Source: Phascolarctobacterium sp. (GTDB lineage Bacteria > Bacillota > Negativicutes > Acidaminococcales > Acidaminococcaceae). From it: 51,078 nt of DNA. The notes beneath the pieces were generated by a model that was not told the DNA's origin, did no database searches, and worked only from the letters and a program-made list of their open reading frames with translations. Position 1 is the first letter of the stretch; every line of letters starts with the position of its first letter. Shown here piece by piece: positions 1 to 51,078 of this stretch. The DNA lies in NCBI GenBank assembly GCA_017457085.1, contig JAFTID010000083.1, positions 1 to 51,078 on the forward strand. The letters are read 5' to 3'. The translations under genes were made by a program, and so were the position numbers.

Positions 1-54
1 AAACCTCAGCCTTCCAAGCTGATGTTGTGGGTTCGATTCCCATCGCCCGCTCCA
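1..54 (+). tRNA. tRNA-Gly(TCC), 5' part outside the window
   Basis: This is the 3' part of a tRNA: anticodon arm, T arm with GGTTCGATTCC, and acceptor 3' strand ending in encoded CCA. The seven-base anticodon loop CTTCCAA reads TCC, so glycine. It lies 10 bases before tRNA-Arg, so the two are probably processed from one transcript. Confidence 0.85.
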
Positions 55-64
55 TAATAGACAT

Positions 65-141
<77 letters not shown>

Positions 142-144
142 GTA

Positions 145-181
145 AACAAGCCATTTCTGAGACATTCAGGAATGGCTTGTT
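145..181 (+). terminator. Intrinsic terminator after tRNA-Arg, supplied by the element
   Basis: An 11 bp inverted repeat (AACAAGCCATT and its complement) is followed by CCTTTTAT. The original chromosomal terminator is displaced to 19771-19802. The element therefore seems to bring a replacement terminator for the tRNA operon. Confidence 0.75.
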
Positions 182-187
182 CCTTTT

Positions 188-600
188 ATACATCGATTAT
201 GCACAAAAATTTCCTTTAATTTAGGTAATATTCAACAATATAATGCAATATTCGACAATAATCGTTATACCATTTTGGGCTAAAATCAGAAAAACAGGTT
301 TACACTTATATGATTTTATAACTTATCTAGAGTTTTAATGCTTATAGCCTATTTTTCAAGGTATGATTATGCTTGTTTATGCATAATCGCATGAAATCGT
401 TGTGTTCCTATATAATAGAGCCATAGGCTTCTTTGAATGGTTTAAGCAAGCTAAAATCATACTAAAAAATAAAACTGGTAATCTCGTTTTGACACTCAGT
501 TTTGACACCTTAAAACCCACGAAAATAGGTAGATGAAAAATGAGAGCCAAAACTCTTGAGTTATGATACTTTTAAATAGTCTAACATGAAATATCATTTA
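188..600. other. Non-coding left end of the element
   Basis: No credible gene is seen. The stretch holds the arm-like repeat at 209-237 and a second TTCGACA site at 245-259. An inverted pair TCGATTATGCA / TGCATAATCG lies near 193-203 and 379-388, and two copies of GTTTTGACAC lie at 486-495 and 499-508. These are plausible binding sites for Int, Xis or the serine recombinase, but the role is inferred only. Confidence 0.5.
209..237 (+). repeat. Arm-type repeat, left copy
   Basis: A 29-base stretch that matches 19543-19571 at 25 positions and ends in GGTAATATTC-ACA. It lies 68 bases inside the left core repeat, in the same orientation as the right copy. Placement on both sides of the core is typical of integrase arm-binding sites; that role is inferred. 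Confidence 0.6.
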
Positions 601-630
601 AAAAGGCAGTCCGTTTATGGACTGCCTTTT
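601..630 (-). terminator. Terminator of the serine recombinase gene
   Basis: A perfect 12 bp stem (AAAAGGCAGTCC) with a 6-base loop immediately after the recombinase stop codon. Read on the minus strand it runs into a T-rich tail. It could work in both directions. Confidence 0.8.
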
Positions 631-631
631 C

Positions 632-1210
632 CTATTCATCCAATTGTTGTCGTTGTTTTAATCTTTTGAATCTTATTATGCTAGATTTGCTTATTCCCGT
701 TAAGTTTTCAACTTGCTTATAGGTTCTATTTGCTTTTAATGTGAGAGCCAACTCCATTTTTTCTTCAGCAATTCTAGGTCTGCCTTCTTTGAAACCATTT
801 TTCGTGCGAGCTATTTCTTTGCCAGCTAATGTGCGTTCATAAATCATTGCACGTTCTAATTCTGCTACGGCTAATAGAGTAGTAATGAAAAAATTACCCA
901 TAGCAGTATTTTCAAGTAATCCGACATTCAGGATATACACCTTAACGTTTTTCTTAAATAGTTGTCGTATAATTGATATGCCTTCAGTAACATTTCTTGC
1001 AAACCTATCTAGCTTCGTAACAACTAAAGTGTCACCAGCTGATAATGTGTTTATTAGCTGTTCAAATTTTGGGCGTTGGGTAGTGCTGCCTGTAAATTGT
1101 TCCTCTACTATTAACTCACACCCCTCATTCTTCAAGCAATCAGTTTGTTCTTTTAGAGAATAACCTTTTACTTGTTTCTTAGTACTTACTCTTGCATAAC
1201 CGTATAACAT
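632..1210 (-). CDS. Serine recombinase (resolvase/invertase family)
   Basis: A 192-residue small serine recombinase. The N-terminus MLYGYARVST carries the catalytic Ser at position 9. The KLDRFARN segment (about 66-73) supplies the conserved DRxxR active-site arginines, and a LERAMIYERT-type helix leads to a C-terminal helix-turn-helix that binds DNA (about 145-190). The length is that of resolvases and invertases rather than large serine integrases. AAGGAGG precedes the ATG. It may resolve element multimers or invert a segment; no obvious paired res or inversion sites were identified, though the GTTTTGACAC repeats at 486-508 lie just downstream. The tyrosine integrase at 12.5 kb is the likelier integration enzyme. 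Confidence 0.92.
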   Translation of the reverse strand: MLYGYARVSTKKQVKGYSLKEQTDCLKNEGCELIVEEQFTGSTTQRPKFEQLINTLSAGDTLVVTKLDRFARNVTEGISIIRQLFKKNVKVYILNVGLLENTAMGNFFITTLLAVAELERAMIYERTLAGKEIARTKNGFKEGRPRIAEEKMELALTLKANRTYKQVENLTGISKSSIIRFKRLKQRQQLDE

Positions 1211-1231
1211 AAAACCTCCTTAAAAGAATAA

Positions 1232-1260
1232 TATCCTCCGCAGAATTTCTGCGGAGGATA
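1232..1260 (-). terminator. Terminator after the 759-residue gene
   Basis: A near-perfect palindrome of 29 bases built on TATCCTCCGCAGAA and its complement. On the minus strand it is followed by a T-rich run. It separates the large unknown gene from the serine recombinase. Confidence 0.75.
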
Positions 1261-1306
1261 TTTAAATTGAGCTAAAATGTGTATCGTTATAAATTTGAAA
1301 AATTCA

Positions 1307-3586
1307 TTAGAACCAAGTACAACTCATTGCCAACAAATTTACTTCCAAAACATCTTCACCTTCGATTAACTTTATGACTCTAACTTTAGAATAGTTCAAA
1401 TAATTTCTTCTAACCCGATAAGCGTACCATAACAGATAAATGAAGAAAAATGGACCTAAAATCATAGAAATCATGAGCACTACACCTAGTCTAAAAATCA
1501 TCTCTATTCCAGTTGAGAGTTTCTTTATATCAAATTTCTTACTCCATTCGTCATAGTTCTTGAAACCAGCTTTTGCTTCTTCGACATTAGCTATGTTGGC
1601 TTGGGCTATTACTTCTTTGATTTTTTTATTTTTCCATTCTTGTTCATTTGTACGTTTTAAAATTTCTTCTTCTTGTTTGAGCTTTCTTTTCTCTTCTTCT
1701 TCTTTCTGCTTTGCTAAGCGCTTGGATTCATCAGAGATTTCTTTGGCTCTTTTTCTATCAGCTTCAAGTTGTAATTTTTGTAATCGTTCTTGTTCTTTTT
1801 TCTTCTCTTTTTCTTTTCTTTTCCTTTCCTCATATTCCTTTCGTTTTGCTTTGATTTCAGCCTTTTGCCTTTTATAATTAATTTTAGAACCTTTTTCGGT
1901 GTCTTCGTCACACTTATCTACTACTGTAAAACGGTCATCAGAAATAATATGCTTTATGGCTTCAATAGCGGAATCAATCTTGTTTTTATCAGGATATTTT
2001 TCGTTATGAATAGATGTTTTAGCATATCCAATTAACACATTGTTTACTAATATTTGTTCACCGCACCATATATGATCACATTTTAAAGAACAAATTAAAC
2101 CATCCCAAGAATGTTCAAAATACATTATATCTCTATCATCATCGTAAATATAAAGTCCATTTGAACAAAGTAGCAGATTACCTTTTAAATACACATAAGG
2201 CTCATAATCTCGACAGTCAGAAAATTCATTGTACATATCTTGTGGAAACAAATCACCAATATACAATCCATTTCCAGCATATGCATAAGAAGCAGCTTTA
2301 ATATTACGTTTTACATCGAGAGGTATCAAATTATTAGAATTTACAATACCATTTTGGCAAGTTTTTTTGCAGAAAAAGTCTTTATCTTTTTTATTTATAT
2401 ATTTTTGATAAAAGGCTTCTTTTTTATTTTCGAATTTTGCTAAAATGCCTTGTAAGTAAGACAGAATATAAGTTTCTTCTTTTTTAACTGTACTTATGAT
2501 AAGTTTAGTTGATTCTATACACCAATTTATGGCAGTTAAACTAATATCCAACTTCGGTGAATCTAGAATTAAATCCATTTGATTCCCTTCATGATAACTT
2601 TGCCAATAATACCCAGTAAATTTAATATTAGAATTTATGCTAGTTATAAGAGCTTCATTATAAAAAGCAATCTGTTTTGCTTGTTCTGCGGTGTCAAATT
2701 CTTTACCATTAAATTTAAAAAAAGAAGATATATCTACTCTGAAATATTTGGCAATTTCTTTAATACCTTTTTCACCACCGCTTGTTAATTTTATAAAATC
2801 TTCGTATGTTGACGGTGTATAGGGATCTAATTTGAGTGCTTCGATTAATGCATCTTCAATTAATTGCTTACTACTGATAGAACCATTCTTTATGTTTGAT
2901 ATTATATTTTTAGCCTTTTTATCATCGTAATTTACATGCACATTAAGTTGATGTAAAACCACCATAAAAATTTTGGAAATAGTTATTTGATAACCAGTAA
3001 ATAATTCATACCTAATGGTATTATGCAATTCGGATTTCATATCTTTTATTTTATCGTCTGCCTTCATTTTTTCAAAAACATTCAGACCATCATATGCCAA
3101 TCCAGATGCTATATTTATTGCGCCTGCTTGCAACATGCCTTTTGCGGCACCACTAATTCCGAAACCACCACCGACAACTCTGCCTCTTAGCGCTTTATTC
3201 AAATCTCTATTAAACGCAGCTTTTTTATCAAAATCGCTAATGAGTCCTAAACTTTGATTTAACTTATAATAAGCTTCCATAAATGGATTCATTACTGCAA
3301 ACATTAGGTCTTCATCACCGGTTAAATATTCTGGGGAAAAATCAATAAAACCTTGAGCAATATAAAATTCACTAAACGATTTATAAAATAAGGAAAAATA
3401 GTTTACTGCCCTATCAAGAACGGTTTGTGATAATTCGTCAACATTATTACTTTTTTGTAGAAAAGATAAAAAGGAATCTACGTAATAATTTTGTTGCTTT
3501 TGAAAATGCCAATATAGATTGTTATATTCTTCGACATTGCCTTCAAAAATTATCGGCTTCCCAGCTAAAATAAATTCTTTACTCAT
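1307..3586 (-). CDS. Large unknown protein: Gly-rich segment, charged coiled coil, C-terminal membrane anchor
   Basis: A 759-residue protein that I do not recognise. Residues about 130-165 form a glycine/alanine-rich stretch with GxxxG-like spacing (GGGFGISGAAKG) that could insert in a membrane. The middle (about 170-590) is mixed alpha/beta with Cys and Trp clusters. Residues about 590-690 are an extremely Lys/Glu-rich coiled coil. A hydrophobic segment near 705-730 (MIFRLGVVLMISMILGPFFF) is the likely membrane anchor, with a short soluble tail. GGAGG precedes the ATG. It lies just downstream of an XRE regulator at the accessory end of the element, a usual place for cargo such as defence or surface genes. 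No function is claimed. Confidence 0.85.
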   Translation of the reverse strand: MSKEFILAGKPIIFEGNVEEYNNLYWHFQKQQNYYVDSFLSFLQKSNNVDELSQTVLDRAVNYFSLFYKSFSEFYIAQGFIDFSPEYLTGDEDLMFAVMNPFMEAYYKLNQSLGLISDFDKKAAFNRDLNKALRGRVVGGGFGISGAAKGMLQAGAINIASGLAYDGLNVFEKMKADDKIKDMKSELHNTIRYELFTGYQITISKIFMVVLHQLNVHVNYDDKKAKNIISNIKNGSISSKQLIEDALIEALKLDPYTPSTYEDFIKLTSGGEKGIKEIAKYFRVDISSFFKFNGKEFDTAEQAKQIAFYNEALITSINSNIKFTGYYWQSYHEGNQMDLILDSPKLDISLTAINWCIESTKLIISTVKKEETYILSYLQGILAKFENKKEAFYQKYINKKDKDFFCKKTCQNGIVNSNNLIPLDVKRNIKAASYAYAGNGLYIGDLFPQDMYNEFSDCRDYEPYVYLKGNLLLCSNGLYIYDDDRDIMYFEHSWDGLICSLKCDHIWCGEQILVNNVLIGYAKTSIHNEKYPDKNKIDSAIEAIKHIISDDRFTVVDKCDEDTEKGSKINYKRQKAEIKAKRKEYEERKRKEKEKKKEQERLQKLQLEADRKRAKEISDESKRLAKQKEEEEKRKLKQEEEILKRTNEQEWKNKKIKEVIAQANIANVEEAKAGFKNYDEWSKKFDIKKLSTGIEMIFRLGVVLMISMILGPFFFIYLLWYAYRVRRNYLNYSKVRVIKLIEGEDVLEVNLLAMSCTWF

Positions 3587-3633
3587 TTTATTTCCTCCTA
3601 GATATTTAGATAAATCCTAAACAATCTAAATTT

Positions 3634-3855
3634 TTATAGGTTTTCAAGTAATTTACTAACTTCTACACCTAAATAATCAGCAATTCTCATCAATGTAGAC
3701 AGAGATACGCTTTTCGGATAACTACCATTTTCTATCCTAGACAAGTATTGAGGAGAAATACCCACTTCAGATGCCATCTTTTCTTGAGTAACACCTTTGA
3801 GTTTTCTGTAGTAAACAATTTGTGCTCCTATTTTTTTGTACTGAACAGCAAACAT
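3634..3855 (-). CDS. XRE-family helix-turn-helix regulator
   Basis: A 73-residue single-domain Cro/CI-type protein. The HTH covers residues about 8-65, including KGVTQEKMASEVGISPQYLS and RIENG, which is the classic recognition-helix pattern. AAGGAAGGGGG precedes the ATG. It probably represses its own promoter and perhaps the 759-residue gene, which starts 48 bases downstream in the same direction. Confidence 0.93.
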   Translation of the reverse strand: MFAVQYKKIGAQIVYYRKLKGVTQEKMASEVGISPQYLSRIENGSYPKSVSLSTLMRIADYLGVEVSKLLENL

Positions 3856-3954
3856 CTTTAGCCCCCTTCCTTATGTATAATTATCCCACTTTGAAAGTTT
3901 CACATATCTACACAATAGTTTCATATCTATACAAATAGATTAATTGCTACATCA

Positions 3955-4194
3955 TTAACACGAATTCTTAATATCTAATTCGCCAACTTCTAATCTGCTA
4001 ACAAAAACTTCTCCATTATTAACTTGAAGTTCTGGGATATGGTTTATTAAAAACACGTCCACATACCTAACGTTTATATCATCACCTTTATGCTCTAGTA
4101 CTCTTTTAAGTATCATTTTCATGGTTCTACTTGAATGCACATACTCGACGTAGATTCTTTGGTCATACATAGTGTATCTAATCTTAAAAATCAT
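3955..4194 (-). CDS. Hypothetical protein, 79 residues
   Basis: A small protein of alternating beta-strand-like hydrophobic and charged residues, with no recognised domain. A GGGGT-type ribosome site precedes the ATG. It is separated from the ERF operon by the terminator at 4259-4288 and from the XRE gene by about 100 bases, so it may have its own promoter. Function unknown. Confidence 0.6.
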   Translation of the reverse strand: MIFKIRYTMYDQRIYVEYVHSSRTMKMILKRVLEHKGDDINVRYVDVFLINHIPELQVNNGEVFVSRLEVGELDIKNSC

Positions 4195-4258
4195 AACTTG
4201 TACCCCTTGTAAAAATAATTATTTATGAATGGACATAAAAACTAATTAAAGGAAAGAA

Positions 4259-4288
4259 AGAGGTCAGGGCGAAATAACCCTGACCTCT
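4259..4288 (-). terminator. Terminator of the S6-ERF operon
   Basis: A perfect 11 bp stem (AGAGGTCAGGG and its complement) with an 8-base loop, followed on the minus strand by CTTTCTTTCC. It comes just after the 92-residue gene that ends the operon. Confidence 0.85.
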
Positions 4289-4301
4289 AATCTACTTCTC
4301 A

Positions 4302-4580
4302 TTAAACCAAAAATCGTTTTATTATTTTAACCAACAACTTTTTATCTGATACCTTCATCTTCTTTAAAGATTGTAGTTCTTTTAATAACACCAAGGTATC
4401 ATCTTCATCCATTATCCTTAAAAACTTACGCATCCTTGAAATCAAAATGTTGGCAATTCGTTCTATGGTTACTATGTTCTTTATATCATTGGTGTCTTCA
4501 ATTAATTCAGCTATAAGTCTGTCGCTAGTACGTTGCATATCTAAAAACATATGCTTATCTGATGCTGATAATGGTTTCAT
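4302..4580 (-). CDS. Hypothetical protein, 92 residues, coupled to ERF gene
   Basis: A predicted all-helical, Lys/Arg-rich protein with no recognised family. Its ATG follows the TAA of the ERF gene with no spacer, so translation is probably coupled. Last gene before a strong terminator. Tight linkage suggests a role in the same recombination process, but nothing in the sequence shows what. Confidence 0.7.
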   Translation of the reverse strand: MKPLSASDKHMFLDMQRTSDRLIAELIEDTNDIKNIVTIERIANILISRMRKFLRIMDEDDTLVLLKELQSLKKMKVSDKKLLVKIIKRFLV

Positions 4581-5186
4581 TTAGGCTACCTTACTTTCTG
4601 TCTTCTGGCAATCCATACATAATGGTCTGCCATACTTTTTAATGGAGAACTGGATAACTTTTTCGCTACCGATAGGACTATTACAACAAGAACAAACATG
4701 ATTTTTATTATCTTTAACTTGTGTTGGTTGTTTCTGTTGCTTTTCAGCACCCATATTTTCGTCTGTACTATTATCAGCTTCTGGGTCATCACCAGTAGCA
4801 ATACATAAACTGAGCATAAAGGCATATTTGATTGCAGCAGTCTGTGCCTTCATGACTGCTTTATCTCCTGCATCTTGACCTGATCCAATACCAAATAGGT
4901 CTACACTTTCTCCTGTATCACCATCAATAAGATGCACTTGAACACTAACAGTGGCAAGGTGTTCTTTGTTTCCGTTTCGGTTCAGTACATCAATCATTGA
5001 TTCCAAGCTAGGAGATACAATGCTTGCAATATTGTACTTAGTAAGGGACGCATTTACTTTTTGAAGTACATCTTCTGCAGTAGCATACTTATAATTGTGA
5101 TAATCATTTTGACCATTCTTGATTATATGGCTACATTCACTCATTACCTTAACTAATTTCTTAGCTATATTTTTATTTTCTAACAT
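4581..5186 (-). CDS. ERF-family single-strand annealing recombinase
   Basis: A 201-residue member of the Erf superfamily (phage P22 Erf type), which pairs complementary single strands during recombination. The core (about 1-130) shows the family pattern: NDYHNYKYATAEDVLQKV near residue 30, a beta region with LIDGDTGE, then GSGQDAGDKAVMKAQTAAIK and a hydrophobic helix ending CIATGDDPEAD. The C-terminus adds a four-cysteine zinc-knuckle-like segment (CSCC...CMDC, about 165-195) after a polar linker. It is in one operon with the S6 paralogue, and a PD-(D/E)XK nuclease lies just upstream, matching the usual exonuclease plus annealing-protein pairing. Confidence 0.92.
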   Translation of the reverse strand: MLENKNIAKKLVKVMSECSHIIKNGQNDYHNYKYATAEDVLQKVNASLTKYNIASIVSPSLESMIDVLNRNGNKEHLATVSVQVHLIDGDTGESVDLFGIGSGQDAGDKAVMKAQTAAIKYAFMLSLCIATGDDPEADNSTDENMGAEKQQKQPTQVKDNKNHVCSCCNSPIGSEKVIQFSIKKYGRPLCMDCQKTESKVA

Positions 5187-5195
5187 TGTTCCTCC

Positions 5196-5477
5196 TCAAT
5201 AATCATCAGGAAAAAGTACGGTAATAATGTTATATTCAATAGAATTATCGCTTTCGGCGATTATCCAAATCTTACCTTTGGTAGTTTCATAAACTGCCAA
5301 TACTCTGTCCTTGTATTTAAGAGCATCATCATTTACTACAATATCTTCTGGTGAAGTATCACCGTAGTTCAAACGCAAGAACTTTGAAACAGAAGTCATT
5401 ACCTCTCTGCTAAAGATTTCTGATTCTTTAGAGGCTTCATCGATTGCTCTTGTATTATAAATTTTTTGCTTTATCAA
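5196..5477 (-). CDS. Hypothetical protein between S6 paralogue and ERF
   Basis: About 93 residues with a probable TTG start; no convincing ribosome site was found at the expected distance, so the start is uncertain. The sequence has an N-terminal helix and a C-terminal beta region (KIWIIAESDNSIEYNIITVL). No family recognised. It sits 11 bases after the S6 stop and 9 before ERF, so it is part of the operon. Confidence 0.65.
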   Translation of the reverse strand: MIKQKIYNTRAIDEASKESEIFSREVMTSVSKFLRLNYGDTSPEDIVVNDDALKYKDRVLAVYETTKGKIWIIAESDNSIEYNIITVLFPDDY

Positions 5478-5488
5478 ACGGTCTCATA

Positions 5489-5773
5489 CTATTCACCTTT
5501 ACGGATTATCATATGACGAAGAATTTCATCGGTAATCTTCATTACTCGGTCAAGTTCCCTTGTGCATATAGTCATAGCCTTAAATGTAACCAGAACATAA
5601 AGAGCATCATTAAAACCATCCATCTCATATGCCAAACGCTTTTTGCCCCAGTTGTCTAATTTTTCGACGATACCACCATTGCTTTCGATTAAGGTTTTGA
5701 ACTTATCGTTAATTACTTCGAGCAATTCGTCAGCGGTAGGTTTTACGATGTACATAATTTCATAAGCGTTCAT
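5489..5773 (-). CDS. rpsF: Ribosomal protein bS6 paralogue carried on the element
   Basis: A full-length (94 residues) bS6 protein, normally a 30S platform protein that pairs with bS18. The N-terminus MNAYEIMYIVKP, the central NWGKKRLAYEM (the family's WGkRrLAY signature) and the C-terminal ITDEILRHMIIRK all match bacterial S6 closely. GGGAGG precedes the ATG. Chromosomal rpsF normally lies with ssb and rpsR, but here neither is present: the neighbours are ERF recombinase genes inside a mobile element. It is therefore presumably a second copy. It could be a captured gene from an rpsF-ssb pair, a translation modifier, or a protein reused for RNA or DNA binding. The family call is secure; the role is not. 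Confidence 0.95.
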   Translation of the reverse strand: MNAYEIMYIVKPTADELLEVINDKFKTLIESNGGIVEKLDNWGKKRLAYEMDGFNDALYVLVTFKAMTICTRELDRVMKITDEILRHMIIRKGE

Positions 5774-5797
5774 TTTTTATTCCTCCCAAAATAAAAT

Positions 5798-5822
5798 AAC
5801 CGGAAGCCTTGTGCTTCCGGTT
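5798..5822 (-). terminator. Terminator between the nuclease and S6 genes
   Basis: A perfect 10 bp stem (AACCGGAAGC and its complement) with a 5-base loop, followed by TTATTTTATTTT on the minus strand. The S6 gene starts 25 bases beyond, so it is read by readthrough or from a promoter close by. Confidence 0.8.
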
Positions 5823-5841
5823 TAACTATATTTATTAGCTT

Positions 5842-6735
5842 CTAAGCAACTGCTTCTGCTAATAAATCTTTAACCTTTCTGCCATACTCACAATTTTCAG
5901 CAACGGCACAGTAATCAAGACACTTCCTATCGTTCCAACGCTCTTTTGAACTACATGCAGCAGGAAGTTTTTTGTTTTCTAATGCTTCTTTCAGACGTTT
6001 TGACTTTGTTTCCATATAGAGCTTAATCCAATGGTCTGAAATTTTGTTGATGGTGATAATGTAAAGCGGTTTAGTAATATTCCTTTCTGCAGCAATGCGT
6101 AGGCTAAAATCTCTACAGAACGCTTGAATCTTCATGTCTTTTACTTCAAACCCACGTTGTTCAAGTAGCACACGGTAGTAGTTCAACTGAATTGCCCAGT
6201 CAAGAATATGACGAACACCATCTATACGCCATTCCTTTCTTGTTTTAGGTTGTCCCTTTTTTACTCCGGTCTTATATACCTCGCCAGTCGGCACATCCAC
6301 CTTATAGTATCCTAAAGCACGCATAAGCTTGTAGGAGCTGGTTATTTTATAATCACCAAGGGTTTTATCGCTGAAATCAATAATTTGCCCATACAAGTCA
6401 AACTTACCGCTAGTTACATCATCAGCTAAACGTTCTTCGCTCAAAATATTTCCGTCGGTAAAGCCTTCGTTGATGGTATGGACTGCACTACCATGCAGAG
6501 CATAAATCTGTTGGAGTGGATCAACTGCGTAATCAGTTGTTTTCTTTAGGTAGGTTTCCCTTGTGCCACATAGCAGTTCTGTTACTGTCGGCTCTTTGAT
6601 GTTTCTGTCCAATGACTTGGCTACTGCCCTTAAAGTAGGCAAGAACATACATCTTTGCTCGTTTGAGCATTTACCCAGACATGTGGTTATAGGAATTTTA
6701 TTCCCAGAAGGACATACAAATTTTGTTGCTCCCAT
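5842..6735 (-). CDS. PD-(D/E)XK nuclease, Cas4/RecB-like
   Basis: 297 residues. The nuclease core is recognisable: LHGSAVHT (helix with conserved His, about 79-86), GKFDLYGQII (acidic motif, about 110-119) and LGDYKITSS (the D-x-K motif, about 126-134), followed by a helix rich in Tyr/Arg near WAIQLNYYRVLLEQRG (the QxxxY-type motif of RecB/Cas4 nucleases). Cys residues cluster at both termini (CPSG, CLGKC, C; and C, KCLDYC, C), as in Fe-S cluster exonucleases of the Cas4/AddB group. There are no cas genes nearby. With ERF it would form a DNA resection and annealing module. Family confidence is good; exact substrate unknown. Confidence 0.82.
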   Translation of the reverse strand: MGATKFVCPSGNKIPITTCLGKCSNEQRCMFLPTLRAVAKSLDRNIKEPTVTELLCGTRETYLKKTTDYAVDPLQQIYALHGSAVHTINEGFTDGNILSEERLADDVTSGKFDLYGQIIDFSDKTLGDYKITSSYKLMRALGYYKVDVPTGEVYKTGVKKGQPKTRKEWRIDGVRHILDWAIQLNYYRVLLEQRGFEVKDMKIQAFCRDFSLRIAAERNITKPLYIITINKISDHWIKLYMETKSKRLKEALENKKLPAACSSKERWNDRKCLDYCAVAENCEYGRKVKDLLAEAVA

Positions 6736-6750
6736 ACTTATCCATCTCCC

Positions 6751-7353
6751 TTACTCATAACTGAACTTATACAGAGTAAAGAAATCATCACTATTTTCAT
6801 CGATGTATTTTTGGACTTCGTCCTCGATTTTATGTAACGCAGTTTTGATTGTAACTTTGACTTCTGGAAACTTATCTCGAATCCACTCCAAAACTTCTTC
6901 CTTACTCTCGAAATATTCAGTTTCGTATTCATCATTGATACAGCTATCCAAATAATAGCGGTCGGTGAAGAAAAAGCCTTCTACATCAGTATTGATATAG
7001 ATTGCCAGTCCTGGTTCCTCGGAGCAATATTCAAATTCGAACTCATCCTTAAACTTATCTCGGATGATTCTATTGAATATATCTACATTAGGGTTCCATG
7101 CAGATTCGGTTTGAAACTTAAAATAATAGACTCCTTCTTTTTCAGAAGTTTTATCATCAACATCAACAAAGATGTCCCTTCCATCTACTAATTTAGAAGC
7201 TTCATCTATTGTGTAACCACATGTAACTACAAAATCCCTGACAGTTACATTACGGCTTTCACGGAATGATTTAACCATCAACTTGCGAAATTCATCTACC
7301 TTATTTTCTTCATAGCCAAACAAAGCTATGGTGTTACTACAACAATTAGCCAT
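6751..7353 (-). CDS. YubB ferredoxin-like domain (DUF1281-type) protein
   Basis: About 200 residues. The N-terminus MANCCSNTIALFG matches the start typical of the YubB/Api92 ferredoxin-like family, common on plasmids and phages. AAAGGA lies 8 bases before the ATG at 7353; an in-frame TTG two codons earlier is less likely. The C-terminal half is very acidic. No enzymatic role is established. It forms a unit with the 65-residue gene upstream (gap 14) and the nuclease downstream (gap 15). Confidence 0.75.
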   Translation of the reverse strand: MANCCSNTIALFGYEENKVDEFRKLMVKSFRESRNVTVRDFVVTCGYTIDEASKLVDGRDIFVDVDDKTSEKEGVYYFKFQTESAWNPNVDIFNRIIRDKFKDEFEFEYCSEEPGLAIYINTDVEGFFFTDRYYLDSCINDEYETEYFESKEEVLEWIRDKFPEVKVTIKTALHKIEDEVQKYIDENSDDFFTLYKFSYE

Positions 7354-7367
7354 TTTCAAAATCCTTT

Positions 7368-7565
7368 CTAAGCTACGAATACGTTGGTTGTTTCAGCCAT
7401 GGTAATTACCTTGCCATATGCAGAACAGTTACCGCCTTTTGCTGCTTCGAAGCTTCTTTCAGTCAACTGCATCTCATCTTGCAATGTATCTACTGCCATT
7501 CTTGCAGAACTTTCATCAACAGATTCTACGATAAATACTTTGGTTTCTATAACTTCATACTTCAT
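7368..7565 (-). CDS. Hypothetical protein, 65 residues
   Basis: Starts at the ATG at 7565 with GGAGGT five bases upstream; the longer reading frame upstream lacks a ribosome site and overlaps the terminator at 7590-7615. It begins MKYEVIETKVFIVES and looks like a small beta-alpha protein. No family recognised. First gene of the unit leading to the nuclease. Confidence 0.7.
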   Translation of the reverse strand: MKYEVIETKVFIVESVDESSARMAVDTLQDEMQLTERSFEAAKGGNCSAYGKVITMAETTNVFVA

Positions 7566-7589
7566 TGTGAACCTCCACATACAAAATAA

Positions 7590-7615
7590 GCAGGCAACCA
7601 AAATTGGTTGCCTGC
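7590..7615 (-). terminator. Terminator after the DUF932 gene
   Basis: A perfect 11 bp stem (GCAGGCAACCA) with a 4-base loop, followed by TTATTTTGT on the minus strand. It lies just after the DUF932 stop codon. Confidence 0.85.
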
Positions 7616-7622
7616 CGTTATA

Positions 7623-8705
7623 TTATGCTGCTTGTGGCAGCAGTAAGATTTTACTTCTTGCTTCGGATTGACTAATACCTTCTTCGAGCATAGTACCACC
7701 GATACGTTCAAGTTCTGTTGCTCTGTTATAATCCTTGCAGTCTTGAGAGCTACGGGTAATGGCATTAGTCAGACCGAAAAGGGAGAAGTCATTGTTGGTC
7801 ATATAGTGCATGAGAATATTGGCTCTTTCCTGCTTGTTAAGGATATACCTGTCTCCCAAAACTTCAACCGTTTTCAAATGGTCTTCACCCATGTCGATTG
7901 TCTTAGCTTTACGCATTTTGTCTACAACAAGATTGAAGCGTACTTCATCTACTGCAACACTTACCAAATCCTGTACTTTCATGAAGTAGGCTTTGTCGTC
8001 TGCTTGAAGGGTAGCATCAGAATAAAGTTCGTAAGCGTTATCGGTGTTTTCTATTTGTCTTCCGGTATGGTATTTCTTATGGGAATAGTCCTTGCTAATC
8101 ATACCGTTCTTGCAGACAAGACGATATACCAAAGGCTCGATCTTCAACGCACCTAAACCAATCTCGCTATTGCTGATAACGAAACCTGCCTGCACAACAT
8201 CACCGGTGCTGATTTCAGCTTTCATGGTCTTGTTGATTACTTTAAGGTAAAGGTGTGTTTCAGTAATATCCTGGCTGATGATTTGGCAACCTTGCATTTG
8301 AGCGATTACAGGAAGAATATGATCCATCAATTCTAGATTGTCCAGTCTGCGATAACGGTCAGAAAGAAATGCTCTAAGCTTACCATCCAATGTACGAAGC
8401 ATACGTTTCTGCGGATTGGCAGCAAGCCAACAGTTGATATTATTGTCTAATAGCTCAGGTTGTTCAACACGCATACGGTCATAGTATCGGTAGGGAATAC
8501 CGAGATAATCTGCTAATTGACGATGTGCATTATCAGATACCTCATAAGATAAAACATCATTGTTTGTATCAATGCTAATAGTACTGTTCCTGTTGTCACT
8601 ACTGACACTAATGCAAGAGGTGTCAGCAACGAGGTCAGTTCTTGCTTCACGCTGACGTAGAAGTTCATCATAAAGTTTTTCGAGTGTTTTGATTCCTTGT
8701 TTCAT
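7623..8705 (-). CDS. DUF932 family phage/plasmid protein
   Basis: 360 residues of the DUF932 (phage/plasmid-like, TIGR03299-type) family: LADYLGIPYRYYDRM near residue 65, then a domain around LRAFLSDRYRRLDN (about 110-125) and the NSEIGLGALKIEPLVYRLVC segment (about 180-199), all typical. The biochemical function of the family is not known; members recur beside recombination and ssDNA genes on plasmids and conjugative elements, as here. AAGGAG precedes the ATG. The gene has a long leader with three hairpins, including an internal terminator (8751-8876). Confidence 0.88.
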   Translation of the reverse strand: MKQGIKTLEKLYDELLRQREARTDLVADTSCISVSSDNRNSTISIDTNNDVLSYEVSDNAHRQLADYLGIPYRYYDRMRVEQPELLDNNINCWLAANPQKRMLRTLDGKLRAFLSDRYRRLDNLELMDHILPVIAQMQGCQIISQDITETHLYLKVINKTMKAEISTGDVVQAGFVISNSEIGLGALKIEPLVYRLVCKNGMISKDYSHKKYHTGRQIENTDNAYELYSDATLQADDKAYFMKVQDLVSVAVDEVRFNLVVDKMRKAKTIDMGEDHLKTVEVLGDRYILNKQERANILMHYMTNNDFSLFGLTNAITRSSQDCKDYNRATELERIGGTMLEEGISQSEARSKILLLPQAA

Positions 8706-8750
8706 AATAGATTCTCCTTTTAAATTTTATTTTGAATATTTATATTAAAT

Positions 8751-8876
8751 AACTGCTAACCCAAGCAAGTTAGCAGTTAGGATTTTAGAAACAAAAAACC
8801 TGATGGGGTTTCCCATCAGGTTTCTAAGTTCCTATGTTCCTTTGCAAGGGCTTATGGTATAGCCATAAGCTTGCAA
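8751..8876 (-). ncRNA. Structured leader or small RNA upstream of the DUF932 gene
   Basis: Read on the minus strand, three hairpins follow one another. The first (8876-8842) pairs TTGCAA and GCTTATGG with their complements across a 5-base loop with a 2-base bulge. The second (8823-8796) has an 11-12 bp stem AAACCTGATGGG and a T6 tail, and is a textbook intrinsic terminator. The third (8778-8751) pairs AACTGCTAAC with its complement. Only then come the ribosome site and ATG of DUF932 at 8705. An AT-rich TATATTATATA stretch near 8885-8900 could hold the -10. This is either an attenuated leader or a small RNA of about 85 bases. No known class was recognised. Confidence 0.6.
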
Positions 8877-9001
8877 GTTCATGTATATAATATATAGTCA
8901 AAATAAATTACTTTTACTATCTTTTCACCATCTAAACTCATTTCTCATTATTTGTTACTAACATATATATAAATACATGATTATGAAAGGAGGAATTATT
9001 T

Positions 9002-9205
9002 ATGACAAATTCTGTTAGAGTTGAAAAAATATTGTTGAGTATGACAGAGGCTGCCACTCTTTTGAGTTACAGTTATAGTTCAATACAAAAACTTGTTAGA
9101 AAAGGAACAATCCCTGCTGTAAAACGTAATAGAACTTACTTTATAACAGTTGAAAGCTTGACCCGTTATGTTAACTCTTTGCCTACCACTAATGCACGTA
9201 TTTAA
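9002..9205 (+). CDS. Excisionase-type (HTH_17/MerR-like) DNA-binding protein
   Basis: 67 residues. The winged-helix excisionase pattern is visible: LLSMTEAATLLSYSYSSIQK, then LVRKGTIPAVKRNRTYFIT (wing). AAAGGAGGAA precedes the ATG. This is the first of three similar small DNA-binding proteins on the element. It could be a recombination directionality factor or a regulator of the DUF932 block on the other strand. It has no adjacent integrase of its own. Confidence 0.8.
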   Translation: MTNSVRVEKILLSMTEAATLLSYSYSSIQKLVRKGTIPAVKRNRTYFITVESLTRYVNSLPTTNARI

Positions 9206-9312
9206 TTTTATAGTAATTAATTTCATGTCTATATTTATATATAAGTATGTCATAAGTTAATTTAAAAACATTTAACATAATTAGTAATAGTAAAATGAAG
9301 GGAGATATAATC

Positions 9313-9498
9313 ATGTTAAATGAATACAGTGACGTTCTAAGCGTAGAAGATGTAATGGAGATACTTGGTATAGGAAAGAACGCAGCATACGACCTTTTTC
9401 GAAAACAAGAAATTAGCTCATTTCGTTTGAAAAACAGATGGAAAATACCTAAGCAATCAGTAATCAACTATATCAATGAAAAAGTGAACCCCAAATAA
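9313..9498 (+). CDS. Excisionase-type HTH protein
   Basis: 61 residues from the ATG at 9313; AAGGGAG lies 8 bases upstream, while the in-frame ATG at 9295 overlaps that ribosome site. VLSVEDVMEILGIGKNAAYD and FRKQEISSFRLKNRWKIPK form a typical helix-turn-helix with wing, as in HTH_17 proteins. Followed by a strong terminator, so probably transcribed with the gene at 9002 or alone. Confidence 0.82.
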   Translation: MLNEYSDVLSVEDVMEILGIGKNAAYDLFRKQEISSFRLKNRWKIPKQSVINYINEKVNPK

Positions 9499-9501
9499 AA
9501 C

Positions 9502-9529
9502 ATCCCGGTAGCCAGCGTGCTACCGGGAT
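9502..9529 (+). terminator. Terminator after the second HTH gene
   Basis: A perfect 11 bp stem (ATCCCGGTAGC) with a 6-base loop, followed by ATTTTAT. It isolates the small regulators from the helicase-HNH gene. Confidence 0.85.
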
Positions 9530-9644
9530 ATTTTATGTCTTAAACATGAAACTGTGCTATAATCAAAGGTAATCTCGGTGTTGAAAATTCCTTTATACTG
9601 AATTTAAAAAGAATTTATTTTATATAGTTAAAGAGGTGTATTTT

Positions 9645-11927
9645 GTGGCTACTACAATTGAAAAAGGATATCAAGATTTCATTGAAGTAAAATCTAATGG
9701 TGATATTATCCCTATAAATGGGGTCAATAGCAGAACTCCATATGATCATCAAAAAAGTGCCATGGAAGCTTTGGATAGAATAAATAAGGAAAAAGCGTTC
9801 AGCACTTTAGTAGTTCTTCCTACTGGTGGTGGTAAAACATATACTGCTTCCACTTGGTTGTTAAAAAACGCAATAAATGCGAAAAAGAAGATCCTTTGGA
9901 TTGCTCATCGTCAAATGCTTCTGGAACAAGCCGCTGAATCTTTTCAAAAGTTTGCGTATGCCGAAGTAATCCCTAGTATTTCCTCTTTTTGCTTTAGAAT
10001 AGTATCTGGTTCATCTAATCATGACAGCACTATCGATATTGATCCTAAAGACAATTTGCTGATTATAAGCAAGGATAGTCTTGGACGAAATCTTAATAGA
10101 ATAGATAAGTGGTTAGAAGGTGAAAATGAAGTTTATTTTGTTATAGACGAAGCTCATCACTCTACTGCAAAAACTTATCGTAAGGTCATTGACCACGTTA
10201 AGTCTAAGGTAGCCAATGTCAAATTAATAGGTTTGACCGCAACTCCGTTTAGAACAGCTGAAGATGAACAAGGTCTTTTAGGCAAAATATTCACTGATGG
10301 TCTTTATAAAGACAATACTGTTGCTCATGGAGATGTAGGTATTGCATATAAAGTAGATTTAAAAGAACTCATCAGCAAACAAATACTTGCTAGACCTATT
10401 TTTGAAAGTTACTATACTGACCAAGAATATGGACAGCATTTAGGTGTAGATGCTTGGGAGAGCATCCAACATTTAGACGTATTACCAGAAAAACTTGCAA
10501 AGCAAATGGAAGAAAGTGCGGTTCGTAATAAGTTAATTGTTGAAACTTATAAAGCAAAGCAACACGAATACAGAAAAACCATTTTGTTTGCAGTAAACGT
10601 TGGTCATGCGATTCAGCTTAAAACAGTTTTTAAGAAAGCTGGTATTGAAGCTGACTATGTTGTTTCTTCAATAAAAGACATGGGTACTGGTGTAAACAGA
10701 AGTCCGAAGGACAATGAATTGGTGCTAGAAAAATATCGAAATGGAAATCTTCAAGTTTTGATTAACGTAAATATTTTAACTGAAGGTGTTGATTTGCCAC
10801 AAACACAAACAGTATTTCTTGCACGTCCTACAGTTTCCACTATTTTGATGACTCAAATGGTTGGGAGAGCGTTGCGTGGTACTTTGGCTGGTGGCACTGA
10901 ATCTGCCTATATTGTGTCTTTTATAGATAATTGGGATGAAAACATTGCTTGGGTTAGTCCCGAAAGTGTATTTAATGGCAGCAATGAATTCCGAGAAACT
11001 AAATACGATAAATTCAAACGTGATTTAAGATTAATTGCAATCTCCAAAATCGAAGAATTTGCTACAATTCTGGATGATGCTGTAGACACATCCGAGTTAG
11101 AAAACATCCCCTTCTTAAAAAGAATACCTATTGGCATGTATGCGTTTACATATCTGGAAGAAAACGGGATGGATCATGCTTATCAGGTCATGGTTTATGA
11201 TAGCACACAAGAGGCTTACAAAAATTTAATGGAATCTCTCCCTGAATTATTTGATAGCTTTAAGGCTGAAAATGAGTATTTACCTAATGAGTTGTTAGAA
11301 GCTATGGAAGAACAATGCAGAGATACTTTCTTCTGTGGAACAATGATTCCTCCCTATGAAAAACGAGATGTTATAAACGTATTAAAATACTATGCACAAT
11401 ACGATGCTGCACCACAATTTTATACGTTTGATGAAGTAGATAGAAAAAAACTTGATTTAACATCAATAGCTAAATATATCTGGGACGAGGATTTGGGTAC
11501 TCGCAAAAAAGCAGAATATCTTGAGTCTCTTTGGAACTCAACTGACGATAATATAATGAAAATCTTCTTCACCAGAAAAACCTATTTCTTAAAACAAGTG
11601 GACATCGAAGTAATGAAAATAGCTCACGGCATTGAGCCAGAAGCTAACAACGTAATTCCTGGCAAGAAATCTTTAGAAAAATTGCCACTCGATAAAATCA
11701 GGGAAATTAATCCTGAATATGAAAAAGAACTTCGTCAACAAGCTTTTGAACAAAGTAAGGATGAGGACGGTAATTATTGTTGTGCTAATTGTAAAATGAA
11801 ATCATCTTCCAAAGTCTATTTCCAAGTTGACCACATAATTCCCATGAACGAAGGTGGAACCAGCGTTCCCGAAAACCTTCAAATTTTATGCCGCAAATGC
11901 AATGGTATAAAAGGTGATAACCATTGA
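9645..11927 (+). CDS. SF2 (DEAD/DEAH) helicase fused to C-terminal HNH nuclease
   Basis: 760 residues from a GTG start at 9645, six bases after AAGAGGTG; an upstream in-frame GTG overlaps that site. The helicase motifs run in order: DHQ Q-like motif near 35, Walker A LPTGGGKT (about 58-65), DEAH (about 168), GLTATPF (about 196-202), and motif VI QMVGRALRGT near 405. The last 50 residues are an HNH domain with two Cys pairs (CCANCKMK and CRKCN) and FQVDHIIPMNEGGTS (DH plus the N-rich helix). Type III restriction-like helicase plus HNH suggests a DNA-translocating nuclease, so defence or element maintenance. It overlaps the next gene by 4 bases. No methylase gene is adjacent. Confidence 0.9.
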   Translation: MATTIEKGYQDFIEVKSNGDIIPINGVNSRTPYDHQKSAMEALDRINKEKAFSTLVVLPTGGGKTYTASTWLLKNAINAKKKILWIAHRQMLLEQAAESFQKFAYAEVIPSISSFCFRIVSGSSNHDSTIDIDPKDNLLIISKDSLGRNLNRIDKWLEGENEVYFVIDEAHHSTAKTYRKVIDHVKSKVANVKLIGLTATPFRTAEDEQGLLGKIFTDGLYKDNTVAHGDVGIAYKVDLKELISKQILARPIFESYYTDQEYGQHLGVDAWESIQHLDVLPEKLAKQMEESAVRNKLIVETYKAKQHEYRKTILFAVNVGHAIQLKTVFKKAGIEADYVVSSIKDMGTGVNRSPKDNELVLEKYRNGNLQVLINVNILTEGVDLPQTQTVFLARPTVSTILMTQMVGRALRGTLAGGTESAYIVSFIDNWDENIAWVSPESVFNGSNEFRETKYDKFKRDLRLIAISKIEEFATILDDAVDTSELENIPFLKRIPIGMYAFTYLEENGMDHAYQVMVYDSTQEAYKNLMESLPELFDSFKAENEYLPNELLEAMEEQCRDTFFCGTMIPPYEKRDVINVLKYYAQYDAAPQFYTFDEVDRKKLDLTSIAKYIWDEDLGTRKKAEYLESLWNSTDDNIMKIFFTRKTYFLKQVDIEVMKIAHGIEPEANNVIPGKKSLEKLPLDKIREINPEYEKELRQQAFEQSKDEDGNYCCANCKMKSSSKVYFQVDHIIPMNEGGTSVPENLQILCRKCNGIKGDNH

Positions 11928-12460
11928 GCAAATACTACTATTCAGCATTAGATATTGCTGCAATAATAAGTGGATTTGAACTTGGATGTAAAGCTGAAAC
12001 TAAAATGATAAACCGTATTTGGGACGGAGAAAGATACATCATCTCCCCTAAGTACGCTAATAAAAAAAGAAAGTTCATTTTGGATGTGTATTACTGGATG
12101 CGTTATTTTTACGAGAAACCAATTCTTGATAAAGAATTTCCTATTATCCAAAAGGATTTTGAGGCTATGGGTAGCTCGTTTGATTTGCAACAGTATACTA
12201 GTGATTTTACTGACCTTGATTTGTTCTTTAAAAATATTAGAATCAGAATACTATACGCTGATGGAAATGACTATGTGCGTATTAAGTTACGTTCACTTTT
12301 AAAACATTATGGTTATAAAAGGCGTTCAAAAGCAATTATGCGACATATCAAAACATGTATGAGGGTCTATAAATTGATAGCTACGCAGCGAGGTAAAATC
12401 CCTTGTGTGCTTGAAGATATAGATTTAGATACTATGTTGAGTTTTCGCATAAAGTCATAG
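11924..12460 (+). CDS. Unknown partner of the helicase-HNH protein
   Basis: 178 residues, starting with TTG inside the helicase stop codon (TTGA overlap), so the two are surely translated together. The N-terminus (SALDIAAIISGFELGC) looks like a helical dimer segment; the C-terminal half is strongly basic (LLKHYGYKRRSKAIMRHIKT) and may bind nucleic acid. No family recognised. The coupling makes it a probable subunit or antitoxin-like partner of the helicase-nuclease. Confidence 0.8.
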   Translation: MSKYYYSALDIAAIISGFELGCKAETKMINRIWDGERYIISPKYANKKRKFILDVYYWMRYFYEKPILDKEFPIIQKDFEAMGSSFDLQQYTSDFTDLDLFFKNIRIRILYADGNDYVRIKLRSLLKHYGYKRRSKAIMRHIKTCMRVYKLIATQRGKIPCVLEDIDLDTMLSFRIKS

Positions 12461-12492
12461 CGTATAAAAAATTAAAATACGGTTATTAAGAG

Positions 12493-12522
12493 AAGTTGAG
12501 ATACCATAGGGTATCTCAACTT
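12493..12522. terminator. Bidirectional terminator between convergent genes
   Basis: A perfect 13 bp stem (AAGTTGAGATACC) with loop ATAG and a TTTCTTTTTT tail on the plus strand. It serves the helicase pair on the plus strand and can also serve the integrase on the minus strand. Confidence 0.85.
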
Positions 12523-12533
12523 TTCTTTTTTAT

Positions 12534-13859
12534 TTAGGGAATAATCTTTGATATGGGTCTAATTAATTTGTTGTTGGGATTAGTTTCAGGAGTAGTTTCT
12601 GTAATAATGCTAATAGGTCTGATTAATTTAACAGGTTCCTCAATATTAGGTCTTGTGTTCTTTATCATTTCTGACAAGTTTTGCGTAAATTGGTTGTCCT
12701 TGTTTTGTACCCGGTGAATGTATCCTTCCGTCGTTTTTATATTTGCATGTCCTAACATGTTTTGAACTAAGTTTATTGGTGTTCCAGCCATCAATGCATA
12801 GGTGCATGCCATATGACGAAATGCGTGTATTGTAATATGAGGAAGTCCTATTTGCCCAATGTATCGTGTGAACCAATTGTAAAATGAGTCAGGATATATT
12901 GGCTTGGTTCGTCTTGTTTTTTCGTCAAATCTTGAAGTTGAAATAAATACAAAATCATCATAATTAACAAGATTATTGTTACGCAGATATTCATCCTGTA
13001 TTTGCTTGTGAAGTAAAAATAAGTGTTTGGTATAGTCATCAAAACTTACAATTCTGTTAGATTCTTCTGTTTTTGGATCTTTAAGAAAAAGTTCTTTGCC
13101 TGGCAAATCAGTCAATGATTTATTGATATCAATGGTATTGCTATAAAAGCTTATGTCTGACCATTTTATTCCGGTGTATTCACCTCTACGTGCACCAGTA
13201 GTCCAAGCTAACGTTGCAAGCAATTTGTATTTAACAAACCGCTGAGTATCTGGTAATGCGTATAAATTACTGAAGAAAAAATTAACTTCTTCTATCGACC
13301 AAATTTCACGTCGTTTAGATTTCGCTCTAGGTATTTCTTCTCTAGGAATATCATTACAAGGATTAAATGCAAGAAATTTCCATTCTACTGCTTTGTTGAA
13401 AATGCTTTTTATAAGTTTGTAAATAATCTCCAAAGACCTTGTAGAAAGACTCCCTTCTTTACCATCTAACCGCATACCTTCAATAGATATAGAGTCTATG
13501 AATGAGATGATGGTTATTCCCGTAATCTTTTTTAATTCGATACTACCAAACGCAGGAAGAATTCGTTCTTCTAAAATTCTTTTGTATCTTAATGCTGTGG
13601 TTGGAGATAGTTTTACACAGTAACGATTGTACCAGAGTTTTGTAAAATCAAAGAATGAGATATTTTCATAAACTGCATTTGGTAAACTTTGGTATTCGTT
13701 ATAAAACAGATAAAGTTGTTTATCAGCTTCTTTTTCGTTTTTAGCAGTAATGATTCTGCTTTTTTTAACTTGCTTGCCATCATAACCAACTCCTAGGGAA
13801 ATTGTAAGCTGCCATTTGTTTTCTCCAATCTGCTTTTTAGAACCATAGCCTTTTTTCAT
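12534..13859 (-). CDS. int: Tyrosine site-specific integrase
   Basis: 441 residues, the usual size for Tn916/phage-type integrases. An AP2-like arm-binding domain covers about 1-55 (ENKWQLTISLGVGYDGK), a SAM-like core-binding domain about 65-165, and the catalytic domain about 185-390. The active site is visible: ARRGE arginine near 220, H345 and R348 (HAFRH), H371 (LGHANI) and the nucleophile Y380 (TEGYIH). The tail after 400 contains two copies of KLIRPIS. GAGGAGG precedes the ATG. It most likely integrates the element into tRNA-Arg(TCT). Its place in the middle of the element is unusual. Confidence 0.95.
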   Translation of the reverse strand: MKKGYGSKKQIGENKWQLTISLGVGYDGKQVKKSRIITAKNEKEADKQLYLFYNEYQSLPNAVYENISFFDFTKLWYNRYCVKLSPTTALRYKRILEERILPAFGSIELKKITGITIISFIDSISIEGMRLDGKEGSLSTRSLEIIYKLIKSIFNKAVEWKFLAFNPCNDIPREEIPRAKSKRREIWSIEEVNFFFSNLYALPDTQRFVKYKLLATLAWTTGARRGEYTGIKWSDISFYSNTIDINKSLTDLPGKELFLKDPKTEESNRIVSFDDYTKHLFLLHKQIQDEYLRNNNLVNYDDFVFISTSRFDEKTRRTKPIYPDSFYNWFTRYIGQIGLPHITIHAFRHMACTYALMAGTPINLVQNMLGHANIKTTEGYIHRVQNKDNQFTQNLSEMIKNTRPNIEEPVKLIRPISIITETTPETNPNNKLIRPISKIIP

Positions 13860-13881
13860 AATTCAATCCTCCTCTTAAATA

Positions 13882-13917
13882 AAAAAGCATGTCTACTCAC
13901 GTCGTAGACATGCTTTT
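13882..13917 (-). terminator. Hairpin between xis and int
   Basis: A 14-15 bp stem (AAAAGCATGTCTAC and its complement) with a 6-8 base loop. On the minus strand it is followed by a T-rich stretch. It would limit readthrough from xis into int and so lower integrase expression relative to Xis. Confidence 0.75.
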
Positions 13918-13923
13918 GGCTTT

Positions 13924-14151
13924 TTAATCTAATTTGTATTTTGTGTAAGATTTTGTATTTGTCTTGGTCAATCTGTTTTTTACCCATTGGTCGAGTGCTG
14001 TTTTTTCATAAATATAACAACGACCTTCATAGAATCCAGGTATCGTACCTTTACGTGTCATTGCCAATATCTGGCGATAGCTTATCTTACCATCAAAATA
14101 TACTTCAGCAACTTCTTTAGCATTATAAAATACAGGTTTATCGTTATCCAT
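13924..14151 (-). CDS. xis: Excisionase (Xis), HTH_17 type
   Basis: About 75 residues from the ATG at 14151, eight bases after AAAGGAG; a longer frame to 14178 lacks a site. The sequence FYNAKEVAEVYFDGKISYRQ, MTRKGTIPGFYEGR and YIYEKTALDQWVKNRL is the winged-helix excisionase pattern. Upstream of int in the same direction, as in many tRNA-targeting elements. Expected to bend attL/attR and direct excision. Confidence 0.88.
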   Translation of the reverse strand: MDNDKPVFYNAKEVAEVYFDGKISYRQILAMTRKGTIPGFYEGRCYIYEKTALDQWVKNRLTKTNTKSYTKYKLD

Positions 14152-14178
14152 ACTAAAACTCCTTTCAAGTACTCTCAT

Positions 14179-14609
14179 AAAGATAATATACGATTATAAT
14201 TTGTTACATTTACATCAAGACTTTGACTGTTGATGCATTATATTGTCGTTCTATAACAAATATTTTCTTACATAGGCAAGAAAAAACTTTCAAAGCTTTA
14301 TTTTTATGTTTAACATTTATAATAAAAAATCACCTCAAATGACGTTATAAAAATCCAGTTGATGTAAAAAATTAATAACAATATAACAATAGTTTAAATA
14401 TGGTTAGAAAAGGAGCTGGTAAAGCAGGCATGGGTATTAGTAACTAGGTAATTGAGTACGATTATGGTAGTAGAGTTGGTAGCACCATTTGATTGAGTAA
14501 CACAGATGCTTGAATAAAGTCCGTCTGACGACGTCCATTATTCTACGCCAGCAGTAAATCTAACGATTTACTTATCAAGATATGTATCTGTACAGAAAGG
14601 AGACTTTTT
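14179..14609. other. Non-coding region between xis and mob genes; candidate oriT
   Basis: No gene is seen. It must contain the divergent promoters of xis (minus) and the RHH gene (plus). Just before the RHH gene there is an 8 bp inverted repeat AGTAAATC-taac-GATTTACT (14553-14572) next to a G/C-richer run (CCGTCTGACGACGTCC, 14521-14536). Origins of transfer of MobP-type systems usually lie directly upstream of the mobC-like gene, so this is the best place for oriT. No nic consensus was identified. Confidence 0.45.
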
Positions 14610-14996
14610 ATGGAAGATTTTTTTAAAACAGTAAAAAAACAATCAATTTGTAAATATGACAATAGAAACCGTATTGATGACGAAAAAAAGACTTCACGCC
14701 TTTCTATAAGGCTCAAAAAGAAATCTATGGATAAGTTAAAGAAAATAGCACAAGAGGCAAATATTACCCAAACAGATGCTATTGAAATGCTCATAAATCA
14801 TGGTAAGGTTTACCAAATGCCCCCAGAGGCTAAAAAGCTTTCTCACACAATCAATGATTTAAATCAACGTCTGAACGAGACGATTGAACGTTTTGGAGAT
14901 GGTTACCAAGAAGAGTCTATAAAAAGAGTATATGAAATTGGACGTGAATATTCTGAAGCTAAGAAATCCTGCTTGGCTTCGTTGATTGGGAGGTAA
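14610..14996 (+). CDS. MobC-like relaxosome accessory protein (ribbon-helix-helix)
   Basis: 128 residues. The RHH DNA-binding motif is TSRLSIRLKKKSMDKLKKIA followed by ITQTDAIEMLINHG (about 30-68); the rest is a helical, charged tail (about 75-128). AGAAAGGAGA precedes the ATG. Placed immediately ahead of the relaxase (5-base gap), it most likely binds oriT and recruits the relaxase. Named by position and fold; sequence identity to characterised MobC not shown. Confidence 0.75.
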   Translation: MEDFFKTVKKQSICKYDNRNRIDDEKKTSRLSIRLKKKSMDKLKKIAQEANITQTDAIEMLINHGKVYQMPPEAKKLSHTINDLNQRLNETIERFGDGYQEESIKRVYEIGREYSEAKKSCLASLIGR

Positions 14997-15001
14997 GTGA
15001 T

Positions 15002-15544
15002 TTGTCGGTATTTGTTGTTGTATCAGGAAAACAATACACGTTGAAAGGTATGATTGATTACATATTCGACGATTTGGGACATAATGAACTTATCATTGAT
15101 TCCGGATACTTGTATGTAACCCCCTTTAGCACGCTTGAAGATATGCTACTTACTAAGGTCATATTCAATAATATGAATGGTAGTGAGTACGAACAAATTA
15201 TTTTATCACTAGACGGGTACGAATATAAAATCGAGCCGCCTATAGAAGAAGAATACGAATATGAGCATTATCGCAATGCAAGTTCGATGTTCAGAGAAGT
15301 AGCACATGTGATTTTTAAGCATACTAACACGCAGCTCGTGTATGCAGTACATGCTAACACCTACAATCTACATGCTCATTATGTGATTAATTCTGTTCGT
15401 AAGGACAATGGGTTAAAGATCCAACTAAACAAGAAAGCTTTGCTTGACCTTAAAGCTGATATAAATAAGGTGTTAGAGGCAAGAGGTTTTAGTCGTATCA
15501 AAAGTCGTTATGACGCAAACAACTACTACGAAATAACTGAATAA
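15002..15544 (+). CDS. Minimal HUH relaxase (MobA/VirD2-like domain)
   Basis: 180 residues, TTG start, GGGAGG 8 bases upstream. The order of motifs follows MobA-type relaxases: KQYTLKGMIDYIFDD near the N-terminus (candidate nicking Tyr about 12 or 19), a YEQIILSLDGYEY strand (about 61-73), and the metal-binding motif HANTYNLHAHYVINSV (about 119-134) with the H-x-H pair. Typical MOBP relaxases exceed 300 residues; this one stops just after the nuclease fold, so it is either a genuinely minimal relaxase or a truncated one. No frameshifted continuation is visible in the following 170 bases. Confidence 0.75.
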   Translation: MSVFVVVSGKQYTLKGMIDYIFDDLGHNELIIDSGYLYVTPFSTLEDMLLTKVIFNNMNGSEYEQIILSLDGYEYKIEPPIEEEYEYEHYRNASSMFREVAHVIFKHTNTQLVYAVHANTYNLHAHYVINSVRKDNGLKIQLNKKALLDLKADINKVLEARGFSRIKSRYDANNYYEITE

Positions 15545-15719
15545 GGTATAGAAATTGCTTGTGATATTTTGAGTGATGTGATTTTCCCTATATATATAAA
15601 ATAACACGCCGCACACTCGGTCAATGTCTTGGTCTCAAAATGTAGGAATTTACAACGTTAGTTACATAAGAGTAATACGATTCCATGAATCGTAAATATA
15701 ATTTAAGGAAGTGCTTAAA

Positions 15720-16058
15720 ATGATTAAAAGTTTCCCCTATTTCAATGTTGACCTGTCTGATGACATTGAGTTTACTCCAGAAGGAATGATTGCCGTAAGG
15801 CATATCGTTGAATACCTTTTAGATGAATACGAATCCAAAGAGTATTTAGCAGAATATATGGCTGAACTCTGCGGTACTAATGACGTTGGCTATTGGGGTG
15901 TTCAGGAACACCCCATCATCACAATGGCAGGCTTGTTGGTATTATTGTACAATGCAAATGTGTTGAGTAATGACAAAGCCAAAATTAGAAAAGCTTTAGC
16001 AGAAGCTCTTGTTAAAGCTGATATTGCGAAATATAAAAAGACTGAGACAAAACGCTAA
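15720..16058 (+). CDS. Hypothetical protein, 112 residues
   Basis: Starts at the ATG at 15720, eight bases after AAGGAAG; an in-frame GTG at 15711 overlaps that site. Predicted helical with a conserved-looking DVGYWGVQEHPIITMAGLL segment near residue 60 and a basic C-terminus. No family recognised. It stands alone behind the relaxase with its own terminator. Confidence 0.7.
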   Translation: MIKSFPYFNVDLSDDIEFTPEGMIAVRHIVEYLLDEYESKEYLAEYMAELCGTNDVGYWGVQEHPIITMAGLLVLLYNANVLSNDKAKIRKALAEALVKADIAKYKKTETKR

Positions 16059-16064
16059 CAAATA

Positions 16065-16095
16065 ATACCCCACCTCGCATAGCGTGGTGGGGTAT
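16065..16095 (+). terminator. Terminator after the 112-residue gene
   Basis: A 10 bp perfect stem (ATACCCCACC) with a loop that can pair further, followed by TTTTGT. The minus-strand gene at 16110 ends just beyond, so it may act for both directions. Confidence 0.85.
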
Positions 16096-16109
16096 TTTGT
16101 GCTTTACCA

Positions 16110-16340
16110 TTACTTTTCTAAAAACCAATGACCTTCTTCGTCAAAAATAGCTACTTCCTTGTTACAGATTTTGCAGATGTAACGAACACCTACACCGCCG
16201 CACTTGAGTGCGGCGGCTTTTCTTATTTCTAACACTCTGTCGATATGGAACTGCCTACCATCTTCCCATAAAATCTTTATGGGGACGCATTTGCCATCAG
16301 GAGTGTGTCTGACAACTATATCAAGTTTAATTTTTGGCAT
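16110..16340 (-). CDS. Conserved hypothetical protein linked to Y-family polymerases
   Basis: 76 residues from the ATG at 16340, after GGAAG. From memory, small proteins of this pattern (KIKLDIVVRHTPDGK, ILWEDGRQFHIDRVLE, RKAAALKCGGVGVRY, C-x2-C) occur next to UvrX/DinB-type genes in Firmicutes, and the polymerase remnant here is directly upstream. One CxxC pair (CKIC) may bind metal. Function unknown. Still intact although its partner is broken. Confidence 0.7.
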   Translation of the reverse strand: MPKIKLDIVVRHTPDGKCVPIKILWEDGRQFHIDRVLEIRKAAALKCGGVGVRYICKICNKEVAIFDEEGHWFLEK

Positions 16341-16352
16341 AAAAATCACTTC

Positions 16353-16634
16353 CTAGCGGAAATAAGAAACAGGGTGGATAGTATGCTCCTCTTTGGAATT
16401 GAAACCCGTCAGAGATGAATCTAGAAGGCATGAGGCACGTAAAATAGCATCGTGTCCAAACCGTTGTCGCAAGATATCTATGGTATGAGCGAGATTTTCT
16501 TGCTGAATGACCTTTTCATTATCGTCAAATAGCGATAGCTCCATATAGCTGTTTTCTGTAACGAGATCTATGGCTCTTACTCCAACAGAACGAAGTGGAT
16601 TCTGCCAGTTATAGCTATTGATGAGAAGCTCCAT
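16353..16634 (-). pseudogene. C-terminal remnant of a Y-family (UmuC/UvrX-like) DNA polymerase
   Basis: Only about the last 93 residues remain. ELLINSYNWQNPLRSVGVRA is the little-finger domain beginning seen in UmuC/DinB-type translesion polymerases, followed by MELSLFDD and TIDILRQRFGHDAI, and ending HTIHPVSYF. The palm with its catalytic acidic residues is missing; the frame upstream changes into unrelated sequence near 16640. The next gene, facing the other way, is also 5'-truncated there. Confidence 0.82.
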
Positions 16635-16639
16635 GGCAG

Positions 16640-17287
16640 CATGAGGATGAGTATTGGGATGCTAATAATATATTGCTTTTTGAAAACACACGTAAAGAAT
16701 TAAGAGAGCTTATACAGTTCATAGTCCAACCTGGCAAGGAACCGGTATTTACAATTCTTGATGATCCTGTAATTAGTGAAACCGAAGGTAACGACATTGA
16801 AACAGGAGATGACTTTGAAGATTACAAATTAAAAGTAAATAGATACATAGAGGAAAATAAAAATACTACTATAGCTATTTACAAATTACAACGCAATCTT
16901 CCGTTGTATGTTGGTGAGTTTGAGGAACTTGAAAGAATTCTAACTGTTGAATTAGGCAGCAAAGATGATTACAAACGTGAATTTGGTGATACTCCATTAG
17001 GAATTTTAGTTCGTAAGATTGCTAAACTAGACCATGAAGCTACGATGAACATTTTTTCTGACTTCATCAACAACGAATCTTTAAGCTCCAGTCAAATTGA
17101 ATTTGTAAGAAGGATTATCAATTATATTGAAACCAACGGATATATTGATAATATTGGAGCAACCTTCCAGAAGCCTCCGTTCGATAAACCTACTAAGTTC
17201 ATTACCCTATTCGAGCCGGAACAACGAGAAGATTTGATTGTTAAAATAAAATCCTTCAAAGATAATGCACTTCAAACAATGGCATAA
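16640..17287 (+). pseudogene. hsdR: C-terminal remnant of a type I restriction HsdR (EcoEI R-like) subunit
   Basis: An open frame of about 215 codons reads without its own ribosome site from the junction near 16640 (HEDEYWDANN) to the stop at 17287. RKELRELIQFI, then YKLKVNRYIEENKNTTIAIY and KLQRNLPLYVGEFEELERIL, match the helical C-terminal domain of EcoEI-type R subunits. The nuclease and helicase domains are missing, and no hsdM or hsdS is nearby. A TTG at 16673 could start a shorter protein, but there is no convincing Shine-Dalgarno. Best read as a fragment. Confidence 0.72.
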
Positions 17288-17335
17288 GTATTCTTATTTA
17301 GTGTTGCTTTATTATCACAGCTTTTAAAACAAAAG

Positions 17336-17374
17336 ACAGACTAATTATTAGTTTCGTACTAGTAATCAGTCTGT
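17336..17374 (+). terminator. Terminator after the hsdR remnant
   Basis: A 16 bp stem (ACAGACTAATTATTAG against CTAGTAATCAGTCTGT, including G-U pairs) with a short loop and ATTTTTATTT tail. The following 170 bases up to the helicase gene hold no gene. Confidence 0.75.
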
Positions 17375-17547
17375 ATTTTTATTTATATGGTCGTAAATAT
17401 GAAAAAACTTAACCTCTTTTATCTCCTTACTTACAAATACAAATTCCCTTTCAAGCAGGATAAACAATTTTTACTATAGAATTATCAAAGTATATGATTA
17501 GAACATTATGGATTTAACACGTAATGTTTGAAAGGGGTTTGAGATTT

Positions 17548-19524
17548 ATGTATGAGGAAAATAATGAATGTACGGATGTAGAATATTCTCTGACAGAACC
17601 AAGCAGAGCATACAATATTAATTTCAAAACCAGTGACAAACATGGTTATGTTACTGAATTGATTGGTGATGAATATAAGCAATGGGATGATTTACACCCT
17701 GTATTTTTGCATGCTGGAACTGGTAAAGGTAAAAATACATTCATATTGAAGAAAATTGTAAAAGCTGCTGATGATAAACGGTGTAATGTTTTATACTTAG
17801 TTAATAGAGTAGCTTTAAATACTCAACAACAAAAATTATTTAAAAATGAAATTAATGAACGTAGAATAGATTTAGCCCTTTTTGACCAAGCAAGAGGCGT
17901 TTGTTCTTTAAATAATGAGAATTATTTAGAGTATGGAAATGTGTTTATTATGTCATATCAATCAGCATTGGGTCATTTGAGAAGATTGAATGGTTTAAAA
18001 ACTTTTCATAAAATCAGGAATATAGATTATATTGTTTTTGATGAATGTGATTTTTTTGTTTCTGATGCAGAGTTTAATGGTAATGTAGGATACATATTAG
18101 ACCAGCTCATGTCTTTTATCAAAGAAAATTGTAAATCTACTAAACGAATATATATGAGTGCCACAATGGATTCGGTTTTCCCCATACTGTACGGAAAAGA
18201 AAAAGCTTTATTTAAACAAATAAAGCCTGACTATATGGCTGATAACGATTTCAACCCATGGTATTATTACTTCCCTCAAAATTACGATAATCATAATTTT
18301 TATGTTTTTGAAGATTGGGATTTAATTAAAGACCTTATCGATGAAACAGAAGATCAGAAGTTTTTATGCTTCGTAAAAAGATCGGAAGATGGCAAGAATT
18401 TTGCTGATTGTCTGAATAACATATGGGAAGGAACAGACAGGAAAGCAGTTTTTATAAATAGAAAAGAACGAGAAAACTATGATGCTTATAGTCAGATTGT
18501 TGCTTACGAAACATTTGATGAAGATGTTGTATTTACAACTATGCTACTTGATAGAGGCATAAATATTACGACAGAGGGTAAAAGAAAGGTTACTAATGTT
18601 GTCATTGATTCTTTCTTTGATGAAGCAGAAATAAAACAAATGGTTGGTAGATTAAGAGTTAGTAAAAACCCGATAAATGTATATTTGAAATCTACAAACC
18701 AAAATGATTTAGATTATCAAAAACATTTGCTAGACGAAAAAATAAAAATCATTGATTCGTTTACTAGAGTAGAATCACTATATAAACAAATAGAACTTAT
18801 AAAAAGATTCGATATTCCTTATTATTGCACAGTAGACCGTCAGATTCTTGTTCATAATCTTAACCTATCTGTAATTGAACAAAAACTGAGATTACTATAT
18901 CTTTATGAAAAAGCAGTGGTAGACAAACAGGCTCAACTAACTTTTCCTTTTTCGATTGAAAGATATATGGAATATATTTCTGGCGCTGCGGAAAAAAATG
19001 CCGTTATAAAAACAGCCGGTTATAAAGGGATTAAAGTTATTTCAAAACGTTATTATGATAATTTAACTTATTTTGATACATATGATAAAGTTATATTGTC
19101 ATGGTTTGCTAAAAATGAAGCAGAAAAAATATCTTTGTTTGGCGACAAAGATAAGAAAAAATGGGAAGACTTTTTTGAATGTATTGCTATAGCTAAACAC
19201 ACGAAAAATTGCACTGATGATACAAACAATCCCATATTAAAGAAAGATTATTATGAGAAATATTCCAATATGGGTTATTGTGGGTTTAAAAAAGAGTCAA
19301 ATGTTAATATTATGGTAGAAAAACTAAAAGAACAAGGATTGATTAAAGCTTCAAAAGTGTTCTATAAAAATAGTGCAATATTTGAATTTTTCGAAACAGT
19401 TATAAAGCATTACAATCTAAACTATAAAAATGAATGTGACAGTGTTTATACGGGTGAAGTTAAAATAAAAAAAGGTAAGGAGGAGAAACTAAGAAAAGAC
19501 TTTTTATTTATTACTAGGTTGTAG
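17548..19524 (+). CDS. Divergent SF2-type helicase/ATPase
   Basis: About 658 residues from the ATG at 17548, ten bases after AAAGGGG. Motifs visible: a variant Walker A HAGTGKGKNTF (about 55-65), IDYIVFDECDFF with DECD Walker B (about 165-176), MSATMD (motif III, about 204), a TTMLLDRGINI strand (about 335) and IKQMVGRLRVS (motif VI-like, about 370). The C-terminal third is helical with no recognised domain and ends in a Lys-rich segment. Last gene before the right end of the element. It could serve element replication or defence; I cannot tell which. The AT-rich codon use is like the rest of the element. Confidence 0.78.
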   Translation: MYEENNECTDVEYSLTEPSRAYNINFKTSDKHGYVTELIGDEYKQWDDLHPVFLHAGTGKGKNTFILKKIVKAADDKRCNVLYLVNRVALNTQQQKLFKNEINERRIDLALFDQARGVCSLNNENYLEYGNVFIMSYQSALGHLRRLNGLKTFHKIRNIDYIVFDECDFFVSDAEFNGNVGYILDQLMSFIKENCKSTKRIYMSATMDSVFPILYGKEKALFKQIKPDYMADNDFNPWYYYFPQNYDNHNFYVFEDWDLIKDLIDETEDQKFLCFVKRSEDGKNFADCLNNIWEGTDRKAVFINRKERENYDAYSQIVAYETFDEDVVFTTMLLDRGINITTEGKRKVTNVVIDSFFDEAEIKQMVGRLRVSKNPINVYLKSTNQNDLDYQKHLLDEKIKIIDSFTRVESLYKQIELIKRFDIPYYCTVDRQILVHNLNLSVIEQKLRLLYLYEKAVVDKQAQLTFPFSIERYMEYISGAAEKNAVIKTAGYKGIKVISKRYYDNLTYFDTYDKVILSWFAKNEAEKISLFGDKDKKKWEDFFECIAIAKHTKNCTDDTNNPILKKDYYEKYSNMGYCGFKKESNVNIMVEKLKEQGLIKASKVFYKNSAIFEFFETVIKHYNLNYKNECDSVYTGEVKIKKGKEEKLRKDFLFITRL

Positions 19525-19542
19525 TATAATAATTAAAATTAT

Positions 19543-19571
19543 ATTTCCTTCATTTTTGGTAATATTCGACA
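19543..19571 (+). repeat. Arm-type repeat, right copy
   Basis: Matches 209-237 at 25 of 29 positions, same orientation. A further AAGGTTCGACAGC site follows at 19581-19593, mirroring the second left site at 245-259. It lies about 150 bases inside the right core repeat. Likely recognised by the integrase N-terminal domain, by analogy. Confidence 0.6.
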
Positions 19572-19722
19572 CTAAAATACAAGGTTCGACAGCACTTTAG
19601 GATTAGTTTCGCAGTAAAACACTAATGTTTCCAGAACCGAGATTGCTAATTACATTAAATGTAACGGAATTGGGAAAATTTACTTATAATCACCCGCGAA
19701 GTGTTAAAAGTTCTCAGCTTTT

Positions 19723-19767
19723 CTTCTAAGCCGTGGGTCGGGGGTTCGAATCCCTCCTGGATCACCA
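19723..19767 (+). repeat. attR-type core repeat
   Basis: Exact 45 bp copy of 97-141. It is the displaced 3' half of the original tRNA-Arg gene, still followed by the chromosome's own terminator; it cannot form a tRNA because the 5' half is absent. Confidence 0.92.
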
Positions 19768-19770
19768 ATG

Positions 19771-19802
19771 AAAAAGACTCTGGAAAATTCCAGAGTCTTT
19801 TT
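19771..19802 (+). terminator. Original terminator of the tRNA operon
   Basis: A long stem (AAAAAGACTCTGGAA and its complement) with a T-rich tail directly after the displaced tRNA end. Also positioned to end citC transcription from the opposite strand. Confidence 0.85.
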
Positions 19803-19824
19803 CCATATATGATACTTTTACAAA

Positions 19825-20874
19825 TTAGCGGATACCACCTTTAATAGTTTCCATCAATTCGATACGTTTAATAATTTCGTTGCCCTTTTCACTTTGCAGG
19901 TATACTAAGGTGCTTTCGGGAACCATGGAAGCAACAGCGTCCCAGTCACCTGCAAGTACAGCCCTGCGTACTTTGGAAGCACTGATAACTTCGCCATTGA
20001 TTTCTTTTCTAGGAATGATGTAAAGTTCGATACCATTTTCCGGCAGAATTTCGCTCATTGCTTGGTTGTACGCCATGGTAGTTTTATCGTTAGGTTCTTC
20101 ACCAACGTAACGAGCAGTAATGTTCAGTTCAGGAGCAATGCGTTGTGCAAAAATCATCGCGTCCAAATGAGTTTGCGCTGCCAATTCGTCAGTACCTTTG
20201 ATGAAGTAAGTGGGGAAAGTTGCGTTAGAAACGATGTAGTCACCACCACTGATTACGACAACGTTGCGCAAATCTCTAACGCCTTGTTTCATCAGAGCGA
20301 AACGGTCAGAGAACGGGATAGCGGAACGGTCTTCTTGCACTGCAAAAATAATTACTTCGTCACTGTTACGAGCAGCTTCTTCAATTACAGCACGATGTCC
20401 TAAAGTAAAGGGATTGCAGTTCATAATGATTGCAGAACGTTTTTTACCATTACCTGCGCCCAAGATGCGACCTACACGGTCAAGGTATTCGTCCAAAGTA
20501 TTAGTACCAGATTCCAGAAGTGCTGCATAAGGTTTAGCAACAGCAACTTTTTTAAAGCCAACATGTTGGAAAACGTCTACATTTTTCGGCTTGGTATAAA
20601 CTTGGTTACCAGTTACACCACGACGATAGGATTCAATTTGCAGGTTACGGATAATACGACGAGTCAAGCCTTTGCCTTGATAAGCAAGTTTAATAGCAAT
20701 ATCCCTCATTACACGTCCACCCAAGGAACCAGTACCGATAAGTTCGTCATCATCATAAAGTCCCATGGTATAGTCAATATTACCAGTAAAAGTCAGCTGG
20801 AAAGATTCCAAGAATTCCACAACTTTTCTTTTTTCCTCAGGGTTAGTTAAATAAATCTCGCGTTCAGTAATCAT
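19825..20874 (-). CDS. citC: [Citrate (pro-3S)-lyase] ligase
   Basis: 349 residues, the full family length. CitC acetylates the phosphoribosyl-dephospho-CoA prosthetic group of the citrate lyase acyl carrier protein using ATP and acetate, which activates citrate lyase. The N-terminal GNAT-like part (about 1-125) is followed by a nucleotidyltransferase domain with IMNCNPFTLGHRAVIE (the HxGH-like motif, about 149-164) and ISASKVRRA (about 301-309). AAGGAG precedes the ATG. No citD, citE, citF, citX or citG lies within this window, so it is an orphan here, transcribed alone toward the inserted element. Confidence 0.93.
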   Translation of the reverse strand: MITEREIYLTNPEEKRKVVEFLESFQLTFTGNIDYTMGLYDDDELIGTGSLGGRVMRDIAIKLAYQGKGLTRRIIRNLQIESYRRGVTGNQVYTKPKNVDVFQHVGFKKVAVAKPYAALLESGTNTLDEYLDRVGRILGAGNGKKRSAIIMNCNPFTLGHRAVIEEAARNSDEVIIFAVQEDRSAIPFSDRFALMKQGVRDLRNVVVISGGDYIVSNATFPTYFIKGTDELAAQTHLDAMIFAQRIAPELNITARYVGEEPNDKTTMAYNQAMSEILPENGIELYIIPRKEINGEVISASKVRRAVLAGDWDAVASMVPESTLVYLQSEKGNEIIKRIELMETIKGGIR

Positions 20875-21077
20875 AATTTACTCCTTCCCAATGGCAGCCT
20901 TGCTAGTCAAAGCTTCTGCCATAGTTTAATAATTATTCGAGCTAATATGAAATTGTTATCCCCATTGTATCACAGCAGTAAACAATTTTCACATTATTTT
21001 ATTTAATTTACCATTTATGCACCGCAAGTATTCAATATGCAAACATCACGCAGTAAAAATTGCCAGAGCAAATAAAA

Positions 21078-21118
21078 AAACCAGCAGCTACAAATTTCCA
21101 ACTTGTAACTACTGGTTT
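21078..21118 (-). terminator. Terminator of the metK-nhaC unit
   Basis: A long imperfect stem (AAACCAGCAGCTACAA against TTGTAACTACTGGTTT), followed on the minus strand by TTTTTATTTG. Starts about 10 bases after the antiporter stop codon. Confidence 0.85.
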
Positions 21119-21127
21119 ACTTTTATT

Positions 21128-22432
21128 TTATTCGCCCTCTTTACTGATGAGGATATAACCTACTACGCATACCAGCATCAATACAGGATAATACAGGTAC
21201 GGCATAATCACCAACGGAGTAAGACCGGACAGCGCTGCTGCGGAAAGCAATTGCGCGCCATAAGGAATCAAGCCTTGGCCTACAGAGGAGAAAGTATCCA
21301 AAAGGGAAGCACTGCGTTTAGCAGAGATTTTAAAAGTTCGCGCGATTTGTTTTGCCAAAGGAGCTGCCAATACGATTGCGATGGTGTTGTTTGCAGTTGC
21401 AAAGTCCATCATCAAAACGAGAGCACCAATACCAAACTGACCACCTTTGTAGCCACCTACTCTACCTTGAACGCTGTCCAAAATCCATTTGAAACCACCA
21501 TTCATTCTTACCAGAGTACTGATGCACGCCGCTAAGATAGCAATAATGGAAATTTCGTACATGCCGGACAAGCCTTTGCCAGTTAAGCCCAAGATATTGC
21601 CAGCAGTAAAGCTATTGGTGTACAAGCCAACCAATACGGATACGATGGTGCCACCACCCAGCAAAGCAAATACGTTTACGCCAAACAGCGCGCCTACCAA
21701 AATCATCATGTAGGGCACGATTTGAATAACGTTGTATTTCAAATCGCTGTTTGCAACGTAAGCATTGCCACTAGAAATAGCGTAGAAAATAATTACGGTA
21801 GCAATAGCCGCAGGCAAAACAATTTTAAAGTTTGCCTTGAACTTGTCGCTCATTTCGCAACCTTGAGTACGTACTGCCGCAATGGTAGTATCACTAATCA
21901 TAGAAAGGTTATCACCAAACATTGCACCGCACACAACTGCACCAATGCACATTGCCGGATTATAACCAGTTTTCACACTGATATCTACTGCAATGGGAGC
22001 CAAAGCAGCAATGGTACCACAAGAGGTACCCATCGCCAAAGAAATGAAGCAACCCATCAAGAACAAGCCAGGCACAGCAAAATCTACCGGAATAATTGAA
22101 AGGGCAAAGTTTACAGTGCTGGTTACGCCACCAGCAGCAGTTACTACTGCGCTGAACACGCCTGCCAACAAGTAGATGATGCACATGGTAATTATATTCA
22201 CATCGCCTGCACCACTTGCCGCTACGCAAAGTTTTTCTTCAAAAGTAAACTTTTTATTTTGCAGCAAAGCTACAAATAACGCTACCAAGAAAGCCATAGT
22301 AGTAGGCATCAGGTAAAAGTCACCGGTAATGATGCCACTGCCCACAAAAAGTACGATGAATACGAAGATGGGCAGCAGCGCCATAATATTTTTATCTTCT
22401 TGATAATCTAACAAATCCTTCAAATCTCTCAT
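21128..22432 (-). CDS. nhaC: Na+/H+ antiporter, NhaC family
   Basis: 434 residues with about 11-12 hydrophobic segments; an inner-membrane cation/proton exchanger by family. SLAMGTSCGTIAALAPIA (about 131-148) and VVCGAMFGDNLSMISDTT (about 166-183) are the characteristic NhaC transport-site loops with conserved Asp residues. The gene begins 34 bases after metK with no terminator between, so it is probably read from the SAM-riboswitch-controlled metK promoter. NhaC-type proteins next to methionine genes include carriers of organic acids or amino acids, so a substrate related to methionine cannot be ruled out. Confidence 0.82.
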   Translation of the reverse strand: MRDLKDLLDYQEDKNIMALLPIFVFIVLFVGSGIITGDFYLMPTTMAFLVALFVALLQNKKFTFEEKLCVAASGAGDVNIITMCIIYLLAGVFSAVVTAAGGVTSTVNFALSIIPVDFAVPGLFLMGCFISLAMGTSCGTIAALAPIAVDISVKTGYNPAMCIGAVVCGAMFGDNLSMISDTTIAAVRTQGCEMSDKFKANFKIVLPAAIATVIIFYAISSGNAYVANSDLKYNVIQIVPYMMILVGALFGVNVFALLGGGTIVSVLVGLYTNSFTAGNILGLTGKGLSGMYEISIIAILAACISTLVRMNGGFKWILDSVQGRVGGYKGGQFGIGALVLMMDFATANNTIAIVLAAPLAKQIARTFKISAKRSASLLDTFSSVGQGLIPYGAQLLSAAALSGLTPLVIMPYLYYPVLMLVCVVGYILISKEGE

Positions 22433-22466
22433 TATTTCCCCTATCCCTCAATTCAAAGAACTACGC

Positions 22467-23645
22467 TTACAGACCAGCTTGTTCTCTCAAAGCAGCTGCT
22501 TTATCAGTGTGTTCCCAAGGCAGATCTACGTCAGTTCTGCCAAAGTGACCATAAGCTGCTGTTTGTTTGTAAATAGGACGCAGCAGGTCTAATTCTCTGA
22601 TGATACCGCTGGGACTCAGAGAGAAGTTCTTTTTAACAAGTTCTGCAATTTTTTCTTCATCGATTTTGGCAGTGCCAAAGGTTTCAACCAGAACGGATAC
22701 AGGTTGAGCTACGCCGATAGCATAAGCCAATTGGATTTCGCATTTATCTGCCAAGCCTGCAGCAACAACGTTTTTCGCAACGTAACGAGCTGCATAAGCT
22801 GCACTGCGGTCAACTTTAGAGGGGTCTTTACCTGAGAAAGCACCGCCGCCATGACGAGCCATACCACCATAAGTATCTACGATAATTTTACGACCGGTCA
22901 AGCCAGCATCGCCTTGAGGACCGCCAATTACAAAGCGACCAGTAGGATTGATGTAGTATTTAGTATTTTCGTCCAACATTTCAGCAGGAACAACAGCGTT
23001 GATTACGTGTTCGATAATGTCTTTACGGATTTGTTCGTTTTCAACTTCCGGAGCATGTTGGGAAGAAATTACGATAGCATCGATACGAACAGGTTTGCCG
23101 TCAACATACTCAACGGTTACTTGAGTTTTGCCGTCCGGACGCAGGTAAGGCAGTACACCAGTTTTGCGAACTTGGGTTAAACGCAAGGACAATTTATTTG
23201 CCAAGTATGCAGGCATGGGCATCAAGGTTTCGGTTTCATTAGTTGCATAACCGAACATCATACCTTGGTCGCCAGCACCAGTTTCTTCTTCTGCAGCGTT
23301 ACCTTCTTTTGCTTCCAAAGCTTTGTCAACGCCCATAGCAATGTCGGGAGATTGTTCGTCAATGGAAATGAGCACGCCACAGGTGTTACCGTCAAAGCCA
23401 TATTTTGCACGGTCATAGCCAATTTCAATAACAGCATTGCGGGCAATGCTAGCAATGTCAACATAGCAGGTGGTAGAAATTTCACCAACAACATGGATTT
23501 GTCCGGTAGTTACAACAGTTTCACAAGCAACACGACCTTTGGGGTCTTGTGCTAAAATGGCATCTAATACGGAATCGGAAATTTGGTCAGCAATCTTATC
23601 GGGATGACCTTCAGTTACGGATTCAGAAGTAAATAATTTTCTCAT
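22467..23645 (-). CDS. metK: S-adenosylmethionine synthetase
   Basis: 392 residues, standard length, cytosolic; makes SAM from methionine and ATP. N-terminal [19 protein letters not shown] (ATP-binding His/Asp), [12 protein letters not shown] (about 114-125) and [19 protein letters not shown] (about 255-273) are diagnostic. The start is the ATG at 23645 with AAGGAGG upstream; the frame remains open further but has no site there. Preceded by a SAM-I riboswitch, giving feedback by its own product. Confidence 0.98.
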
Positions 23646-23691
23646 TCTAGTATCCTCCTTAGTTCTACAAAATTTAAATACAATGCTTGCC

Positions 23692-23855
23692 AAAAAATAA
23701 AAGGCGTTCTCTAACGAGAACGCCACAAACTACATAATTTATGAAGCATTCTCATCTTACGTTACACGCAGGATTTAGCACCTTTTTGCAGACATCACTC
23801 TGCAAGGGTTGCTGCGGTTTCACAGGGCCATTCCCTCCACCGCTCTTGATGAGTA
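23692..23855 (-). promoter_or_regulatory. SAM-I (S-box) riboswitch with terminator, upstream of metK
   Basis: On the minus strand the aptamer runs from CTCATCAAGAGCGGTGGAGG (from 23853) through GAAACCGCAGCAACC and AAGGTGCTAAATCC to GATGAG (ending 23751), closing helix P1. These are the conserved S-box core elements including the kink-turn GGTGGAGGGAATGGCCC. The expression platform is the hairpin 23724-23703 (GGCGTTCTC stem) with a T-rich tail (to 23692). SAM binding should favour termination and so shut off metK and the antiporter. Confidence 0.95.
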
Positions 23856-23949
23856 ATTTTAAAATTAACGTACCTAATTATAAGGTATATTTTTTAACTT
23901 TGCAATAGATATGTAAAGAAATTTACATACTTTCTACAAAATTTTTATC

Positions 23950-25155
23950 TTATTTGTTTGCCTTCAGTTCCATAACTGCATCAAGGAGCAAATTAGCAAC
24001 TTCAGTCTTAGCCATTTGTTCCAAGGAACGAACTTCGCCACTGGGATACAGGAATTTTACGATGTTAGTATCAGTGTTGAAGCCTGCTCCCGCTGCGGTT
24101 ACGTCGTTAGCAACAATCATATCAAGATTTTTCTTGATAATTTTTTCGCGGGCATTGTCCAAAAGGTTTTGGGTTTCAGCAGCGAAGCCTACCAATACTT
24201 GATGAGCTTTGCGTGCCCCCAATTCTTTCAGAATGTCCGGGTTTTTATCCATAACGACGGTCAAGGCATCGTCAGTTTTCTTTTTAATTTTTTGGTCAGC
24301 TACGTCGCGGGGACGGTAGTCAGCTACAGCAGCTGCCTTAATTACTACGTCCATTTCGTCGTAAGCTGCCATAACAGCTTCCAACATTTCGTGAGTGGTT
24401 TCTACCTTCACGCCTTTAACATTGGGAGGAATTGCCAATGCAGAAGGACCAGTTACCAAAAGAACTTCTGCGCCACGTTGAGCTGCCATTTGCGCAATGG
24501 CATAACCCATTTTGCCAGAGGAACGATTGCCTACGAAGCGGACAGGGTCAATGGGTTCACGAGTACCTGCTGCGGTAACGAGAACTTTCAAACCAACCAT
24601 GTCACCATCTTTTTTAGCAAAGAAAGCATCAATAAATTCTACAATCTGCTGAGGTTCAGGTAAACGGCCGGGGCCACTTACGCCGCAAGCCAAATAGCCA
24701 ACTGCCGGAGGCATTACAGTTACGCCGTGCGCCTCAAGCTTAGCAATGTTTTCCTGAGTAATCGGATTTTGGTACATACCGGTATTCATGGCAGGGCACA
24801 CGATGATGGGTGCTTGCGCTGCCAACAAGGTAGTAGAGAGCAAATCATCTGCAATACCATTAGCCATTTTAGCCAAAATATTTGCAGTAGCAGGAGCAAC
24901 TACGAAAGCATCTGCCCAATTAGCAAGAGCAATATGCTCAACGTTAAATTCTTGGTTAGCTTCCCACATGGAAACAGCAACCTTGTTACCGCTGATTTCT
25001 TTGAAGGTCAAGGGAGTTACAAATTGTTGAGCGTGCTCGGTCATAATAACGCGCACTTCTGCCCCTTGCTTACGCAAACGGCTAACCAAATCTACAGCTT
25101 TATAAACGGCGATACCGCCGGTAACACCTAATACGATTTTTTTACCATTCAGCAC
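23950..25155 (-). CDS. coaBC: Bifunctional phosphopantothenoylcysteine decarboxylase/synthetase
   Basis: 401 residues, typical of Dfp. Two successive steps of coenzyme A synthesis. CoaC (about 1-185): VLGVTGGIAVYKA (flavin site), the active His in NVEHIALA (about 74), PAMNTGMYQNP (about 120-130) and GYLACGVSGPGRLPE with the catalytic Cys (about 155). CoaB (about 190-401): VTAAGTREPIDPVRFVGNRS, AAVADYRP and the KKKTDD lysine region. AGGAGG precedes the ATG. Follows rpoZ with an 18-base gap. Confidence 0.97.
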   Translation of the reverse strand: MLNGKKIVLGVTGGIAVYKAVDLVSRLRKQGAEVRVIMTEHAQQFVTPLTFKEISGNKVAVSMWEANQEFNVEHIALANWADAFVVAPATANILAKMANGIADDLLSTTLLAAQAPIIVCPAMNTGMYQNPITQENIAKLEAHGVTVMPPAVGYLACGVSGPGRLPEPQQIVEFIDAFFAKKDGDMVGLKVLVTAAGTREPIDPVRFVGNRSSGKMGYAIAQMAAQRGAEVLLVTGPSALAIPPNVKGVKVETTHEMLEAVMAAYDEMDVVIKAAAVADYRPRDVADQKIKKKTDDALTVVMDKNPDILKELGARKAHQVLVGFAAETQNLLDNAREKIIKKNLDMIVANDVTAAGAGFNTDTNIVKFLYPSGEVRSLEQMAKTEVANLLLDAVMELKANK

Positions 25156-25173
25156 GATGGCTTCCTCCTAAAC

Positions 25174-25368
25174 TTATACGTTTTTAGTACGTTCGTAAGT
25201 AATGGTATCTACAGAAATTTCTTTCAGAGCGCTGCTTACTTCTTTTTCATTAGCATTAACGCCGGGAACAGTCAATTCACGAGCGCGTTTAGCAGCCAAA
25301 ATAACCAAGGTGTATTTGCTATCCACCTTTTCTGCCAAATAATCGATGGAAGGATCTACCATAGACAT
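25174..25368 (-). CDS. rpoZ: RNA polymerase omega subunit
   Basis: 64 residues. Matches the conserved omega core: DPSIDYLAEKVDSKYTLVIL then AAKRARELT (helix that clamps beta'). Assists RNA polymerase assembly. AAGGAG precedes the ATG. Position between gmk and coaBC is the classic Firmicute order. Confidence 0.95.
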   Translation of the reverse strand: MSMVDPSIDYLAEKVDSKYTLVILAAKRARELTVPGVNANEKEVSSALKEISVDTITYERTKNV

Positions 25369-25386
25369 TTTATATCACTCCTTATC

Positions 25387-26037
25387 TTAGTTAGGTTTAC
25401 ATTTTTCTAAATCTAATTTCAGCTTGCAAATTTCATCGATGATGAAATAGGTTCTTGCCACACGATAGCGTTCTGCTTCCATAACGGTCAAAACCTTTTG
25501 GGTAGCTTTCTCAGCAACATCGTTGACAATGATGTAGTCATATTTAGAAGCGTAGGTCAATTCGTCGGCAGCAGATGCCATACGACGTTGGATAACCTCA
25601 TCGCTATCAGTTCCACGTTTATAAATGCGTGCGCACAATTCGTCTAAAGAAGGCGGTGTGATAAACACAAACACCCCATCAGGGAAATGCTCTTTAATTT
25701 GCAAAGCACCTTGGATATCAATTTCCAAAAGCACGTCCTTGCCTGCGTTTAATTGTTCCATAACGTAAGCACGGGGAGTGCCGTAATAATTGCCGTATAC
25801 CTCTGCGTATTCCAGCAGTTCGTCATTAGCAATCATTTCTTTAACTTCATCAACGGTTTTGAAGAAGTAGTTAACTCCATTCACTTCACCAGTACGGGGC
25901 TGACGAGTGGTAACGGATACGGAATAACCCAAGTCCGGCAACTCTTTACGCAACATCCCGCAAATGGTTCCCTTGCCTGCACCGGAAGGACCGGAAACTA
26001 CCAGCAATACACCTTGAGGTTTAACTTGATTTTCCAT
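25387..26037 (-). CDS. gmk: Guanylate kinase
   Basis: 216 residues; phosphorylates GMP to GDP. P-loop SGPSGAGKGTI near residue 15, GMP-binding SVTTRQPRTGEVNGVNYFF (about 40-58), and LLEYAEVYGNYYGTPRAYV. The ATG at 26037 follows AGGTGG; an in-frame GTG one codon upstream is an alternative. Fourteen bases after remA, so in one transcript. Confidence 0.97.
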   Translation of the reverse strand: MENQVKPQGVLLVVSGPSGAGKGTICGMLRKELPDLGYSVSVTTRQPRTGEVNGVNYFFKTVDEVKEMIANDELLEYAEVYGNYYGTPRAYVMEQLNAGKDVLLEIDIQGALQIKEHFPDGVFVFITPPSLDELCARIYKRGTDSDEVIQRRMASAADELTYASKYDYIIVNDVAEKATQKVLTVMEAERYRVARTYFIIDEICKLKLDLEKCKPN

Positions 26038-26050
26038 CACAAGCCACCAC

Positions 26051-26311
26051 CTATTCTTCGTCTTCGTCGTCAGTTTGAATCAAACGATTAGCAACAGTTT
26101 CAGGTTGTACCGCAGAAAGAATGATGTGACCGCTATCGGTTACAACAACTGCACGGGTACGACGACCATAGGTTGCATCAATGAGCATACCCTTGTCGCG
26201 CGCTTCTTGGATAATGCGCTTAATGGGTGCAGATTCCGGACTGATGATAGAGATGATGCGGTTAGCAGCAACGATGTTACCAAAACCGATGTTGATTAAT
26301 TTAATATCCAT
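26051..26311 (-). CDS. remA: RemA-like regulator (DUF370)
   Basis: 86 residues, matching RemA/Ylz[51 protein letters not shown]. In Bacillus subtilis RemA is a DNA-binding ring protein that activates matrix and osmoprotection genes. GGGAGG precedes the ATG. The yicC-remA-gmk order is conserved in Firmicutes. The very acidic tail (DDEDEE) is longer than the core needs. Confidence 0.92.
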
Positions 26312-26326
26312 AAAAGCCTCCCGTGT

Positions 26327-27226
26327 TTATTCAATGTTTTGAATTTGCTCACGAATTTTTTCAATCTCAGCTTTAATTTCTACTACGATTTGTGCCAAGG
26401 TATAATCATTGGCTTTGGAAGCAATGGTGTTTGCTTCGCGGTTGAACTCTTGAATCAAGAAGTCCAGTTTACGACCAACAGGTTGGTCAGAATTGATGAT
26501 GTTCTTGAATTGCTTAATGTGGCTTTTCAGACGAACAATTTCTTCAGTGATGCTTGCGCGGTCTGCGAAGATAGCAACTTCTTGGAGCAGGCGTTCCGGT
26601 TCAACGGTAATATTGTGGTCTGCCAAAAGGTTGTTCAAACGGTCGCTAAGTTTAGCTTGATATTCTTCTACAACCATCGGAGAACGTGCTTCAATTTGAG
26701 TAAGCTTTTCAGCGATCAAATCTGCGCGATAGATGAAGTCGCCGTAAATATTACCGCCTTCAGTTTCACGCATAGCTACCAAGTTGTCCAAAGCTTCTTT
26801 AACAGCTTGCTCAACTTTAGGCCAAACAGTTTCTACATCGAAGAAGCCTTCTTTAACATTGATAACGTCTTGGCAACGGGAAAGGTACATTACTTCTTGA
26901 GCAGTGTTGATGTTCAGCTCAGTAAGTCCGATGGCAGCGCCAACTTCTTGCAAAGCTTTGTGGTAGGCTGCAGCCAAGTTCTTGTCAACTTTCAAGGTGC
27001 AGTTTTCGCTGGTGGTGTAATCTGCGTTGATGAACACATCAATACGACCACGGTTAACAGTTTTCAAAATAGTTTTGCGGATTTTGTCTTCCAAGGGATT
27101 CAAGAAACGGGGCAAGCGAATTGCTACCTCATTATAACGATGGTTCACGGTTTTCATTTCTACGGTGACGGAAAAGTTTTCGTCTTCGTATTGACCGCGA
27201 CCAAAACCGGTCATGCTCTTTAACAC
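26327..27226 (-). CDS. yicC: YicC/YloC family endoribonuclease
   Basis: 299 residues, full length. N-terminal SMTGFGRGQ and VEMKTVNHRYNEVAIRLPR, and C-terminal HIKQFKNIINSDQPVGRKLD and FLIQEFNREANTIASKAND are the family signatures. YicC of E. coli is an RNase acting on some small RNAs; B. subtilis YloC is an endoribonuclease. Starts with GTG, preceded by AGGAGG; first gene of the operon, divergent from rqcH. Confidence 0.93.
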   Translation of the reverse strand: MLKSMTGFGRGQYEDENFSVTVEMKTVNHRYNEVAIRLPRFLNPLEDKIRKTILKTVNRGRIDVFINADYTTSENCTLKVDKNLAAAYHKALQEVGAAIGLTELNINTAQEVMYLSRCQDVINVKEGFFDVETVWPKVEQAVKEALDNLVAMRETEGGNIYGDFIYRADLIAEKLTQIEARSPMVVEEYQAKLSDRLNNLLADHNITVEPERLLQEVAIFADRASITEEIVRLKSHIKQFKNIINSDQPVGRKLDFLIQEFNREANTIASKANDYTLAQIVVEIKAEIEKIREQIQNIE

Positions 27227-27312
27227 GTTTTCCTCCTAACTGGCGACTGGTGTCGCGCAACGAACTGTATTCAATAGATAAGTACTTTTATACCTGCTTA
27301 TCTTGACACATA

Positions 27313-27318
27313 ATTATA
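27313..27318 (-). promoter_or_regulatory. Probable -10 element for the yicC operon
   Basis: TATAAT on the minus strand, with a poor -35 (TGAAAA, 27340-27335) 16 bases upstream. It gives a leader of about 80 bases to the yicC start. Sequence match only. Confidence 0.45.
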
Positions 27319-27350
27319 TCACACTTTTTTCGTTTTTTCAGCGTTTTTCT

Positions 27351-27379
27351 TTGTTTTTCTTGTGCTTTTTCGTTATAAT
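27351..27379 (+). promoter_or_regulatory. Promoter of rqcH
   Basis: TTGTTT (27351-27356), 17 bases, then a perfect TATAAT (27374-27379). The rqcH ATG lies about 47 bases downstream. Confidence 0.65.
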
Positions 27380-27425
27380 GAAGTTGCAGTTAACTTTAAA
27401 CATTCGTAATTTAGCGAGGTACCCA

Positions 27426-29159
27426 ATGAATCTCGAAGGCTTAACCTTAAAACTTGTAACGGACAATTTGATAAAACAACTGGAAGGTGGAAAAATTTAT
27501 AAAATTTTTATGCCTACTCCCAACAGCTTGCTCCTGATGGTTCGTCGTGACCGTGACACTACAGCTTTGCTGGCAGATATGGGCGGAGGAAGTCCTGCCT
27601 TGTATTTTCCGACGAAGCTTCCTGAAAACCCGGAGGTTCCCCCTACTTTGTGTATGCTTTTGCGCAAACACTTGGAGGAAGGTCGCATTGCCCAGATTAC
27701 CCAAAGTGGACTTGACCGTGTAATTACGATGGAAATAGATTTGCTGGGAGCGAGCAGTAAGATTATTACCAAGAAGCTTATTTTTGAACTAACTGGTAAA
27801 AACAGCAACATTATTTTTGTACAAGACGATGTAATTTTAGACAGCTTGAAACACGTTAATGCTGCTCAAAGTAGTTACCGTATCATCTTACCGGGCAAGC
27901 CGTACATTGCCCCGCCCCCACAGTCAGGCTTAAACTTACTTACTACTACCGCCCAAGAAATTGCAGAAGCTGCCGGTAGCCTTCCATCAGCAAATATTTC
28001 TAAGGCACTCATCAACGTGACCACAGGCATTGGTAAGTTCACTGCTAACGAACTGCTCACCGCCGCAGATATTTTGCCCAACAAGGTTGGTTTGGAATAT
28101 CACGGCCTTCCCCGTTTGACAAAGGCTATTGAAAATTTACAGGAGGGTATGGAACAGGAACAGCCTGTTTATGCACTGGTTAATCGTACCAATCAAGTTA
28201 AAACTATTTTGCCCATGGCTCCCCAAAATTTGGAGCAAGGCATACAGATAAAGGAGTTTGCCAACATCAACGAAGCAATCTGCTTTGCCATGAGCTTGAA
28301 GCCTATCCAGCTTCCCCAACACGAGCAGTTGCAAAAAATTGTTAGTGCGGAAATCAGCAAGCTTACGAAAAAAGTAGATGCTTTAGAAACTGACCTGCTC
28401 ACTGCTCACGATGCAGAAGCCCAACGCATGCTTGCAGATACCATTATGGCAAACATCTACAAAATAAAAAAAGGTCAGCAAAGCACCGACCTTATCAACA
28501 TTTATGATGGCGAGCCTGTAACCGTAGCACTCTCCCCCATTTTAAGCCCCACTGAAAATGCACAGGCCTATTACAAACGCTACAACAAATATAAGCGCGC
28601 GCAAACGGAAGTACAGTTACAACTGGAAGCAACTCAAGAAATGCTCACCTACCTTGCCAGCATCGAAGCTTCCCTCTTAACTGCCACCACTAAAAGCGAG
28701 ATTGAAGAAATAACCCAAGAGCTTACTGCAGCAGGTGTTATCAAGGAAGTTGGCAAAAAGAAAAATAAAGCAGGCTGGCAAAAATCCCAACCCTTGCATA
28801 TAAAATTAAGTGCTGATTCTGATTTATATATTGGTAAAAATAACAAGCAGAACGATTACGTAACCTTTACCATCGGTGGTCCTAATGATTTGTGGTTTCA
28901 CACCAAGGATATTCCCGGAAGCCATGTCATTTTGAAAACTACCCTGCCGGAAGCAAGCGAGCGTGATATTGATATTGCCTGTCAGCTTGCAGGTTACTTT
29001 AGCAAAGCACGCAACGGCAGTAACATTCCTGTTGACTGCACCAAACGTCGCTACGTGAAGAAACCTAGTGGGAGTAAGCCGGGGTTTGTCATCTTCACGA
29101 ATCAGAGCACTTACTACACAACTCCTGACGAAAACTTAATAAACGAACTTCTGAAATAG
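27426..29159 (+). CDS. rqcH: RqcH (Rqc2/NEMF homologue, NFACT family)
   Basis: 577 residues from the ATG at 27426, which follows GAGGT by six bases and begins MNLEGLTLKLVTDNL as in the family; the frame extends upstream but without a site. NFACT-N domain (about 1-200), helical HhH/coiled-coil middle (about 330-420), and NFACT-R (about 455-560) with WFHTKDIPGSHVIL. In bacteria RqcH binds stalled 50S subunits and recruits tRNA-Ala to add C-terminal alanine tails that mark nascent chains for degradation. Older annotations call it a fibronectin-binding protein. Single-gene transcript. Confidence 0.95.
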   Translation: MNLEGLTLKLVTDNLIKQLEGGKIYKIFMPTPNSLLLMVRRDRDTTALLADMGGGSPALYFPTKLPENPEVPPTLCMLLRKHLEEGRIAQITQSGLDRVITMEIDLLGASSKIITKKLIFELTGKNSNIIFVQDDVILDSLKHVNAAQSSYRIILPGKPYIAPPPQSGLNLLTTTAQEIAEAAGSLPSANISKALINVTTGIGKFTANELLTAADILPNKVGLEYHGLPRLTKAIENLQEGMEQEQPVYALVNRTNQVKTILPMAPQNLEQGIQIKEFANINEAICFAMSLKPIQLPQHEQLQKIVSAEISKLTKKVDALETDLLTAHDAEAQRMLADTIMANIYKIKKGQQSTDLINIYDGEPVTVALSPILSPTENAQAYYKRYNKYKRAQTEVQLQLEATQEMLTYLASIEASLLTATTKSEIEEITQELTAAGVIKEVGKKKNKAGWQKSQPLHIKLSADSDLYIGKNNKQNDYVTFTIGGPNDLWFHTKDIPGSHVILKTTLPEASERDIDIACQLAGYFSKARNGSNIPVDCTKRRYVKKPSGSKPGFVIFTNQSTYYTTPDENLINELLK

Positions 29160-29170
29160 TCTAACCTCAC

Positions 29171-29202
29171 AAACGTGTCAGAAGTGCTGGATTACAAGGC
29201 GC
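29171..29202 (+). repeat. Fragment of the dispersed structured repeat
   Basis: Thirty-two bases that match the first arm of the copy at 37100-37220 with three differences (AAACGTGTCAGAAGTGCTGG start). The rest of the element is missing, replaced by the terminator at 29216. It starts 11 bases after the rqcH stop, as other copies abut gene ends. Confidence 0.75.
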
Positions 29203-29215
29203 CAAAAAATAAAAC

Positions 29216-29250
29216 AACCTCCTGTTTTACATCGTAAAATCAGGAGGTTT
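29216..29250. terminator. Bidirectional terminator between rqcH and brnQ
   Basis: A stem CAACCTCCTGATTTTA-like (AACCTCCTG with TTTTAC/GTAAAA inner pairs) with T-rich flanks on both sides. It ends the convergent rqcH and tyrS-brnQ transcripts. Confidence 0.85.
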
Positions 29251-29254
29251 AATT

Positions 29255-30577
29255 TTATTTTTTTGCAGTCGCCTTCCAAATCATACCAACAATGATACCA
29301 ACAAGACACGGCGTAATCCAACCGAAGCCAATATTATACAACGGAATGTAAGTGCTCAAAAGCTCACCTACAAAACCGATGTCAGTACCGCTTGCACGCA
29401 AACCGTCGAAGATTGCGAAGATGGTAGTGAAAAACATACAGGGACGATAAATTTTCGGGTCACGATGGAAAATTGCATTACCCAAGTTCAGCAGAACAAT
29501 AACGATGGTAATAGGATACAAGATGCACAGCACGGGAATTGCAAATTGAATCAGCTTGCTCAAGCCTACGTTAGAAACTACAAAGCTGAACAAGCAGATT
29601 GCAGCAACGTAACGGTCGTACTGAATTCTTTCCTTAAATACAACGTTGAAGTAACCAGAAACAGAACTGGTAACGCCAATACTAGTAGTAAGACAAGCGA
29701 AGAAAATAATCAACGCTAAAATTACTTTACCGTACCAGCCAAAGTAATGAATGGTAATGTTGCTCAAAAGTTGTCCACCATTACCCATCAAACCCATCAA
29801 GGACACACTGGATGCGCCCATGTAAGTTAAGGAACCGTAAATTACCGCAAGGAACAAAGCAGCGATAATGCCGGAATAGATGCACATTTTAGTGAGAACC
29901 TTTTGATTTAAAACGCCCTTTGCTTCGATAGCGTTAATGGTAGCCGCGCCAAAGAGCAAAGATGCCAAAAGGTCCATAGTGTTGTAACCTTCTTGGAAAC
30001 CTTTAAAGAAAGGAATGCTTGCATAATCACCATGAGCAGGTTGCACAGCACCCATGGGACTAAAGATAACGAAGGTAATCAAAATACCCAAGCACACAAG
30101 CAGCATAGGAGTAAGAATTTTACCGATGTTGTCAATAATCTTAGAAGGATTTACAGACAAGAAATAGGTTACAGCAAAGAACAGGAAAGAGTAAATCATC
30201 AGCGCATTGCTTTCCCAACCGTTAGGGATAAACGCCAAGATGCCAGTATCAAAGGATACTGCCGCGGTACGGGGAATAGCAAAGAAAGGCCCGATGGTCA
30301 AAGAGGTAATGATAATCAGCGCCTTTGCGTAGAGGGGATGCACTGGATTAACCATAGTTTCCGGGTTATCGCCGCGAGTAAGCGCCATAGCAATAACACC
30401 AGTCAAAGGTAAGCCTACGCCACTGATACAAAAGCCGATGATAGCTGCAAGCATATTGTCGCCTGCCTGCTGTCCTAAGATGGGCGGGAAAATAAAGTTA
30501 CCAGCGCCAAAGAAGAAGGAGAACAGCATTAAAGCTATGGGCAAAATTAATTTCAAAGACAAACTTTCTTTTTCCAT
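29255..30577 (-). CDS. brnQ: Branched-chain amino acid:cation symporter
   Basis: 440 residues, about 12 membrane segments. The N-terminus LMLFSFFFGAGNFIFPPILG and SLTIGPFFAIPRTAAVSFDT (about 92-111) are signatures of the LIVCS family, which imports Leu, Ile and Val with Na+ or H+. It starts one base after the tyrS stop codon, so the two form an operon. A paralogue lies at 33224-34552 on the other strand. Confidence 0.95.
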   Translation of the reverse strand: MEKESLSLKLILPIALMLFSFFFGAGNFIFPPILGQQAGDNMLAAIIGFCISGVGLPLTGVIAMALTRGDNPETMVNPVHPLYAKALIIITSLTIGPFFAIPRTAAVSFDTGILAFIPNGWESNALMIYSFLFFAVTYFLSVNPSKIIDNIGKILTPMLLVCLGILITFVIFSPMGAVQPAHGDYASIPFFKGFQEGYNTMDLLASLLFGAATINAIEAKGVLNQKVLTKMCIYSGIIAALFLAVIYGSLTYMGASSVSLMGLMGNGGQLLSNITIHYFGWYGKVILALIIFFACLTTSIGVTSSVSGYFNVVFKERIQYDRYVAAICLFSFVVSNVGLSKLIQFAIPVLCILYPITIVIVLLNLGNAIFHRDPKIYRPCMFFTTIFAIFDGLRASGTDIGFVGELLSTYIPLYNIGFGWITPCLVGIIVGMIWKATAKK

Positions 30578-30578
30578 C

Positions 30579-31799
30579 TTATTTAACTACTAAACGGAAA
30601 TATTTTTTCTTGCCTTTGCGAATCAAAAGGCTGCCTTCTGCATCAAACATATCTTCTGCCAAGAAAGCTTCAGGGTCGGTTACAGCAGTATCTTGCAAAT
30701 ACAGACCGCCTTGAGCAATCATTTGACGAGCTTCGCGTTTGCTACTGAATACTTTGTTGGCAGTCAGAACGTCAATGATTTTTGCAGTTTTATCTTCAGC
30801 AGAAATTTCGATGGTCGGAACGTTTTCCATGTTACCGCCGCCACCAAAGAGTGCTTCTGCAGCTTGTTGTGCTTTAAGAGCTTCTTCTTCGCCGTGAACC
30901 AATTTGGTAACTTCGAAAGCAAGAACTTTTTTAGCAGTGTTGATTTCAGCGTCTTTCAATGCGCCAAGACGACGAACTTCGTCCATGGGCAAGAAGGTCA
31001 ACAGGCTCAAGCAGTTTTCAACATCGCTATCGCCAACGTTACGCCAGTATTGGTAGAAGTCGTAGGGAGAAGTTTTTTCCGGGTCAAGCCACAAAGCGCC
31101 TTTTTCGGTTTTACCCATTTTGCGGCCATCGCTAGTGGTGAGTAATTTGCAGGTCATGCAGAATGCCGGTTTTTGTTCTTTACGACGGATAAGTTCTACG
31201 CCAGCAAGCATGTTGGACCATTGGTCATCGCCACCCAATTCCATAACGCAATTGTGGTGTTTGAACAAATGCCAGAAGTCATAGCCTTGCATAATCATAT
31301 AGTTAAATTCAAAGAAGGTCATACCTTTTTCCAAACGTTTCTTGAAGCATTCAGCAGCAAGCATACGGTTTACGGAGAAATGCACGCCAACTTCGCGGAG
31401 CAGTTGGATATAGTTCAAATCCATCAGCCAATCAGCATTGTTTACCATGATAGCTTTATCATCAGCAAAATCAATGAAGCGGCTCATTTGTTTTTTGAAG
31501 CAAGCGATGTTGTGCGCAATGAATTCCGGAGTAAGCATTTTGCGCATATCGTCTTTACCACTGGGGTCGCCTACCATACCGGTACCGCCACCCAACAGGC
31601 AGATGGGACGGTGACCAGCTTTTTGCATGTGGCTCATCAACATCAAAGCGATGAAGTGACCAACGTGCAGGCTGTCAGCGGTGGGGTCAAAGCCAATATA
31701 AAAAGTAACTTTCTCATTAGCTAAAAGTTCTTTAATTTCTTCTTCGTGGGACAATTGTTTAATAAATCCACGTTCTTGTAACACATCAAATACAGACAT
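30579..31799 (-). CDS. tyrS: Tyrosyl-tRNA synthetase
   Basis: 406 residues, class I synthetase. HIGH motif as HVGHF (in [15 protein letters not shown], about 36-50), KMSKS variant [11 protein letters not shown] (about 233), and an S4 RNA-binding domain at the C-terminus (about 340-406). This is the TyrZ-like subgroup. GAGGAGG precedes the ATG. No T-box is seen in its 70-base leader, unlike many Firmicute tyrS genes. Confidence 0.97.
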
Positions 31800-31866
31800 C
31801 TCGCAACCTCCTCAATATCTTAAAGCCTCTGTAAAACAAGAAGCCCATTAAACTACAGACTATATT

Positions 31867-31895
31867 ATTATACAATATTGTATGGTTTTAAGCAA
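31867..31895 (-). promoter_or_regulatory. Promoter of tyrS-brnQ
   Basis: On the minus strand TTGCTT (31895-31890), 17 bases, then TATAAT (31872-31867). The leader to the tyrS start is about 60 bases. Confidence 0.7.
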
Positions 31896-31914
31896 ACCAT
31901 TTAGAGAAACAAAA

Positions 31915-31936
31915 AAGGACTACTTTCGTAGTCCTT
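31915..31936 (-). terminator. Terminator of tRNA-Pro
   Basis: A perfect 9 bp stem AAGGACTAC with a TTTC loop and TTTTTTG tail on the minus strand, ten bases after the tRNA. Confidence 0.85.
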
Positions 31937-31945
31937 AATTTTCAA

Positions 31946-32022
31946 TGGTCGGGGATGCGAGATTCGAACTCACGGCCTCTTGTACCCGAAACAAGCGCGC
32001 TACCAAACTGCGCCAATCCCCG
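31946..32022 (-). tRNA. tRNA-Pro(CGG)
   Basis: A 77-base cloverleaf on the minus strand: acceptor CGGGGAT/ATCCCCG, anticodon loop TTCGGGT reading CGG, T loop GTTCGAATC and encoded CCA. Followed by its own terminator. Confidence 0.95.
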
Positions 32023-32104
32023 TAGTTACTAACATCTAAACCGTAGCAACATAAAGTATTTTACTTGATGTTCAGATAAATGTCAATACCTTTTTTAGAA
32101 AATT

Positions 32105-32446
32105 TTAGCCTTGAGTTACAACGCGGATGTTGTCAACTTCGAAAGCTTTTGCGATTGCAGGAAGCAGTTCACGTTCAATGTTAGTGCGATGCAATTCGCT
32201 GTTAGCAACAATCAAAATACGCGGAGCAGCGTAGTTGATGTTATGGATTCTGCTTACCAAACGTTTAAAGGTTTCTTCGCCAACCATTTCTTTCAATACT
32301 TGCAAGCGTGCAAACACTTCCGGTTTTTCTTTTTCCATACGGATTTCCAACGGAGAAAACGGAATGGTTACAACGCGGGGGTTTTGATTAACGACAAAAT
32401 TTTCCTCGCCTTCGCCAGGAACTACTAAGTCTTCTCTAATTGCCAT
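32105..32446 (-). CDS. Small protein resembling DnaA domain I
   Basis: 113 residues from the ATG at 32446, with TGGAGGTC upstream; the frame upstream lacks a site. After an acidic N-terminal segment (EGEENFVVNQNPRVVTIPF), residues about 40-110 (LQVLKEMVGEETFKRLVSRI, then ILIVANSELHRTNIERELLP) resemble the helix-strand pattern of the DnaA N-terminal protein-interaction domain. No AAA+ or DNA-binding part follows. It may be a DnaA- or DnaB-interacting protein, but the similarity is from reading, not a search. Divergent from mscL. Confidence 0.6.
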   Translation of the reverse strand: MAIREDLVVPGEGEENFVVNQNPRVVTIPFSPLEIRMEKEKPEVFARLQVLKEMVGEETFKRLVSRIHNINYAAPRILIVANSELHRTNIERELLPAIAKAFEVDNIRVVTQG

Positions 32447-32612
32447 GGGTGTGACCTCCAATAATTTATTTTGAAATCCTTGCGATGAAGTCACCGCAAG
32501 AGGTTAAAGTTCCTTATAATTATATGATAGGAATAGTTTTCCGTCAAGAAGCAGGAAATTTCAAAAGCAGGAAGAATATTCTTAGTATGAATTTTAGTAG
32601 GGGGGATTAAAG

Positions 32613-33059
32613 ATGTCCTTTTTTGATGAATTTAAAAAATTTGCCATGCGTGGTAATGTAGTTGACTTAGCAGTCGGCGTTATCATCGGTGGTGCTTTCG
32701 GTAAAATTGTTTCTTCCTTAGTATCCAATGTTGTTATGCCTCCTTTGGGCATGCTTATGGGTAAGGTAGATTTTACCAATCTCTTTATTAGTTTGAATGG
32801 TCAAGATTACGCTACTTTGGAAGCAGCTAAAAAAGCAGGTGCTCCTGTAATCGCTTATGGTTCCTTCCTTAATACTGTACTTGACTTTGCTATTATGGCA
32901 TTCGTTGTATTCGTAATGGTTCGCCAAATCAATAAACTGATGCCTGAAAAACCGCCTGCTCCGGATCCGCGTAAATGCCCGTACTGCAAATCCGTTATCG
33001 CAGACGATGCAACCCGTTGCCCTCATTGCACTTCCCAATTGGAAGAACCTGCAAAATAA
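32613..33059 (+). CDS. mscL: Large-conductance mechanosensitive channel with C-terminal zinc ribbon
   Basis: 148 residues. [20 protein letters not shown] (TM1 with the pore-lining glycines) and a second membrane helix near 85-110 define MscL, a homopentameric pressure valve of the inner membrane. The C-terminal end differs from the usual bundle helix: CPYC and CPHC pairs (about 129-145) form a zinc-ribbon-like cap. GGGGGG precedes the ATG. Confidence 0.95.
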
Positions 33060-33070
33060 TTTTGCTACCT

Positions 33071-33090
33071 AGCCTCGCGCATGCGGGGCT
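33071..33090 (+). terminator. Terminator after mscL
   Basis: An 8 bp stem AGCCTCGC/GCGGGGCT with GCAT loop, then TTTTATTTTGTT. Confidence 0.85.
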
Positions 33091-33223
33091 TTTATTTTGT
33101 TAAGAACTTTCCATTATTTTCTGAAAATGATATAATTAACGTGCAAATATTTCTTTCCTTTCTCCAAAAGGCGGAAGGCTTTTATTTTGTTCTTAACATT
33201 TTACATAAAGGAGGTTGCATTTT

Positions 33224-34552
33224 ATGGAGCAACCAAAAATTAGCTTATCCCTCGTTATCCCCATTGGCTTAATGCTGTTTTCTTTCTTTTTTGGTGCAGG
33301 CAACCTTATTTTCCCGCCTGTGCTTGGTCAACAGGCAGGTGACAATTTGCTCTTGGCGACTTTAGGCTTCTGCTTTAGTGGCGTAGGCTTCCCTCTCTTA
33401 GGTATCTTGGCTATGGCAATTAACAGCTTTGATAATCCTGATATGATGGCAGAGCCTGTCTCCCCCATGTACGGCAAAACAGTTACCATTCTCTGCGCAT
33501 TAACCATTGGTCCTTTCTTTGCTATTCCTCGTACTGCGGCAGTTTCCTATGATACTGGTATTATGGCACTGCTTCCTGCAGGTATGCACGATATGGGTTT
33601 GGCTATTTACTCCGCCTTCTTTTTTGCGCTGACCTATTACTTTGCTGTTAACCCTTCTACAATTATCGACCGCATTGGTAAAGTAATGGCTCCCATGCTT
33701 TTGATTTGCTTGGCTGCGTTGATTGGCTGTGCAATTCTGAATCCCATGGGCAATCCTCAACCTGCGCAAGAGGCTTACGCAAGCCTTCCCTTCTTCAAAG
33801 GTTTCATTGAAGGCTACAACACCATGGACTTGCTCTGCTCCATGCTCTTTGGCGCGGCAACCATTAACGCTATCGAGTCCAAAGGCGTTAAAGGCTTGAA
33901 ACAGCTTACCACCATCTGCATCTATGCAGGTATTATTGCGGCAATTTGCTTGGCAGCAGTTTACGGTGCCCTTGCTTACGCAGGCGCAACTAGCGTGAGC
34001 GTAACCGGTCTTGTTGCTAGCGGTGGTCAACTGCTGAATAAAATTACCATTCATTATTTTGGTAACTTCGGTAAAATTGTGTTGGCTCTGATTATTTTCT
34101 TCGCCTGCATCACTACCAGCATTGGTCTTTCCACTGCAATTCCTGACTACTTCAATAAATTGAGTGGTGGCAAAATTTCTTACCAAAAATTTGTTGCTGC
34201 AGTTTGCCTGTTCAGCTTCTGCGTATCTAATGTAGGTTTGAGTAACATCATCAGTTTCTCCATCCCTGTACTCTGTATGCTGTACCCCATCACCATCGCC
34301 TTGGTTATCTTGAACGTAGGCAAGGACATTTTCAAACGTGATAAATATATTTTCCGTCCCTGCTTGATTTTAACTACTATCTTTGCAATTTTTGATGGCT
34401 TACGCGCTGCTGGCATTGATACTGGTGCTGCCAACGCATTTCTGTCTTCTATCATTCCCATGTACGATATCGGCTTTGGCTGGATTACACCTTGCTTTAG
34501 TGGTATCCTACTGGGCTTCATCTGGAAAGCTATCGCTAAAAAGGAGGCATAA
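33224..34552 (+). CDS. brnQ: Branched-chain amino acid:cation symporter, second paralogue
   Basis: 442 residues from the ATG at 33224, after AAGGAGG; the three codons before it in frame overlap the ribosome site. Same signatures as the paralogue at 29255 (LMLFSFFFGAGNLIFPPVLG, LTIGPFFAIPRTAAVSYDT) and about 12 membrane segments. The close likeness suggests duplication in an ancestor. Linked to the Mrp gene with a 3-base gap. Confidence 0.95.
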   Translation: MEQPKISLSLVIPIGLMLFSFFFGAGNLIFPPVLGQQAGDNLLLATLGFCFSGVGFPLLGILAMAINSFDNPDMMAEPVSPMYGKTVTILCALTIGPFFAIPRTAAVSYDTGIMALLPAGMHDMGLAIYSAFFFALTYYFAVNPSTIIDRIGKVMAPMLLICLAALIGCAILNPMGNPQPAQEAYASLPFFKGFIEGYNTMDLLCSMLFGAATINAIESKGVKGLKQLTTICIYAGIIAAICLAAVYGALAYAGATSVSVTGLVASGGQLLNKITIHYFGNFGKIVLALIIFFACITTSIGLSTAIPDYFNKLSGGKISYQKFVAAVCLFSFCVSNVGLSNIISFSIPVLCMLYPITIALVILNVGKDIFKRDKYIFRPCLILTTIFAIFDGLRAAGIDTGAANAFLSSIIPMYDIGFGWITPCFSGILLGFIWKAIAKKEA

Positions 34553-34555
34553 TAA

Positions 34556-35413
34556 ATGTCTAATGAAGAAAAACAATGCTCTAATACTTCCTGCGGTCGC
34601 AGTAGCTGTGAAGGCTGTGAACACGCAGGCAAGCACGAGCCTGTAGATTTTACTGCTCACCTCAACCCCATGAGCAGCGTAAAGAAAGTTATCGGTATTG
34701 TCAGCGGTAAGGGCGGTGTAGGTAAATCCCTCGTAACTTCCCTGATGGCTGCTTCCATGAAACGTCGTGGTCACCACACTGCCATCCTCGATGCTGACGT
34801 AACTGGTCCTTCCATTCCCAAAGCTTTTGGTTTGGGCGGGCAAAAAGCTGGCGGTAATGAGATTGGCATTATGCCCCTGACCTCTGCTAACGGTATTGAA
34901 ATTATCAGCGCCAATATGTTCCTGCCCAACGAATCTGACCCTGTTGTTTGGCGTGGTCCCATGATTGCCAACATGGTTAAGCAATTCTGGACAGATGTTG
35001 TGTGGACTGACATTGACTTTATGTTCGTGGATATGCCTCCCGGAACTGGCGACGTTCCTTTGACCGTGTTCCAATCCCTGCCCGTTGATGGCATTATCAT
35101 TGTAACCTCTCCTCAAGAACTGGTTTCCATGATTGTTGCCAAAGCAGTTAAGATGGCGCAAATGATGAACGTACCTATCCTCGGTTTGGTAGAAAACTAT
35201 TCCTACTTCCACTGCCCCGATAACGGCAAGAACTATAAAATTTTTGGCGAAAGCCACTTGGAAGAAATTGCTGCTGCCTACGGCTTAAAAGTTTTGGCGC
35301 AGCTCCCCATTGACCCTGCCATTGCGAAGGCTTGCGATAGTGGTAAGGCAGAAGAACTGAACCTTCCCGAAATTGACAAGTGCTGTAAATATTTAGAAAG
35401 TACTTGGAAATAA
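34556..35413 (+). CDS. Mrp/NBP35 (ApbC) family Fe-S carrier ATPase
   Basis: 285 residues. N-terminal Cys-rich tail (SCGRSSCEGC, about 13-22), deviant Walker A SGKGGVGKS (about 50-58), DADVTGPSIPKAFG (about 79-92) and VDMPPGTGD (about 160). The family carries Fe-S clusters to apoproteins. The usual second CxxC (C-P-x-C) near residue 225 here reads FHCPDNG, so only one Cys remains. AAGGAGG precedes the ATG. Three bases after brnQ, so cotranscribed. Confidence 0.92.
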   Translation: MSNEEKQCSNTSCGRSSCEGCEHAGKHEPVDFTAHLNPMSSVKKVIGIVSGKGGVGKSLVTSLMAASMKRRGHHTAILDADVTGPSIPKAFGLGGQKAGGNEIGIMPLTSANGIEIISANMFLPNESDPVVWRGPMIANMVKQFWTDVVWTDIDFMFVDMPPGTGDVPLTVFQSLPVDGIIIVTSPQELVSMIVAKAVKMAQMMNVPILGLVENYSYFHCPDNGKNYKIFGESHLEEIAAAYGLKVLAQLPIDPAIAKACDSGKAEELNLPEIDKCCKYLESTWK

Positions 35414-35448
35414 CTCCTAGCTTTTCAAAACAACTCCCCAAAAAATTA

Positions 35449-35492
35449 AGGCCGTATTCCAAAATGATTTTTTCAAATTGGAGTACGGTCTT
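35449..35492. terminator. Terminator between mrp and ykvA genes
   Basis: A stem AAGGCCGTATTCCAA against TTGGAGTACGGTCTT (one mismatch and G-U pairs) with T-rich tail TTTTATTTTT on the plus strand; works for the convergent pair. Confidence 0.8.
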
Positions 35493-35505
35493 TTATTTTT
35501 AGTTG

Positions 35506-35925
35506 TTAATCTAAAGCGGAAATTGTTTCGTCGCTGAAAATTTTGGAAAGCATCAGCTTGGACTTCATCTTTACGTCTTCATCAACGTAAATCTGCACTT
35601 TTACTAAAGCAAAAGCAATTGCCACCAAGTCATCGGAATAACCAAGAATGGGAGTAAGGTCCGGTAAAAAGTCCAAGGGTGCGATAAGGTAGCCAAGTGC
35701 TCCCATAACGATAGCCTTGGTGCCAGCAGGAACGTCGTCCCTTTGCAGAACATACCACAGCTGTAAAGCCTTGTACAAAATTTCTGCACCGATAACCTTG
35801 CCGTATTTGGCAATTTTATCTTTCAAACCTCTTTCGCTATATTCTTTTTCGTATTCAACGAGCGCACGGTCATTAATTTGCGCTTCATCGAATTGTTCAA
35901 CGTCGTATTTAGGTTTTTTAGCCAT
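35506..35925 (-). CDS. YkvA family protein (DUF1232)
   Basis: 139 residues from the ATG at 35925 after AAGGAG; an in-frame TTG three codons earlier is less likely. The DUF1232 core GALGYLIAPLDFLPDLTP (about 78-95), a membrane-dipping hairpin, is clear, followed by a helix ending near 139. Function unknown. Its leader contains repeat copy 35974-36094. Confidence 0.88.
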   Translation of the reverse strand: MAKKPKYDVEQFDEAQINDRALVEYEKEYSERGLKDKIAKYGKVIGAEILYKALQLWYVLQRDDVPAGTKAIVMGALGYLIAPLDFLPDLTPILGYSDDLVAIAFALVKVQIYVDEDVKMKSKLMLSKIFSDETISALD

Positions 35926-35973
35926 TTTATTCAACTCCTTCAGGAAACAGAAATCTCTTGAACGAAGTTAGCA

Positions 35974-36094
35974 AAATTTGTTAGAAGTGCCGGAAAGCGC
36001 GAAACAGCGCAACTTATGAAGCGAAGGCGTACTAAACGTACGTCGAGCAAATAAGCAAGCTGTGACAAAGCATAACGGTGCTTATAACAAATTT
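35974..36094 (+). repeat. Dispersed structured repeat, copy 1
   Basis: About 121 bp with an outer inverted pair (AAATTTGTT / AACAAATTT) and nested stems ACAGC (36004-36008)/GCTGT (36059-36063) and CTTAT (36013-36017)/ATAAG (36051-36055). They enclose the conserved apex GGCGTACT-AA-CGTACGTCGAGC. It abuts the yajQ stop codon. See the copies at 37100 and 38171. Confidence 0.85.
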
Positions 36095-36586
36095 TTAACG
36101 CATGTTTATGAATTGTAAGTCTACACCATAGTCTCCCGCTTTCAGCATTTGAATAACTGCTTGCAGGTCATCTTTTTTCGCACCGGAAACACGCACTTGG
36201 TCGTCTTGAATTTGCGCAGTAACTTTCAATTTAGTTGCTTTGATGGCAGCAACAATTTTTTTGCCATTTTCTTTAGAAATGCCTTGTTGAATTTCGCATT
36301 GTTGACGAACGGTGTTTTTAGCTGCCGGTTCAATTTTACCAGGAACTACTGCACGCAGGGGTACGCCGCGTTTAGCCATTTTTTGGCGCAGCATATCGAT
36401 GATTGCACCCAATTTATATTCGTCTTCAGCTGCAATTTTAATTTCTTTTTCGCCTAATTCAATGGTTGCATTGGAACCACGGAAGTCGTAGCGTTGGTCG
36501 ATTTCTTTTCTAACTTGGTTAACGCAGTTATCCATTTCTTGCATATCTACTTGAGAAACAACGTCAAAGGAACTATCTTTAGCCAT
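36095..36586 (-). CDS. yajQ: YajQ family nucleotide-binding protein
   Basis: 163 residues from the ATG at 36586, seven bases after GGAGGT (an ATG two codons earlier touches that site). SSFDVVSQVDMQEMDNCVNQ, RYDFRGSNATIEL and the two KH-like halves are typical of UPF0234/YajQ. Family members bind nucleotides, and cyclic-di-GMP in Xanthomonas. Function here unproven. Confidence 0.95.
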   Translation of the reverse strand: MAKDSSFDVVSQVDMQEMDNCVNQVRKEIDQRYDFRGSNATIELGEKEIKIAAEDEYKLGAIIDMLRQKMAKRGVPLRAVVPGKIEPAAKNTVRQQCEIQQGISKENGKKIVAAIKATKLKVTAQIQDDQVRVSGAKKDDLQAVIQMLKAGDYGVDLQFINMR

Positions 36587-36633
36587 TTTCATACCTCCGA
36601 AAATTTTAATATCTTAGTTATTGTACCATAAAT

Positions 36634-37050
36634 TTATGCTTTTGTGGAAGAGTGTTCCTCAGGCATCGGTTTTCCCCCACTCTTTTTCATATATTTATGT
36701 TCTTCAGCAATCTCTTTTATAAGCTCCAAGCCACTCCAAGCAGCGTTGTGTTGAGTGAGCATTGCTTTAAGTTCAATGCGTTGCAGCTTGCTTTTTCTTA
36801 TTGCCACCAGCAGTTTATCTAAAGTAGGTCTGTCAAATCCACACAGGAAAATCATTTCTTCTGTGGCTTCGTCACCAGAATACTTTTCTTCAACAGGTTC
36901 AATGCCTTTTACGCCAGCAAGATAGCCTACAGGTTGCAACATATCTTCACGGGTAACAGCTTTTACCTGCGCCTTGCACAAAAGTGCTACCATCTTTAAG
37001 ATTTGTAAGCGTTCTGGAGAAAAATTATAAGCGAGTATTGTTCTAAGCAT
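36634..37050 (-). CDS. DUF3783 domain protein
   Basis: 138 residues from the ATG at 37050, five bases after GGAGG; the in-frame ATG at 37062 overlaps that site. MLRTILAYNFSPERL, MIFLCGFDRPTLDKLLVAIR and LKAMLTQHNAAWSGLELIKE match DUF3783, a small family of unknown role common in Firmicutes. Stands alone, with repeat copy 2 just upstream. Confidence 0.82.
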   Translation of the reverse strand: MLRTILAYNFSPERLQILKMVALLCKAQVKAVTREDMLQPVGYLAGVKGIEPVEEKYSGDEATEEMIFLCGFDRPTLDKLLVAIRKSKLQRIELKAMLTQHNAAWSGLELIKEIAEEHKYMKKSGGKPMPEEHSSTKA

Positions 37051-37099
37051 AAATGCCTCCATAATCTATATCTAACTTTAAATCATATCTCAACTTTTT

Positions 37100-37220
37100 A
37101 AACGCGTCAAAAGTGCTGGATAACAAGGCGCAACAAGATTGTGCCGCGAAGGCGTACTAAGCGTACGTCGAGCAAGCAATCGAAGTTGCAACACAGTTAG
37201 ACTGTGCTTTTCACGCGTTT
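37100..37220 (+). repeat. Dispersed structured repeat, copy 2
   Basis: Outer stem AAACGCGT / ACGCGTTT; nested stems GCAAC (37130-37134)/GTTGC (37185-37189) and GATTG (37137-37141)/CAATC (37177-37181); same apex GGCGTACT-AG-CGTACGTCGAGC as copy 1. The stem letters differ from copy 1 on both sides in a pairing-preserving way. The end overlaps the stop codon of the exchanger gene at 37220. Confidence 0.85.
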
Positions 37221-38149
37221 TAGAGAATGTACCACAAATAAGCACTGTAGGAAAGCAGCATTGCAATGCCACCCCAACGTTCCAAGGCCTTGGTCGGAAG
37301 TACGAATAGCAAAAGCATAAAGCTGGAAGCCAAAGCTACCCACATATCAAATTCGAAGGCTTTGGAGAAAGCAACAGGAGTAATCAAGGCAGAGAAGCCT
37401 ACAACGAAAAGAATATTAAAAACGTTACTACCCACGATGTTACCGATAGCAATATCCGCATTACCTTTACGCGCCGCCGCAACAGAAGTAAACAGTTCCG
37501 GCAAAGAGGTGCCAAGTGCAACGATGGTCAAGCCAATGAAGCGTTCGCTAAGTCCAGCGTATTGAGCAATTTTTGTCGCTGCGCCTACGGTTACGTGACT
37601 ACCTCCCATAATCAGCGCCAAACCTGCCACAGTCCACATTAATGCTTGGCTAATGGGGTAGCCAGCCACATCCTCAGTTTCTTCACCAGGGTCAGCTTGT
37701 TTAGTAACAATATACAAATAAAACAAGTAGGCACCAAACACCGCAGCCAAGAGCGCGCCATCTACCAAGGTAACAGCACCATCCAAGCCTTGTGCGTATA
37801 AGAGAGCAGTTACTGCAATCACAAAAGGTATTTCAATTTTAACGGTGGATTTCGCAACTTTTAATCTAGTAATAGCTGCCGAAGTACCTAAAATAACTAA
37901 GATGTTCAAAATATTACTACCTACTACGTTACCGATAGTAATATCTGCACTACCTTTAAGAGCTGCCGCCAAGCTTACTGCTGCCTCCGGAGTACTGGTA
38001 CCCATGGCAACAATCGTCAAGCCAATTACTAGCTGCGGAATACCAAAACGGGTTGCAATACTTGCAGCGCCTTCAACAAACCAATCAGCACCCTTACCGA
38101 GCATAAAGAAACCTACAACCAATAACCCGAATTGTAAAATTATATCCAT
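37220..38149 (-). CDS. CaCA-family cation exchanger under Mn2+ riboswitch control
   Basis: 309 residues with about 10 membrane segments, made of two inverted halves. Each has the alpha-repeat of the Ca2+/cation antiporter superfamily: GTSTPEAAVSLAAA with GNVVGSNILNI (about 51-85), and GTSLPELFTSVAAA with GNIVGSNVFNI (about 212-246). Annotation tools would say calcium/sodium antiporter (YrbG-like). The yybP-ykoY riboswitch in its leader suggests that Mn2+ export is the real role, or one of them. GGGGAGGAG precedes the ATG; repeat copy 3 lies between riboswitch and gene. Confidence 0.9.
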   Translation of the reverse strand: MDIILQFGLLVVGFFMLGKGADWFVEGAASIATRFGIPQLVIGLTIVAMGTSTPEAAVSLAAALKGSADITIGNVVGSNILNILVILGTSAAITRLKVAKSTVKIEIPFVIAVTALLYAQGLDGAVTLVDGALLAAVFGAYLFYLYIVTKQADPGEETEDVAGYPISQALMWTVAGLALIMGGSHVTVGAATKIAQYAGLSERFIGLTIVALGTSLPELFTSVAAARKGNADIAIGNIVGSNVFNILFVVGFSALITPVAFSKAFEFDMWVALASSFMLLLFVLPTKALERWGGIAMLLSYSAYLWYIL

Positions 38150-38170
38150 AAATTATCTCCTCCCCTATAT

Positions 38171-38290
38171 AAAAGCGTTAGAAGTACCGGAAGACAAGGA
38201 ACAGCGAAACTTGTGAAGCGATGGCGTACTTAAGTACGTCGAGCAAGCAAGTGAGCTGTGACACAGTATAACGGTGCTTATAACGTTTTT
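38171..38290 (+). repeat. Dispersed structured repeat, copy 3
   Basis: Outer stem AAAAGCGTTA / TAACGTTTT (imperfect); nested stems ACAGC (38201-38205)/GCTGT (38255-38259) and ACTTG (38209-38213)/CAAGT (38248-38252); apex GGCGTACT-TA-AGTACGTCGAGC. It lies in the 5' leader of the exchanger, between the riboswitch terminator and the start codon. Confidence 0.85.
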
Positions 38291-38301
38291 AAAAAATAAA
38301 A

Positions 38302-38441
38302 ACGAGACTATGCCATAAAGTCACAACAACTTTACAACAAAGTCTCGCTAATTACTTACAAAGCCGGATTCTTACGAATCGTACTGACGACTAGGTAAAC
38401 ATAACAATTGTTATGCCAGCTACTCCCTTTATGCTACGAGT
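38302..38441 (-). promoter_or_regulatory. yybP-ykoY (Mn2+-sensing) riboswitch with terminator
   Basis: On the minus strand the aptamer shows AAAGGGAGTAGC, then TACCTAGTCGTCAGTACG, TCCGGCTTTG and GCGAGACTTTG, in the order of the yybP-ykoY consensus. It is followed by a long terminator-type hairpin (CGAGACT...AGTCTCG, 38347-38303) with a T-rich tail. The class binds Mn2+ and turns on exporters by preventing termination. Identified by consensus recognition; not folded by program. Confidence 0.85.
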
Positions 38442-38519
38442 TTACTCTAAAAATAATTAAAAGTCAATTACTTTAACTATTATTTACATAAAAATCTTAT
38501 GTTCGTTAGAATAAACCGT

Positions 38520-39290
38520 TTAGTTCATAGCTGCTAACATTTTTTTAACGTAGTCTGCAATATTAGGTGCACCTTCCGCGCCGTGCTTTTCGATAATTTC
38601 TGCAATTCTGCAATCAACGACGATGCCATCTGCAATATTACCCATTGCTTTGCCTTCTGCGTAAGAACGTACGCGATAGCCAACTGCTACGGGAACATCA
38701 GTTACTTTACGAACAGCATCAACCATTTCAGCAACCTTTGCTTCTACTACGTCATTAGCCAGCACGCCGTAATAGGATACTGCGTATACATAGCCTTTAG
38801 CTTCTTTAGCAATCATTTCAATTCTGTGTTTAGAATTAGGAGTAATAATCGCAATCAAGGCAATGTTGCGAGGTTCGCAGTAAGGCAACAGTTCTTCTTT
38901 TTCTTCGTAGGGAACATCAGGAACAAGAATACCGCTTACGCCCGCCTCAACACAGTTGTCAAAGAATTTTTCACAACCATAAGTGTAGATGGGGTTCGCA
39001 TAAGTTACAAGTACAACCGGAATTTGAGTTTCTTGGCGGAGTTCTTTCAGCATGGTGAAGATTTTATCAGTAGTAGTGCCTGCTTCCAATGCACGAGCAG
39101 CAGATTTTTGCATTTCTTCGCCTTCAGCAACAGGGTCAGAGAAAGGAATGCCCAATTCGATAATTCCTGCGCCAGCTTCTTCCATGGCAAGAATCAATTC
39201 TTTAGTTGCTTCTAAGCTGGGGTCACCAGCGGTGATGGAAGGAATCAAAACTTTTTTATTATTAGCAAATGCTTTAGCAATTTTATTCAT
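38520..39290 (-). CDS. trpA: Tryptophan synthase alpha subunit, divergent
   Basis: 256 residues from the ATG at 39290, which overlaps the trpB stop (ATGAATAA). It cleaves indole-3-glycerol phosphate to indole and glyceraldehyde 3-phosphate in the canonical enzyme. The catalytic Glu ([10 protein letters not shown]) is present; the second acidic residue is Glu rather than Asp (PVAEGEE). The phosphate-binding loops are altered: GFGI is replaced by GYRV and GSA by VDC(R), and the flexible loop reads SYYGVLAND. Fold certain, full activity uncertain. Confidence 0.88.
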
Positions 39291-40467
39291 GTAAGTCAAC
39301 CCCCATATAACGAGCGATTGCAGCAACGTCCTTGTCGCCACGACCGGAAATATTTACAACGATGATTTGGTCTTTATCCATAGTAGGTGCCAGTTTAATA
39401 GCGTGAGCTACTGCATGAGCGCTTTCGATTGCAGGAATGATGCCTTCAATTTTGGAAAGGTAGTTGAACGCTGCCACTGCTTCGTCGTCAGTAGCAGGAA
39501 CGTATTCTGCACGACCAATGTCGTGAAGATAAGCATGTTCAGGACCAATGCCAGGATAGTCCAAGCCAGCAGAGATGGAATATACAGGAGCAATTTGTCC
39601 GTATTCATCTTGCAGGAAGTAAGATTTCATACCGTGGAAAATACCCAAGGTACCGTTAGCAATGGTTGCAGCGTTATCAGGATGGTTAACGCCACGACCA
39701 GCAGCTTCTACACCAATCAAGCGAACACCATCTTCTTTAATGAAATCATAGAAAGCTCCGATAGCATTGGAGCCACCGCCTACACAAGCGATAACTGCGT
39801 CAGGCAATCTGCCTTCTTTTTCCAGCATTTGTTCACGAATTTCTTCGCTGATAATTTTTTGGAAGTCACGTACCATTTCCGGATAGGGATGGGGACCCAT
39901 TACACTGCCCAGAATGTAGTAAGTATCTTCGCAGCGTTCAGTCCATACACGCATTGCTTCGTTGCAAGCATCTTTCAAGGTCATGGTGCCACTTTCTACA
40001 GCAACAACCTTTGCACCTAAAAGTTCCATTCTAAATACGTTGAGAGCTTGGCGTTCGGTATCTTCCTTACCCATATAAACAACGCATTCCATACCCATTA
40101 GTGCTGCTACGGTAGCAGTTGCAACGCCATGTTGACCTGCGCCGGTTTCTGCGATAACACGGGTTTTGCCCATTTTCTTAGCCAAAAGTGCTTGACCAAG
40201 TACGTTATTGATTTTATGTGCGCCAGTATGGTTCAAATCTTCACGTTTTAAGTAAATTTTAGCGCCGCCCAAATCTTTAGTCATACGTTCAGCATAGTAC
40301 AGCAAAGAAGGTCTGTTAGCATATTCGCGATATAAAGCTTTCAGTTCTTCTTTAAATTGGGGGTCGTTTTTGTAGTGCTCGTAAGCTTCTTGCAGTTCAA
40401 GCACTGCGTTCATCAAAGTTTCGGGAACATATTGTCCGCCGTGAATACCATATCTACCTTTTGTCAT
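39283..40467 (-). CDS. trpB: Tryptophan synthase beta subunit
   Basis: 394 residues, canonical TrpB1: joins indole and serine, PLP-dependent. HTGAHKINN with the PLP lysine (about 82-90), [10 protein letters not shown] (about 107-116) and GGGSNAIG (about 230). AAGGAG precedes the ATG. First gene after a Trp T-box; only trpA follows, with no trpEGDCF genes in the window. Confidence 0.97.
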
Positions 40468-40530
40468 TTTTTCATTCGCTCCTTACATCAGCTAATTTTT
40501 TGCTGTTGGTGTGGTGCTTGCATATAAAAA

Positions 40531-40812
40531 GCCTGTCCCTGAATTTGTCAAGGACAGGCCAAAATTACATTTACCTGCGGTACCACCTTGTTTCACTGCA
40601 ATGCAGTGCACTTTCGCAGAGTGCCAACACACCCCTCGTTCTTAACGCGAACGTCACGTTAACAGATACTCTCGTAAACTACGATTTCCCCGTACCCTCA
40701 ACGGTCCATTTATCGAACTGCATCTCTATCCGGCTCCCAGCACCCCGAACTCTCTGTAAGCGCATCTTTCGACTTGATCTCCGTCTCAACGGTTTGTGGT
40801 TAATATTAAACT
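40531..40812 (-). promoter_or_regulatory. Trp T-box leader with terminator
   Basis: The T-box sequence AAGGTGGTACCGCAGG is complementary to + strand 40574-40590. Stem I contains GAGAGTTCGGGG and GCTGGGAGCCGGATAGAG-like elements, and the specifier loop ATAAATGGACCGT gives TGG (Trp), followed by A and the stem, as usual. The terminator GCCTGTCCCTGA stem (40531-40559) has a TTTTTATATG tail. Uncharged tRNA-Trp should allow readthrough into trpBA. Confidence 0.93.
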
Positions 40813-40818
40813 GTTATA

Positions 40819-40847
40819 AGTGTACCACCACTAAAGTATTGCGTCAA
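40819..40847 (-). promoter_or_regulatory. Promoter of the T-box trpBA transcript
   Basis: TTGACG (40847-40842), 17 bases, TACACT (40824-40819) on the minus strand; transcription would start close to the 5' end of T-box stem I. Confidence 0.6.
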
Positions 40848-40909
40848 CAATTTTTTTAGTTGTCAGTAGCACCTTGTAAACTAAACTTTTTTCTGTAAAC
40901 CAAGTAACA

Positions 40910-41866
40910 TTATTTACCAGCAAACACTTCTGGATAAGCCTTTTGTGCCAGCTCCTCTGCTGCCTTGAAGGTATATTGGGAAGTACTTACCAAATAATTG
41001 TCCTTAACTTTTACAACCTTGTTATTCTTAATAGCGTTAACGCTGGCATAAACAGGGTTCTTCAAAATTCTTTGACGGAATTTTTCCGGATCACCTTGAT
41101 TACTGTATTCCCAAGAAGGAGTGATAATCATATCAGGATTAAGCTCCAGCATTTTTTCTTCGGACAGCGCGCCGTTATGAGGAACATCAATACCTTCCAA
41201 AGCGTTTAACGTACCACTATAATAACACAAATCACTAAAGGTTCCTTTCATTCCCAAAGGTCCCATAAAAGATAAGCCCAAAACTTTCAAACGCTTGTCT
41301 TCAGGCACGCGAACGATAACTTTTTCGCGAATACTATTTAAATCTGCCTGTAATTTGGCAACCATGGCTTCGCCTGCTTTTTGGTCGCCCACTGCCTTAC
41401 CAGTATCAATGATAAATTTAAAAATGTCCTGCATATTATCGGGAGTAGTGCACACGTACACCCTAATCCCCGCTGCACGCAAAGCCTTTATCATCGCCAT
41501 GGCGTAGTCAGGAATAATAACAAGGTCAGGTTGCAAGGCAACAATCCATTCTATATTGGAACCTTGCACGCGCTCCTTAACTTGTTTTACTTTCTCTCCT
41601 GCACTACACAGGCTAGGGTCATCTGCAAAATAAGTAAGTGCCACAATACGCTTGCTATCTATCAAATCCAAAAGGATTTCGTCAACAGAAACATTCATAC
41701 TGATAATACGTTGTGGTTTTTCGTAGAAGGAAAGCTTTTGCCCAGTAGCATCTGTAACGCTGTACAAAATCTCGCCACCATGCTTCTGCTCCGGCTTAAT
41801 GCCACCACAGCCAGCTAGGCAAACCATCAGTACCATTAGGCTAACAGCAAGTATCTTTTTCAACAT
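40910..41866 (-). CDS. BtuF/FepB-like metal-chelate binding lipoprotein
   Basis: 318 residues from the ATG at 41866 (AGGTGA upstream; a GTG three codons earlier is possible). Lipoprotein signal with lipobox LAGC near residue 19. The fold is the helical-backbone periplasmic binding protein of the B12/siderophore type: PQRIISMNVSVDEILLDL (about 54-71), WIVALQPDLVIIP (about 106-118) and ELNPDMIITPSWE (about 230-242). No permease or ATPase is adjacent. It overlaps the CbiR-like gene, so cobamide binding is the favoured guess. Confidence 0.85.
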   Translation of the reverse strand: MLKKILAVSLMVLMVCLAGCGGIKPEQKHGGEILYSVTDATGQKLSFYEKPQRIISMNVSVDEILLDLIDSKRIVALTYFADDPSLCSAGEKVKQVKERVQGSNIEWIVALQPDLVIIPDYAMAMIKALRAAGIRVYVCTTPDNMQDIFKFIIDTGKAVGDQKAGEAMVAKLQADLNSIREKVIVRVPEDKRLKVLGLSFMGPLGMKGTFSDLCYYSGTLNALEGIDVPHNGALSEEKMLELNPDMIITPSWEYSNQGDPEKFRQRILKNPVYASVNAIKNNKVVKVKDNYLVSTSQYTFKAAEELAQKAYPEVFAGK

Positions 41867-41871
41867 GCTGC

Positions 41872-42828
41872 TCACCTACTATTTTCTAACTGAATACTCA
41901 ATTTCTTACGCAAGTCCTCCATATTTTCATAACTGAATTCGTGTACCACGTATTCAGGCTTAATGCATTCCAAAATTTGACGGGCGGCACCAGTCGCAAA
42001 CGGCTGGTGTTGGTCAATGGAAGAAACGTGCTTCCAAATCAGAGAATTGTCCACCTTTTCAGGTGCGCATCTGACAAAACTGCGTTGATACTGTCCGGAG
42101 AGAGAACAGCTTAAATGCACACCCTTAATAAGTTCTGCACAAGAACCAAGCTTATCCACTACGCGACAAATATATTCAGCAGCCTCTGCTTCATTTTTAA
42201 GACGAGGATTAGTATTCATCAAGTGTCCTGTGTCTAACATAATGCCCACATTCTTACGCTCAATACGCTCGAAGAAATATTTTACATTACGCGGGTCAGT
42301 TAAACGCAAGCCAGGCCACCATAAATTTTCAAACAACACGGTAACATTTTCAGGAATTTCGTCTGCAATATTATTGAAAACGTCAGCAGAAGCAATAAGC
42401 ACTTCCCTATCGCTGTAGTTAAATTCCCAAGTGAAGATTTCTTCGTTGTTGGCTTCGGCTACATGCCAAACCATATATTCAGGAGCTTCAGTAAGTGCTG
42501 CGCCAATATTTCTTCTGATTACGGAAAGCCATTCATCACGGCTCAAAGCATCACGAAAATACTGATTGCGTTCAATTACATTACGAAACTGCTGTTTTAA
42601 ACGTTTAGCTTTTTTCAGCCAAAAATCCATCCAATAAGGCCAGTAATTTAAATGGACACCAGTAGTCAAATCCTTATAGGATTTTCCCGGACGGTCCATC
42701 ATATAAATAAATTGTTCAATGCCATCTAACTGGAACTCTTTCGTAAAATCACGCAGAGTAGTTCCCTTAGCAAGCAAATCGTTTTCGTACCAGTCAATTG
42801 TGCAATAATTAAATAAATGCTTAGTCAT
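41872..42828 (-). CDS. TIM-barrel (AP endonuclease 2 fold) protein, candidate CbiR cobamide-remodelling enzyme
   Basis: 318 residues from the ATG at 42828 after GAGAAGG. The xylose-isomerase-like fold is shown by its metal ligands: LFENLWWPGLR with Glu (about 187), MLDTGHLM with Asp and His (about 218-225) and KGVHLSC with His (about 255-261). The stop codon overlaps the start region of the BtuF-like lipoprotein. CbiR of Akkermansia, which removes the lower ligand part of cobamides, belongs to this fold and lies near B12 uptake genes. Inference from fold and neighbour only; a sugar isomerase is the alternative. No cobalamin riboswitch is seen upstream. Confidence 0.72.
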   Translation of the reverse strand: MTKHLFNYCTIDWYENDLLAKGTTLRDFTKEFQLDGIEQFIYMMDRPGKSYKDLTTGVHLNYWPYWMDFWLKKAKRLKQQFRNVIERNQYFRDALSRDEWLSVIRRNIGAALTEAPEYMVWHVAEANNEEIFTWEFNYSDREVLIASADVFNNIADEIPENVTVLFENLWWPGLRLTDPRNVKYFFERIERKNVGIMLDTGHLMNTNPRLKNEAEAAEYICRVVDKLGSCAELIKGVHLSCSLSGQYQRSFVRCAPEKVDNSLIWKHVSSIDQHQPFATGAARQILECIKPEYVVHEFSYENMEDLRKKLSIQLENSR

Positions 42829-42967
42829 TGAACCTTCTCCTACGGATATTTTATCAAAGTCAATTATAACATAATTCTTTTCGCAAGCGAAGTACAAAAT
42901 AGAATTAGTTCTATTTAGAGTAAGACTAATCATTTTTTCAGCAAGAATTTAGGCAAAAACACAAAAA

Positions 42968-42993
42968 CCCCGTCGCCTTTTCAGGCGACGGGG
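42968..42993 (-). terminator. Terminator of sepF
   Basis: A perfect 10 bp GC-rich stem CCCCGTCGCC with TTTTCA loop and TTTTTGTGTTTTTG tail on the minus strand. Confidence 0.9.
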
Positions 42994-43014
42994 AATGATT
43001 TTAAATATGGAGAA

Positions 43015-43380
43015 TCAACCCAACCAAGAACGCATACTGCTACGTTTAGGAGCTGCTTCCTTGTCGATTTCAACGTATTCAGGGGCATACATCAACAAAT
43101 TATCAGACACTTTGGAGATATGAGCACCAATAATGTAGCTAACACCATTGAGATAGTCAAAGATGCGGTTTTTCAACGCAGAGTCAACAGCATTGAAATC
43201 AACCATGATAGCGCAACCACTCATCAATGCATCAGCATATTCACGCACATCACCAAAAGATACCGGAGTGCGCACCAAAATATTCAGATGTCCGGACTTT
43301 ACCAAACGAGGAGACTCAAAGCCTCTCTCTTCCTGTTCTTCTGCCATAAAAAACTTCATAGCTGTATTCTTCAAGCCCAT
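43015..43380 (-). CDS. sepF: Cell division protein SepF
   Basis: 121 residues from the ATG at 43380, eight bases after GGAGG. The SepF core is evident: LVRTPVSFGDVREYADALMS, AIMVDFNAVDSALKNRIFDY and LNGVSYIIGAHISKVSDNLL. SepF bridges FtsZ to the membrane through an N-terminal amphipathic helix (here MGLKNTAMKFF). Usually found in the yggS-sepF cluster; here it stands alone. Confidence 0.93.
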   Translation of the reverse strand: MGLKNTAMKFFMAEEQEERGFESPRLVKSGHLNILVRTPVSFGDVREYADALMSGCAIMVDFNAVDSALKNRIFDYLNGVSYIIGAHISKVSDNLLMYAPEYVEIDKEAAPKRSSMRSWLG

Positions 43381-43494
43381 AATCTTTGCCTCCAAACTAT
43401 TCCAAAGTGAACTTATTTTTAAAATCGATAGTTAAATGGGTATATTCTTCGTCTATTTGCAGAAATCCTGCAAGTAATTTAAAAATTTTTAAAA

Positions 43495-45315
43495 TTATTG
43501 GTTTTTCATGCGACCGCGGATACGACCACGTTCGATACGGTCAAGAACTTTTTTACGCATACGGATGCTTTTCGGAGTTACTTCTACCAATTCGTCATCA
43601 TTGATGTGTTCCAAAGCTTGTTCCAAGGAGAAAGTTTTGGGCGGAATCAGACGGATTGCATCGTCACTACCGGAAGCACGCATGTTGCTGACATGTTTCT
43701 TTTTGCAGGGGTTAACGTCCATATCGTCTTCACGACTGTTTTCGCCAATGATTTGACCTTCATAAACGTTTTCTGCAGGGATGATGAACATGGTGCCACG
43801 TTCTTGAGCGTTACCAATACCATAGGAAGTGGTTTCGCCATTTTCAAAAGCAACTAAGCTGCCACGGGTACGACCGGGGATATCGCCTTTATATTCTTCA
43901 TAACCAGCAAATACGTGGTTCATGATACCGTTACCTTTAGTATCGGTCAGGAATTGGTTACGGAAACCAATCAAGCCACGAGCAGGAACTTTAAATTCCA
44001 TACGCAGGTAGCCAGCCATTTCGTGCATGTTGGTCAACTCTGCTTTTCTAAGACCCAAGCCTTCCATTACTGCGCCCATGTAATCTTGAGGAACGTCAAT
44101 GGTCAATGCTTCCATAGGTTCCAGCAAGGTGCCGGTTTCGTCGTAGTGCATGATTACTTTCGGTTTACCTACTTGAAGTTCGTAGCCTTCGCGACGCATG
44201 GTTTCAATCAAAATGGACAAGTGCAATTCGCCACGACCGGAAACTTTAAAAGCATCGGGGCTTTCAGTTTCTTCAACGCGCATGGAAACGTTGGTTTCAA
44301 TTTCTTTGAACAAGCGGTCACGCAAATGACGGCTAGTTACATAATCGCCTTCTTTGCCTGCAAAGGGGCTGTTGTTTACGGAGAAAATCATGGACAAGGT
44401 AGGTTCGTCAATTTTGAGACCTTTCAGCGGCTCAGGATTTTCATAGTCAGCAATGGTTTCACCAATGTTAGCATCGGAGAGACCAATGAGAGCAACGATG
44501 TCGCCTGCGCCAACTTCGTCAACTTCTACACGTTTCAAACCTTGATAGGTGTACAAGCGACCAATTTTAGCTTTGCGGCTAACTTCTTCGTCGCAGATGG
44601 TGATGTTTTCGCCGTTGTGAATGGTACCACGTACAACGCGACCTACAACAATGCGGCCTACATAAGAATCCCAGTCCAAGGTGTTAACCAGCATTTGCAA
44701 GGGAGCTTCTACGTCAACATCAGGAGCAGGAATATTTTCCATAATTACTTTAAAGAGCGGTTCCAGGTTGTCGCTTTCTTCTTCCATAGAAAGCTTTGCA
44801 ATACCATTACGTGCAGAAGCGAGAACAACAGGGAATTCCAGTTGGTCTTCATCAGCGTCAAGCTCGATGAACAAATCCAGAACTTCGTCGATAACTTCGT
44901 TGACACGTTGGTCAGGACGGTCAATTTTATTGATTACAACGATGGGTTTCAAATGTTGTTCCAATGCTTTACGCAATACATATTTGGTTTGGGGCATGGG
45001 ACCTTCGTAGGAGTCTACTAAAAGCAGCACGCCGTCAACCATGGTCAATACGCGTTCAACTTCGCCACCAAAGTCAGCATGGCCCGGTGTATCAAGGATG
45101 TTGATTTTAGTGCTGCCGTGCATAACAGAGGTGTTCTTGGACAAAATGGTAATGCCACGTTCACGTTCCAAATCGTTAGAGTCCATTACACGGTCTTCTA
45201 CATGTTCATTGCTACGGAAGATGCCGCTTTGTTTGAGCATTGCATCTACCAAAGTAGTTTTGCCGTGGTCAACGTGAGCAATAATCGCGATATTGCGCAA
45301 ATCATTTCTAATCAT
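43495..45315 (-). CDS. typA: Translational GTPase TypA/BipA
   Basis: 606 residues from the ATG at 45315, ten bases after GGGGAG; the longer frame has no site. GTPase motifs: AHVDHGKTT (G1), RERGITI (G2), [11 protein letters not shown] (G3), NKIDRPDQR (G4). EF-G-like domains III and V and the BipA-specific C-terminal domain (about 480-606) follow. It works in 50S assembly and stress adaptation. Single-gene transcript. Confidence 0.98.
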
Positions 45316-45378
45316 TAATCTATTTCTCCCCTTCGAAAAACTAAAAAGCCTCAAGGCTCAACTGTCAATTAAATACAA

Positions 45379-45407
45379 AGAAGGCTGCTTGTCAAGAGCA
45401 GCCTTCT
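45379..45407 (-). terminator. Terminator of the TRAP operon
   Basis: A perfect 11 bp stem AGAAGGCTGCT with 7-base loop and a TTTGTATTT tail on the minus strand, about 60 bases after the dctM stop. Confidence 0.85.
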
Positions 45408-45464
45408 AAAAACTACTAAATAATTATATGCCTTTTGAAAACCTGTGTCAACAATTTTGCCTAT

Positions 45465-46742
45465 TTATTTAACAACAGTAGGCAGCCAAGTTGCCAGTTC
45501 CGGGAACAGGCACAGAATGAAGATTAAAAGGAACATTGCCAAGCCAAAGGGAATAACACCTTTAACAATGTCAGTCATCTTGCTGTCCGAACTAATGCCC
45601 TGCAATACGAACAGGTTCATACCAACAGGCGGAGTAATCAGCGCCAATTCCAAGTTCAGGAGCATTACTACGTTGAACCAGATGGGATCGAAGCCAAGGC
45701 TCATAATCAGCGGGAACAAAATCGGCAGGGTAATGAAAATAATGGAAACGGATTCCAAAATGCAGCCCAAGAAGAGCAGCAAGCAGTTAATTGCAATGAA
45801 TACTACCCAACGGCTGGTTTCCAACCCTGCAACATAATTGGTCAATGCTTGCGGAGCATCCAAAATGGTCAGTACGAAACCAAAAAGGCTTGCACCAATC
45901 ATAATGGCGAAAATCATACAAGTAGTTTTAATGGTATCGTTCAAAATACCGGGCATATCCTTAAAGCCAAGAGTACGATATACGCAGAAAGTAATGAACA
46001 AACTGTAAATGGTACCGATACCAGCAGCTTCAGTCGGAGTAAAGATACCAGTGTAAATACCACCTACTACGATTACCGGAAGCATCAAGCCCCAGAAGGA
46101 TTTTCTCAAAGCAGTAATGCGTTCATCCCAAGTAGCTGCTGCTTCACGAGGCAGGTTACGAGAGCTGTAAACTACGATGCTCATGAACATGATGGTCATG
46201 ATTGCACCGGGAACAACGCCGGACATAAACAGCTTACCAATGGATTCGTCGGTGATTGCACCATAGAGAATCATCGGAATAGAAGGCGGAATCAAAATAC
46301 CAAGGGTACCGCCCGCTGCTACCGTACCAAGTACTAAGGAACGATGGTAGCCACGAGAAAGCATTTCCGGAATAGCAATAGCACCGATGGTTACAGCGCA
46401 AGCTACGGAAGAACCGGTAATAGCTGCGAATACTGCGCACGCCATAACAGTCGCAATGCCCAAGCCACCGGGCAAATGACGGAGCCATTTATTAGCCAAT
46501 TCAAAAAGGTCGTTACCAACTTTACCAGTCAGCAAAATTTGGCTCATCAAAATGTACATGGGAACTGCGGTCAAAACAAAATCGTCTAAGGATTTGTAAC
46601 CGATAATGGGGACCTGCGCCAACGCACCGTCGCCACCCATAAAAAGAATCATACCTGCTACGCCACCCAAACCTAAAGAGAAAGCTACAGGCAGACCAGA
46701 AGCTAAGAGGATTAACAGTAAGAGGGTAAAGCCAACAATCAT
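45465..46742 (-). CDS. dctM: TRAP transporter large membrane subunit (DctM)
   Basis: 425 residues with about 12 membrane segments; translocation channel of the SBP-dependent secondary transporter. VPMYILMSQILLTGKVG (about 55-71), GTLGILIPPSIPMILYG (about 144-160) and LALITPPVGMNLFVLQG are TRAP-M signatures. Its ATG overlaps the dctQ stop by four bases. Confidence 0.95.
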   Translation of the reverse strand: MIVGFTLLLLILLASGLPVAFSLGLGGVAGMILFMGGDGALAQVPIIGYKSLDDFVLTAVPMYILMSQILLTGKVGNDLFELANKWLRHLPGGLGIATVMACAVFAAITGSSVACAVTIGAIAIPEMLSRGYHRSLVLGTVAAGGTLGILIPPSIPMILYGAITDESIGKLFMSGVVPGAIMTIMFMSIVVYSSRNLPREAAATWDERITALRKSFWGLMLPVIVVGGIYTGIFTPTEAAGIGTIYSLFITFCVYRTLGFKDMPGILNDTIKTTCMIFAIMIGASLFGFVLTILDAPQALTNYVAGLETSRWVVFIAINCLLLFLGCILESVSIIFITLPILFPLIMSLGFDPIWFNVVMLLNLELALITPPVGMNLFVLQGISSDSKMTDIVKGVIPFGLAMFLLIFILCLFPELATWLPTVVK

Positions 46743-47263
46743 TTTTCTCCCTCCTTACCAAAATCATCTTTCATAATCTTATTAATATCAATCAGCAGGG
46801 TACGAATAATTTGCAGTACCAGCACTGCCATACCGATAGGCATGGAAATTTGGGGAATCCACAGCGGAGTACCCAAGGTAGACGGAGCACAGTTATTATA
46901 CTCCAAGGAACGCATGGTCATTTCCCAAGCTTCTACAGCGAATATGAAGCTATAGAAAATACCAGCGATGCAAGTCAAAACTTCGATGTAGCAACGGGTC
47001 TTAGGGGAAAAATTATTGATGACCAATTCTACGTGAATATGCTTTTTGCCAGCATAGGTAACGCCCATGCCCAAGAAGCCTGCGATAACAACACAATAGG
47101 TGGAAATTTCCATTACCCATTCAGTCGGTGTATGGAAGGTGCGGCAAAGAACTTCAAATACAATGACAAAGGCAGTGTAAAGAATTAATGCACCGGCAAT
47201 GACACCAACAAGCTTTGTTATGGCATTTACAAATTTATCATATGATTTAATGAAACTTTCCAC
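46739..47263 (-). CDS. dctQ: TRAP transporter small membrane subunit (DctQ)
   Basis: 174 residues, four membrane helices; the partner of DctM. The signature REVLCRTFHTPTEWV-like region reads EVLCRTFHTPTEWVMEIS (about 37-54). Sits between dctP and dctM. Confidence 0.93.
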   Translation of the reverse strand: MESFIKSYDKFVNAITKLVGVIAGALILYTAFVIVFEVLCRTFHTPTEWVMEISTYCVVIAGFLGMGVTYAGKKHIHVELVINNFSPKTRCYIEVLTCIAGIFYSFIFAVEAWEMTMRSLEYNNCAPSTLGTPLWIPQISMPIGMAVLVLQIIRTLLIDINKIMKDDFGKEGEK

Positions 47264-47288
47264 GATAACACTCTCATTTCTTTGAAGA

Positions 47289-47310
47289 GAGCCGCCGTGA
47301 AAGGCGGCTC
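47289..47310 (-). promoter_or_regulatory. Intercistronic hairpin between dctP and dctQ
   Basis: A perfect 8 bp GC stem GAGCCGCC/GGCGGCTC directly after the dctP stop but without a good T run. It is more likely an mRNA-stabilising or partially terminating hairpin that lets the binding protein be made in excess of the membrane subunits. Confidence 0.6.
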
Positions 47311-47318
47311 ATAAATTA

Positions 47319-48326
47319 TTATTTAGTGCAGATATCGATCAATTCTTGACCAACTTTGCCGTTTTCTTTAATGAAGATATCCCAAACCGGTTTGGTAGCG
47401 TCGCGCCAAGCTTGCAGTTCGTTTTCAGGAACTACGTACACTTCCATACCTTTTGCTTTCAAATCTTCCAAAGCCTTCAAGTCTTCTGCTTTTGCGTTAG
47501 CACGAATCATATCACGAACTTCGAGGGAAGCAGCGTCGAGAGCTTTCTTTTGGTTATCATTCAATTTGCTATAGGATTTATCGTTAATTGCAACGATGAA
47601 TTCCGGGGAAGCATGGTTGGTAACGGTCAAATATTTATGAACTTCATACATTTTGCGGTCACGCATTGCGGTAGTACCAGAAGTTTGACCATCGATGGTA
47701 CCACGTTGGATGCCCATGTAAACTTCACTGGAACCCATGGTTACGGAAGAAGCTCCCATAGCTTTAATGGTTTCTGCGGAATATTTGCTGTAGCCACGAA
47801 TTTTCAGGTCAGCAAAATCAGCAGGAGATTTTACCAAGCGTTTGTTATTAGCGTATTGTACGAAGCCGTAGTCAGCCCAGATTAAAGGACGAACGCCTTT
47901 TTTCAAAAGTTCAGCACCAAGTTTTTCACCCAAGCCGCTGTCGATAGCTTTGTCAACTTGTTCGTAGCCGGGGAAAATAAAGGGAACGTCAAAAATATCC
48001 ATTGCCGGAATGATGGAAGCCCAACGACCTACGGTGTTGAGACCCATATCAATACCACCGGACATAATAGCGTCATTCATGTTTTTATCGTTATAAAGTT
48101 GGCCAGCGGGATAAATTTGAATGGTAACGGTACCACCGGATTTTTCAGCAGTTTTTGCTTTCAAGGTATCCATTGCTTTTACCAGCGGATGGCTGGAAGG
48201 AAGAGCGGTTGCCATTTTCAAGGTAACTTTTTGATCAGCTTTTTTATCTCCACCGCCACAACCTGCTACGGTCAATGCCATTGCTGCTGCCAATGCTGCT
48301 ACTGCAAATTTTTTAGTCCATTTCAT
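47319..48326 (-). CDS. dctP: TRAP transporter substrate-binding lipoprotein (DctP family)
   Basis: 335 residues. Signal peptide with lipobox VAGC near residue 20. IQIYPAGQLYNDKNMNDAIM (about 70-89), RIRGY-like LKIRGYSKYSAETIKAMGAS with the conserved Arg that binds carboxylates (about 170-190), and VYMGIQRGTIDGQTSG. The ligand is a carboxylic acid; exact substrate unknown. AAAGGA precedes the ATG; 51 bases after the lyase gene. Confidence 0.94.
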   Translation of the reverse strand: MKWTKKFAVAALAAAMALTVAGCGGGDKKADQKVTLKMATALPSSHPLVKAMDTLKAKTAEKSGGTVTIQIYPAGQLYNDKNMNDAIMSGGIDMGLNTVGRWASIIPAMDIFDVPFIFPGYEQVDKAIDSGLGEKLGAELLKKGVRPLIWADYGFVQYANNKRLVKSPADFADLKIRGYSKYSAETIKAMGASSVTMGSSEVYMGIQRGTIDGQTSGTTAMRDRKMYEVHKYLTVTNHASPEFIVAINDKSYSKLNDNQKKALDAASLEVRDMIRANAKAEDLKALEDLKAKGMEVYVVPENELQAWRDATKPVWDIFIKENGKVGQELIDICTK

Positions 48327-48377
48327 AATAAAACATCCTTTCCTTAAAGCCTTAGCTTTTCATAACATTAATATTTT

Positions 48378-49241
48378 TTATTTATACTTTTTATCTAGCT
48401 CGTTGTAATCATTCAAGCCGATAAAATTATTAAACTGAGTAAAATCTAACATCTTATCCCTGCAGCTTGCAGTAGAGCCTTCGTCCCGCAAAGTGCGGAG
48501 CACTTCGGTAAAAGCTTTTGTAACCGTATAAACGGAAGTGCAAGGATAAAAGACTACGTCATAACCAAGGTTTTCCAAATCCTTAGCGTTTAGGTACGGG
48601 GTTTTGCCGCCCTCAATCATATTTGCTAAAAGGATTGTATTAGGGAAAGCCTTACGGATTTCTTCCAGCTCCCATTCATTTTGAGGAGCTTCTATGAATA
48701 ATGCCTCTGCCCCACTCGCCAAATAAAGCTTACCACGTTCGATAGCAGCATCTAGTCCAAGCACTGCTCTGGAATCTGTACGGGCAATGATGATGGTATC
48801 TTTGTCAGTTCTAGCATCAACTGCTGCTCTAATCTTCTTAGCATGCTCATCTGCATCTATGACTTGCTTGCCAGCCATGTGACCGCAACGTTTAGGCCAA
48901 ACCTGGTCTTCAAATAAAATTGCGTCCGCACCAACAGCTTCGTATTCACGAACGGTACGTATCACGCTTAAAGCATTGCCGTAACCAGTATCGCCATCTG
49001 CGAAAAGCGGAACATTTGCTGCGCGCTTAATGTTGCGCAAGGCTTCTGCCATCTCCGTCATGGAGAGGTAACCAACGTCAGGCTCGCCCAATCTTGTAGC
49101 TGCAACACCATAACCGCCCATTACCAAAGCTTCAAAGCCAACTGATAAAGCAATCTTCGCAGTCAAAGCATCGTAAACGCCCGGTAGCATCAAGATTTCT
49201 TTTTGCTGCAACCTTTGGCGCAATGCCTTTCTTGTACTCAT
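48378..49241 (-). CDS. Isocitrate lyase/PEP mutase superfamily enzyme
   Basis: 287 residues from the ATG at 49241, after GAAGGAGA. TIM barrel with MLPGVYDALTAKIA (about 18-31), FADGDTGYGN with Mg-binding Asp residues (about 82-91), and the catalytic-loop Cys in WPKRCGHMAG (about 117-126). 2-Methylisocitrate lyase, 2,3-dimethylmalate lyase and oxaloacetate hydrolase are all possible; the loop sequence differs from classic PrpB. It heads a four-gene operon with a TRAP transporter behind a T-box. Confidence 0.88.
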   Translation of the reverse strand: MSTRKALRQRLQQKEILMLPGVYDALTAKIALSVGFEALVMGGYGVAATRLGEPDVGYLSMTEMAEALRNIKRAANVPLFADGDTGYGNALSVIRTVREYEAVGADAILFEDQVWPKRCGHMAGKQVIDADEHAKKIRAAVDARTDKDTIIIARTDSRAVLGLDAAIERGKLYLASGAEALFIEAPQNEWELEEIRKAFPNTILLANMIEGGKTPYLNAKDLENLGYDVVFYPCTSVYTVTKAFTEVLRTLRDEGSTASCRDKMLDFTQFNNFIGLNDYNELDKKYK

Positions 49242-49264
49242 CTTAACATCTCCTTCAAATATAA

Positions 49265-49475
49265 AAACCCCCACCAGCTCTGCTGATAGGGGCGTGGATA
49301 CGCGGTACCACCCTAATATTATACTCATTGCCTTAACGCAGCTTCACGCTTTTCCCTACTCTAGTTCAGGAAAAGAGCTCGTGGGCGAGAAAAATAAAAC
49401 CAACTTTTTCAGCTTGCACCAACCGCTGAATCTCTGGAACGTGCTTTTATTTCATTCCCATTCATAGCCTTTACT
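49265..49475 (-). promoter_or_regulatory. T-box leader, probable Leu specificity
   Basis: The T-box sequence AGGGTGGTACCGCG is complementary to 49301-49314, and the terminator stem is CCCCTATCAGC...GCTGGTGGGG with a T5 tail (49292-49265). Stem I has CAGAGATTCAGCGGTTGGTGC-like distal features. The specifier loop reads TTTTCTCG just before the CCCA base stem; by the same spacing as in the trpBA leader (codon, purine, stem) the codon is CTC (Leu), at 49389-49387. TTC (Phe) is the alternative. Confidence 0.82.
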
Positions 49476-49652
49476 ATGTTACATTTTTGTCGTAAAAATT
49501 AAACATAGTATAACAACGAGTCTGTTATCTGTCAACTAAATTCGAGGAAAATTTTGTAATCTTAACAAAATCTAATCATTATGTATTATAGTTTACAAGT
49601 TTCTGTAGCATATTTTGTAGACAGGTTGAAAAATAATCTTCTGTAGATTACA

Positions 49653-50897
49653 TCATTTTAAAAACCAGTTCCAATTAAATTTTTTGCTTGCGGTACAATT
49701 ACCACAGTTGTCGCAGGAACTAGGAAGCTGTTCTCCAAAATAGCTAAGCAAATATTTTCGCAAGCAGCTGGAAGTATTACAATAGGTAACCATTTTATCA
49801 AGAAGCTTCAGTTCCCTATCCTTCCACACAGAATCCTGTTGGTTATTTTCAATAAGGTAGGTGTTAATAGCAACGTCACTCTTATCATAAAGCAATAAAC
49901 ATTTGGCAGGCTGACCATCACGACCTGCACGACCTGCTTCTTGGTAATAGCTTTCTAAATCTTTGGGCATATTGTAGTGAACAACAAAACGTACATCAGC
50001 TTTATCTATCCCCATACCAAAGGCATTAGTCGCTACAATAATCTGCACCTTACCACTAACAAAATACTCTTGGTTTAACTGCCGTTCCTCTGGCGTTAGA
50101 CCTGCATGATAACGCAAAGCTAGATAACCATGTTTGAGTAAGAGCTGAGTGACAGCCTCCACCTTATTACGGGTAGCGCAGTAGATAATTCCACACTCGT
50201 TCTTATATTTAGCAAGAAAGTCTAACAAATCGCGGTCCTTGCTACTAGTACGTTGTACATCGAAATACAGGTTAGGTCTATCAAAACCAGATACTACTAC
50301 TTTCGCACTCATAATCTGCAAACTACTTAAAATGTCCTGACGAACTTCTTCCGTCGCCGTTGCAGTAAAGGCAGCAATCAAAGGACGTTTAGGTAAATGT
50401 GCAATAAAGTTTGGAATATTGTAGTAATCTTTTCTAAAGCTATGCCCCCATTGGGAAACGCAGTGGGCTTCGTCAACAGCAACTAAGGTTATCTTGGCAC
50501 GTTTAGCAAAAGTAATAAACTGTAGATTAGCTAAGCGTTCAGGAGCTACATATAAAAACTTTACCCTGCCATTCAGGGTGTCATATAAAATCTTGCCATA
50601 TTCATTGCTGTTCAAACTGCTATCCAAATAGGCAGCACCTATTCCACGGGCACGCAAAGCTTCTGCTTGGTCTTTCATCAGAGAAATTAAAGGAGAGATT
50701 ACAAGAGTAATACCTTCCATTAATAATGAAGGAAGTTGAAAACAGAGGCTCTTACCTGCGCCGGTAGGTAGCACTGCAAGAACAGGTCGTTTATTTATAA
50801 TTTCTGTTATTATTTCCTCCTGTCCTTGACGAAAAGTGTCATAACCAAAGTAGTATTGGAGGGCATTGTGGAGGGTAAGGCTCAAAGAATTGTTCAT
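49653..50897 (-). CDS. recQ: Short RecQ-type DNA helicase
   Basis: 414 residues. RecQ helicase core: FRQGQEEII (motif 0, about 21), LPTGAGKSLCFQLPS (about 40-54), DEAHC (about 138-142), FTATA (about 172) and QEAGRAGRDG (about 317-326). The Zn-binding domain follows (CNTSSCLRKYLL, CDNCGNC, about 370-402). The winged-helix and HRDC domains of full-size RecQ are absent; the gene ends at the Zn domain. AGGTG precedes the ATG. Short RecQ forms of this kind are known, so it is not necessarily truncated by mutation. Confidence 0.92.
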   Translation of the reverse strand: MNNSLSLTLHNALQYYFGYDTFRQGQEEIITEIINKRPVLAVLPTGAGKSLCFQLPSLLMEGITLVISPLISLMKDQAEALRARGIGAAYLDSSLNSNEYGKILYDTLNGRVKFLYVAPERLANLQFITFAKRAKITLVAVDEAHCVSQWGHSFRKDYYNIPNFIAHLPKRPLIAAFTATATEEVRQDILSSLQIMSAKVVVSGFDRPNLYFDVQRTSSKDRDLLDFLAKYKNECGIIYCATRNKVEAVTQLLLKHGYLALRYHAGLTPEERQLNQEYFVSGKVQIIVATNAFGMGIDKADVRFVVHYNMPKDLESYYQEAGRAGRDGQPAKCLLLYDKSDVAINTYLIENNQQDSVWKDRELKLLDKMVTYCNTSSCLRKYLLSYFGEQLPSSCDNCGNCTASKKFNWNWFLK

Positions 50898-50952
50898 GGT
50901 ACACCTAAATTAAAAGAATTATATATAATTATAACACAAGTATAGAAAAAAG

Positions 50953-50973
50953 AAGCACACCATTTGGTGTGCT
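50953..50973 (-). terminator. rRNA operon terminator
   Basis: Stem AAGCACACC/GGTGTGCTT with a short loop; on the minus strand it is followed by CTTTTTT. Lies directly after the 5S rRNA 3' end and before recQ. Confidence 0.85.
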
Positions 50974-50983
50974 TTTATTTTCT

Positions 50984-51078
<95 letters not shown>

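Follow-up and report, generated by a model that had tools for sequence, protein, structure and literature searches.

What is the hairpin that recurs between the genes of a Phascolarctobacterium with varying arms and a nearly constant apex, is it kept by its host, and does it move? We addressed these questions from a stretch of 51,078 nucleotides (hereafter the window; contig C82 of its genome), in which the preliminary description had placed three intergenic copies and one fragment. All three copies were recovered with unchanged ends and the apex described. The features used below are as follows; fold energies are in kcal/mol, and bits are scores with the covariance model R1.

35974–36094, + strand: hairpin repeat copy 1; apex 36026–36048; fold −44.5 kcal/mol on + versus −32.3 on −; 137.2 bits.
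37100–37220, + strand: hairpin repeat copy 2; apex 37151–37173; fold of 37100–37221, −48.7 on + versus −43.3 on −; 119.4 bits.
38171–38290, + strand: hairpin repeat copy 3; apex 38223–38244; fold −51.3 on + versus −27.3 on −; 136.2 bits.
29171–29210, + strand: hairpin repeat fragment, the 5′ part of a copy without its 3′ part (blastn, 37 copies against the window).
36095–36097, − strand: TAA stop of a YajQ-family gene (36095–36592, −; name by NCBIfam), running on from the T-run at the 3′ base of copy 1.
37220–37222, − strand: TAA stop of a calcium/sodium antiporter gene (37220–38149, −; name by NCBIfam), overlapping the 3′ base of copy 2.

In the window, cmsearch returned copies 1–3 together with one weak reverse-strand echo of copy 2, and nothing else. 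The fragment had been delimited at 29171–29202; it is real and lies on the + strand, and blastn with 37 copies carries it on to 29210. Copies 1 and 2 had been said to touch the stop codon of the preceding gene. The contact holds and is closer than touching, as the TAA bases overlap the base stem of the element or directly continue it. The riboswitch proposed beside copy 3 found no support in Rfam: there was no match at gathering score, and the two matches within 38150–38560 are far below their gathering scores.

The genome to which the window belongs (G000) comprises 1.93 Mb in 90 contigs and is 92% complete; like its sister genomes it is a metagenome bin, in which single copies may be misbinned. 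We found 37 exact cores in G000 with the pattern GGCGTACTN{0,8}GTACGTCGAGC, 18 and 19 on the two strands, and none with the reversed pattern; R1 counted at least 56 copies. The further copies on which the preliminary description had made its proposal depend therefore exist. In this genome the element is roughly 120 nt long (about 121), with several internal loops around the constant apex. In an alignment of the 37 copies with 40 pairs, 97.0% of the 1480 pair cells are paired. Both sides change in 21 of the 40 pairs (176 cells versus 52 after shuffling), and the covariation score of 0.373, compared with 0.170 for shuffled data, was reached by none of 500 shuffles. Sliding the partners brought the score to at most 0.073 and pairing to 26–40%. 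Fourteen of the 40 pairs, nine of them in two inner helices, are invariant and uninformative on covariation, and the number of further pair types stays within the shuffle range (44 versus 41.7; 64 of 500 shuffles). The claim that stem pairs change between copies and go on pairing is thus upheld over the whole set. The most similar two copies of G000 are 94.3% identical and the median is 73%, so that no very recent burst is seen. Among the loci studied there are also irregular forms: the outer arms of locus L001 do not pair, one copy is nested, and one hairpin is collapsed to its outer arms.

The two strands do not fold equally well. In 37 of 37 G000 copies the better fold is on the same strand of the element (mean difference 15.7 kcal/mol), as it is in 49 of 49 copies of G044, a genome from another family of the class, in 32 of 32 copies of the deltaproteobacterium G466 and in 10 of 14 copies of G470. 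The pair cells of alignment A1 contain 142 G.T and 11 A.C, or 23 and 9 without four near-constant wobble columns; each G.T becomes an A.C mismatch when read on the other strand.

The same asymmetry is seen where single copies are followed between sister species. We made 16 unique same-subtype comparisons of orthologous copies, 47 duplicates having been removed and a few comparisons still sharing a locus; 24 pairs in which the core was missing or inverted were left out. Double changes that keep a pair numbered 11 versus 1.1 expected, and single changes that keep a pair 30 versus 11.5. Pair-breaking single changes were depleted (10 versus 51.6 expected), and pair-breaking double changes numbered 3 versus 1.4. 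The expected counts assume equal rates of base change; a transition bias would raise the pair-keeping singles and would not split G.T from A.C. New G.T pairs and A.C mismatches numbered 20 and 2, respectively (p = 1.2e-4). The pairing of one strand is kept in place, locus by locus, and such constraint in place argues that hosts use many of the copies. Some copies decay nonetheless (L003 compared with L076 and L114). The strong covariation and the pair-keeping change at orthologous copies support the earlier claim that a folded RNA or DNA is under selection, and it is one strand whose fold is preserved.

A purely mutational origin would account for complementary arms in another way. If the template switches between the arms of a palindrome, each mutation is copied across and no selection is needed; arms that differ among copies and stay complementary are what this predicts, and one hairpin is indeed reduced to its outer arms. 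However, template switching predicts no strand preference, and the G.T excess over A.C is found at the orthologous copies, in A1 and also in A1 without the wobble columns. By eye, the apex and the unpaired bases flanking it also recur in records of distant phyla. We consider this origin very unlikely.

Next, we asked how far the hairpin repeat extends, using R1 with a copy threshold of E ≤ 0.001. This search of the genome and its relatives, proposed in the preliminary description, found copies in 19 of 61 genomes (G000 included), which represent 13 of the 41 genera. The four genomes of the genus have at least 56, at least 30, at least 56 and at least 56 copies, and deeper scoring gave at least 49 copies in G044 and at least 26 in G034, where four copies stand in tandem. 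Among 18 further genomes, all picked for an exact core, 17 carry copies: the richest six have at least 105 (G466), 58, 56, 26, 18 and 11, eleven have 1–6 (lower bounds) and one has none. In an alignment of 90 R1 hits, which is fitted to the model and includes five rows that are reverse-strand echoes, 39 of the 40 pairs change on both sides.

Records with the exact extended core, mostly metagenome bins, have among the matches listed titles that name Geobacter, Deltaproteobacteria, Myxococcales, Nitrospirota, Nitrospinota, Spirochaetes, Holophagae, Gammaproteobacteria, Fibrobacteres and several Clostridia and Selenomonadales, and many Phascolarctobacterium bins are also among them. The phylum of each record is read from its title. 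A long hairpin surrounds the same apex at nearly all of 25 loci examined. Elsewhere the exact extended core is rare, since the one genome carrying it in a phylum sample of 398 was G000 itself; a phage search found it in one viral contig.

The position of the copies relative to genes is also one-sided. With gene ends taken from a simple ORF rule and not from a gene finder, the 3′ end of the element, read on the kept strand, meets the stop of an antisense gene in 24 of the 37 G000 copies, the mirrored arrangement being seen in 3 of 37. In G044, an antisense gene lies downstream of 45 of 49 copies, with its stop within 40 nt in 34, and none of the 49 copies has a sense gene ending within 40 nt of the element's 5′ end. 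Replication polarity was considered as the orienting cause and rejected. The dnaA gene of G044 is at 2.07 Mb and, with the origin taken at dnaA, 40 of the 49 copies run against the fork; however, an antisense gene also lies ahead of 8 of the 9 copies oriented with the fork, and orientation therefore follows the gene and not replication. The six named adjoining genes are ordinary and unrelated (ArgC, LeuB, RuvB, D-Ala ligase, YajQ and the Ca/Na antiporter). Within RNA operons it is the sense strand that is kept: the element's 3′ end lies 2–5 nt before 5S rRNA at one locus each in G055 and G034, and 2–5 nt before three tRNAs at one locus in G054.

A hairpin with an A-run and a T-run directly after stop codons resembles an ordinary intrinsic terminator, and the family might be no more than terminators that share an apex. 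Against this, it is not the mRNA strand that folds more strongly but the opposite one, copies stand in sense inside rRNA and tRNA operons, and at several loci separate terminator-like hairpins, recognised by eye, follow the element and occur even where it is absent. Terminators are accordingly the explanation that we find hardest to credit.

The junction with the gene also has a reading register. We fetched 32 of the at least 105 copies of G466 for this analysis. Read in the direction of the gene, the element starts with GACGGC, GATGGC or a similar motif, and a T precedes it in 25 of the 31 copies with the motif. Seventeen ORFs run into the junction, and in 13 of these its codon falls in frame (12 TGA, 1 TAA; p = 3.4e-4 against one third); among the remaining copies, 5 have genes that stop upstream within 60 nt and 9 have no ORF. 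Copies with no adjoining gene have the T as well; it may therefore be part of the element, and survival may account for the register. For the genus we examined 125 elements, a count that includes orthologous copies. Of these, 54 have an ORF into the junction, in frame in 37 (p = 1.4e-7 against one third); 31 of the 37 junction codons are TAA and 6 are not stops. In the remainder, 23 have a gene that stops upstream, 22 have no ORF and 26 are not usable. In both data sets the phase with the gene is above chance.

The main rival to a mobile origin takes the hairpin repeat as an RNA element kept by the host. Antisense transcripts entering the 3′ end of a gene would fold there and be cut or stopped, and the same strand would aid the cutting of rRNA and tRNA precursors. 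Pair keeping in place with the G.T excess at orthologous copies is in line with this, as is a kept strand that is antisense at genes and sense just before 5S rRNA and the three tRNAs. ERIC sequences, according to the accessible text of PMC2229807, destabilise the upstream transcript in one orientation. However, upstream of the element the kept strand shows nothing promoter-like by a simple score (8.11 versus 8.13 for shuffled sequence), and the six named adjoining genes are unrelated. We regard this reading as possible but rather unlikely. Mobile spread may have come first and recruitment later, and in that form it may hold together with a mobile origin.

The comparison of orthologous sites between sister species weighs further against an element kept by the host, since the sites are often empty or occupied by another subtype. 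Copy 3 is absent at the orthologous site of the sister genome G001, and in G003 the same site carries a copy in the opposite orientation. A pre-existing host palindrome as the target, supplying the arms, was rejected because the arms of copy 3 are missing from the empty site. Further absences are seen in L001 versus L289 and in L287 versus L286. The clearest empty site is that of L001 versus L289, where the gene ends in TGA at the empty site but in TAA at the junction, and where native sequence is met again about ten bases past the far arm. Of 156 flank pairs of Phascolarctobacterium loci, which count overlapping loci more than once and include 'empty' sites that look like remnants, 47 leave too little space for a copy, 104 leave enough and 5 are longer. 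Several of the 'empty' sites may be what is left of a copy, so a missing copy can also be a lost one. A different subtype stands at the same site in 17 of 33 unique comparisons with the core in the same orientation. Copies at one site can thus be present, absent or exchanged in their inner parts between sister species, and the nested copy, the collapsed hairpin and the four tandem copies of G034 also speak for movement. We recognised no clear target-site duplication at empty sites, many of which are eroded.

At these sites the 3′ end of the element falls on the boundary, and the 5′ side often has extra bases compared with the empty site. Seventy copies are full and five are truncated, four lacking the 5′ part and one the 3′ part. 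A precise 3′ end with an untidy 5′ end is what would be expected if a structured RNA spread through a reverse transcriptase as the bacterial equivalent of a SINE, and the four-to-one truncations beside the 70 full copies go the same way but are too few to count. However, the Pfam family RVT_1 is missing from nine copy-bearing genomes (G000, G002, G003, G019, G034, G045, G054, G055 and G056) and is not associated with copies (6 of 19 copy-bearing genomes versus 14 of 42 others). A reverse transcriptase was therefore rejected as the mover, and SINE-like copying appears highly improbable.

A RAYT is likewise disfavoured as the mover in the window's own genome. G000 has no Y1_Tnp gene, and none of 20 stretches around Y1_Tnp genes of the long type, of which 15 come from copy-bearing genomes, contains a copy. 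Across the sample Y1_Tnp is not associated with copies (10 of 19 copy-bearing versus 22 of 42 other genomes). We also compared protein genes near copies at 29 diverse loci. Among the best 60 pairs, of unannotated proteins, none pointed to a transposase; the pairs consist of orthologous neighbourhoods (L100/L103 and L125/L127), one well conserved protein (L042/L043) and weak matches.

Does the hairpin repeat belong to a family already described? No Rfam family matches the copies searched, which were those of the window and 16 loci. In the accessible text of Di Nocera et al. 2013 (PMC3733652), REPs of the GTAG and CGTC superfamilies are palindromic, dispersed, mostly intergenic sequences of several phyla that lie near gene 3′ ends, at less than 20 bp in convergent cases. 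They measure 20–40 bp, have stems of 5–13 bp and end on one side in an unpaired GTAG or CGTC tag; GTAG ends often supply the stop codon TAG, and CGTC REPs are reported without a transposase. The hairpin repeat resembles them as a palindromic, dispersed repeat beside gene 3′ ends (the 24 of 37 copies in G000, and the 34 of 49 within 40 nt in G044). Unlike REPs, it has no unpaired GTAG or CGTC foot, its feet being an A-run and a T-run in G000 and a paired GACGGC/GCCGTC in G466; it is about 121 bases long in G000, and its constant part is the apex. Unlike GTAG REPs, it does not flank RAYT genes in any of the 20 stretches around Y1_Tnp genes of the long type. The fixed orientation to the gene seen here is not described for REPs in the accessible text of that article.

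ERIC sequences and other small MITEs offer a second comparison. The accessible text of PMC2229807 describes ERIC and the other small MITEs (Correia/NEMIS, RUP, RPE) as mostly intergenic long hairpins of 100–200 bp, and ERIC as affecting the upstream transcript when it lies in one orientation. The table of that review gives most of them terminal inverted repeats, TA ends and target duplications, and lists each for a single bacterial group. A multi-copy hairpin of 100–200 bp with no protein of its own is shared with them. Unlike the MITEs listed there, the hairpin repeat has one apex through several phyla, and we recognised no duplication. A possible likeness to integron attC sites was considered and dropped because the apex, not the foot, is constant in the hairpin repeat.

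A survey of structured RNA candidates in human microbiomes includes 250 palindromic ones, 20 of which were not predicted as terminators, and the accessible main text does not name Phascolarctobacterium (PMC8040213). Literature searches with the core sequence gave no title or abstract opening on a bacterial repeat. Subscription papers and supplementary tables aside, keyword searches (Geobacter, Phascolarctobacterium, downstream of stop codons) returned no report of such a repeat, and in wider searches the family is unnamed in the titles and abstract openings among the matches listed. The preliminary description, which knew of no named family that matched, is thus sustained: Rfam has no match for the copies searched, and the tag, the size and the RAYT linkage all differ from those of REPs. 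We place the hairpin repeat among the small palindromic repeats and not with the REPs; of a duplication of the MITE type no clear case was seen.

For the origin of the family, we give about an even chance to a non-autonomous mobile hairpin with the way of life of REP and ERIC sequences. It would be strand-specific and moved by a predicted enzyme acting in trans, with its 3′ end coming to lie on the stop codon of the opposing gene. The folded single strand would be the form that this enzyme recognises, and the stop codon, a T followed by RA, would be a landing site rather than a site of mere survival. In the in-phase cases the first two bases of the element, AA in G000 and GA in the deltaproteobacterium, appear to complete the stop codon after the T, so that the end of the protein would be kept. 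Copies may still be moving. The depletion of pair-breaking changes at orthologous copies counts against a mobile hairpin, as it is not expected of dead selfish copies.

A wider proposal, which we put forward as a speculation and hold to be unlikely as a whole, would posit one old superfamily of mobile hairpins in at least eight phyla. The predicted enzyme would read the apex on the folded strand and insert after the T of TAA or TGA, the first two bases of the element would rebuild the stop, and hosts would keep many of the copies as one-way antisense hairpins.

Other small palindromic repeats are, in the accessible text of the accounts cited above, mostly listed for one bacterial group, whereas here one recognisable hairpin is found in distant phyla. 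How palindromes spread is difficult to account for when they have no linked transposase, and the hairpin repeat makes the question of the mover enzyme testable. The asymmetry of its strands likewise turns the choice between RNA and single-stranded DNA into a testable question, and the covariance model R1 already finds the copies.

Copies of the element were also observed within rRNA and tRNA operons, where they lie in the sense orientation, 2–5 nt upstream of a 5S rRNA or a tRNA (positions are counted within each locus):

L281, 95–223, sense: one copy in an RNA operon
L285, 78–573, sense: four tandem copies in an RNA operon
L043, 968–1094, 1474–1601 and 1744–1870, sense: three copies in an RNA operon

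For G055, one of the genomes having copies before the 5S rRNA, several contigs gave equal scores for the RNA-operon copies.

On the 3.99-Mb contig C6 of G044, a genome from another family of the class, all of the copies found (at least 49) were confined to 0.92–3.76 Mb; dnaA is located at 2.07 Mb, and none of these copies fell in the stretch opposite the origin. G044 also carries a second hairpin, with a covarying stem and the constant apex ATTCAC..GTGAAT, at 15 places near the element, 126–134 bases from its core. Examples are:

L255, 7513: ATTCAC..GTGAAT hairpin
L258, 2265: ATTCAC..GTGAAT hairpin
L269, 2435: ATTCAC..GTGAAT hairpin

No further occurrence was observed in the 280 kb of G044 DNA that contain these 15 places and comprise stretches chosen around element copies and Y1_Tnp transposase genes.

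In the window, a different hairpin precedes the Ca/Na antiporter gene:

38294–38353: hairpin AACGAGACT...AGTCTCGCT

This hairpin is shared with the sister species and has no riboswitch match in Rfam.

Among the Phascolarctobacterium copies, the kept strand, whose fold is conserved, is poor in G 5′ of the hairpin: at −16 to −10, G amounted to ∼6% (123 copies), whereas that base reaches 13–16% in the first 20 nt after an ordinary stop codon.
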